Assembly (NCBI GenBank): GCA_034401795.1
Contig: CM067371.1
Coordinates: 78,623,482 to 78,687,481 of the forward strand
Direction of reading: 5' to 3'
Length of the DNA stretch: 64,000 nt
DNA from: Chaetoderma sp. LZ-2023a
Lineage: Eukaryota; Mollusca; Caudofoveata; Chaetodermatida; Chaetodermatidae
The translations under genes were made by a program, and so were the position numbers. The notes beneath the pieces were generated by a model. The model was given only the letters and a program-made list of their open reading frames with translations. It was not told where the DNA came from and made no database searches. Shown here piece after piece: positions 1-64,000 of this stretch (position 1 is its first letter; each line of letters begins with the position of its first letter).

Positions 1-206
1 CGCATGCACGAACGGACGCACGAATGCATGCACGCACACACCCAGGCACTAATGTACTCACGAATTAATGCACCCACACCCACATACACACGCACACATA
101 CACCCACGCAAGTATAGATGCACACACGTACGGATGTACGAGCACACACCCATACACACATACGAACAAACGTCCGGACGAACGAACGAACGAACGCACG
201 TACTCA

Positions 207-238
<32 letters not shown>

Positions 239-323
239 CTTTTGCAGACACAAAATTAAAAGATGTCCTACGGATATGATTTCATGTTGCCCCACCATTG
301 ATTTTGGTTGGGATTAGATTTAT
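1..323 (-). repeat. 3' tail of PLE copy 1 with tetranucleotide repeats
   Basis: On the minus strand this follows the ORF2 stop. It holds a short unique stretch (about 240-323) and then arrays of TGCG and TTCG type (180-240), ending in diverged ACAC/ACGC-rich sequence. The same arrangement follows copy 2, with longer arrays. Apparent reading frames here are repeat artefacts. Confidence 0.8.
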
Positions 324-2388
324 TTAAGAATAGGTAGGGAGGGATGAAACCTTGTCATTGTTATCAGGAACTATAAGGTCTAACTTTGATCTTACTAGCA
401 AATCTTTCAGGTTTGGATTTCTATTGTAAGCTATTACTGGTCGTGCTTTGATCGGTTCCTTTAATTTAGATTGCAACTGTGAATATTCGTCTTTCGTGGT
501 TTTCGCTAATTCAACATTACGTCTATTGTATATGAGTTGAAATGGGATAATTTTGTTCTTTTGTGATATTCCCGAATCTACATTTATTCCAAATGGTGCT
601 TTTGTTTGGAGTGTTCTAATCCAATGGCCCTCTCGGATTTTGCGAAACGAACTCGTTTCTTCCTCACTATCGAAGCTCGGAATCTGTTCTATTGGCATGA
701 TTTCAAAATGATGTTCAACTGAATGATCCGGAAGTTGGAAATGTTGAGCAATTGGCGTATCTGCTGAGGTGTTAATATCAGAAACGTGGCGTCTAGCACG
801 CACTCTAAATGCATTTTTTGTTTCACCAACATATTGTTTCTGGCAAAGGGCACAATTGATCAAATAGACTACATTCTCAGAATCACAATGCATATTAGTT
901 CGGATATGATATTCATTTTTAGTTTGAAAGCTCAGGAATGTTTGTTGGTTTACAATATAGTTGTTTACTTTGCATCTATTTTTGTCGCATATAGAAACTG
1001 ATCCATCGCACATGATTGGTTTATTGTGTTTAATTTGGACAGGTTCAAACTCGGGTCCGCTATGAGGTTTTAGATTTTCAAGCTCATTGATGGTGTCTGC
1101 TTTAATTTTTCGAAGAAAACGGGCTGAATAGCCTCGTGCTTTCAAAGCATCAAACAGAGTAGCGCATGCCAAACTATGAAGATGTCATCTAGATATCTGA
1201 GGTAAAGAAGAGGCTTTTTTGTTGATTTGTTCAGTGCCTCCTCTTCCCACTCCGCAACATAAATCGTGGCAAAATTTGGGCTGAATCGTTTACCCATTGC
1301 GCATCCACAGATTTGAAGGTAATTTTCACCATTAAATTGGAAATCGTTTCCTTTAAGACTTAGCTCTAATAATTTTAGAATTTCCGTGTCTGGTCGATCT
1401 GGATCAGGAAATTTGACAAAAGAATTCTTAATAGCATTGACTCCAACATCAATATCTATATTGGTATACATAGCATCTATGTCTAATGTGACTAAATATG
1501 CATCTTTCGGAACTGACAATTTGGATAGCTTTGAAAGAAAGTGTTCTGTGTTCTTGAGAAAGCTCTTGTGTCTATTAGCAATGGGCTTTAAATAGTAATC
1601 AATATATTCTGAAATGCCATAAGACTCACTGCCACAGTCCGAAATGATGGGTCGTCCAGGCGGTGTCAATGGATCTAACCAGGTGCTGATAGGTTTATGG
1701 ATTTTAGGCAAGATATAAAATGTCCGATTTTGTGGATTATTCTCACCTAGCAGATACTTTAGCTGTTTCTTATCGATGTACTTATCTGTATGCAATGAAT
1801 TAAGTATTCAATGAGATTTTGTCGGTTCTGAGGCCAAATTAAATTATCAAGTTTTCTGTAATGCCTGATGTTAGTTAACTGCCTTTCGGCCTCGCGGATG
1901 TAGTTTTCTCTAGACATAATCACAGTTGCTGAACCTTTATCGGCTGGTTTTATAATAATATTCTGATTTCTACGTAATTTGTTGATGGCCTGTCGTTCGA
2001 GAAATGAAAGGTTTTGCTTATTGTTTGTAACTGGCAATGATCTGGCTATACCAGCAACCGTTTTTATGGTTGCTTTAACATTGTCATCAACTAGCCTATC
2101 TGGAGGGTCCCAACCGGATTTTCCAGTGAATGGTTTTGACTCTCCATTTAAATTTTGAAAATGATGGGCTATTTTTACTGAATGACCAAAATTAGCTACT
2201 TCAATAAGACCTGTGTCTAAAAGCAAATCTAATCCTGTTTTTGGTTTTGGAGTTGGTATAAAAGTAAGACCACGATCGAGAATTGATTTTTCAGATGGTG
2301 AGAGATCATAGTCAGCTGCTAAATTGACAAGGTTTGTTCCTAATCCTATGTTAGGGGAGCTATTGCCTTGACCCACATTTAGTTTAAA
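324..2388 (-). pseudogene. PLE ORF2 (reverse transcriptase + GIY-YIG), copy 1, broken
   Basis: This is the same protein as the intact ORF2 at 6642-9008. Two lesions break it. Near 1165-1171 a 301-bp deletion relative to copy 2 (its 7485-7785) removes the segment between the RT catalytic core and the Cys-rich linker and shifts the frame; a 3-nt microhomology (TGC) sits at the junction. Near 1808 a single T is missing from a TTT run. The N-terminal part (2376 leftwards), the RT core including the metal-binding TLDIDAMYTN and YLRYLDDIF motifs, and the C-terminal GIY-YIG domain each remain open, but no single frame joins them. It cannot encode a working enzyme. Confidence 0.9.
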
Positions 2389-4085
2389 CTAAGTACCGTC
2401 AACCAATGGTTATAAATACAATTAGCTGTTTCTTTCGTCCAATGGATTCTATCCTTCTCAACATGAAAATTCGCATCAGAAATTTTGGGGATGACCTTAT
2501 CAACGTGGCAGTTGGACCTTGCTGATTCGTTGATACGCTTGAGACAGTACCTTTGCCTGTCTGACAAGCTATCAGAGAAGTTAATCTCAGCAAAGTGCAA
2601 CTCCGCATTAGGGAAGGTGGTTTTAAATTCACGAGCCATGAACCGTAAATGGCTTGAGGCTTTGGTTGGATGCTCATTTTTGGAGTTGATGCCAATATTC
2701 AAGATGATCTTCTCCGGGCTAGGGCCATCTTGGTGTCGCATAGCCATTGTTCTGAAATGTGATAATGCGGCACCAGGATAGCACTCAACCTGGATGTCAG
2801 GATGGACATCTAAATCAATTCGGGATAGATTAGAGGACCCTATCATCAGAATCTTTTTGGTGATTCTGGGGATCCTCCACAGGCCCTTGCTATGCGATTG
2901 ATGACGGTACTTAGCAAACATCCTGTCAGACAGGTTACTATTATTCTCCATAGGAGGGAGAGGAGGTGGAGACAGAAGAAGAGGAGCAGAAGAAGGTGCG
3001 TGAGGAGAAGAGAGATGAAGCGTAGGAGGAAGAGGAGGAGGAGGGATGGAGAGAGGAGATGCAAGAGGAGAAGATTGAGTATGAGGAGCAAGAGGCGGGA
3101 TTGAGTGAGGAGATGCATAAAGAGAAGAAGTTTGAGGAGGAAGAGGAGGAGGCGGGATTGAGAGAGGAGATGCATGAAGAGAAGAAGTTTGAGGAGGAAG
3201 AGGAGGAGGCGGGATTGAGAGAGGAGAAGGAGGAAGAGGAGAAGATCGAGTCAGAAGGTGGCGAGGAGAAGATAGTGGAAGAGATGAGGAAGAGTTGCTA
3301 GGTGGTAGATTGGGGGAACAGTGAGTAACATCCCGACAACGGCGCACATGAGGAGAATTTGTTTTTGGGAGAGCCGGCCATGACTCTGTTACATCATCAA
3401 CACCAGGTGCTGGTGTTGGTGATGTATACAGATTCGTCCGCTTGGAAGTGGTAGGCGAGGGTGTGAAGGTAGTTGGTGACCGTTGTCGTTTGTTAGTCAT
3501 TGTTGAATGATAACCTGAACCTGTACTCGGTGTGGCCGCCGGTGTTGGTAGAGACATCACTCTATTTTGCTTATCACTAGCTATTTCTGCCAAAAATTTC
3601 CAAAAATTTGTGATTGTCGTTGTGGCCAATTTATTTCCAAAATTTTGCCTACCCCATTTCAATGCTATGCCTTTGGCTCTGTCTAGATCAAGAATTACAT
3701 TAGATTCGGCCACTTTTACCTCTGCCTTTAATTTGTCCAATTTGCTTCGATAATGGTTGATTAAATTTTCTAAGCAGCTATGAGCCCAAATTTGGTTTAT
3801 CATGCTGGTCGATTTCAAAAATTCGTCATCTCGTAAGGCAGGGCAGAAAAACGAGTTCATCTCCTCCATTTTCATGCTGAGAGATTTCGGGAGAGAGTCT
3901 GATGCCAAATGCTCTCGTAAAAGACCATAGTGATGCAAGCATTGCAACACATGGAAGTACATCTTAACCAGTCTCTGAAAGGCCTGAACAGACTGGTTAG
4001 GAGCACTTTTGGTTGAAGAAAAGTTGGACGCTGGGTTGCCAGATTTGCGTCCTTTACCCACTGGGCCGTTGAAATTCTTGGCCAT
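2379..4085 (-). CDS. PLE ORF1, SGNH-hydrolase-like protein (intact, 568 aa)
   Basis: The ATG at 4085 opens a 568-residue frame. Residues 1-200 are basic, then helical, with no domain I recognise. Residues about 255-375 are very rich in Pro/Ser/Leu and contain tandem repeats around [11 protein letters not shown]. Residues about 405-568 look like an SGNH/GDSL hydrolase: a block I nucleophile in IGSSN, a glycine in block II (YPGA), Asn in block III (IGINS) and D-x-x-H in block V (DRIHW). Esterase-like ORF1 proteins are known in some CR1-type LINEs; I do not recall one in a Penelope-like element. The frame ends in a slippery heptamer directly before TAA, so a share of product should be an ORF1-ORF2 fusion. 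The SGNH call rests on motifs only. Confidence 0.8.
   Translation of the reverse strand: MAKNFNGPVGKGRKSGNPASNFSSTKSAPNQSVQAFQRLVKMYFHVLQCLHHYGLLREHLASDSLPKSLSMKMEEMNSFFCPALRDDEFLKSTSMINQIWAHSCLENLINHYRSKLDKLKAEVKVAESNVILDLDRAKGIALKWGRQNFGNKLATTTITNFWKFLAEIASDKQNRVMSLPTPAATPSTGSGYHSTMTNKRQRSPTTFTPSPTTSKRTNLYTSPTPAPGVDDVTESWPALPKTNSPHVRRCRDVTHCSPNLPPSNSSSSLPLSSPRHLLTRSSPLPPSPLSIPPPPLPPQTSSLHASPLSIPPPPLPPQTSSLYASPHSIPPLAPHTQSSPLASPLSIPPPPLPPTLHLSSPHAPSSAPLLLSPPPLPPMENNSNLSDRMFAKYRHQSHSKGLWRIPRITKKILMIGSSNLSRIDLDVHPDIQVECYPGAALSHFRTMAMRHQDGPSPEKIILNIGINSKNEHPTKASSHLRFMAREFKTTFPNAELHFAEINFSDSLSDRQRYCLKRINESARSNCHVDKVIPKISDANFHVEKDRIHWTKETANCIYNHWLTVLSLN
2382..2388 (-). promoter_or_regulatory. Candidate -1 ribosomal frameshift site, PLE copy 1
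   Basis: On the minus strand the heptamer T TTA AAC is in the correct phase with ORF1 (codons TTA AAC) and is followed immediately by the stop TAA. A -1 slip re-reads TTT AAA and continues CTA AAT GTG GGT into the ORF2 frame. ORF2 has no in-frame ATG until about residue 154, after conserved sequence. Seven bases downstream begin GGG and CAAGG, which could pair with CCC and CCTTG further on in H-type pseudoknot order; that structure is weak and unproven. Confidence 0.75.
2940..3300. repeat. Purine-rich tandem repeats inside PLE ORF1
   Basis: The plus strand is almost pure G/A (GAGGAG, GAAGAAG) with repeating blocks of roughly 60 bp. It encodes the Pro-rich repeats of ORF1 on the minus strand. 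Copy 2 carries the same block at 9560-9920. Confidence 0.85.
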
Positions 4086-4714
4086 TTTAGAACGTAATCA
4101 AATTTCTACAGATTTATGTCAAATTTAGTCAGAAAAGTTCAAAAAAGTTAACTACCAAATATTAACTAGAGCGATATGTGTTGAAACAATTTAGAGACTG
4201 AAAAATAAGAACAATTAATACAAGATTATTATATATATATAAAATTAAAGCTTACACTGTCAGTTGCTGGAGCGCTTTCGACGTAATGGTCTTCGTCATG
4301 CAGCGAAAAAACTGGTCTAATGGCAACTGATAATTCTTACATATTTATAGGAGAATTACTACAATGGTGACTACTGATTAACTATTAATTCAGTCTCTCC
4401 ACAAAAGATCAAACTAAACCCGAAGACCTGCTTTAGATCAATGTGCGCCTTTGGCGCTACTGAAGTCAAACAGCTAATACAAAAGGCGTGATTGCTTAAT
4501 TATATCGAGCTTATCTAACTGTAGCATGGGTTAGTACGCCGGTTCGTTTCAGGCGATTAAGGTGTGAGAATAACAATGAGGGCTATTTGGTCAGTCATTA
4601 GATCAAATGCTGCCGAGATATGTTTAATCATGGCGGCCTGAGAGTAATTTACTTGTTGTTTGAGTACTGCAAGGGACAGGTTTCCTGAATAAAGATTATT
4701 AAAACAAATTCTGA

Positions 4715-5375
4715 CAAGTTATACAGTTATTTGATCTTGGCGAATCGGTTCACTCAGTCATTACAAAGCGTTGATTACTTCTTTGTAATAAGTTGGCGTT
4801 GCCGTGTGTTCGAAAATAGGAACAAATTTGGACAGTTAGGAGTTATACAGTTTTTTGATCTGGGCAAATCGGTTCACTCAGTCATTACAAAGCATTGATT
4901 ACTTCTTTGTAATAAGTTGGTGTTGCCCTGTGTTCGAAAATAGGAATAAACAAATAGTTTTGAGCAGGTCTTTCTGACATAGGATGATCCATTGTGGATT
5001 GACTGAATGTTGTTGGTCTAGTGAGATTCCTTCTAAAGAGAGGTGGTTGTAAGTCACAGGTTGTTTGAGCTTTGTAAGCTTATATGTCCAACAACCCATG
5101 CACTCATTCACCCGCCCAGACACCAGCATATTAATCCATCCATCAGTCCATCCTGCCATCCACCTAAACAAATACTTGATTAAGGGGAGAACAGATTTGT
5201 AAACTGATAGACAGACACCCGGTGGGTGACTAGACGACTGAACAAATGAATAGGCAAATGGGTGAAAGCTACAATTTCATTTCCGAATTTGGTTTAATTT
5301 ATTCACTTAGTCATTGCAAAGCGCTAATTGCTTCTTTGCAATGAGTTGGTGCGGCTGTTGAAAATATAAGAATAA
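4715..5375. repeat. Three copies of a unit with a CATTACAAAG/CTTTGTAATG hairpin
   Basis: 4719-4822 and 4839-4945 are a tandem duplication (about 90% alike by eye) and 5288-5376 is a third, more diverged copy. Each contains a short inverted repeat, TTACAAAG then CTTTGTAA, around a 10-16-bp loop. The unit resembles a MITE or SINE fragment; it shows no coding. Confidence 0.7.
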
Positions 5376-5667
5376 AATACGGCAGGTGGTTGCGGAAGAG
5401 AGGTGGTTTGTACCTTTACAAACATATATGTCCAAACAATCCGTGCACCCACCCGGCCACCCACCCAGTAATCCATCCATCAGTCCATCCACATAGACAA
5501 TCAAATGATGTCTGGGAGGCACAGACCAGTAAACCAATAGAGAGGCCAAGGACAGGTGACAGGATGAGTGAACAGATAGGTGGATGAACGAACGAATGAA
5601 TGAATGAATAAACGCACATATGAACGCATGCACGCACATACGCACGGACGCCCGCCCGCCCGCCCGA

Positions 5668-5720
5668 ACGAACGAACGAACGAACGAACGAACGAACGAA
5701 CGAACGAACGAACGAACGCA
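5668..5720. repeat. (AACG)n microsatellite
   Basis: About 13 tandem AACG units, bordered by diverged CGCC and CATG repeats. The same motif occurs in the PLE tails. Confidence 0.9.
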
Positions 5721-6061
5721 TGGACGATTGCACGTATGGACGACAGTGCAAACGAAATATCAGCTACCAACAGACCAATTCCGACAGTGTATTTGTACAT
5801 GTAAACAGTTTAAAATTGTTTGATTTGGGACAAATATGGAGGCCTGGCACAAGCAAGTCCGTCTTTACATTGAAAAATAACGCATTGGCACAGGAATTTA
5901 ATTACAAATTTCTTTGCCTAAATTTGTCCTATCGAGACCAAGTTTAGATTTACTTAGAGTGGTCCCCCCTTGAGATTAGTTGGGGTAAAGTGAATTAATC
6001 AGTAGGTCGCTTTAACAGGTAAAGGCTGGGATTGATCCTACATTATAGAGAAATCAGACAC

Positions 6062-6120
6062 ACGAATGCACACACATACACATACGCACGTACATACGCA
6101 CGTACACACGCACGTACATA

Positions 6121-6196
<76 letters not shown>

Positions 6197-6480
6197 CCTG
6201 AACGAATGCACGCAATAATACATGCACACAGTAATACATGCACGAATGCACGCAATAATGCATGCATGAACGCATGCACGAACGGACGCACGAATGCATG
6301 CACGCACACACCCAGGCACTAATGTACTCACGAATTAATGCACCCACACCCACATACACACGCACACATACACCCACGCAAGTATAGATGCACACACGTA
6401 CGGATGTACGAGCACACACCCATACACACATACGAACAAACGCCCGGACGCACGAACGAACGAACGAACGAACGAACGAA

Positions 6481-6556
<76 letters not shown>

Positions 6557-6641
6557 CTTTTGCAGACACAAAATTAAAAGATGTCCTACGGATATGATTT
6601 CATGTTGCCCCACCATTGATTTTGGTTGGGATTAGATTTAT
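6062..6641 (-). repeat. 3' tail of PLE copy 2 with long (TGCG)n arrays
   Basis: Downstream of the ORF2 stop lie about 60 bp of unique sequence shared with copy 1, then ACGC arrays (6480-6557 and 6120-6197) separated by diverged ACAC/ATGC sequence. The arrays are longer than in copy 1 (about 47 bp net before the ORF2 stop), so they change length faster than the rest of the element. Confidence 0.85.
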
Positions 6642-9008
6642 TTAAGAATAGGTAGGGAGGGATGAAACCTTGTCATTGTTATCAGGAACCATAAGGTCTA
6701 ACTTTGATCTTACTAGCAAATCTTTCAGGTTTGGATTTCTATTGTAAGCTATTACTGGTCGTGCTTTGATCGGTTCCTTTAATTTAGATTGCAACTGTGA
6801 ATATTCGTCTTTCATGGTTTTCGCTAATTCAACATTACGTCTATTGTATATGAGTTGAAATGGGATAATTTTGTTCTTTTGTGATATTCCCGAATCTACA
6901 TTTATTCCAAATGGTGCTTTTGTTTGGAGTGTTCTAATCCAATGGCCCTCTCGGATTTTGCGAAACGAACTCGTTTCTTCCTCACTATCGAAGGTCGGAA
7001 TCTGTTCTATTGGCATGATTTCAAAATGATGTTCAACTGAATGATCCGGAAGTTGGAAATGTTGAGCAATTGGCGTATCTGCTGAGGTGTTAATATCAGA
7101 AACGTGGCGTCTAGCACGCACTCTAAATGCATTTTTTGTTTCACCAACATACTGTTTCTGGCAAAGGGCACAATTGATCAAATAGACTACATTCTCAGAA
7201 TCACAATGCATATTAGTTCGGATATGATATTCATTTTTAGTTTGAAAGCTCAGGAATGTTTGTTGGTTTACAATATAGTTGTTTACTTTGCATCTATATT
7301 TGTCGCATTTAGAAACTGATCCATCGCACATGATTGGTTTATTGTGTTTAATTTGGACAGGTTCAAACTCGGGTCCGCTATGAGGTTTTAGATTTTCAAG
7401 CTCATTGATGGTGTCTGCTTTAATTTTTCGAAGAAAACGGGCTGAATAGCCTCGTGCTTTCAAAGCATCAAACAGAGTAGAGCATGCACTATTCAGATTT
7501 TGCCTGTTGCTAGAGTTTCGAAAAAATCTTATGATTTGCGATTTGATCAAACCTTTAAATGTGTGTGGAGGATGAAATGATTTTTTGTGAAGCAGCTGAT
7601 GTGAGTCTGTTGGCTTAAAGAATACTTTATATTCTAATTTTCCAGAGGAATCAAATTGAGGACCCTTATAGATCGTGACATCTAAAAAGTCAACCGATGT
7701 TCCACTAATAGTAGCTTTTAGCTTGATGTTTGAATCTTGGTTATTTAAAATGCGAAAAAATTCCCAAAAGTCTTCTTCTGAATGTTGCCAAACTATGAAG
7801 ATGTCATCTAGATATCTGAGGTAAAGAAGAGGCTTTTTGGTTGATTTGTTCAGTGCCTCCACTTCCCACTCCGCAACATAAATCGTGGCAAAATTTGGGC
7901 TGAATCGTTTACCCATTGCGCATCCACAGATTTGAAGGTAATTTTCACCATTAAATTGGAAATCGTTTCCTTTAAGACTTAGCTCTAATAATTTTAGAAT
8001 TTCCGTGTCTGGTCGATCTGGATCAGGAAATTTGACAAAAGAATTCTTAATAGCATTGACTCCAGCATCAATATCTATATTGGTATACATAGCATCTATG
8101 TCTAATGTGACTAAATATGCATCTTTCGGAACTGACAATTTGGATAACTTTGAAAGAAAGTGTTCAGTGTTCTTGAGAAAGCTCTTGTGTCTATTAGCAA
8201 TGGGCTTTAAATAGTAATCAATATATTCTGAAATGCCATAAGACTCACTGCCACAGTCTGAAATGATGGGTCGTCCAGGAGGTGTCAATGGATCTAACCA
8301 GGTGCTGATAGGTTTATGGATTTTAGGCAAGATATAAAATGTCCGATTTTGTGGATTATTCTCACCTAGCAGATACTTTAGCTGTTTCTTATCGATGTAC
8401 TTATCTGTATGCAATGAATTAAGTATTTCAATGAAATTTTGTCGGTTTTGAGGCCAAATTAAATTATCAAGTTTTCTGTAATGCCTGGTGTTAGTTAACT
8501 GCCTTTCGGCCTCGCGGATGTAGTTTTCTCTAGACATAATCACAGTTGCTGAACCTTTATCGGCTGGTTTTATAATAATATTTTGATTTCTACGTAATTT
8601 GTTGATAGCCTGTTGTTCGAGAAATGAAAGGTTTTGCTTATTGTTTGTAACTGGCAATGATCTGGCTATACCAGCAACCGTTTTTATGGTTGCTTTAACA
8701 TTGTCATCAACTAGCCTATCTGGAGGGTCCCAACCGGATTTTCCAGTGAATGGTTTTGACTCTCCATTTAAATTTCGAAAATGATGGGCTATTTTTACTG
8801 AATGACCAAAATTAGCTACTTCAATAAGACCTGTGTCTAAAAGCAAATCTAATCCTGTTTTTGGTTTTGGAGTTGGTATAAAAGTAAGACCACGATCGAG
8901 AATTGATTTTTCAGATGGTGAGAGATCATAGTCAGCTGCTAAATTGACAAGGTTTGTTCCTAATCCTATGTTAGGGGAGCTATTGCCTTGACCCACATTT
9001 AGTTTAAA
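6642..9008 (-). CDS. PLE ORF2: reverse transcriptase with GIY-YIG endonuclease (intact)
   Basis: About 784 residues without interruption. The N-terminal region carries the PLE-typical GLTFIPTPK near residue 35. The RT follows: ILPKIHKP and GRPIISD fingers, metal-binding motif A (TLDIDAMYTN, about residue 297), GKRFSP, and motif C (YLRYLDDIF, about 394). A Cys-rich linker (CDGSVSKCDKYRC) precedes the endonuclease, whose VYLI and YVGET pairs (about 603 and 615) with following Arg and His match the GIY-YIG signature. This is the enzyme expected to nick DNA and copy the element RNA. There is no ATG near the frame start; the frame opens at the ORF1 slippery site. Clade resembles Neptune/Poseidon-type PLEs (from memory). 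Confidence 0.93.
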   Translation of the reverse strand, partial: FKLNVGQGNSSPNIGLGTNLVNLAADYDLSPSEKSILDRGLTFIPTPKPKTGLDLLLDTGLIEVANFGHSVKIAHHFRNLNGESKPFTGKSGWDPPDRLVDDNVKATIKTVAGIARSLPVTNNKQNLSFLEQQAINKLRRNQNIIIKPADKGSATVIMSRENYIREAERQLTNTRHYRKLDNLIWPQNRQNFIEILNSLHTDKYIDKKQLKYLLGENNPQNRTFYILPKIHKPISTWLDPLTPPGRPIISDCGSESYGISEYIDYYLKPIANRHKSFLKNTEHFLSKLSKLSVPKDAYLVTLDIDAMYTNIDIDAGVNAIKNSFVKFPDPDRPDTEILKLLELSLKGNDFQFNGENYLQICGCAMGKRFSPNFATIYVAEWEVEALNKSTKKPLLYLRYLDDIFIVWQHSEEDFWEFFRILNNQDSNIKLKATISGTSVDFLDVTIYKGPQFDSSGKLEYKVFFKPTDSHQLLHKKSFHPPHTFKGLIKSQIIRFFRNSSNRQNLNSACSTLFDALKARGYSARFLRKIKADTINELENLKPHSGPEFEPVQIKHNKPIMCDGSVSKCDKYRCKVNNYIVNQQTFLSFQTKNEYHIRTNMHCDSENVVYLINCALCQKQYVGETKNAFRVRARRHVSDINTSADTPIAQHFQLPDHSVEHHFEIMPIEQIPTFDSEEETSSFRKIREGHWIRTLQTKAPFGINVDSGISQKNKIIPFQLIYNRRNVELAKTMKDEYSQLQSKLKEPIKARPVIAYNRNPNLKDLLVRSKLDLMVPDNNDKVSSLPTYS

Positions 9009-10124
9009 CTAAGTACCGTCAACCAATGGTTATAAATACAATTAGCTGTTTCTTTCGTCCAATGGATTCTATCCTTCTCAACATGAAAATTCGCATCAGA
9101 AATTTTGGGGATGACCTTATCAACGTGGCAGTTGGACCTTGCTGATTCGTTGATACGCTTGAGACAGTACCTTTGCCTGTCTGACAAGCTATCAGAGAAG
9201 TTAATCTCAGCAAAGTGCAACTCCGCATTAGGGAAGGTGGTTTTAAATTCACGAGCCATGAACCGTAAATGGCTTGAGGCTTTGGTTGGATGCTCATTTT
9301 TGGAGTTGATGCCAATATTCAAGATGATCTTCTCCGGGCTAGGGCCATCTTGGTGTCGCATAGCCATTGTTCTGAAATGTGATAATGCGGCACCAGGATA
9401 GCACTCAACCTGGATGTCAGGATGGACATCTAAATCAATTCGGGATAGATTAGAGGACCCTATCATCAGAATCTTTTTGGTGATTCTGGGGATCCTCCAC
9501 AGGCCCTTGCTATGCGATTGATGACGGTACTTAGCAAACTTCCTGTCAGACAGGTTACTATTATTCTCCATAGGAGGGAGAGGAGGTGGAGACAGAAGAA
9601 GAGGAGCAGAAGAAGGTGCGTGAGGAGAAGAGAGATGAAGCGTAGGAGGAAGAGGAGGAGGAGGGATGGAGAGAGGAGATGCAAGAGGAGAAGATTGAGT
9701 ATGAGGAGCAAGAGGCGGGATTGAGTGAGGAGATGCATAAAGAGAAGAAGTTTGAGGAGGAAGAGGAGGAGGCGGGATTGAGAGAGGAGATGCATGAAGA
9801 GAAGAAGTTTGAGGAGGAAGAGGAGGAGGCGGGATTGAGAGAGGAGAAGGAGGAAGAGGAGAAGATCGAGTCAGAAGGTGGCGAGGAGAAGATAGTGGAA
9901 GAGATGAGGAAGAGTTGCTAGGTGGTAGATTGGGGGAACAGTGAGTAACATCCCGACAATGGCGCACATGAGGAGAATTTGTTTTTGGGAGAGCCGGCCA
10001 TGACTCTGTTACATCATCAACACCAGGTGCTGGTGTTGGTGATGTATACAGATTCGTCCGCTTGGAAGTGGTAGGCGAGGGTGTGAAGGTAGTTGGTGAC
10101 CGTTGTCGTTTGTTAGTCATTGTT
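8999..10124 (-). CDS. PLE ORF1, copy 2, lacks N-terminal third
   Basis: Residues corresponding to about 196-568 of the copy 1 ORF1 are present, including the Pro-rich repeats and the SGNH-like region with IGSSN and DRIHW. The only changes seen are a few substitutions (for example Met to Lys just before FAKYRH). The native start is missing; the open frame extends upstream only into microsatellite. As an isolated gene it is probably not expressed correctly. Confidence 0.85.
9002..9008 (-). promoter_or_regulatory. Candidate -1 ribosomal frameshift site, PLE copy 2
   Basis: Identical heptamer, phase, stop and downstream sequence to the copy 1 site at 2382-2388, here followed by a fully open ORF2. 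Confidence 0.75.
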
Positions 10125-10560
<436 letters not shown>

Positions 10561-10860
10561 TCTAGCAAAGCTGCTCCCATGCCGCAACTATTATAGCTAT
10601 ATTCGTATTTATCGAATTCTAGTGTAGATTTATTGTAGGGGTAAGATGGGTGATTTGTCTCGAAAAGGTGTCCCATCACACGAGATGTCAATGATAGTCC
10701 CTGAGAAATTTATGAAAATTTGACTGTAGCAGCCTGCTATTTGCTTTACATTTTGATCATGACATTAAACTGAAATAGTGTACAGCACATACACACATAC
10801 GCATGCACGCACGCACTCAAACGCACGCACGGGCGCGCGCACACGCCACACACGTTTTCT
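10561..10860. other. Non-coding stretch ending in an (ACGC)n repeat
   Basis: Unique AT-rich sequence with no gene, then ACAC/ACGC/GCGC simple repeat at 10788-10850. Confidence 0.7.
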
Positions 10861-11093
10861 TTGCAGATTTGGGCTGCGTTTTGGCGACTGACGCGGTCAG
10901 TGAATTAACTGAATGTTCGTGCCTGGTTCCCTGGCTTACATGAGAAAGAGGAAGGCTACAGGGCACCAAGCAAAACCCTGGTCAGCGAAATTCACTGACC
11001 GCGTCAGTCGCCAAAACGCGGCCCAGGATGAACAAGCCCCTCCCCTCCCATCCCCCTTTGGCTATGCCACTGCTACCCTTTGTAAATCTGCAA
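10861..11093. repeat. Foldback element with 37-bp near-perfect arms
   Basis: Arms 10870-10906 and 10989-11025 are reverse complements with one mismatch, including TTTTGGCGACTGACGCGG. Outer ends TTGCAGATTT (10861) and AAATCTGCAA (11084-11093) form an additional terminal inverted repeat. The loop is about 82 bp. It looks like a small non-autonomous DNA transposon. Confidence 0.8.
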
Positions 11094-11254
11094 TCACAAT
11101 TTATTAAAATATATTAACCGAGATCCAGATAGAATTTTTTTTTAATTATATCAGAAATGCATGATGTTGCATGCTAACATATACATAAATATCCTATTAC
11201 GAGACAATTAAGCAAGTAAGCCTTTTATGTTCAATATGGGCAGTAGTATAGTGG

Positions 11255-11395
11255 GGTTTTAGTCGCTATTGTTCTTTTTGTTGGAATGTGTTTTTAACCA
11301 ATCAAAACGCTCCATTATAGTCGCTATTGTTTGGAGAACAATGACGACTATAGCGCCACGTTTTCTAGATAACAATGGCGACTATATTCACACGT
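11255..11395. repeat. Short foldback cluster built on TAGTCGCTATTGTT
   Basis: The motif TAGTCGCTATTGTT occurs twice forward (from about 11261 and 11320) and twice in reverse complement (about 11340-11356 and 11370-11386), so nested hairpins can form. The pattern suggests a MITE or a MITE inserted in its relative. Confidence 0.65.
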
Positions 11396-12700
11396 TTTTG
11401 AGAATCTACACCACTCTGGAATGTTCTAGTATTTTGAAGTAGTTAACCCTTAAAAGTTGTGTATTTTACGTTTAAATGTAGTGGCGGCGCTCCCCCCTCC
11501 GTGGTTATTTACCGTGGTAGATAATGTAAAGTTAATAGAGTTTAAGAGGAGGAGTGATAATAGTAGAGAGTGGTATTGCTAATAGTAAAATAATAGAGTT
11601 TAAGAGGTGGCCTAATAAAGGAGGTCGTAGGAGTCGTATTAGTGAGTATGAGGTTGAGGATGTATGAGGAATTACGGTAGGATATTGATGTATATTTTGA
11701 AAATAATTTGACTGTTTCGTCGATAACGTTAATTTACTAGTAAACTATTTTGTAGAATATTTAGAGACTAATTTGACTGTAAGCTGTTACTGTCTTAGTA
11801 AGCAACATCTACCAGACAGATTAGTAACAAAATATTAAAAATAATCTTGTATTAATGGTATGGAGTGTTCAGTTGGAATCGTAACCAAGACTTGGTGGTG
11901 ATGGATTCATTGGATTGTATCAGGGGTTAAAAAGTTAACCCTTTCACCGTGAATTCCCCATATCTCATTTTCATTGATACCATACAGGAAAACTAGAATA
12001 TTTTGAAATTAATTTGACGTTGCTAACGTTAATTTATTAGTAAACTATTTTTGTTGAATATTTTGAAGACGTATTGACTTTTAACCGTCATTACGCACAA
12101 AGTGTTTTTAAATACTTAATATTTCAATAACATCAGTCGTTTTAGATGTTGCACGATGGTTAAAATGTGGTCATTATGTCTCCGTGTTTTTATAGAATTG
12201 TATGTCGCGCGTGCTTATGCTAAAAAGATTATTTGGTGCGTATGGTTTTAATTTATCCATACGTCTTGAATAGCCGTGAGATCAATCTTGAATCGACATA
12301 CAAACATACCATGTGTTAATAATGAAAGAACGCGTCGGTAGGTGAGACGTCTCGTTCTAAGCACGGGATATTACAATGCCCTCCCCGAGAGTTTTAAAAA
12401 AATCGATAATAACGCCTGCACCCGCTCACCGGCTATTGTTGTTTACCAACGCGTAAAGATACGACAATTAAGAGCAACATTACAAGCGTAGTAGCATAAT
12501 CATAGATGGCCGTTTACTACAAATATAAATATATCCTTTTGGCTACAGAGCAGTGATACGTTATAACCATGTCTTTTACTATATAATTCAGTCCTGCCCT
12601 AAGCGACCACCTCGTGTTACGTCATTACATGGACGCTAGAGACTTTCCTAACCCTTTAACCCTCGAATTTCTTCAAGAAAATGTCAATTTTCTTCATATT
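11396..12700. other. AT-rich non-coding sequence with degenerate hairpin-element halves
   Basis: No gene seen. Fragments such as TTTTGAAAATAATTTGACTG (about 11695) and TTTTGAAATTAATTTGACG (about 12003) match one arm of the palindromic element described elsewhere. 11530-11610 contains a small direct duplication around AATAGAGTTTAAGAGG. Confidence 0.5.
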
Positions 12701-12714
12701 CATATTTGTAGTAC

Positions 12715-13275
12715 AAGAGAAGACTATTTTTGAAAATTTATCATCGGAATGACTGGCACTGCAGGCTATCCATTTGTCTAGTCATTGTGCCAGTAAACAC
12801 CCCCCACCAACCACCATCATCATCACTAACACCCACCACCACCACCTCCACCACTACGACCTACACCCAACACCAGGTATTAACCCCACCACCACCACCC
12901 AAGCACCCGCCAACCCATAGCGAATTTCTTCATATTCATACTTGAATCCTTAGAGAAGGCTATTTTTGAAAATTTATCACCGGAATGACTGACTCTGACA
13001 GCTATCCATTTGTCTAGACATTGTGGTCTTAATGTGTGAGAGCGGTGTCTGAAAAATGGTATATAGGTTGGAGAAGGTATGTCATGAGGGTTTAATATAG
13101 GTCACTCTCGTACGCACACATGCTAATACGCTGCTAGTTATACGTTGTGCATAGGTGCGTGCGTAGGTGTGCGCGTGCCGCAGTGTGCGCATGCGTGCGC
13201 CAGAACACTATTTTTGAAAAGTTATCATCGGAATGACTGGCTCTGCTGACTATCCATTTGTCTAGACATTGCGAC
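12715..13275. repeat. Three copies of MITE family C half-units
   Basis: Blocks at about 12718-12790, 12955-13030 and 13203-13272 share TTTTTGAAAATTTATCA, a GGAATGACTGG core and CTATCCATTTGTCTAG. Related blocks form palindromes at 41620-41818 and 49125-49265. Between them lie CCA-rich (12795-12910) and ACGC/TGCG simple sequence. Confidence 0.65.
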
Positions 13276-13349
13276 AGCAAACACCACCAACCAACCACCC
13301 ATCACCGCCACCACCAAAATGCCAAAATGCATGCGTACATGTGCGGCCG

Positions 13350-13530
13350 CATGTTGCTGATTTGCGGGCTTGTGTTGCGGATGGTACCAAGTGTATGCAC
13401 ATGCCTGAACACGCATACACGCCAAAATGCATGCGTACATGTGCGGCTGCATTTGCGGATTTGCGGGCGCGTGTTGCGGATTTGCGGGCGTGTGTTGTGG
13501 ATTTGCGGGCGCGTGTTGCGGATTTGCGGC
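13350..13530. repeat. 21-bp GC-rich minisatellite
   Basis: Units of the form GGATTTGCGGGCGCGTGTTGC repeat about five times, preceded by two copies of CCAAAATGCATGCGTACATG. No gene is supported, although frames stay open by composition. Confidence 0.75.
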
Positions 13531-13695
13531 CGCAGTGCATATATTCCTATAAATGCTACAAATTCATTCACTTTTCTCATTCCAGTTTAAACATCGCAAT
13601 GTGGATGGCCGTGTAACTGCAGAGTAGTTAGGCAGTCAGATTTCTTTGAAGAACCGCGTAACTTGAATACTTGCTAGATTTATCCTATAATCAAT

Positions 13696-14313
13696 ATGCT
13701 GAGACATAAATGTTTTGGATATGGTTCAACTTTTAATAGGTCAAAGGACCTGAAGCGGCATAAGATCCGGTTCCATAATGATGAAGATAGCGAAAATCTA
13801 GACAGTGAAGATGAAAAAATGACAGAGATGAATAGTGAAGATGATGAGCTAGCGGAGTCGGAGAGTGAAGCCGGTGATGACTCAGCGGAGTCTGAGAGTG
13901 AAGATGAAGGTGAAGGTGAAAAAGAAGACATAGGCAATGAGGAACTATTTATCATATTCCGAAATATTAAGCAGGTCTTAGACGCTGAACAATCAGGTTT
14001 AGAAGATGAGGATGGTGAAGTGAACACAGACCCAAATGGTGTAGGCAATGTGTCTATTTCCGTATATGCTGATGCTTTAGTTACAAAGTGTATAGACATA
14101 ATGTTCCAGTGGAGAAGATTACAGAACTCTACGCTCATTAAAAGAATTCGTCAGGAAATTAAAATTGTTATTGACGAGGGGTACGCATATGATGAAGCAG
14201 TCTTCTCAGCTTTTAAAAAAAGAGAGTTTCTGATCAAGAAGTACATAAGGAACTGTCTAGATGCTGAGGATAGTGATGATGATTCTGACGGTGATGGATC
14301 TGATCCATAAGGA
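13696..14313 (+). CDS. Acidic protein with degenerate C2H2 finger, unknown function
   Basis: A 204-residue frame starts at ATG 13696. Residues 3-27 follow the C2H2 pattern (F near centre, L, H-x4-H), but the second Cys is Tyr (CFGY), so zinc binding is doubtful; a single TGT to TAT change would explain it. Residues 28-80 are a Ser/Asp/Glu-rich acidic stretch. Residues about 125-195 are predicted helical (MFQWRRLQ ... RIRQEIKI ... FLIKKYIR) and the end is acidic again. AATAAA-type signals follow at about 14324 and 14423. I do not recognise the family; it could be a transposon-borne or a host protein. Intact length and biased codons argue that it is, or recently was, coding. Confidence 0.6.
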
Positions 14314-14474
14314 ATCAATCATCAATAAATGGATCTCCAGAACATTGACTATTTGTTTATGCTACAGTAACTATATGTTTTATCATATGTAATATTTTCT
14401 TCAATGTAAAAATATGGATACAAATAAAACTTGGTTCTTTATGTGCGTATTGATCTGATGATTGTAGCTTCCCA

Positions 14475-14710
14475 GCCGCCCCCCCCCCCCCCCTCAATCC
14501 CTCGATATACAAATCAGAGTGCTGTTGAACTTGGTGGTGATGGCGGTGGGGTTGGCGGTTGGTGGAAATAGGTGTTGTGGTGGATGATGGTGGTGGGGTT
14601 TATACTTGGTGGTGGGTGTTGGTGCTTAGTGGGTAGTGGTGCTGATGGTTATAGAGGGATGGTGATGGTGGTGATGATGGTCTGTATTGGTAGTAGGTGG
14701 TTGCGGCCGC
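14475..14710. repeat. C-run and GGT/GGTGAT-rich minisatellite
   Basis: A run of 15 C near 14479 is followed by irregular GGTGGTGATGG repeats to about 14705. No coding. Confidence 0.75.
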
Positions 14711-14849
14711 AATGTCTAGACAATGGTTAGCCAACTATATTATTTTTGTTGTCGGGGTCTCATTGACTAGGTACTCATAATGCATTCATACTGTGTGTAC
14801 CCGAACCTGACATCTCTGACTCGCTAATAGCATATGAAGTTTCCAACAG

Positions 14850-16238
14850 TTTTTATGTGGCCCCTTTGACAAATTGCCCTTTGAATCTTACAGGGTAAGT
14901 CCCATTGGTATAACCGTGGGGAAGTATTGGGGCAAGCATCGCCTTATACTGGATCTTTCTTCACCTCATGACACTGAAGCTCATACACGCATACATAATT
15001 TAATTGACCCAGGTAATTGCCATTTGTCCTATGTTAAGATAGATGATGCCATTAAAATAATCCAATATCTAGGAAGAGGGGCCTCCATGTGCAAACCCAA
15101 TATAGCCGACGCGTTCAAACTAATGCCAATCCATCCATTGCAATGGCATCCTTTTGCATTAAATGGCATTCAAATTATTATTTTTATAAATGACCGACCT
15201 TTGGCTGCCGCTCCATCCCTAAGATTTTTTACTCACTTCTTACCGCAATTTGTTGGATATGTAACATCAAATATGGTTCGAATACATCCGTCATCTATCG
15301 GGGGTTACCATTGAAGAGCCAGGTAAATGTGGAGAATGCAACATGGCGCTACTTTGCCTAATGTTCAACATACTCGATATTCCTTTGGCTAAGCATAAAA
15401 CTATGGAACCCTCTACCACCATTGAATACTTAGGGATAATCCTAAATTCGGTCAATATGGACGCGAGATTACCGAAAGATAAATTGGAATGCATCTTGGC
15501 TATGTTAGTCTTTTCAAAGTCACCAGTAAGTCACTAAACGAGACCTATTACAACTTTTAGGCCATTTGAACTTGCACGCAGGAGGGTTGTTTCAGGCAGG
15601 GCCTTCGTATCTCGCCTTACCACGCTATCCACTACATTTAAGAATTTGAATCAACATGTTAAAATCAATAATGATTGTCGAGAGGATATACATATGTGGT
15701 TTAAATTCGTATGTGATTGGAATGGTGTTTCCATGTTCTACAATGGCCAAATTACTTTGGCAGATCATCTGTGCCTATATACTGACGCTTCCGGTACCAT
15801 TGGGTATGGGTGCTACTTCCAAGGAGCCTGGTTCTCAGAAGCCTGGCCTGAATCTCTACATAAATCCATTACAGAAGACAGTGAGCTATCTATTGCGTTC
15901 AAAGGGCTATACCCTGTGGTTGTAACATCAATCTTGTGGGGCTCACAGTGGGTCCGTCACCGTATTTTGATTATGTCAGACAATACTGCCACGGTTGGCA
16001 TTATTATGAAGGGTAGATCCAAGTCCAAACAAATAATGCCATTAGTTTGAGTCTCACTTTACAAGCTACAAAATGTAACTTCATTATCTTAGCGCGACAC
16101 TTACCTGGTCACCTAAATTCTATTGCAGATTCTTTGTCTCGTCTCCAGATTCAACGTTTCCGGGAACTGGCCCATGAAGCTCAGGAATCTCGCTGCACGG
16201 TCCCCTCCTCCGAACGAGGTCTTGTGGCACTCCAACCC
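14850..16238 (+). pseudogene. DIRS-type retrotransposon RT and RNase H, decayed
   Basis: In order: a DIRS-like RT start (SPIGITVGKYWGKHRLILDL), LSYVKIDDAIKIIQ, the metal-site region degraded to ADAFKLMPIHP, then a frameshift near 15185 after which the expected LDD motif is replaced by unrelated residues. LAKHKTMEPSTTIEYLGI resumes at 15388. RNase H follows (LYTDASGTIGYGCYFQGAW, SDNTATV) and then HLPGHLNSIADSLSRLQIQR to about 16160. Several frame changes and stops make it a relic. DIRS elements replicate through RT, RNase H and a tyrosine recombinase; the recombinase is found at 17813-18710 after a LINE insertion. Confidence 0.88.
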
Positions 16239-16266
16239 GTCTTCTTCTTCTTTTCGATCGCTGGTA

Positions 16267-17247
16267 TCACGCTTGGAGAGCCGTTCTCAAGATGAAATCT
16301 GTGGTTTTCTGCAGTTCTTCCACAGGCCCATACAGCATTTCAAGAAAGGAGGTTAACAAAGGCCAGATCTCTTCTCTCAGCAGCTGATACGTACTGCAAC
16401 ATTGAAGTATGTGCTCTGTGGTCTGTTCTGCTTCTCCACAAGGACAAGCGGGCGGTGTCGTTAGGTGGAACCGCCTGTACATGTGTTGGTTTAGTTTGTT
16501 ATGTCCAGTTCTGAGACGAAAAATGGTCACTTGCTCTGGCCTCGAGAGATGATGGTAGGCATCTTCTGATTGAGGTGTTCTATAGAGTGACTTGATGGTA
16601 GTCTTCATCTCTGTATGCGTAACCATGTTTTCTGTCTGATTATCTTCTGCACCCACCTTTACCATCTTGTCTGCTTCCTCATTTCCTTGGACTCCACAGT
16701 GTGAGGGGATCCACTGCAATGCTATCCGAAAGCATTTGATGGTTTGTAGTGCTTCTTCAAGTTGTGGCAGCTTACCTTTGGTGATAGCCTCAAGGACGGA
16801 GCGGGCATCAGATAAAAAGACAATCTGTGCAATAGGGTCTGCTGTTCTGCTGATGGTATTAGCTGCATGGACCAGTGCTTCGACTTCAGCTCTGTAGTTT
16901 GTGCAGTGTTTGCCTGTCGGTATTGCAGCTGACTCATGTTGTCCGTTTGGATACTGTATGTGCAGTCCGGCACTTCCGCTCCTAATTGCATCTTTGGCTG
17001 ATCCATCTGTGTAGATCCTTATCCATGTCTCCTGAGGGTACATTTCTTCCAGCATGGCTAGGGTCAGGGCCTTCTTGCTCACATCACTGTGTTCATCTTT
17101 GGTTGTGAGATGAGGTACTGTGGTGCGAATATCTATGCTCTCTAGTTTGTTTTCCCAGGGTGGAGGATCAAGGGTGTGGTTTGGGTCTTCTATTTGTGCT
17201 GGCAACATTTCTTGGTGTTTCCTTTGAAGTGCGTTTGTCTCTTTCAC
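16267..17247 (-). CDS. LINE RNase H and C-terminal region (fragment)
   Basis: A 326-residue open frame. RNase H signature: YTDGSAKDA (D), the NYRAEVEAL Glu, SDARSVLEAI (D) and PSHCGVQGNEEAD (D), so all four acidic catalytic positions are present. After it comes a Cys/His cluster (CPCGEAEQTTEHILQCC) typical of I/Jockey-group LINE C-termini. The frame is broken from the RT thumb (17244-17790) by a shift at about 17245. Confidence 0.85.
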   Translation of the reverse strand: MKETNALQRKHQEMLPAQIEDPNHTLDPPPWENKLESIDIRTTVPHLTTKDEHSDVSKKALTLAMLEEMYPQETWIRIYTDGSAKDAIRSGSAGLHIQYPNGQHESAAIPTGKHCTNYRAEVEALVHAANTISRTADPIAQIVFLSDARSVLEAITKGKLPQLEEALQTIKCFRIALQWIPSHCGVQGNEEADKMVKVGAEDNQTENMVTHTEMKTTIKSLYRTPQSEDAYHHLSRPEQVTIFRLRTGHNKLNQHMYRRFHLTTPPACPCGEAEQTTEHILQCCSTYQLLREEIWPLLTSFLEMLYGPVEELQKTTDFILRTALQA

Positions 17248-17795
17248 AAAACTTGATCTTTAAGTCTTCCTGATGACAGCTGTGCTTGCCTGATCTTCAT
17301 TGGGTGGTTGTTGAACGATTTGAACTTTGCAGCTTGGATCAGTGCTTTGCATTCCCTTCCTTTACTAAGTGGGGGGATGCCTGCTGTCTGCTCAATTTTT
17401 TCTATTGGTGTTGATCTCATTCCACCGGTGATGATGCGCAGTGCCTGGTTTTGTACTCTGTCGAGTTTCTGTTGATGAGATTTAGCTGCTGTCATCCATG
17501 AGCTGGATCCATACTCAAGGTGTGGTCGTACGGCACATAGGTAGATGGTCTTGAGGATCCTTTCATTGGCACCCACTTTGTTCCTGCCAGCTTCCTCATG
17601 ATGTTTAGCTTTCTTCTGGCCTTTGCCTCTGCGTTCTGGATGTGCTCCTACCATGTTAATCCTCTGTCATATGTGACTCCCAGGTATGTCTGCTGTGATA
17701 CAAGGGTTGTGGGAGTCGGCTCTAGCACCGGGCACCAGGTGCGCCTATCGTAGCCTAAGGCTTTAATGCCTATATTCAATTTCTTCTTTTCACCA
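17244..17795 (-). pseudogene. LINE reverse transcriptase thumb region (fragment)
   Basis: Contains the non-LTR RT end (YLCAVRPHLEYGSSSW, LDRVQNQALRIITGG). Upstream in the same family YLGVTYDRGLTW can be read but a stop separates it (about 17655). Palm and fingers are absent because of 5' truncation. Confidence 0.8.
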
Positions 17796-17812
17796 ATGTT
17801 ATTGTACAATTA

Positions 17813-18710
17813 AGAATCTTGGAAGTTCCTGTTAACGAAGACCTGCTTATCTACTTTGTCGCTCGTTGTATAATATGTAATTTCCAACCACCTTGCTTAA
17901 GCTATCTTATGGCACCATTAAACTATACTTGTGTGGAGTTCGTTTGTCTGTCTACAAAATAGCATTAATTACCCCTCTGTAACTGAACTGCAGCGTTTGT
18001 ATACCATCCTTTGGGTGTGTGGGTGTGTGTGGCGTTGTCAAAAGGAATCACGTCAAGAAGCCAATTACCCGCTATCCCGTCACCTTCGATGTTCTTAAAA
18101 GAGTATGAATGCGCTTACAGAGGGATTTTTTCGCAATTCATAGATTTGCTGTTGGAAACGGCATGCACGCTGGCCTTCTTTGGCTTCCTCAGATGTGGTG
18201 AATTCACTGTCACCAGTTACTTCGACCCAACATCGAATCTCTGCATTTCTAACTTAATCTTAGCAGACGATAAGGCACTCCTAACCCTTAAAAGGTCGAA
18301 AACCGACCCCTTCAGGGAAGGTATAGCAATTAAATATTTCAAAACTGAAAACCTAATCTGCCCTTTCAATATTTGTCAACGACATCTAGAAATCTGTCTG
18401 TGACATAGTCCAAACCCGCATGAACCCATTTTTGTAACAGAGGATAATAAACCCCTATCAAGGGAATAGTTTATAACTAGATTCAAAACCATCCTCGACC
18501 ATCTTAACATTAAATCAGAATTCTATAATGGACACAGTTATCGAATAGGTGCAGCCTCAACTGCAGAGTCCGTCCACCTTGAAGATCACCTAATTAAAAG
18601 ATTAGGCAGATGGTCGACGCCTATTGCAGGTACATTAAAACTCCCTATGCCATTATTAAAGAGGCCAAGCAGTTACTAACGTCACAGAGTAATGATAACA
18701 TCGGCTAGAA
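17813..18710 (+). pseudogene. DIRS tyrosine recombinase, decayed
   Basis: ACTLAFFGFLRCGEFTV (18161 onward) carries the first catalytic Arg region, then LKRSKTDPF and, in a second frame, KPLSR and GHSYRIGAAST with the His-x-x-Arg pair, then DHLIKRLGRWS. A 1-bp shift near 18623 puts the segment with the catalytic Tyr (RYIKTP) in another frame. In-frame stops occur before 18011. It pairs with the RT relic at 14850-16238. Confidence 0.85.
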
Positions 18711-19952
18711 TTCAAGTCCGCTACACTCCACCCACACCTACCTCCCCTCCCCGATATCGATCACGCAATTAGGGATGATCCAACAATACAAGTTTTATAA
18801 CACGACCCAGCGTATTGCTAAATTGTTAATGTGATTTATTCAGTCGTGACTTGGGGTATTATTTTGTTACCACCCCTATGCTCATACTTGGCTGGGTCAC
18901 CACGTATTGACTAACAACCAATCATAATAGCAATCTTTAATGCATGTCGAATAGAATTGTGAACTCACCTTGGATGTGGACAAGTATACTTTCATGGCAA
19001 TAACTATAAACAACCATATGTGACAGATAAACCCATATACACACAGGATCTAGTTGTAGCCACAATGAAATTGACTATGTATCAGTGTGTCAGCTATACA
19101 TCAAATATTACTTAAGTATCGGAAATCCCACATTCGCTCGGGATATACATCAGCAAGAACAAAGACAATATTGTGCATACTACTGACTATTTAATCATTG
19201 TATTATTCATCGTACAACGTATTCATATTAGCATTATTCATCATAGTGACATAGTAGATATGATATTAATAGCAGTAACAATGATAGTATGATTATAATT
19301 TATGATACTAATAAGACAATCGACATATTGATGATGGATCAGGTCATATGCTGTGTTATCCCGAAGTTGTATACTTAACCGGCTTTCCAACTTAACCCCT
19401 GATCACAGGACTTTACCGTTCCCATACGAACATAGCGATCAGCCACTCTGGAAGCGATCTGGGCCCCTGATGGGAGCCTAATTGATCTTATGGGGAGCTT
19501 ATGTCGAACGTCGATCACACGCGCTGCGAGTCAACTGTCGGCAACTCCGCGAATCTGTTGCGCTTATGTCGATTAAGTCAACTGTGAACGATTATGTTCA
19601 ACTCGATACAACTAGGCGTGCTCTAACGTGAGTAAATCGCAAGTCCACTCATGTCAACATTCACAGGCGATTAAATTTCCTTCAATGGTCTGACCATCCA
19701 AGAGGAATGAACGCGAATTTTTAAGATGGCGTTGTTTAATAGAAAGGTACGTATTTTTATTTTAACATATTCGCAGTTGGATAGAATATCATCATCTGTG
19801 ATACAGATTCATTCAATGATACCCTGGCAAACTATACTGCCTACAATTCTTCTAGGAATATGAATGTTATCTAATCACCAATTGACACGTTGACTACTGT
19901 GTCTTTGTAGACGCCATATTCCATATATGCCTATGCTATATCGCCGACCATG
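18711..19952. other. No gene seen
   Basis: AT-rich sequence with no long frame, no recognisable element and no tandem repeat. It may include the 3' end of the DIRS element. Confidence 0.5.
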
Positions 19953-20042
19953 CTAAATATTTTGAAAACAATGTGACTAAATGTTGTTGGTGCCTGAAGC
20001 ACCAACAGCTTTCATTCAAATTGTTTTCAAAATCTTAATCAT
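19953..20042. repeat. Stand-alone palindromic hairpin element (diverged)
   Basis: Arms TATTTTGAAAACAATGTGAC and the complementary right arm (CAAATTGTTTTCAAAAT) enclose an inner stem GTTGGTGC/GCACCAAC. The outer sequence matches the hairpin of MITE families A/B, but the inner stem has a different, still paired, sequence. Confidence 0.75.
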
Positions 20043-20780
20043 CATGATAGGTATACCAATTCGATGATGTTGTCTGCGAAAGCTTGACAACCGACATGTT
20101 GAAGATCATGTTAATTCTACGATGTGAATATGCAACTTCATCCAGGGTAGTCTATTGTTGTTTCATATATTTTCTAATTTGAGAATCGGTTATAGCAATA
20201 ACGGAAACCAACGCACATATTCGTCCCAAACGATCATGCTTAAAGTGTATATGCATGTAGTTGGCTAATTATCCTAGCCCAAGATTCTATATACTATGCT
20301 GAAGGCTGGAAGTATGTTATTTTATTAGTCTCAAAACATGTCTGGAGCCAGCTTGTTCCTCCATGGGTGCTCGTGTCTATGCCACGACCATCTTGGTGAA
20401 TCCCATGTGGTCTTTTCCAGCTCTTTAACAAACTTCTCTCAAAATTCGAAAGTAATTTTCCTGTGAATAATCCATAGTCCAAGACCAATCAGGATTTTAT
20501 TACTGTCTAGCTCACCCTCAACATCCCGATGTTTTAGCTGGTTAAACATAAAGGACAACCATCTTCTAATATGCAACAAAGCATCTTGTCGTATCTTAAT
20601 TGTGACAATTTTGTTGTCGCTTGTAAACATTGGTGACTATGTTTTTGCATCTGACAATCATGTAGTATCTATGTTATGTATTACTAGGACTTGGATAAGT
20701 TGCAATCCATGCTGATATTTACCACATTAAAAACATGTTGTTTTGTCTTTTAGCTGTCCATCACACCTCGACAAAAGCTT
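20043..20780. other. No gene seen; probable 5' flank of Harbinger element
   Basis: No frame of interest on either strand. It may hold the terminal region of the Harbinger transposon that starts coding at 20781; I could not identify its terminal inverted repeats. Confidence 0.4.
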
Positions 20781-21164
20781 ATGATGCAAATAGAGGTAAA
20801 CAGAAGATGCACAGCCGCTGCTGCAGCAGTTATGATTTTTGAGCGTAAGAAAAAGCGGGCTAGGACAACCTGGAAGCGTCAATGGCTACACGACCATGAC
20901 AATCATGGTGTTTATATGACTTTAATACAAGAACTGCACACAGATGTAGATGCATACGCAAATTATTTTCGGATGACCCCTGACCAGTTTTCTGAAATTG
21001 AACGGCGAATAAGACCGAGGATCCAACGCCAAGACACAAATTTTCATAAGGCAATTACCACGAAAGAAAGACTGGCTGTCACCTTGAGATATCTATCCAC
21101 AGGTAAGAATGCATAATACACACTGGAGTGACCAAGGAGCCCAATGTTATACATATATTCTTGG

Positions 21165-21245
21165 CATTACGCTATTTGCACCGAAAGAGATTCGAACCCA
21201 AAATGGTAAGACTGGTCTGGTGGTGATTCTTTCGTCGTGGGCTCT
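21165..21245 (-). repeat. Possible tRNA-derived SINE head
   Basis: On the minus strand GGGTTCGAATCTC resembles a pol III B box, in the first intron of the Harbinger transposase. No convincing A box or cloverleaf, so this is not called as a tRNA gene. Confidence 0.3.
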
Positions 21246-22407
21246 AGTTTCGTTCAAAGTAAACCAATAAACTATGGATTGAAGGAATGAATGCTTCCGT
21301 CCACTGGCAAAAGGGAACAAGTGCTTTATTTTGTCATTTACTCCATTTTGTCACTGTAAAAACGAATAATACTGACACTTGCTCCCTTTTACCATATATA
21401 TTCCAGTTAACATTGACTTTTCCCCTGGTCATACACGATATTACAATGGCAAAAGGGAGTAAATGGCATTATTTTCATAATTAGGTCAAATTACTATTAA
21501 TTAACAATATCTATAAAAATCAATAGCTATCACTTATTACATTAGCTCTTTAAATTTTAAGTTTCGGAGGGCAACCGAGAAGCGCGTTTGGTTGATTTAC
21601 TGACAAATAGTGTTTTGTCACTTGCACCCTTTGGCCAGGGTAAAGCAGAATGAATGCTGAAAGGCATTCCAGCCATAATTGATTAATAATTGGCCTTCTA
21701 CATTTAGGATTTCACTGTTAGCCCATACATAGGTATTTGTATGACCTTGAACTAGATTACGCCGATTGACAGTGTGATGATGACCGGAAATAACATGTAA
21801 GCCCTATGATAATCATTCCTACCAACCATTTACTATGGGCATTGAATGAAAGTATGGGGCGATACATTTAAGAGGGCGAAATTGCAAGAACTGTCCAGGG
21901 GGCATGTGCTCGCAGCTGCCGTTATGATAACGATATCGTTACACCATTGCCTTAACATAGGGGTAACGATATCGCTATCCTAACGATAGGTTCGAGCATA
22001 TGCCCCAGGTGAGCTAAACGCCCCGTCGAAATTTATATTTACATCATTTTCAATGATATCCTTTAAATATTGTAGGAGAAACTTTCCAGAGTATGTCCTA
22101 TGCATTCCATCTTGGAGCTACAACAATTGCAGATATTGTGATTGATACGTGCGTCGCTATATACGAATCATTGAAAGATGATTACATGAAGGTAATTATA
22201 CATTAACAGGTTTTAACTGGCATAAACAGAAAATCATATCAGCAATGCACTTCATGTCAGTGACAGTATACTCTATCTGAATGCGATGCCAAATCAACGT
22301 GCATATAATACAAAGAAGCGTGATTCACAATTTGAAGATTTTAATAGATCGATGTTTGCTATACAAATGATTTAGTAAGTATATTCATGAAGCCAATCAT
22401 GCACAGA

Positions 22408-22818
22408 TATCAAGGCGCTACACAGGCAGTTGTATCATCTGTATCCTGGTCCAAATCTAACTGGGCAATTTCGGCATCAGCTAGGTCCATGTGTAATTTT
22501 GTTGTTGTTTTTGCTCTTAATCTGGGATTCGTTATCTTTCTTAATTTAGCTGCAACCAACTTTCCAAAAATTTCCATTTCGTCTTCTTCATGTACCTCAG
22601 GAAATGTAATAGGTTTCGATAGGGAGTTTGCTATTGAATTCAAAATTTCAGAGTCAGATTTTCTTTTCTCAGCATCCTTCCCCTTATATGGTCCAGGATT
22701 TGGCGTTTTCTTGACCACATCTGGCGTTTCGACTTCATCCAACAACGCGTCATCATACTTTGGTTTTTCTGTTACTTCTTCCGGTGCATTATCATCATCG
22801 TTATGTACATCCGTCTGT
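22408..22818 (-). CDS. C-terminal exon of a MADF/BESS-like transposon accessory protein
   Basis: On the minus strand an acceptor (TATGACAG|ACGGAT) at 22818 opens about 136 residues ending at a stop near 22408. The sequence is acidic and Pro-rich, then has FGKLVAAKLRKITNPRLRA, which resembles the C-terminal conserved segment (BESS-like) of MADF-domain proteins that accompany Harbinger transposases. It lies wholly inside intron 2 of the plus-strand transposase; the two opposing acceptors are only about 35 bp apart. The matching N-terminal exon may be 24766-24919. Role known for such partners: DNA binding and nuclear import of the transposase. Confidence 0.6.
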
Positions 22819-22996
22819 CATAATAAATAAATAAGATTAATTATATTTTTCAGATGCCGCAATCAGAGGATGAATGGCTTACTATTGCAAAGGGATTTCA
22901 AGATAAATGGAACTTTCCAAATACATTGGGAGCTATCGATGGCAAGCATATAGCTCTTCGGGCTCTGCCCAAATCTGGATCAAGTTTTTATAACTA

Positions 22997-24657
22997 TACA
23001 CCTGTGCAAAAGTTAAGCACCAGCAAACACAATAGAATGTAGAAACATGATGGTACAACTAGGCTGCCATACTTTTTGTCCCCGCGTTAGCTGACATAAT
23101 TCCAAGTACGAAATGCACATGCATGCATGACTTCACGCCACTTGATGTCCGTGCGCGGCGGGAAACAGCACACGTGTTCAGTTATGTAAAAGTCCAGTTT
23201 GAGGTGTAGAACATTACATACAGATTTAGGCGACAAGATTAGGAATTTTGTGTTCATGACCGTGGTTTATTTGTACAGAGAGAATTAGCTCTTGATTGTG
23301 AACCGCTATGGCAAGACGAAGGTTAAGTGATCGTGTGAAATGGCAAATCATAGGCATGCATACCACTGGTATGTCATGCAGAGAGATTGGCAGACAGCTG
23401 AACATTAACCATACTGTAATCAGTCGTTTGATTGCAAAACATGCGCAAACTAACGAGGTGAAGGACAGGCCTAGATCTGGAAGACCGAAGAAGACTACTG
23501 CCCGTGATGATCGAGCCCTAGTACGCCTTGTTAGGAGATCTCCATTCACCAACAGCAGAGTGCTCAGCCAGCAGTGGGAAACGCGCAATAAAGTGTCAAT
23601 GTCTACCGTCAAAAGGAGACTGTATGCTGCTGGCATGAAAGCTAGGAGACCTGTCAGACGTCCTCTCATCACTGCACACCACAAAGAGGAGCGTCTGAGG
23701 TGGTGCAACGAAAGAAGACACTGGAACATGAGATCCTGGAGACGGGTACACTGGTCCGATGAAAGTCGGTTCCTGCTTCATGCCACAGATGGTCGAACTC
23801 GTGTATGGAGGTCCAGACGCACAGCGTACGACCAACGTAACATCATGGAAGAAGTTCCATTTGGTGGAGGTTCCGTTATGATATGGGGGTGCATCTCATT
23901 TGATTGTAAGCTGGATCTGTTGACTGTACCTGGAACACTAAATGGACAAAGATATCAAGATTCCATACTGGATAGAGTTGTGGTCCCTCATTTTGTAAAT
24001 CATGCACCTGGAACCCACCCTATATTCATGGATGACAACGCCCGACCACATCGTGCTAGAGCTGTGCATGAATACCTCCGCCAGAATGCCATCGAAACCC
24101 TACCATGGCCAGCAAGGAGCCCTGACATGAACCCTATTGAGCATATCTGGGACATTCTGGGAAACATGGTGAGAAGGAGGGATCCTCCTGTGCAGAACCT
24201 ACAGGAATTAACAGACGCACTCCATCTTGAATGGCAACGAATACCACAATGGCGTATCAGTCGGTTGGTGACCAGCATGAGACGTCGTGTCCAGGCCGTC
24301 ATCCAGGCACAAGGTGGATATACCCGGTATTAATAATGACAGTCTCAAACTCGTGCACAGATGTTAAACTTCGTTTTCAGACACCATTAATGACAATCTA
24401 GCCACGTGTGTCAACTGTAGGGCAATAGTTGTCAGTTGTGTCAACGTAACCATATTCAGGCCTCGTTTTCAAGTTCAAACAAAAACATACAGTGTTTCCC
24501 CACCATCATAATCAGCATTCCTCTAGTTGCATTATTACCTCTTGCACTAAGATGGATGGGTACATAAATGTTTATGCTATTGCTTTCTTCATAGCACATG
24601 AATATACCCTCGCATGTGCGTAAAAATAGGGTGGTGCTTAACTTTTGCACAGGTGTA
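22997..24657 (+). mobile_element. Complete Tc1-type transposon (1661 bp)
   Basis: Terminal inverted repeats of 25 bp begin TACACCTGTGCAAAAG (22997-23021 and 24633-24657) and are perfect over that length. TA dinucleotides flank both ends (22995-22996 and 24658-24659), the expected Tc1/mariner target duplication. The single intact transposase lies at 23308-24333. The element sits in the third exon of a Harbinger transposase. Confidence 0.95.
23308..24333 (+). CDS. Tc1-family transposase, intact, DD34E
   Basis: 341 residues, usual for the family. Residues 1-110 hold two helix-turn-helix segments (CREIGRQLNINHTVISRLI; SMSTVKRRL) with a basic linker RPRSGRPKK between them, an AT-hook-like motif. 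Catalytic residues: Asp about 151 in HWSDES, Asp about 243 in MDDNARPH and Glu about 278 in PIEHIWD, with 34 residues between the last two. A Gly-rich box (FGGGSVMIWGC) is present. No frameshift or stop. It would cut at the TIRs and insert at TA. Because the TIRs, TA and catalytic triad all survive, this copy could be active or only recently silenced. Confidence 0.95.
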   Translation: MARRRLSDRVKWQIIGMHTTGMSCREIGRQLNINHTVISRLIAKHAQTNEVKDRPRSGRPKKTTARDDRALVRLVRRSPFTNSRVLSQQWETRNKVSMSTVKRRLYAAGMKARRPVRRPLITAHHKEERLRWCNERRHWNMRSWRRVHWSDESRFLLHATDGRTRVWRSRRTAYDQRNIMEEVPFGGGSVMIWGCISFDCKLDLLTVPGTLNGQRYQDSILDRVVVPHFVNHAPGTHPIFMDDNARPHRARAVHEYLRQNAIETLPWPARSPDMNPIEHIWDILGNMVRRRDPPVQNLQELTDALHLEWQRIPQWRISRLVTSMRRRVQAVIQAQGGYTRY

Positions 24658-24765
24658 TAGTTTGGGTGGTGAGAGGTGGCCCACTCCATTTTTGGCGCCC
24701 CTCTAAAATCTGGCAACCTATGAGATGGGCTACAGTGATGAGATGACAATATACGAGTGCTATAC

Positions 24766-24919
24766 CTGACTTCTCTAATGTACTGGCAATTTCATTCAGA
24801 GCTTTGTTCTTTGATAAGCGGTTGCTGTACTCCTTGTCTGTGATGGCATAGAGGCATCTCCTCTCTTCAAATAGGGAGATAAGTCTCTCCTCCTCTTCGA
24901 CACTCCAGTTGCTAGACAT
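24766..24919 (-). CDS. MADF/Myb-SANT-like accessory protein, N-terminal exon
   Basis: The ATG at 24919 opens NWSVEEEERLISLFEERRCL, then a MADF-like pattern (LYAITDKEYSNR, KNKALNEIAS). The exon ends at TCAG|GTATAG (24766) in phase 1. It faces the Harbinger transposase that starts at 20781, as expected for the two-gene Harbinger layout. The next exon of the domain was not found and may have been lost with the transposase C-terminus. Confidence 0.6.
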
Positions 24920-25054
24920 TTTAGTTAAGGAAAGAATATATCGCATTAATCACGTGGGGTTTTCATTACCTTGGATTGACTACAGCGTTTAACCCTTAAC
25001 ACACTGATGCCGAAAAATAGATAGTTGCAAGCTAAATATAGGAATCATCTGTAT

Positions 25055-25140
25055 ACATTTTGGAAACAATTGATGCTGAAAGATGTTGCTGTCATTGCCT
25101 GGAACAATTTTCAGCAACATTGTTTCCAAAGTGAACATAA
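25055..25140. repeat. Stand-alone palindromic hairpin element (diverged)
   Basis: Arms around TTTGGAAACAATTGATGCTG and its partner CAACATTGTTTCCAAAG; inner pairing is partly lost (TGTTGCTGTCATTGCC). Confidence 0.6.
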
Positions 25141-26266
25141 GGTATTAATACAAAATAAAGTTTAATTAAAAATTTTAGCCGCTCAAACTGTAATGGTTAA
25201 ATGCGTGTCCGTGGTCACTGATTGACGGTAACCGATCGTTTGAAATCGCGGGTTGTCGCGGGAGACTGACTCGCCGAATAGTTGACTCGCCTCGTAGTTC
25301 GACATAGTTTCGGCATTAGGTATACTCGCATAACAACAACAAGTAGTTATGCCATTGATCATTTTCCAAGAATAGGCTCTACGTTCCAACACGTAAAAAT
25401 TCACTCATTCCTTTTGGGACACTCAGTCTTCCTCATGCGATGAAGTCATCGCATTCATAATACATGAGTTTTGGCCATAATCAAGTTGGCTATGCCTCTT
25501 CTACTCGAATGTCTCCCTAAAATCCATTCGCCTATGTATTTCTATCCTCCATCAGCTCGGGTATTTATACGGCCTTCAGAATTCTTATTTTATTAGCTCA
25601 GGGAATCACGTTGCATGCATTCAGCACAATCACTGTACTCGTTACACCAAGTAGGTACATCGGCATCATCCAGCTGCCTATAACATCATACCGACTATGC
25701 TCGTTGAGGCGATGAACACGTCGCATCGTCCAGTCCTGCAATAGAATGTAACATGGTTGCTACACGGAGTGGTGAACCCATCTACGACTCGTGCAACATA
25801 TTCGCAACTCCTTGCTTTCCTAGCTCACTCGATCATCTGGTTTAACCACCCTCCCCCACCCCACCACCCCGTGCCATAAACTATGGATGGCCATTCTCCC
25901 ATCGACCCAGGTACCATCAGAAGGTCGTTACAACTGACGCTGGGTCGGGGGTGGGGGTGGGGGGGGGGGGGGTTGTCGGGCACGAGTCAGACTGAGTCCG
26001 CCCCATTTATGCCAAATTATATAATGTAGTCTCCTTAATAAATGTGATAAAACCATATCTTATTCTTAGTTGATGTTAGTATAAATCCCAAACTAAACAA
26101 TTTATGTCTTTTTTTGATTTATGAGAACTTTTTCACAAGTTGTTGAAAACGCTTTTGTCCATATTGTTGAAAATAGTTCTGTCACTAGCGCAATACCTGA
26201 TTAAAGTCTGATTAACCCTTTCACCGATAAATTTCCTGTATCGTAATCTTTAGGGCAAGAAAACAG
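25141..26266. other. No gene seen; G-rich tract
   Basis: No frame of note. 25946-25972 is a run of G broken by single bases, able in principle to form a G-quadruplex. The remainder shows no repeats or elements that I recognise. Confidence 0.5.
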
Positions 26267-26355
26267 GAAAGTTGTTGACTATTTTGAAATTAATATGAAT
26301 GGAAAACATTGCTGCAACGGCTTCCAGTCATATTAATTAATTTTTAAAGTGCTAT
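26267..26355. repeat. Stand-alone hairpin element, eroded
   Basis: Left arm TGTTGACTATTTTGAAATTA and right arm GTCATATTAATTAATTTTTA are still recognisable around an inner stem with mismatches. Confidence 0.55.
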
Positions 26356-26359
26356 GCAT

Positions 26360-26425
26360 AGTACTCACTCACGCACGCACGCGCGCGCACGCACGTACAG
26401 ACGGACGGACGGACAGACAGGGCTG
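26360..26425. repeat. (ACGC)n and (GGAC)n microsatellite
   Basis: Short ACGCACGC, GCGCGC and GACGGACG tracts. Confidence 0.85.
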
Positions 26426-26888
26426 TTATTTATAAGTAATGTATTCAGGGTTACTCTAATCTCGAGTTACAATGCACTAGCTTAATTAAAAATGTACATT
26501 GTCCAGCATAGTAGACAGTGGAGATCGCGATGCCTTGGATATGTACTGACGAAACCAACATAAAGGCTCCCCTCAGACACATCCCGGGATTATGATTTGA
26601 AGCGGGTAAAACCACATGGCGAAGAAAAGTAGAGCCATGAGACAGAAGTTGGACATACCGTGGATGAAAGCGGAGAAAAATGTGACATTGCGTGACATTA
26701 GATCAACAATACCACCAGGGGACTAATGAGTAGGTAATTAGGTAAGTCCATCATCATTGTTATCGTCGTCGTCTTCGCCGCCTCTGCCATCAACGAATAA
26801 TCATCACAGAATCATGATGACGACGAATTTCAAAGTGACTACGTTGCAACTCAAATAGAACTTAACATGTTTGCAAAGCAAAATAAAG

Positions 26889-26996
26889 CGTATTGTTGAA
26901 TATTTTAAACATTATTGGATTGAGACATTTCTGCTGCCTAAGGCAGAAATGTCTTGCAATCCCAATATGTTCAAAATCATCAACAGGACATTTCTT
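26889..26996. repeat. Stand-alone hairpin element with altered inner stem
   Basis: Outer arms GTTGAATATTTTAAACATTA and its partner ending AAAATCATCAAC. The inner stem GACATTTCTGC pairs perfectly with GCAGAAATGTC around CTAAG. It is the same architecture as the family A/B hairpin but a different inner sequence. Confidence 0.8.
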
Positions 26997-26999
26997 ACT

Positions 27000-28102
27000 A
27001 ATTAACATATTTCTGTTTTAGTTTTGGAACACGTTACATTGTTTATGAGCTGTACTGTGTGTAAAGATATTTAAATGTGTTATTCAGCCGATGTCTTATT
27101 TTAGATGGCGTGATACGGGGATATTTTAATGTCACCATACTATCTGCGGCCTCAGACTGAAAAAGAGTTCCACTACGAGACAGCGGCTGATTTCCGGTCG
27201 TTTTTACGCGGGTCAATTTGCATGATGTCATGAAAGTAACGCCAGACTACTATCACCGGTAATAGAGTGTAGATTGACAGCATTAAATACTCAATGGACA
27301 ATCTCTACGGTAATCTCGGTATCTGCTGGTTACCGATTGTTTGATTTTCCGATTTTTTGGGATCACGCCCAAAGTTGTGGAATCCTGAGTGCATGATCAC
27401 ACCATTTTCTATGCTAATATGTGAGCTAAATCGGACACAATTAGTTTCATTCGAGTTAGCATTTCGAATATGGTGTGTTCGATGGATAGAGTGAATTTTA
27501 TAGGCCGACAATCGAAGGAACATCAAGCTAGGCAGCTTTTCCATACCACGCGATTTGCCGCGCGCAAGCCGCCTAAATTAAACGTCTTTGCAGACCAGAC
27601 GCGATTTGACGCGCGAATTTTTGAAGCGGTGCGAGAAAAGAAAATAGCACCCAGCTTTCTCAATCGGAACATGCACACCAAGCGCGGTGAGTGATCTGCG
27701 CTCAGCTCGCTTGGGCGCGCGAAGTTGTACAATCGTTCTGATTCTATTTTTGTCGATTCGCTCATTAAATCGCTCTGCGAAAAATCACGTACGTCGGGGG
27801 AAACCTGTCTATACCGACCGCACTATGAAGCGATAAAGATAGCTAACAAAGCAATTATTTCAATATTACATAAGGCTCTCACGATACATACTATCTTTTG
27901 ACATCACAGGGTGGTGGGTGGTTCTTTAAAATGGGCGGTCTTAGGACCACCAGTCGGAATTAATCGCCATCCCAGCCGTTCCAAAGCAGTTGGTCGGTAT
28001 AGAGAGGTGACATATAGCAAACATGCATTTGAGGATCAAGCATGTGGATAAAGCATTTTAACATTTTAGATCATCACATCGAATTCCACTTGTAGGGTAA
28101 AG
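27000..28102. other. No gene seen; GC-skewed CGCG-rich patch
   Basis: 27540-27770 is rich in CGCG/GCGC (CGCGATTTGCCGCGCGCAAG) and contains a repeat of ACGCGATTTG. No intact gene; frames are short and unlike known proteins. Confidence 0.4.
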
Positions 28103-28527
28103 ATGCCGAAATCAACGAAAATATCAAAATCAACATGTATAAAAGAAAAGTTAATCATAGAAGTTCAACAAAGGGAGATTTTATATAATAAGGCTCTCAC
28201 AAACTACAAAATTATTACCGAGAGACAGAATGCATGGCGTTCTATAGCCACCAACCTGGATATGAATGGTATGTTTCATTTATATAATGTACTATGTATA
28301 AAATGTACAGAATCACTCAAATGCAGTTTAGATAATACATAATTCAAGCAGCAAACCCATCCACACATCCATCACTCTACAGATCAATAGAGTACTATCA
28401 TTCAAGTCACCACATAGTTATCACTCAATACACACCCATTACCCCCCCCCCCCCACCTCTCATGCACTAAACTCTTAAGAGAGACAGCAGAGGGACATGC
28501 GGGTGGACATGCGGATGGGCAGGTTAA

Positions 28528-28562
<35 letters not shown>

Positions 28563-28571
28563 ATTGTTTGA

Positions 28572-28655
<84 letters not shown>

Positions 28656-28888
28656 CGGACGGACGGACGGACGGATGGGTGGATGGACGAATGGGTGGAT
28701 GGATGGATGAATGGATGGACATACCTACACTTGATGGAATGATATCGTCATATTTATTTGCATGCTGACATTAATTAACAGTACCTATTTCTTTTATTTT
28801 ACCACAGTTGACGATCTCATGAATATTTGGAAGAACCTAAGAGACGCGTTTAAGAAACTGAAATATGATGACAAGACGACTAGCTAAT
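28103..28888 (+). pseudogene. MADF-domain accessory gene, truncated (second Harbinger element)
   Basis: Exon 1 28103-28268 ends at TGAATG|GTATG in phase 1; exon 2 starts at 28808 after TTTACCACAG and rejoins in phase. Together they give a MADF domain: EKLIIEVQQREILYN, ITERQNAWRSIATNLDMN | VDDLMNIWKNLRDAFKK. A stop (TAG) follows at about 28886, so the C-terminal half is missing. The intron contains a TTGC/TTGA microsatellite. The gene converges on the Harbinger-like transposase exon at 29024-29814, about 135 bp away. Confidence 0.7.
28440..28680. repeat. (TTGC)n, (TTGA)n and (GGAC)n compound microsatellite
   Basis: A C-run (28442-28455) is followed by TTGC units (28528-28605), TTGA units (28606-28655), then GGAC and GGAT units. 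Located in the MADF gene intron. Confidence 0.95.
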
Positions 28889-29023
28889 ACTAAAACATCA
28901 GCACCGCAGCACATATCAGTTATTCAACAGGTATGCTGAGTTCAGAAAAATAGGGAAGGACGTTCGCAGAAGAAGGGTTCCACCTCAAATCATTTAGATC
29001 TTAATCAATCACATATACTATAC

Positions 29024-29814
29024 CGTAAGCACACGGCTAATCGTTGATCTGCAGATATTGGCTTCCTGTAGCGAGTCGTCTGCTTCTGTATCAATGGAAT
29101 CGATTTTGCCGCTTCCGTTTCCGTCTCCGTTTCGACCAGCTGTAGCAGAAGGTCAAACATCTCTTTGGGCATCCTAAAGTACGTGTGGAACCTCTCAGGG
29201 TCAAGTCGCAGCTCCTGAATAAAGGCCTGACCGCACTTTCGCGAAGCTGAGCGAAGCTAAGCTAAGCTAAGCGAGGCGATAAAAATCGCGCACATGTATT
29301 GTTATCAGTCTGTTCACATATACGCTAAACTGAAGCGATACTAAGCGATATAAAACGATAAATCACGCGCGTACTTTTAAGAAACGAGCCTGCACGATTT
29401 ATTCTCGCTTCGCATGTAATCAGTCCGTGGTGCATGTCGAATTTTCTTTCAAGTTTGCATTATATTCCAGTTGTTTGAACATTTCCGTATAGAAAGCATG
29501 TCTCGGCAGGCGCTGATTTAGTTGAATATATCGCAAATGTCTGGACAGTCATCTCGCGCGAAACATTTTTCGCGCGATGCTTTTACCGCTTAGCTTCGCT
29601 CAGCTTCGCGAAAGTGCGGTCAGGCCTTAAGTTTCGCATATTCTCTACACTCATCACGTTTCTGCAGAATTGGGTGTACCCAGAAGCGTCTTCTCATCCT
29701 CCTCCTCCTACGCTCTACAATTGCCAAAAGCAACATAGCTTCCTCCTCTGAATCATCCGAGTCAGAGTTCTCATAGAAAATTCCCGGTAAGGATAATACT
29801 TGTTGATCAGCCAT
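29024..29814 (-). pseudogene. HARBI1-like transposase, first exon split by a MITE
   Basis: The ATG at 29814 opens an acidic N-terminus, then RRRRRMRRRFWVHPILQKRD and REYAKL, where a MITE (29222-29629) interrupts. Past the MITE the frame resumes as QELRLDPERFHTYFRMPKEM and QKQTTRYRKPISADQRLAV, ending at a likely donor (CTTACG|GTATAG) at 29024. Removing the MITE and one TTA copy restores the frame exactly. The later exons with the DDE residues are absent, as the MADF gene lies immediately beyond. A 13-residue Glu/Thr insert near 29103-29146 is unlike other family members. Confidence 0.8.
29221..29630. mobile_element. Harbinger-type MITE with TTA target duplication
   Basis: Terminal inverted repeats of about 40 bp begin AGGCCTGACCGCACTTTC and continue CGCGAAGCTGAGCGAAGC (29222 onward and 29588-29628). 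TTA flanks both ends, in agreement with the 3-bp duplications of the Harbinger superfamily. About 405 bp, no coding; internal GCGATA/TAAGCGA repeats. Confidence 0.9.
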
Positions 29815-29994
29815 GATCTTAATGGATGTATGCTTAAACCTGAAATTTACGAATTATCGATGAGCGATCGAAAAGTGTTCAGGGACAGATCCTGACGCGT
29901 TTTTCAGCGCGGTATCCAAGATGTTTTCGTGATCGGTGTGCAAGCAAACATCGCGCGACAAAGATTTCTTTCGCCCGCGGGATTCGCGTGATTA

Positions 29995-30337
29995 AATCGC
30001 GGAAACGGAGACGGAAACGGAAGCGGCAAAATCGATTCTATTGATTTTAATATGTGTGATTCCTTAAGCGCGGAACGGTACGCGCAAACGGGAACAATAT
30101 TTTGACCGCTCCATGTAGCGATTCAGAAGTTGTCGGCGCGTCAACCGCGAAGGGAATTCCAAGAAATGACGCTATATCAGGGGTATTCCTGCACGATTTT
30201 AGACTGCATAGACACATGGTAATTGAAAAGACAGACGAAGCGAATGCCGCCTCCTTTTATATGGAATCACACCTCGCTGCAATTCCGCACACGGTAACGC
30301 TTTCGCCTACCGCTTCCGTCACCGTTTCCGCGCTTAT
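29995..30337. repeat. Foldback with GGAAACGGnnACGGAAnCGG arms
   Basis: CGCGGAAACGGAGACGGAAA (about 29997) pairs with the reverse complement of 30313-30336 with two mismatches. A probable MITE of about 340 bp. Part of its left arm also occurs inverted at 29103-29146 inside the transposase exon. Confidence 0.65.
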
Positions 30338-31340
30338 GGAATCCAGCCGAGATAGCTGCTTTACTATCTTGCTATTTCCATACGGGCGGCCAGCCGCGCG
30401 GCAAAACGAGCGCGGCTAGAAAAATCGAGCAGTGCTCGATTTTGCACGGGTCGCGCGCGGTTCGGCGCTAGAAAAATCCAGAGGATGACGTCATTTTCGG
30501 GAAACCACGGTTTCCAAATTGCTCTGCCCATGCACATGCATGGGCGTACAACCACGTGTAGGCACTGTTCGGCATTCTTTCAGCTGCTGTATTGACAGCA
30601 TTGATTAGAACAAGAGACCCAAGGGCATGTGACGCTCATCTGGATCATTAGTATCCGAAACATTTGCATTTAAATATACATGATACTTTACATTAACACA
30701 GATGCACCGGAAAAAACTGACCAATCAAAGTTCTAAATAGAAGCTACAGACTCTACCACTGTAGGATCACCAAAGTCAAATTTGGTTAAAATCGGCCACG
30801 TGGAGTAGGGTTTTAATGTAAAAGTTGATGGACGGACGACGGACGGACGATGGATGGCCTGACGACGGATGGACGACGGATGGACGACAGACGGTCGCCA
30901 CGGAATAAGCTCACTTGGCCCATCGGGCCAGGTGAGCCAGATGGAGATGTTGATCGAAGAGGTGCGGCTAAATCCTGGCATCTATGACCAGTCTCTGGAC
31001 AGCTACAGAGACAAGAATGTCTAGACCAAATTGCCTAGAGCCTCAAGATAGACGATCTGGCAGGTAATAGATACACATACATGTATATCCGTTTAACAAA
31101 TAATTTATAATCGGTGTTAATTTTGAGAAATATCTGTAATAAACAATTATCTTAAGCAGAGTAGGTACATCGGCTACTAGTTTGTGACATCAGTAGGCCA
31201 TGGCGACCTGTTGACTTACAGGCAGATCACTTTCAAAATCTGATCAATTTCCTCCACGTCTGCTCATCTGATTGATAAACGGACATCAAGAGACCAGTAA
31301 ATCAAATCAGAGAAAACGTTTGTAACGTGCCCATTCACGT
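30338..31340. other. Non-coding, with GC-rich palindromes and a GGACGAC minisatellite
   Basis: 30395-30480 is CGCG-rich with palindromes (CGAGCAGTGCTCG). 30828-30895 is an irregular GACGGACGACGGAT repeat. 30907-30937 is a hairpin, GCTCACTTGGCCC and GGGCCAGGTGAGC. This combination recalls a dispersed repeat common in marine invertebrate genomes (from memory). No gene seen in 30940-31340. Confidence 0.5.
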
Positions 31341-31354
31341 TTGACCTATTCGTA

Positions 31355-31525
31355 TGTATGTCCGTCCGTCCAATCGTCCATCACCCACCCAGGTCCGCAC
31401 CAACCCATCCTTCAATCTATCCTCCAATGCATACATCCTCCCTCCCAACAACCATTCATCCGTACATCCATAGATGAATCTACACGTGTCTGTCTGCCTG
31501 CCTGCCTGCCTGCCTGCCTGCCAAC
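31355..31525. repeat. CATCC-rich and (TGCC)n simple repeat
   Basis: Pyrimidine-rich CCATC/CAACC sequence ending in eight TGCC units (31492-31522). Confidence 0.8.
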
Positions 31526-32590
31526 ATGCATACTTTCATGTTTATCGCTTTTCTGAGGCAGTAAATTTACAGAACTTTTAAAACGAAGGGTACAACCCCA
31601 TGATGTGTAAAACCTTGACATTTAATATAATTATTGTAATGCAAAAGCAGGTGTTTCTAACAACATTGTAATCTACTGTGCAAGAGTATTTGAATGTACA
31701 GCAAATGAACCTCAATAAAGCTTGCCATATAAAATTTTACTAAATCACCAATCTATACAATTCTAAATAGAAAACGCACAAGAATGACTGTGTCTACCAC
31801 AACCTGAAAGAAATTTATATAGAAAACACTTGAATCTAGAATTATCGATTAAAGACCTGGTGATACCGGAGAGCAGGAAATTACGTCACTAATAGAACGA
31901 TTCGCGCGCGACAGTAGCTTAATAAACGCCTGCAATGAAAATCTTCTAGCTGCGCGTGGCAAATCGCGTAGTATGGAAAAGCTGCCTACACGGCACACGC
32001 ACACACGCACGCTCACAAGCACACGCGCACGAACGCAGGCACACACGCACGCACGCTCGCACGCACGCGCGGCCGCACACACACACACACACACACACGC
32101 AATGAGCTGGCTACAAACAAATGTTGGCTGCATAATGGGCCAATGGAATGGTAACGCGCCCACAGGGCCGGGCGTGCATTCATCCTGGAGAGTGTAATTG
32201 CACCGTTGTCAGAGACCATGCTCCACATGTTTTTGTGTGACTTTCTTCCAACCCGGTAGACGGTTGACACCACAAGAAGATTTCCAGTGCTCCAAATCCC
32301 CCAGTTACCATTACCACCTGAACTTTGTTCCCGAGGATTTTCGTTACTCGGTTGAGCGTCAGCTTGACTATGCAACTCGCCCCCCCCCCACCCCGCCGAG
32401 AAAATTGACGTGGTTGGACACTATTCCGGGAACCGTATATTAAATAGAACAAAACAGTCCCTATGGACACGGTGTTATTATATATTTATGGATACCTTAA
32501 TATAATTTTTCAAACAATACTTTTTAGGTTAATGGTATTTGATAAAGCGTTTTTCATGATCGTACCAGTACCAGTTTTTCACAATTGTTT
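31526..32590. other. No gene seen; ACAC/ACGC microsatellite
   Basis: 31985-32100 is an ACGC/ACAC microsatellite. The rest has no frame with recognisable content. Confidence 0.5.
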
Positions 32591-32599
32591 GCATTCATG

Positions 32600-33620
32600 T
32601 TTGAGTTAGTTGCCGTCGCATTTGTACCTTTTTCTTCATTCCTTTCCACCACTGGCGTAAAGATTTTTAGATTAGTAACGAATTGGACTGGTCCTTCTTT
32701 TTTTGTGGCGAGCCACTTACTGGCAGCTATGGACTATGCCAGTAGCATAGACGATATATCGAACACTTTAGCTAGATTGTTGTGCCACTTTTATGAATTA
32801 TCAAAAAAGACAGGATTTTTGTGTGGACAACGGAATGCGAAATAGCATTCAATTCACTCAAAACGAGATTAATGGAGGCCCCCATATTGTCTCATCCTGC
32901 ATTATGCATTATCAATTATTTTAAACACTGATGCATCAGTCTTTCGTATTGGGGAAGTATTATCTCAGATTGATCAGGATGGATATGAGCGCGTTCTAGG
33001 ATATGGATCGTGCACAATGAGTTAGACTGAGCATCGATATTCAATCATAAAACGCCACTTCACGGTGTACTATAAACACTTTCTATACAGTCCTCCGTTC
33101 ATATTACGTACACAGAATGCATCATTGCAATGGCTCAAGAATAATAAAAATCTGGAAGGACAAATTGTTGTTAGATGGAAAGAATATTTTCAGTCAACCC
33201 ACATCACCGTAACGCATCAACCAGGCAAATTACATGGCAATGCGATGTGCTTAGCCATCAATACCCTCCATCAGGAGCGGAATTTCAGCCATCACTTCCT
33301 CTTCCGATACACCAGTGCTCGCTGATATTGACCTTGATCAATAGACGTCTAATCGCATTCTAGAGGACCTACTAGCGACCCACCATTTAAAAATAAATTG
33401 CACGTGGTTGGCTCAGAGAGCGAGCCCGTCCAACTACAGAAGCCGTCTCCGCTACGTCCACGACCGTGAAGTACTATTATCAGTGCTACGCCGAGTGTGA
33501 CCTCAGAAATGACGTATTATGTTTGAGAAGACGCCTTGTTATTCCAAATTTCTGCTGATTTCTATACTGCGGCAGTTACATGATAATTCTGGCCACCTAG
33601 TGGTGGAATGAACAAGGGAA
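32600..33620 (+). pseudogene. Ty3/gypsy pol relic (RT end, RNase H, start of integrase)
   Basis: Read across several frames: an RT-connection remnant (HFYELSKKTGF, GQRNAK), then RNase H (LNTDASVFRIGEVLSQIDQD; YERVLGYGS), a connecting segment (FILRTQNASLQWLKNNKN), HQPGKLHGNA, and at about 33560-33600 LRQLHDNSGHL, the start of the integrase zinc finger. Many stops and shifts; no protease or catalytic integrase core found. Non-functional. Confidence 0.8.
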
Positions 33621-33930
33621 TACACAGCGTCCATGTTCCACTAGTCTCTTGATGGTATAAAATACATGTGATATGTCGGTTCCCATCTCGCAGAAGTCCC
33701 AATGCTTTGAAAGTACTAGTGATGCAAACATCTTTGAGACCAGACTATGTTAGGGCAGGTCTTCTCTTAAAACCACGCTGACAGTTTTCATTAAAATTTT
33801 TGATCTTATCTGTTTGTTATACGAGATAATGTCTCATTTGTTAGGATTTTTCAGATTCTGTTCAAAAGCACTATTGGGCTCAGGTTGGAAGCTGTCTTGA
33901 TGGTTTTTTAGTCTTACTAGATACTACTTC
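33613..33930. repeat. Direct repeat, first copy (315 bp)
   Basis: Matches 35280-35595 at about 95% by eye, including GTATAAAATACATGTGATAT. It directly follows the gypsy relic in the same orientation, so it may be gypsy integrase/3' sequence or an LTR with a TATA-like box. Neither reading is proven. Confidence 0.75.
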
Positions 33931-33989
33931 TACTAAAGAGTTGTTTAATTCTACGACTGCAGTTAATAGTAAGCCGTTTGTATTTAGAC

Positions 33990-34395
33990 CATGCATATCG
34001 TATGTAACACCACATAGACTGTATTTAAAACCACGCAGGCTGTACTTAAGACCACTCGCGCTGTATCTATGACCACACAAATTGTATTTATGACCACACA
34101 GACTGTTTAATGACCACACGGGCTGTATCTATGACCACACAGATTGTATTTATGACCACAAAGACTGTTTAATGACCACATGGGCTCTATCTATGACCAT
34201 ACAGATTGTATTTATGACCACACAGACTGTTTAATAACCACCCAGACTGTATGTATGATCAGACATACTGCATTTCTGACCACAGAGACGCATTGATGAC
34301 CAGACAAACTGTCGTTCAGAGAACACAAGCTGTTAGTAAGACCATACACATTGTATCTAAGAACACACAGGGTGTTTTAACACACACTTGTGTCA
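33990..34395. repeat. About 21-bp minisatellite (TGACCACAC units)
   Basis: Units such as TGTATTTATGACCACACAG repeat about 16 times with drift. A higher-order period of about 62 bp (three units) is visible at 34075-34200. No coding. Confidence 0.85.
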
Positions 34396-34435
34396 ACTAA
34401 ACAAGCTAATGGACAAACAGGACAAAATGAAATCT

Positions 34436-34824
34436 CCAATGGTCTCGAAAAATGCCAGAATCCAGTTGATCCATTCATCATATGACGTCATAATCAACTA
34501 CGTCATGAATGACGTAATTAAGTTCTTCACGAACCCTAAATTGATGACGAACTAAAGCGTTGTTGTATGCATTGCATGTGTTTACTATATAGTAAACATG
34601 TTGTTGACTATTTTAAAACTAATTTGACTGGGCGCTGTTGCTGCCGTAGGCAGTAACAGCACCCAGCCAAATTGATTTAAAAATACTCAAAAGTTTACCT
34701 GTATAGTCTTCTGGAAATCGTTAGTCAGGCAGTTTAAGTATCGATCGATCCCAACACTAGTGAGGTGTGGGAGGAGCTTATATAGAGATTGGCGGGGCAT
34801 TGCTAAAACTGGACAGGTTCATTG
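34436..34824 (-). mobile_element. MITE family A, reverse copy
   Basis: Starts AATGGTCTCG and ends near ACTGGACAGGTTCATT. Contains ATATGACGTCATAATCA, a second CRE-like site, and the central hairpin (34600-34695) with GGGCGCTGTTGCTGCC stem. TIRs are eroded. Confidence 0.8.
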
Positions 34825-35279
34825 GACAGTGACTAAACAAATATTTTGATTTACTTTACCATTAATTAATTAATGACGAAGTTTGTCAAATCAGCCTGAC
34901 CAGTGGTCACCAGAAACACCCACGTGCAGGACAACAGATAGCTATTTTTGTAAATTCCAAAAATAGTCTTGTACTTACCTGCAAATAAACATTCACTAAG
35001 GAAAAACATAAATTGTCTTGAGAAATCGTGCTCATTATGATAAAACTGTGAATTAATATAAGTAACATTTTCAGTGATTTGAAGCACTTTTGACACAAGA
35101 CGCTTTAACAACAAATTATTACAAAGGTTACCCAACTATGTGTGTATCAGAAATCCAGGCTGACTAATAGTAAGGCCTGCCCTACCCTACACCCTGACAG
35201 TGGAGCTGTTCTAGATTTTCAGAAGAATATGCAAACAAACTAGTAAGTAGCAGAATGGTATATCTTGAAATATGTATCA
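34825..35279. other. No gene seen
   Basis: AT-rich, short frames only. Confidence 0.5.
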
Positions 35280-35595
35280 TGGGAATACAAAGCGTCCATG
35301 TTCCACTAGTCTCTTAATGGTATAAAATACATGTGATATGTCGGTTCCCATCTCGCAGAAGTCCCAATGCTTTGATAGTACTAGTGATGCAAACATCTTT
35401 GAGACCAGACTATGTTAGGGCAGGTATTCTCTTAAAACCACGCTGACAGTTTTCATTAAAATTTTTAATCTTATCTCTTAAAGGAGATAATGTCTCATTT
35501 GTTAGGATTTTTCTAGATTCTGTTCAAAGCACTATTGGGCTCAGGTTGGAAAGCTGTCTTGATGGGTTTTTTTAATTCTTACTAGATACTATTTC
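35280..35595. repeat. Direct repeat, second copy
   Basis: Copy of 33613-33930 with small indels (for example GTTTGTTATACG shortened). It has no gypsy coding beside it. Confidence 0.75.
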
Positions 35596-35813
35596 TAGCT
35601 ATATATTAAGCAATCATTATTCAGGAATAATTATTCACAGAATGTCATGCTTCGAAGAAAGTTAAGCAATATTTTCTTTATACAGTTTTATTTCAAGAAA
35701 TTTCTATGATCTATGATTTGTGATGTAGTGTCTTAGTAGAATAGGTTAAGAAATTAAAAAAACAATGGCTCAGGTTTATATACAGCCAAAACTGTTTCAA
35801 GAAATCGCCGAGA

Positions 35814-35814
35814 T

Positions 35815-35880
<66 letters not shown>

Positions 35881-35920
35881 GGGGAGGGGGAGGGAGGGAG
35901 TGATGGGGGAGGGAGGGAGG

Positions 35921-35962
<42 letters not shown>

Positions 35963-35970
35963 GAGAGAAA
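35814..35970. repeat. (GA)n microsatellite
   Basis: AG/GAGG repeats with a GGGAGGG-rich centre; frames through it are artefacts. Confidence 0.95.
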
Positions 35971-35971
35971 G

Positions 35972-36335
35972 CGATGTCACGCCCATTTCTAGCCGTGCTC
36001 CGCCCACTTTCAGCGCGTGTTGGAATTGATTTGACATTCAGAAACCTGCATTCAAAGATTCTAATTTTCAGGGTAACTATGCAGGTAAGAGGTTGACTAT
36101 TTTGAAGCTAATTTGACTGGATGTTTTCTGTCATATTAGTTTAAACTATTCAACAAAATGTGTATTCAATTCTAACTTCATCAAATAAAAGACATACAAT
36201 TCTACGCCTTAGTGACAGACCTTTCGATGTTCAGGACGGAGCTATGCCATTTTGATTTTGACGTCAGATAACTAGTGACGTAATTGATTATAAAGTTAGA
36301 TACTTGGGTGACATATCAGATCCCTCAATTGTGGT
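35972..36335 (+). mobile_element. MITE family B
   Basis: Begins CGCCCATTTCTAGCCGTG, contains TGCAGGTAAGAGGTTGACTA (splice-donor-like), an eroded hairpin and ATTTTGACGTCAG, and ends ACATATCAGATCCCTCAATT. Confidence 0.75.
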
Positions 36336-36465
36336 CGCCGAATGCTATTTATTTTAACAAATGGGGGTGTAGATAAAGAGACCGCGTGTCTTTAGTCAAA
36401 AGAACCGACCCATCAGTCAATTAGCCAAATGCTAGTAAGCTGGAAATATGTCCTATAGAAAGCAG

Positions 36466-36859
36466 AATGGACCTTTCATGTTTTAGCTATGTCCCGCCCA
36501 TCTCTATCTAAGCTCCACCACCACCTCGTCCGTGTTGGGGTCGATCGATCTCTGAACTCATTGACCATCAATTTATAGAAAACTATACAGGTAAGCTGTT
36601 AAACATTTTGAAACTAATTTTACCGGGTGCTGTTGCTGCCTATCGTCCAGTTAAATTAGGTTCAAAATATTCAACTGGGTGTTTATTAAATGTTATATAC
36701 ATACAATTCATACAAATTGTGAGACTATTAAGCTATAAAGACGGACTATATCGAGTGATTCATGACGTCATGAGTATGACGTCATCCTACACGTTATGTA
36801 GTTGATTATGACGTCATATGACGTCATGTGATGGATGGATAAACTTGGAAAGGTCCATT
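36466..36859 (+). mobile_element. MITE family A, four CRE palindromes
   Basis: Ends AATGGACCTTTCATG and TTGGAAAGGTCCATT. Contains TACAGGTAAGCTGTTAAACA, a partly eroded hairpin, and four TGACGTCA sites between 36762 and 36827. Confidence 0.9.
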
Positions 36860-36927
36860 GGCTGAATTTGTGGGAAATGATTAAATACTGTGTGTGGATA
36901 TTTAATATGATTACCACAAAAATTAAT

Positions 36928-37300
36928 ATTAGGACCCATTTCTAACTATGTTCCACCCATTTCTAGCTATGCCACATTTTGCGCGTGTTGGGATCAATTT
37001 ATATACTTGACACCCTGAATTCCCAGCATCCCATTTTCATGGGGCCTATACAGGCTAGCTGTTGAATATTTTGAAACTAATTTGACACGGTTCTGTTGCT
37101 TCATAATATTGAACATGATTTCATTAAATAGTAAATCTATTATAGACATACAATTCCTACACTTGACAGATTTTTAAATGTTAATGACGGTGCTAGATAC
37201 GCCATTCATTACGCATTTTGATTATGACGTCAGCCTCAATGTGACGTAATTGATTATGACGTCATATACTCGAGTGGCATATCTGATCTTTCCATTGTGA
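36928..37300 (+). mobile_element. MITE family B
   Basis: CCATTTCTAACTATG start, TACAGGCTAGCTGTTGAATA, one intact hairpin arm only, TATGACGTCA twice, ending ATATCTGATCTTTCCATT. Confidence 0.75.
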
Positions 37301-37328
37301 AAAGCAGCTGAAGATAAATATTAATGTA

Positions 37329-37703
37329 ACTAGACCGTATTTAAATTAGGAAGCAATAAATCCCAGGCAAAAATGTTTCCAAATATTTAATTGAATTTCT
37401 TTGCATCATAAAGGATTTGTTTGTTTCTATTATGTGCGGATTAGCCTAAGGAGAATTGCCCTGTAGGTGGGGCTTAGACTACACCTTCCGTATCCTCTGC
37501 GTGTCGTAAGAGGCGACTAAAGGAGGTAAGGGTGAGGTAACCCTGACAGAAACCTCGAGTGCTGTACACGGAGGTTCCAGGCCGCACGGCGCACTCTAAT
37601 AAACCATGGATCCACGCACTTAACGCTTAAATGATCATGTCGATAGTCACTTACAGGACTGGCGGTATGATCAGCGAACGAGAAGAAGAAGACTAGACCG
37701 TAT
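37329..37703 (+). mobile_element. Retroposed SINE-like element with 12-bp target duplication
   Basis: ACTAGACCGTAT occurs at 37329-37340 and 37692-37703. The insert between them is about 351 bp, with a conserved-looking core (GTGTCGTAAGAGGCGACTAA, about 37501) and a 3' tail AGAAGAAGAAGAC. The core recalls conserved central domains of some invertebrate SINEs (from memory). No clear pol III boxes in the AT-rich 5' part. The tail closely matches the 3' end of the LINE at 16239-17812. Confidence 0.75.
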
Positions 37704-37860
37704 ATAATATTACGTTTTTATTCTGACCGAGTTTAATCACAATATCTTTATTTGAAAGCAACTTTATAGGTAAGGTGTTGATGATTTTGAAAATAATTTG
37801 ACTGGAAGCTGTAGTTGAAATATCGTCCAATTTAGCCCTTAAACGTGTTTATTTTGGAAA
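37704..37860 (+). repeat. Fragment of MITE family B
   Basis: TTTATAGGTAAGGTGTTGAT followed by one hairpin arm (TTTTGAAAATAATTTGACTG). The 5' section is interrupted by the SINE-like insertion. Confidence 0.6.
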
Positions 37861-37861
37861 C

Positions 37862-38035
37862 AGGAGGAGGGGAGGGGAGGGGAGGGGAGGAGGAGGAGGA
37901 GGAGGAAGACGAGGATGATGATGAGGAAGAGGAAGTGGAGGGGGTGAGAAGTATGAGCTGAAGGAAGAGCAGGGGCATAAGGGGCGGAGGATATGGCAAG
38001 GGGTTGGGGGGGGGGGGAGAAGGGGGGAGAGAAGC
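37862..38035. repeat. GGA/GAG purine-rich simple repeat
   Basis: GGAGGGGAGG and GAGGAGGAGG runs ending in a G-run (38007-38017). Frames on the minus strand are compositional. Confidence 0.9.
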
Positions 38036-38630
38036 AAGCATCCAATTTTCGTATTGACCCTTGGATTTAATGACGCGGGTAAGATGTATTTGAATCATAT
38101 ATTAGGAGTATTGGCTAATACTTTGCAAAACCCCAAGTCCGTCCCTGATTAAACCCTCTTTGATTGCGGACAGGTGTCGACCATTACAAGAGCTTTCTCC
38201 GTACTGTTAAAGGTTATAATGTTATGAAGCTTAGCTTATAGACGATGTTTCCAGCCTCAGAATATGGAACATGGCATTGTATATATGTACACGTACGCTT
38301 CAAACAAAAAGGTTCAGGTAAACAGAAGTCAGTATGCATCGGAAATAATATTTAAAGGATAACTAATCTCATCTCTTGATAGCTATTCAGGTGATCTAAT
38401 AGGCCGCTCATAAACTATACAGGTAATTTTAAGCCTTCTATCATCCCGTCAAAGAAAGATATTCAGACATTTAGTAGCTAAACGTTGCTACATTTCTACA
38501 GCCTATGATGACTGTCATGATTTACTTTTCAACCAATCAGAAAAAGCCTGTCCTCGGGATATACGCTCAGTCATAGAGGTGCCAACTATAGTTTGGCAAT
38601 GTGGTATAAAACCAATCGTACAGGTAAACC
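38036..38630. other. No gene seen
   Basis: Unique sequence; two AACTATACAGGTAA-like fragments hint at eroded MITE pieces. Confidence 0.45.
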
Positions 38631-38722
38631 CTTGAGTATTTTGAAACTAATTTGACTGGAAGTTGTTGCTGCCATGGGCAGCAACAACTTCCAGTTAAAT
38701 TAGTTTCAAAATATTCAACGAG
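38622..38722. repeat. Near-perfect palindromic hairpin
   Basis: GAGTATTTTGAAACTAATTT through GGAAGTTGTTGCTGCC, a 2-4-base turn (ATG), then the complementary strand back to AAAATATTCAACG. About 43-bp arms with one or two mismatches, preceded by TACAGGTAAAC. Confidence 0.9.
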
Positions 38723-39002
38723 ATGAGTGTTACCTAATAAAGAATCTAATGCATTGGCACTTACATGACATCACACTCGCTTGAGGAGGCAAAATAGTGG
38801 CGAAAACTGTTCAACATTTACGCGATATTAAAAAGCAGGTGATTGTGATACAGATAAGGGAATGTGACAGGATATGAATGAAATGGAATCTCTAAACCAT
38901 AATCTATCGGCGCAGTATAACATGTGAGATGTTATCCCTTTAACAACCAACAAAATTTCACGATGGTGTGTTCAGAAGTTGGCGTACTAAATGCCAGGGC
39001 CA

Positions 39003-61832
<22,830 letters not shown>

Positions 61833-61886
61833 GACTGGATACGGTCTAACATTGGGCGAAATGAATATGTTAGAGAATGTGCAAAC

Positions 61887-61945
61887 ATAAATGGTCATCA
61901 TCGTTGTCGTCGTCGTCGTCGTCGGTCGTCGTCCGTCGTCGGTCA

Positions 61946-61987
<42 letters not shown>
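61887..61987. repeat. (GTC)n microsatellite in the 5' UTR or promoter of the host gene
   Basis: CGT/GTC units from 61900 to 61985, 55-155 bp upstream of the start codon. CGTG repeats follow at 62006-62056. Confidence 0.95.
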
Positions 61988-61989
<2 letters not shown>

Positions 61990-62400
61990 GCATTGCGTGC
62001 ATTGCCTACGTGCGTGCGTGCGTATGTGCATGCGCACGTGCTTACATGCGTGCGTACGTGACTTTAAAGCGAGGTTATACAGTCTACCTGGAACTTAGCT
62101 CAGTATTAATTTTAGTCTGCTATTTCGCCCAACATTCTTCTACTGCGATCTGTACTCTCAAATGCCCCACACCCTTTTGCGCCTGCATGATCGACACTAG
62201 CCCATGTCACCGTGCTCACTACCACCTCGTATCACTCACCTCAATGCGCCCATGTTAAAAGATCTTGACACCCCAATGGGCTACGGATAAGAGAACTTGA
62301 ACCCCAAATGCCTAATGTGCCTCATCAACTCAAGATTGTTTGTACATGCATATCTAACAAAATCGTAATAAAATACCCACATGATAAACCGTGCATGTCT
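61988..62400. other. Upstream region of the host gene; no gene seen
   Basis: TGCG-rich to 62060, then unique sequence. No unambiguous TATA box or promoter element identified on the minus strand. Confidence 0.4.
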
Positions 62401-63488
62401 AATAAAATTAAGCACGGAATGAGGATCAGAAAAAACGTTTTAAGAAGTCAAGGAAAACAAACGCAGAGAATGACATAATGGAATTCAAGAAACAGCGGAA
62501 TCATGTGAAGACCCTAGTTGGTACGGCCAAACAGGAATATGGAGTCAAGACGGCCGAGAAAATAAAAAATGGACGCACAGGCTACAAAGAGTGGTCGGAT
62601 CTGAGCAAATCTCTCATATCTAAACATGAATTCAAACTTTAATGAAATACCACCCTTCAAGCGTAAAGATGGCTCGTGTGCCTATGATCTCCCGGAAAAG
62701 GCTAATCTCCTTAACACTTACTTTGCCAGTGTTGCTACAATATACGACTCACAAGCCCAACTACCCGTTCTGCGATTACATACAGAAACGGCCCTACACT
62801 CTATAACTCTAACAGCTACTGATGTTTTAGATATATTATTATCCAACCTGGACACGTCGAAGGCAATGGACCTTTCCATTTTTAGCTATGCCCGCCCATC
62901 ACTAGCTAAGCTCCACCCACACCTCGCCGTGTTTGGATTGATCGATCCCCGAATGCCCTAGCTATCAATTTCCTGAAAACTATACAGGGAAGCTGTTGAA
63001 TATTTTGTAACTAATTTGACTGGGTGCTGTTGCTGCCTATGGCAGCAACAGCGCCTAGTCAAATTAGTTTCAAAATATTCAACAGAATATTTATTAAATA
63101 GTAAAAGCAAACAATTTGTACAACAAGGCATAGACCGTCAAATATGCGTTCGTGACGTACTTATCGACATCATTCATGACGTCATCCATTATGATGTCAT
63201 TCTACACACGGCGTAGATGATTATGACGTCATATGATGCTTACATACTTTGGAAAGGTGAATTGGTCCTAACCTGATAAGTCCAGAACTACTCGTAGAGG
63301 TTAAGCACGTTCTGGCCCCAATCTTGGCACAATTCTTAAACCTTTCTCATAGAAACTCTCATTTTCCAACTTCTTGGAAAGTGGAGGACTCCACAAGTTG
63401 CCCTCGTGGACATCGGGAAGAAACCGTTGAACATTATATCTTCTACTGTTTTACTGCCAATATTTAAAAGGGCGATAAGAACTCATGT
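62400..63488 (+). pseudogene. LINE fragment (RT start) interrupted by a MITE, runs into gap
   Basis: 62476-62640 encodes FKKQRNHVKTLVGTAKQEYG and GYKEWSDLSKSL; after a shift, IPPFKRKDGSCA, KANLLNTYFASVATI and LDTSKAM up to 62864. A family A MITE follows, and past it the frame resumes as GPNLISPELLVEV, PILAQFL and FPTSWK. These are the linker and first RT blocks of a Jockey/CR1-group LINE. At about 63397 it changes to CPRGHREETVEHYIFYC, a LINE C-terminal Cys/His motif, implying an internal deletion. Confidence 0.78.
62865..63263 (+). mobile_element. MITE family A, best-preserved copy, inserted in LINE RT
   Basis: 399 bp, from AATGGACCTTTCCATTTTTA to ACTTTGGAAAGGTGAATT. Contains CTATACAGGGAAGCTG (donor mutated), the complete hairpin (62996-63085, GGTGCTGTTGCTGCC / GGCAGCAACAGCGCC), and CRE palindromes at 63177 and 63224. 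Flanking LINE codons (TSKA ... GPN) fix its boundaries within 1-2 bp. Confidence 0.92.
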
Positions 63489-63988
63489 NNNNNNNNNNNN
63501 NNNNNNNNNNNNNNNNNNNNNNNNNNNNNNNNNNNNNNNNNNNNNNNNNNNNNNNNNNNNNNNNNNNNNNNNNNNNNNNNNNNNNNNNNNNNNNNNNNNN
63601 NNNNNNNNNNNNNNNNNNNNNNNNNNNNNNNNNNNNNNNNNNNNNNNNNNNNNNNNNNNNNNNNNNNNNNNNNNNNNNNNNNNNNNNNNNNNNNNNNNNN
63701 NNNNNNNNNNNNNNNNNNNNNNNNNNNNNNNNNNNNNNNNNNNNNNNNNNNNNNNNNNNNNNNNNNNNNNNNNNNNNNNNNNNNNNNNNNNNNNNNNNNN
63801 NNNNNNNNNNNNNNNNNNNNNNNNNNNNNNNNNNNNNNNNNNNNNNNNNNNNNNNNNNNNNNNNNNNNNNNNNNNNNNNNNNNNNNNNNNNNNNNNNNNN
63901 NNNNNNNNNNNNNNNNNNNNNNNNNNNNNNNNNNNNNNNNNNNNNNNNNNNNNNNNNNNNNNNNNNNNNNNNNNNNNNNNNNNNNNNN
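63489..63988. other. 500-N assembly gap
   Basis: Exactly 500 undetermined bases; 12 bases follow. Confidence 1.
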
Positions 63989-64000
63989 ACTACCTAACCT

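Follow-up and report, generated by a model that had tools for sequence, protein, structure and literature searches.

A -1 slip site at the ORF1-ORF2 junction of a Penelope-like element, recurring in a distant relative, suggests a Gag-Pol-like fusion protein

Penelope-like elements (PLEs) are a telomerase-related class of retroelements whose life cycle is poorly understood. In the window, the 64,000-nucleotide stretch of Chaetoderma sp. LZ-2023a contig CM067371.1 analysed here, two copies (A and B) of such an element carry a reverse transcriptase (RT) and an endonuclease (EN) in one ORF (ORF2), with ORF1 upstream in a different frame. The element resembles the EN+ PLEs (Penelope/Poseidon and related clades) in its RT with C-terminal GIY-YIG, its 5' truncation and probably its tandem copies, but EN+ PLEs are described as single-ORF elements in passages of PMC11167929 and PMC6431247. 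It also differs in that the hammerhead ribozyme of their pLTR was not found with Rfam: at gathering scores the window had no match, 3900-4800 had none up to E = 1, and the relative L001 described below had none either. The features of both copies are collected in Table 1.

Table 1 Features of the two element copies, in window positions
Feature	Position	Strand	Remark
Slippery heptamer T_TTA_AAC, copy A	2382..2388	-	ORF2-frame reading TTT AAA CTA = F K L
ORF1 stop TAA	2379..2381	-	adjoins the heptamer on its 3' side
Slippery heptamer, copy B	9002..9008	-	junction identical to copy A
Candidate stimulatory structure, GGG/CCC + CAAGG/CCUUG	2321..2381	-	no better than shuffles
SGNH-hydrolase-like domain of ORF1	2406..2873	-	blocks GSSNLSR, YPGA, NIGIN, DRIHW picked by eye
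Copy A ORF1, 568 codons (first ATG to TAA)	2379..4085	-	SGNH-like domain at the C-terminus, proline-rich repeats, N-terminal region also present in L001
Copy A ORF2 frame, first open stretch, 209 codons	1759..2388	-	ORF2 of this copy is interrupted further on
Copy B ORF1	8999..10120	-	5'-truncated at ~10120
Copy B ORF2, intact, 788 codons	6642..9008	-	RT + C-terminal GIY-YIG endonuclease
RVT_1 match, copy B ORF2 residues 286-428	7725..8153	-	E 3e-6
GIY-YIG match, copy B ORF2 residues 607-696	6921..7190	-	E 3.6e-4

The RVT_1 match in copy B ORF2 scored 27.5 bits, slightly under the curated cut-off of 29.6, and the GIY-YIG match 21.2 bits, just under its cut-off of 22.6, which the corresponding domain of L001 exceeded with 26.4 bits. 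In copy A, ORF2 is broken further on by an internal deletion (other open pieces at 1142-1807 and 324-1184), so decayed copies exist here; a (CAGA)n microsatellite lies upstream of the truncation point of copy B ORF1. Between the two copies, ORF2 has 9 synonymous and 12 non-synonymous codon differences; ORF1 has 0 synonymous and 4 non-synonymous ones, of which two sit at the homology edge. No clear purifying selection emerges from these differences.

The initial annotation had proposed a canonical -1 frameshift signal between ORF1 and RT, and reading of the sequence confirmed its main elements. On the minus strand ORF1 ends AGT TTA AAC TAA, with the heptamer TTTAAAC (2388..2382) in the correct phase, T_TTA_AAC_TAA, and a slip of -1 leads into the RT/GIY-YIG frame. 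The ORF2 frame is closed by a TAG codon immediately 5' of TTT, and the heptamer is therefore essentially the sole place where a -1 shift could join the two frames. The absence of an early ORF2 ATG also held, although the first in-frame ATG is residue 158 in copy B rather than about residue 154; with the first in-frame methionine of L001 at residue 371, ORF2 has no obvious AUG route. The GLTFIPTP motif lies 39 residues downstream of the F of FKL in the window element.

The junction is exactly duplicated in the window (2 matches against 0.01 expected by chance). The word TTTAAAC is not rare, occurring 14 times with both strands counted, and 4 of these 14 come from the two junctions, where the palindromic AGTTTAAACT supplies one on each strand. 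The window ORF1 has an in-phase X_XXY_YYZ at 5 of its 567 positions, one of them the junction, and the L001 ORF1 at 1 of its 612, this one being the junction. What is unusual about the heptamer is its phase and place, not the word. A third AGTTTAAACTAA in the window, at 36147, has no PLE flanks.

The two frames, the heptamer and its phase recur in the DNA of one distant relative, L001, apparently eukaryotic DNA inside an Epulopiscium assembly, which carries two identical tandem copies 5,441 bp apart. Both its ORFs are homologous to those of the window element, ORF1 again lying upstream in another frame; ORF2 identity is 41% over 752 alignment columns. At the matching place L001 has T_TTA_AAC with different flanks and a stop four codons later. 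Hence the pattern named in advance as a check, with TTTAAAC and its phase kept while the flanks drift, was found in L001, the sole relative read as DNA. None of the counter-findings listed by the initial annotation turned up in DNA or predicted proteins.

Among further relatives (823 found, 121 obtained), the junction is known from predicted proteins alone; most of the 120 listed among the 823 carry PF00078. We considered the 20 whose predicted protein begins at least 42 residues before GLxFxP, a cut chosen after the data were seen. In 16 of these 20, X-K-L stands 32 to 45 residues before GLxFxP, X being F in 12, G in 2 and K in 2, and the residues preceding X are unconserved by eye. The homopolymer codons for F, G and K are UUU, GGG and AAA, so these residues fit X_XXA_AAC as U_UUA_AAC, G_GGA_AAC and A_AAA_AAC; under BLOSUM62 the chance that a replacement of F is G, K or P is ~0.10. 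These three heptamers, with G_GGU_UUU, are listed among the most shifty on mammalian ribosomes in a review (PMC5009743). X-K-L is missing at the expected place in 4 of the 20 (P0008, P0014, P0031 and P0083), P0014 having FFC nearby, and also in P0044, whose start is 39 residues ahead of GLxFxP. Other N-terminal KL pairs were set aside, among them VKL at 25 (P0066), IKL at 84 (P0031) and a pair that recurs 13 residues ahead of GLxFxP. From these peptides we infer that a slip site of the TTT AAA C type probably recurs in the 16 further relatives. Used as query, the N-terminal 60 residues of P0010 brought one new protein, and no relative was found in viral contigs (protein- and DNA-based scans), in the plasmid search or in the ORF1 protein search (95 candidates, none scored).

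The element is thus very probably an endonuclease-bearing PLE with two out-of-frame ORFs, in which conserved programmed -1 frameshifting would make an ORF1-RT-endonuclease fusion. Separate translation of ORF2, with FKL as the conserved start of the protein and ribosomes either reinitiating after termination or starting at a non-AUG codon close to the ORF1 stop, is very unlikely. The window does have an ATG right after the stop (TAAATG) and, shortly downstream, a GTG codon in the ORF2 frame. Reinitiation at TAAATG was rejected, as that start reads in the ORF1 frame and runs into a TAG ten codons on, and the L001 ORF1 stop lacks TAAATG, with no ORF2-frame AUG before residue 371; an ATG 64 nt past the L001 heptamer is outside the ORF2 frame. 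Moreover, a protein motif FKL would not be expected to become GKL or KKL.

An even smaller chance is given to splicing, whereby an intron would excise the ORF1 stop or an upstream ATG exon would be joined to an acceptor just 5' of TTT. An AG (CTTAG) does stand directly 5' of TTTAAAC in the window copies, and one divergent rotifer Penelope copy is reported in PMC3846280 to have an intron inside its ORF. However, L001 carries TCATA at that place, so the acceptor AG is not conserved and CTTAG was discarded as a splice acceptor; nor would splicing explain why the heptamer is of the X_XXA_AAC type. That a chance frameshift mutation turned a single ancestral frame into a pseudogene copy that spread is scarcely credible: the broken ORF2 of copy A would suit it, but ORF2 is intact in copy B, ORF1-like sequence joined in frame (the counter-case named by the initial annotation) was absent from all 121 relatives obtained (best E 0.47; longest 928 aa), and L001, keeping heptamer and phase at 41% identity, speaks against an in-frame ancestor or decay, barring independent origin, and this reading was rejected.

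Programmed -1 frameshifting, the preferred reading, is known from retroviruses and coronaviruses (U_UUA_AAC class), with which the junction shares the heptamer, its phase and a nearby stop, along with a candidate stem that could form after a spacer of 6-7 nt. The present case differs in belonging to another retroelement class, and its stimulatory structure in the window is only a candidate. For the pseudoknot proposed earlier, GGG/CCC (spacer 7) and CAAGG/CCUUG are present and can pair, but on a simple score 18 of 60 dinucleotide shuffles were equal or better. The window stem alone was equalled by 33/60 shuffles, and plain folding of the region gave z = -0.40 and -0.08. The L001 stem is stronger (matched by 2/60), its pseudoknot being matched by 12/60. 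The window pseudoknot is kept as possible, without statistical support.

The ORF1 C-termini of the window element and L001 share 34% identity (E 8e-28), and an SGNH block picked by eye reads GSSN in the window and GDSN in L001. Foldseek with a poor model of the window ORF1 domain matched TesA, Oskar OSK and PAF-AH; the low-confidence models (pLDDT 45 and 56) matched SGNH hydrolases with best E-values of 3.9e-3 and 5.1e-6, the L001 homologue doing better. Pfam scans of the window and L001 matched no SGNH family, and a PDB sequence search with the L001 domain gave no match. The candidate SGNH-like C-terminus of ORF1 resembles the SGNH-esterase ORF1s of CR1/L2/RTEX LINEs, PLEs and bdelloid Athena elements, as presented in PMC3905857 and PMC5408684. 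Since such ORF1s have been reported for PLEs, we treat the window element as a variant within that class. PMC3905857 does not contain the word 'frameshift', and PMC5408684 contains it once, about LTR gag-pol. No report of frameshifting in PLEs was found in the open-access literature, in a search missing some main PLE papers.

Within the host genome an array of four copies lies ~5.7-6.8 kb apart. All 25 host-family copies contain the heptamer, as they must, since these were picked by that exact heptamer-bearing sequence. Distinct variants among them number 14/25/24 at codon positions 1/2/3 for the ORF1 part and 18/14/21 for the ORF2 part, counts that show no clear codon-position bias and are uninformative. 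Genome-wide, the 12-mer AGTTTAAACTAA is less frequent (1020 and 1022) than its reversed control (1371 and 1401), and its count is therefore silent on copy number. A 200 kb host sample had fragments of other PLEs in 1 of 20 stretches, without junctions.

The recurrence of the slip site in a distant relative suggests a fusion protein of the Gag-Pol kind for these elements. Most ribosomes would translate ORF1 and terminate at the TAA beside the heptamer, releasing a protein that carries an SGNH-like domain and has a putative structural or RNP role, while a minority would slip by -1 on T_TTA_AAC and read on through ORF2. The slip product would be an ORF1-RT-endonuclease fusion made at a fixed minority ratio, as in retroviruses. 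LTR gag-pol is alike in that RT lies in the -1 frame behind a structural ORF, according to PMC5009743, but here the Pfam scans matched RT and GIY-YIG, with protease, RNase H and integrase families all absent. It is likely, though less firmly held than the frameshifting itself, that a large EN-bearing PLE lineage has worked in this way since its common ancestor, with the SGNH-ORF1 as major product, the fusion as minor product, and X_XXA_AAC sites that switch among UUU, GGG and AAA yet stay slippery. If the slip site is conserved, RT would normally be fused to ORF1 and made in a fixed, smaller amount than it, as with Gag and Gag-Pol. Single-ORF annotation of such elements would then miss the enzyme's N-terminal part, a point that matters for attempts at purifying active protein from this lineage.

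In both window copies of the Penelope-like element (PLE), A and B, which lie on the minus strand, the ORF1 frame ends in AGT TTA AAC TAA and the ORF2 frame (RT and GIY-YIG endonuclease) reads TAG TTT AAA CTA, confirming the T_TTA_AAC heptamer that the initial annotation had placed in -1-slip phase before the ORF1 stop. As a bare word TTTAAAC is common: the window has 14 matches, four of which come from reading the two junctions on both strands. The frames leave just one or two codons where a -1 slip could join ORF1 to ORF2, and in-phase X_XXY_YYZ heptamers number 5/567 in the window ORF1 and 1/612 in that of L001, a distant PLE relative, junctions included. The strong evidence for a putative frameshift signal is comparative.

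The window was placed on C13 of the 2.44-Gb host genome. Copy A has a full ORF1 and a broken ORF2, copy B a 5'-truncated ORF1 and an intact ORF2 of 788 codons. Global alignment of A and B gave 27 mismatches, a few at a non-homologous edge; nine ORF2 codons changed synonymously and 12 non-synonymously, so these copies give no sign of constraint. The heptamer was present in 25/25 host copies fetched, but all were selected by it, which shows only that the family is repetitive, and their variants had no clear codon-position bias. Another locus of the same genome (L047, 4077-9548) holds pieces of other, diverged PLEs.

Features of the window
Feature	Position	Strand	Remark
Copy A ORF1	2379-4085	minus	full
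ORF1 proline-rich part, both copies	2952-3323; 9572-9943		54-57-nt tandem repeats
Long (CAGA)n and (CGTG)n-type microsatellites adjoining PLE copies	about 10150-10480; 6050-6600; 1-240		at copy B truncated 5' end and at 3' ends
Open 343-codon frame	23302-24333	plus	Tc1/mariner-type transposase-like (by eye)
Two very similar frames	16267-17259; 47960-48496	minus; plus	LINE RNase H region-like (by eye)
Frames	14838-16050	plus	DIRS-type reverse transcriptase/RNase H-like (by eye)
N run	about 63490-63987		near window end

L001 was the sole locus returned in a single scan across contigs of bacterial and archaeal genomes (LJHE01000041.1, 11018 bp, Epulopiscium single-cell assembly); it probably derives from contaminating eukaryotic DNA, perhaps that of the host fish, and holds two tandem copies of an apparently eukaryotic PLE, identical across the 3.8 kb compared. 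Its ORF2 shares 41% identity with the window ORF2 (752 columns), 40-44% with the eight best of 120 relatives listed from 823 found (681-736 columns) and 52% with the relative P0065 (501 columns), which itself has FKL. ORF1 is homologous to the window ORF1 in its N-terminal region (24%, E 1e-7) and its SGNH-like domain (34%, E 8e-28). Low-confidence models of this C-terminal domain (pLDDT 45 for the window, 56 for L001; two sequences per alignment) had PDB matches among SGNH hydrolases, the best being E. coli thioesterase I (E 3.9e-3) and PatB (E 5.1e-6), respectively; passages of PMC3905857 already report SGNH esterases in PLE ORF1s, and those of PMC5408684 GDSL ORFs in Athena elements. The L001 junction reads TCA TAT TTA AAC TTC AAA GCC CCT TAA, with four further codons between heptamer and stop, and the first ATG of its ORF2 frame comes only at residue 371. 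In this one relative, heptamer and phase are kept while the flanks differ, the pattern that the initial annotation had proposed to look for in many related elements.

In the ORF2 frame the heptamer is read F-K-L, which can be followed in the predicted proteins of 121 relatives (the 120 listed and one from a second search). A GLxFxP pattern match was found in 97, of which 30 begin at least 32 and 20 at least 42 residues before the motif. X-K-L lies 32 to 45 residues ahead of GLxFxP in 16 of these 20 (modal distance 38; window 39, L001 44); KL pairs elsewhere were set aside, among them one that recurs 13 residues ahead of the motif. At X, 12 proteins have F, two have G (P0010, P0041) and two have K (P0018, P0078); as the two with K look alike, the four departures from F may represent three independent events. 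X-K-L is absent from P0008, P0014, P0031 and P0083. P0014 has FFC around residue 10, close to the expected place; were the codons TTT TTT T, the site could be U_UUU_UUU. Among ten relatives beginning 32 to 41 residues before GLxFxP, only P0065 has X-K-L (at 32); most begin too late to show it, yet P0044, beginning at 39, covers the modal place and lacks it. As a protein substitution, F to G or K is disfavoured (in BLOSUM62, G, K and P jointly take 0.10 of F replacements), and F, G or K at X is what a homopolymer-triplet constraint would predict, the relatives' codons being inferred from peptides. The heptamers implied by FKL, GKL and KKL would be U_UUA_AAC, G_GGA_AAC and A_AAA_AAC, which a recoding review (PMC5009743) lists with the heptamers most prone to slippage on mammalian ribosomes.

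The pseudoknot proposed downstream (GGG/CCC and CAAGG/CCUUG, spacer 7) was best by a simple stacking score but was equalled by 18/60 shuffles, and its stem alone by 33/60. In L001, a 7-bp stem with spacer 6 was equalled by only 2/60 shuffles and a pseudoknot by 12/60. ViennaRNA folding of these stretches was unremarkable (z -0.08 to -1.50). A stem alone may suffice for the frameshift signal.

Splicing, for which a possible acceptor AG precedes the window heptamer, is very improbable, as this AG is absent in L001; confidence in it was set slightly higher, and in frameshifting slightly lower, partly because the copies gave no sign of constraint. Fusion of ORF1 and ORF2 in one frame, which the initial annotation had named as a finding that would refute frameshifting, was seen in none of the 121 relatives obtained (both ORF1s searched, best E 0.47). 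Reinitiation at TAAATG was ruled out by its wrong frame.

Searches of open-access full texts yielded no paper identifiable as dealing with frameshifting between PLE ORFs; other papers or Repbase entries may already mention it. Penelope is unmentioned in the part of PMC5009743 covered. Passages of PMC11167929 and PMC6431247 describe endonuclease-bearing PLEs as single-ORF, whereas the window element has ORF1 and ORF2 in different frames. Conserved -1 programmed frameshifting is, on this comparative sequence evidence, a very likely explanation and by far the best of those considered.
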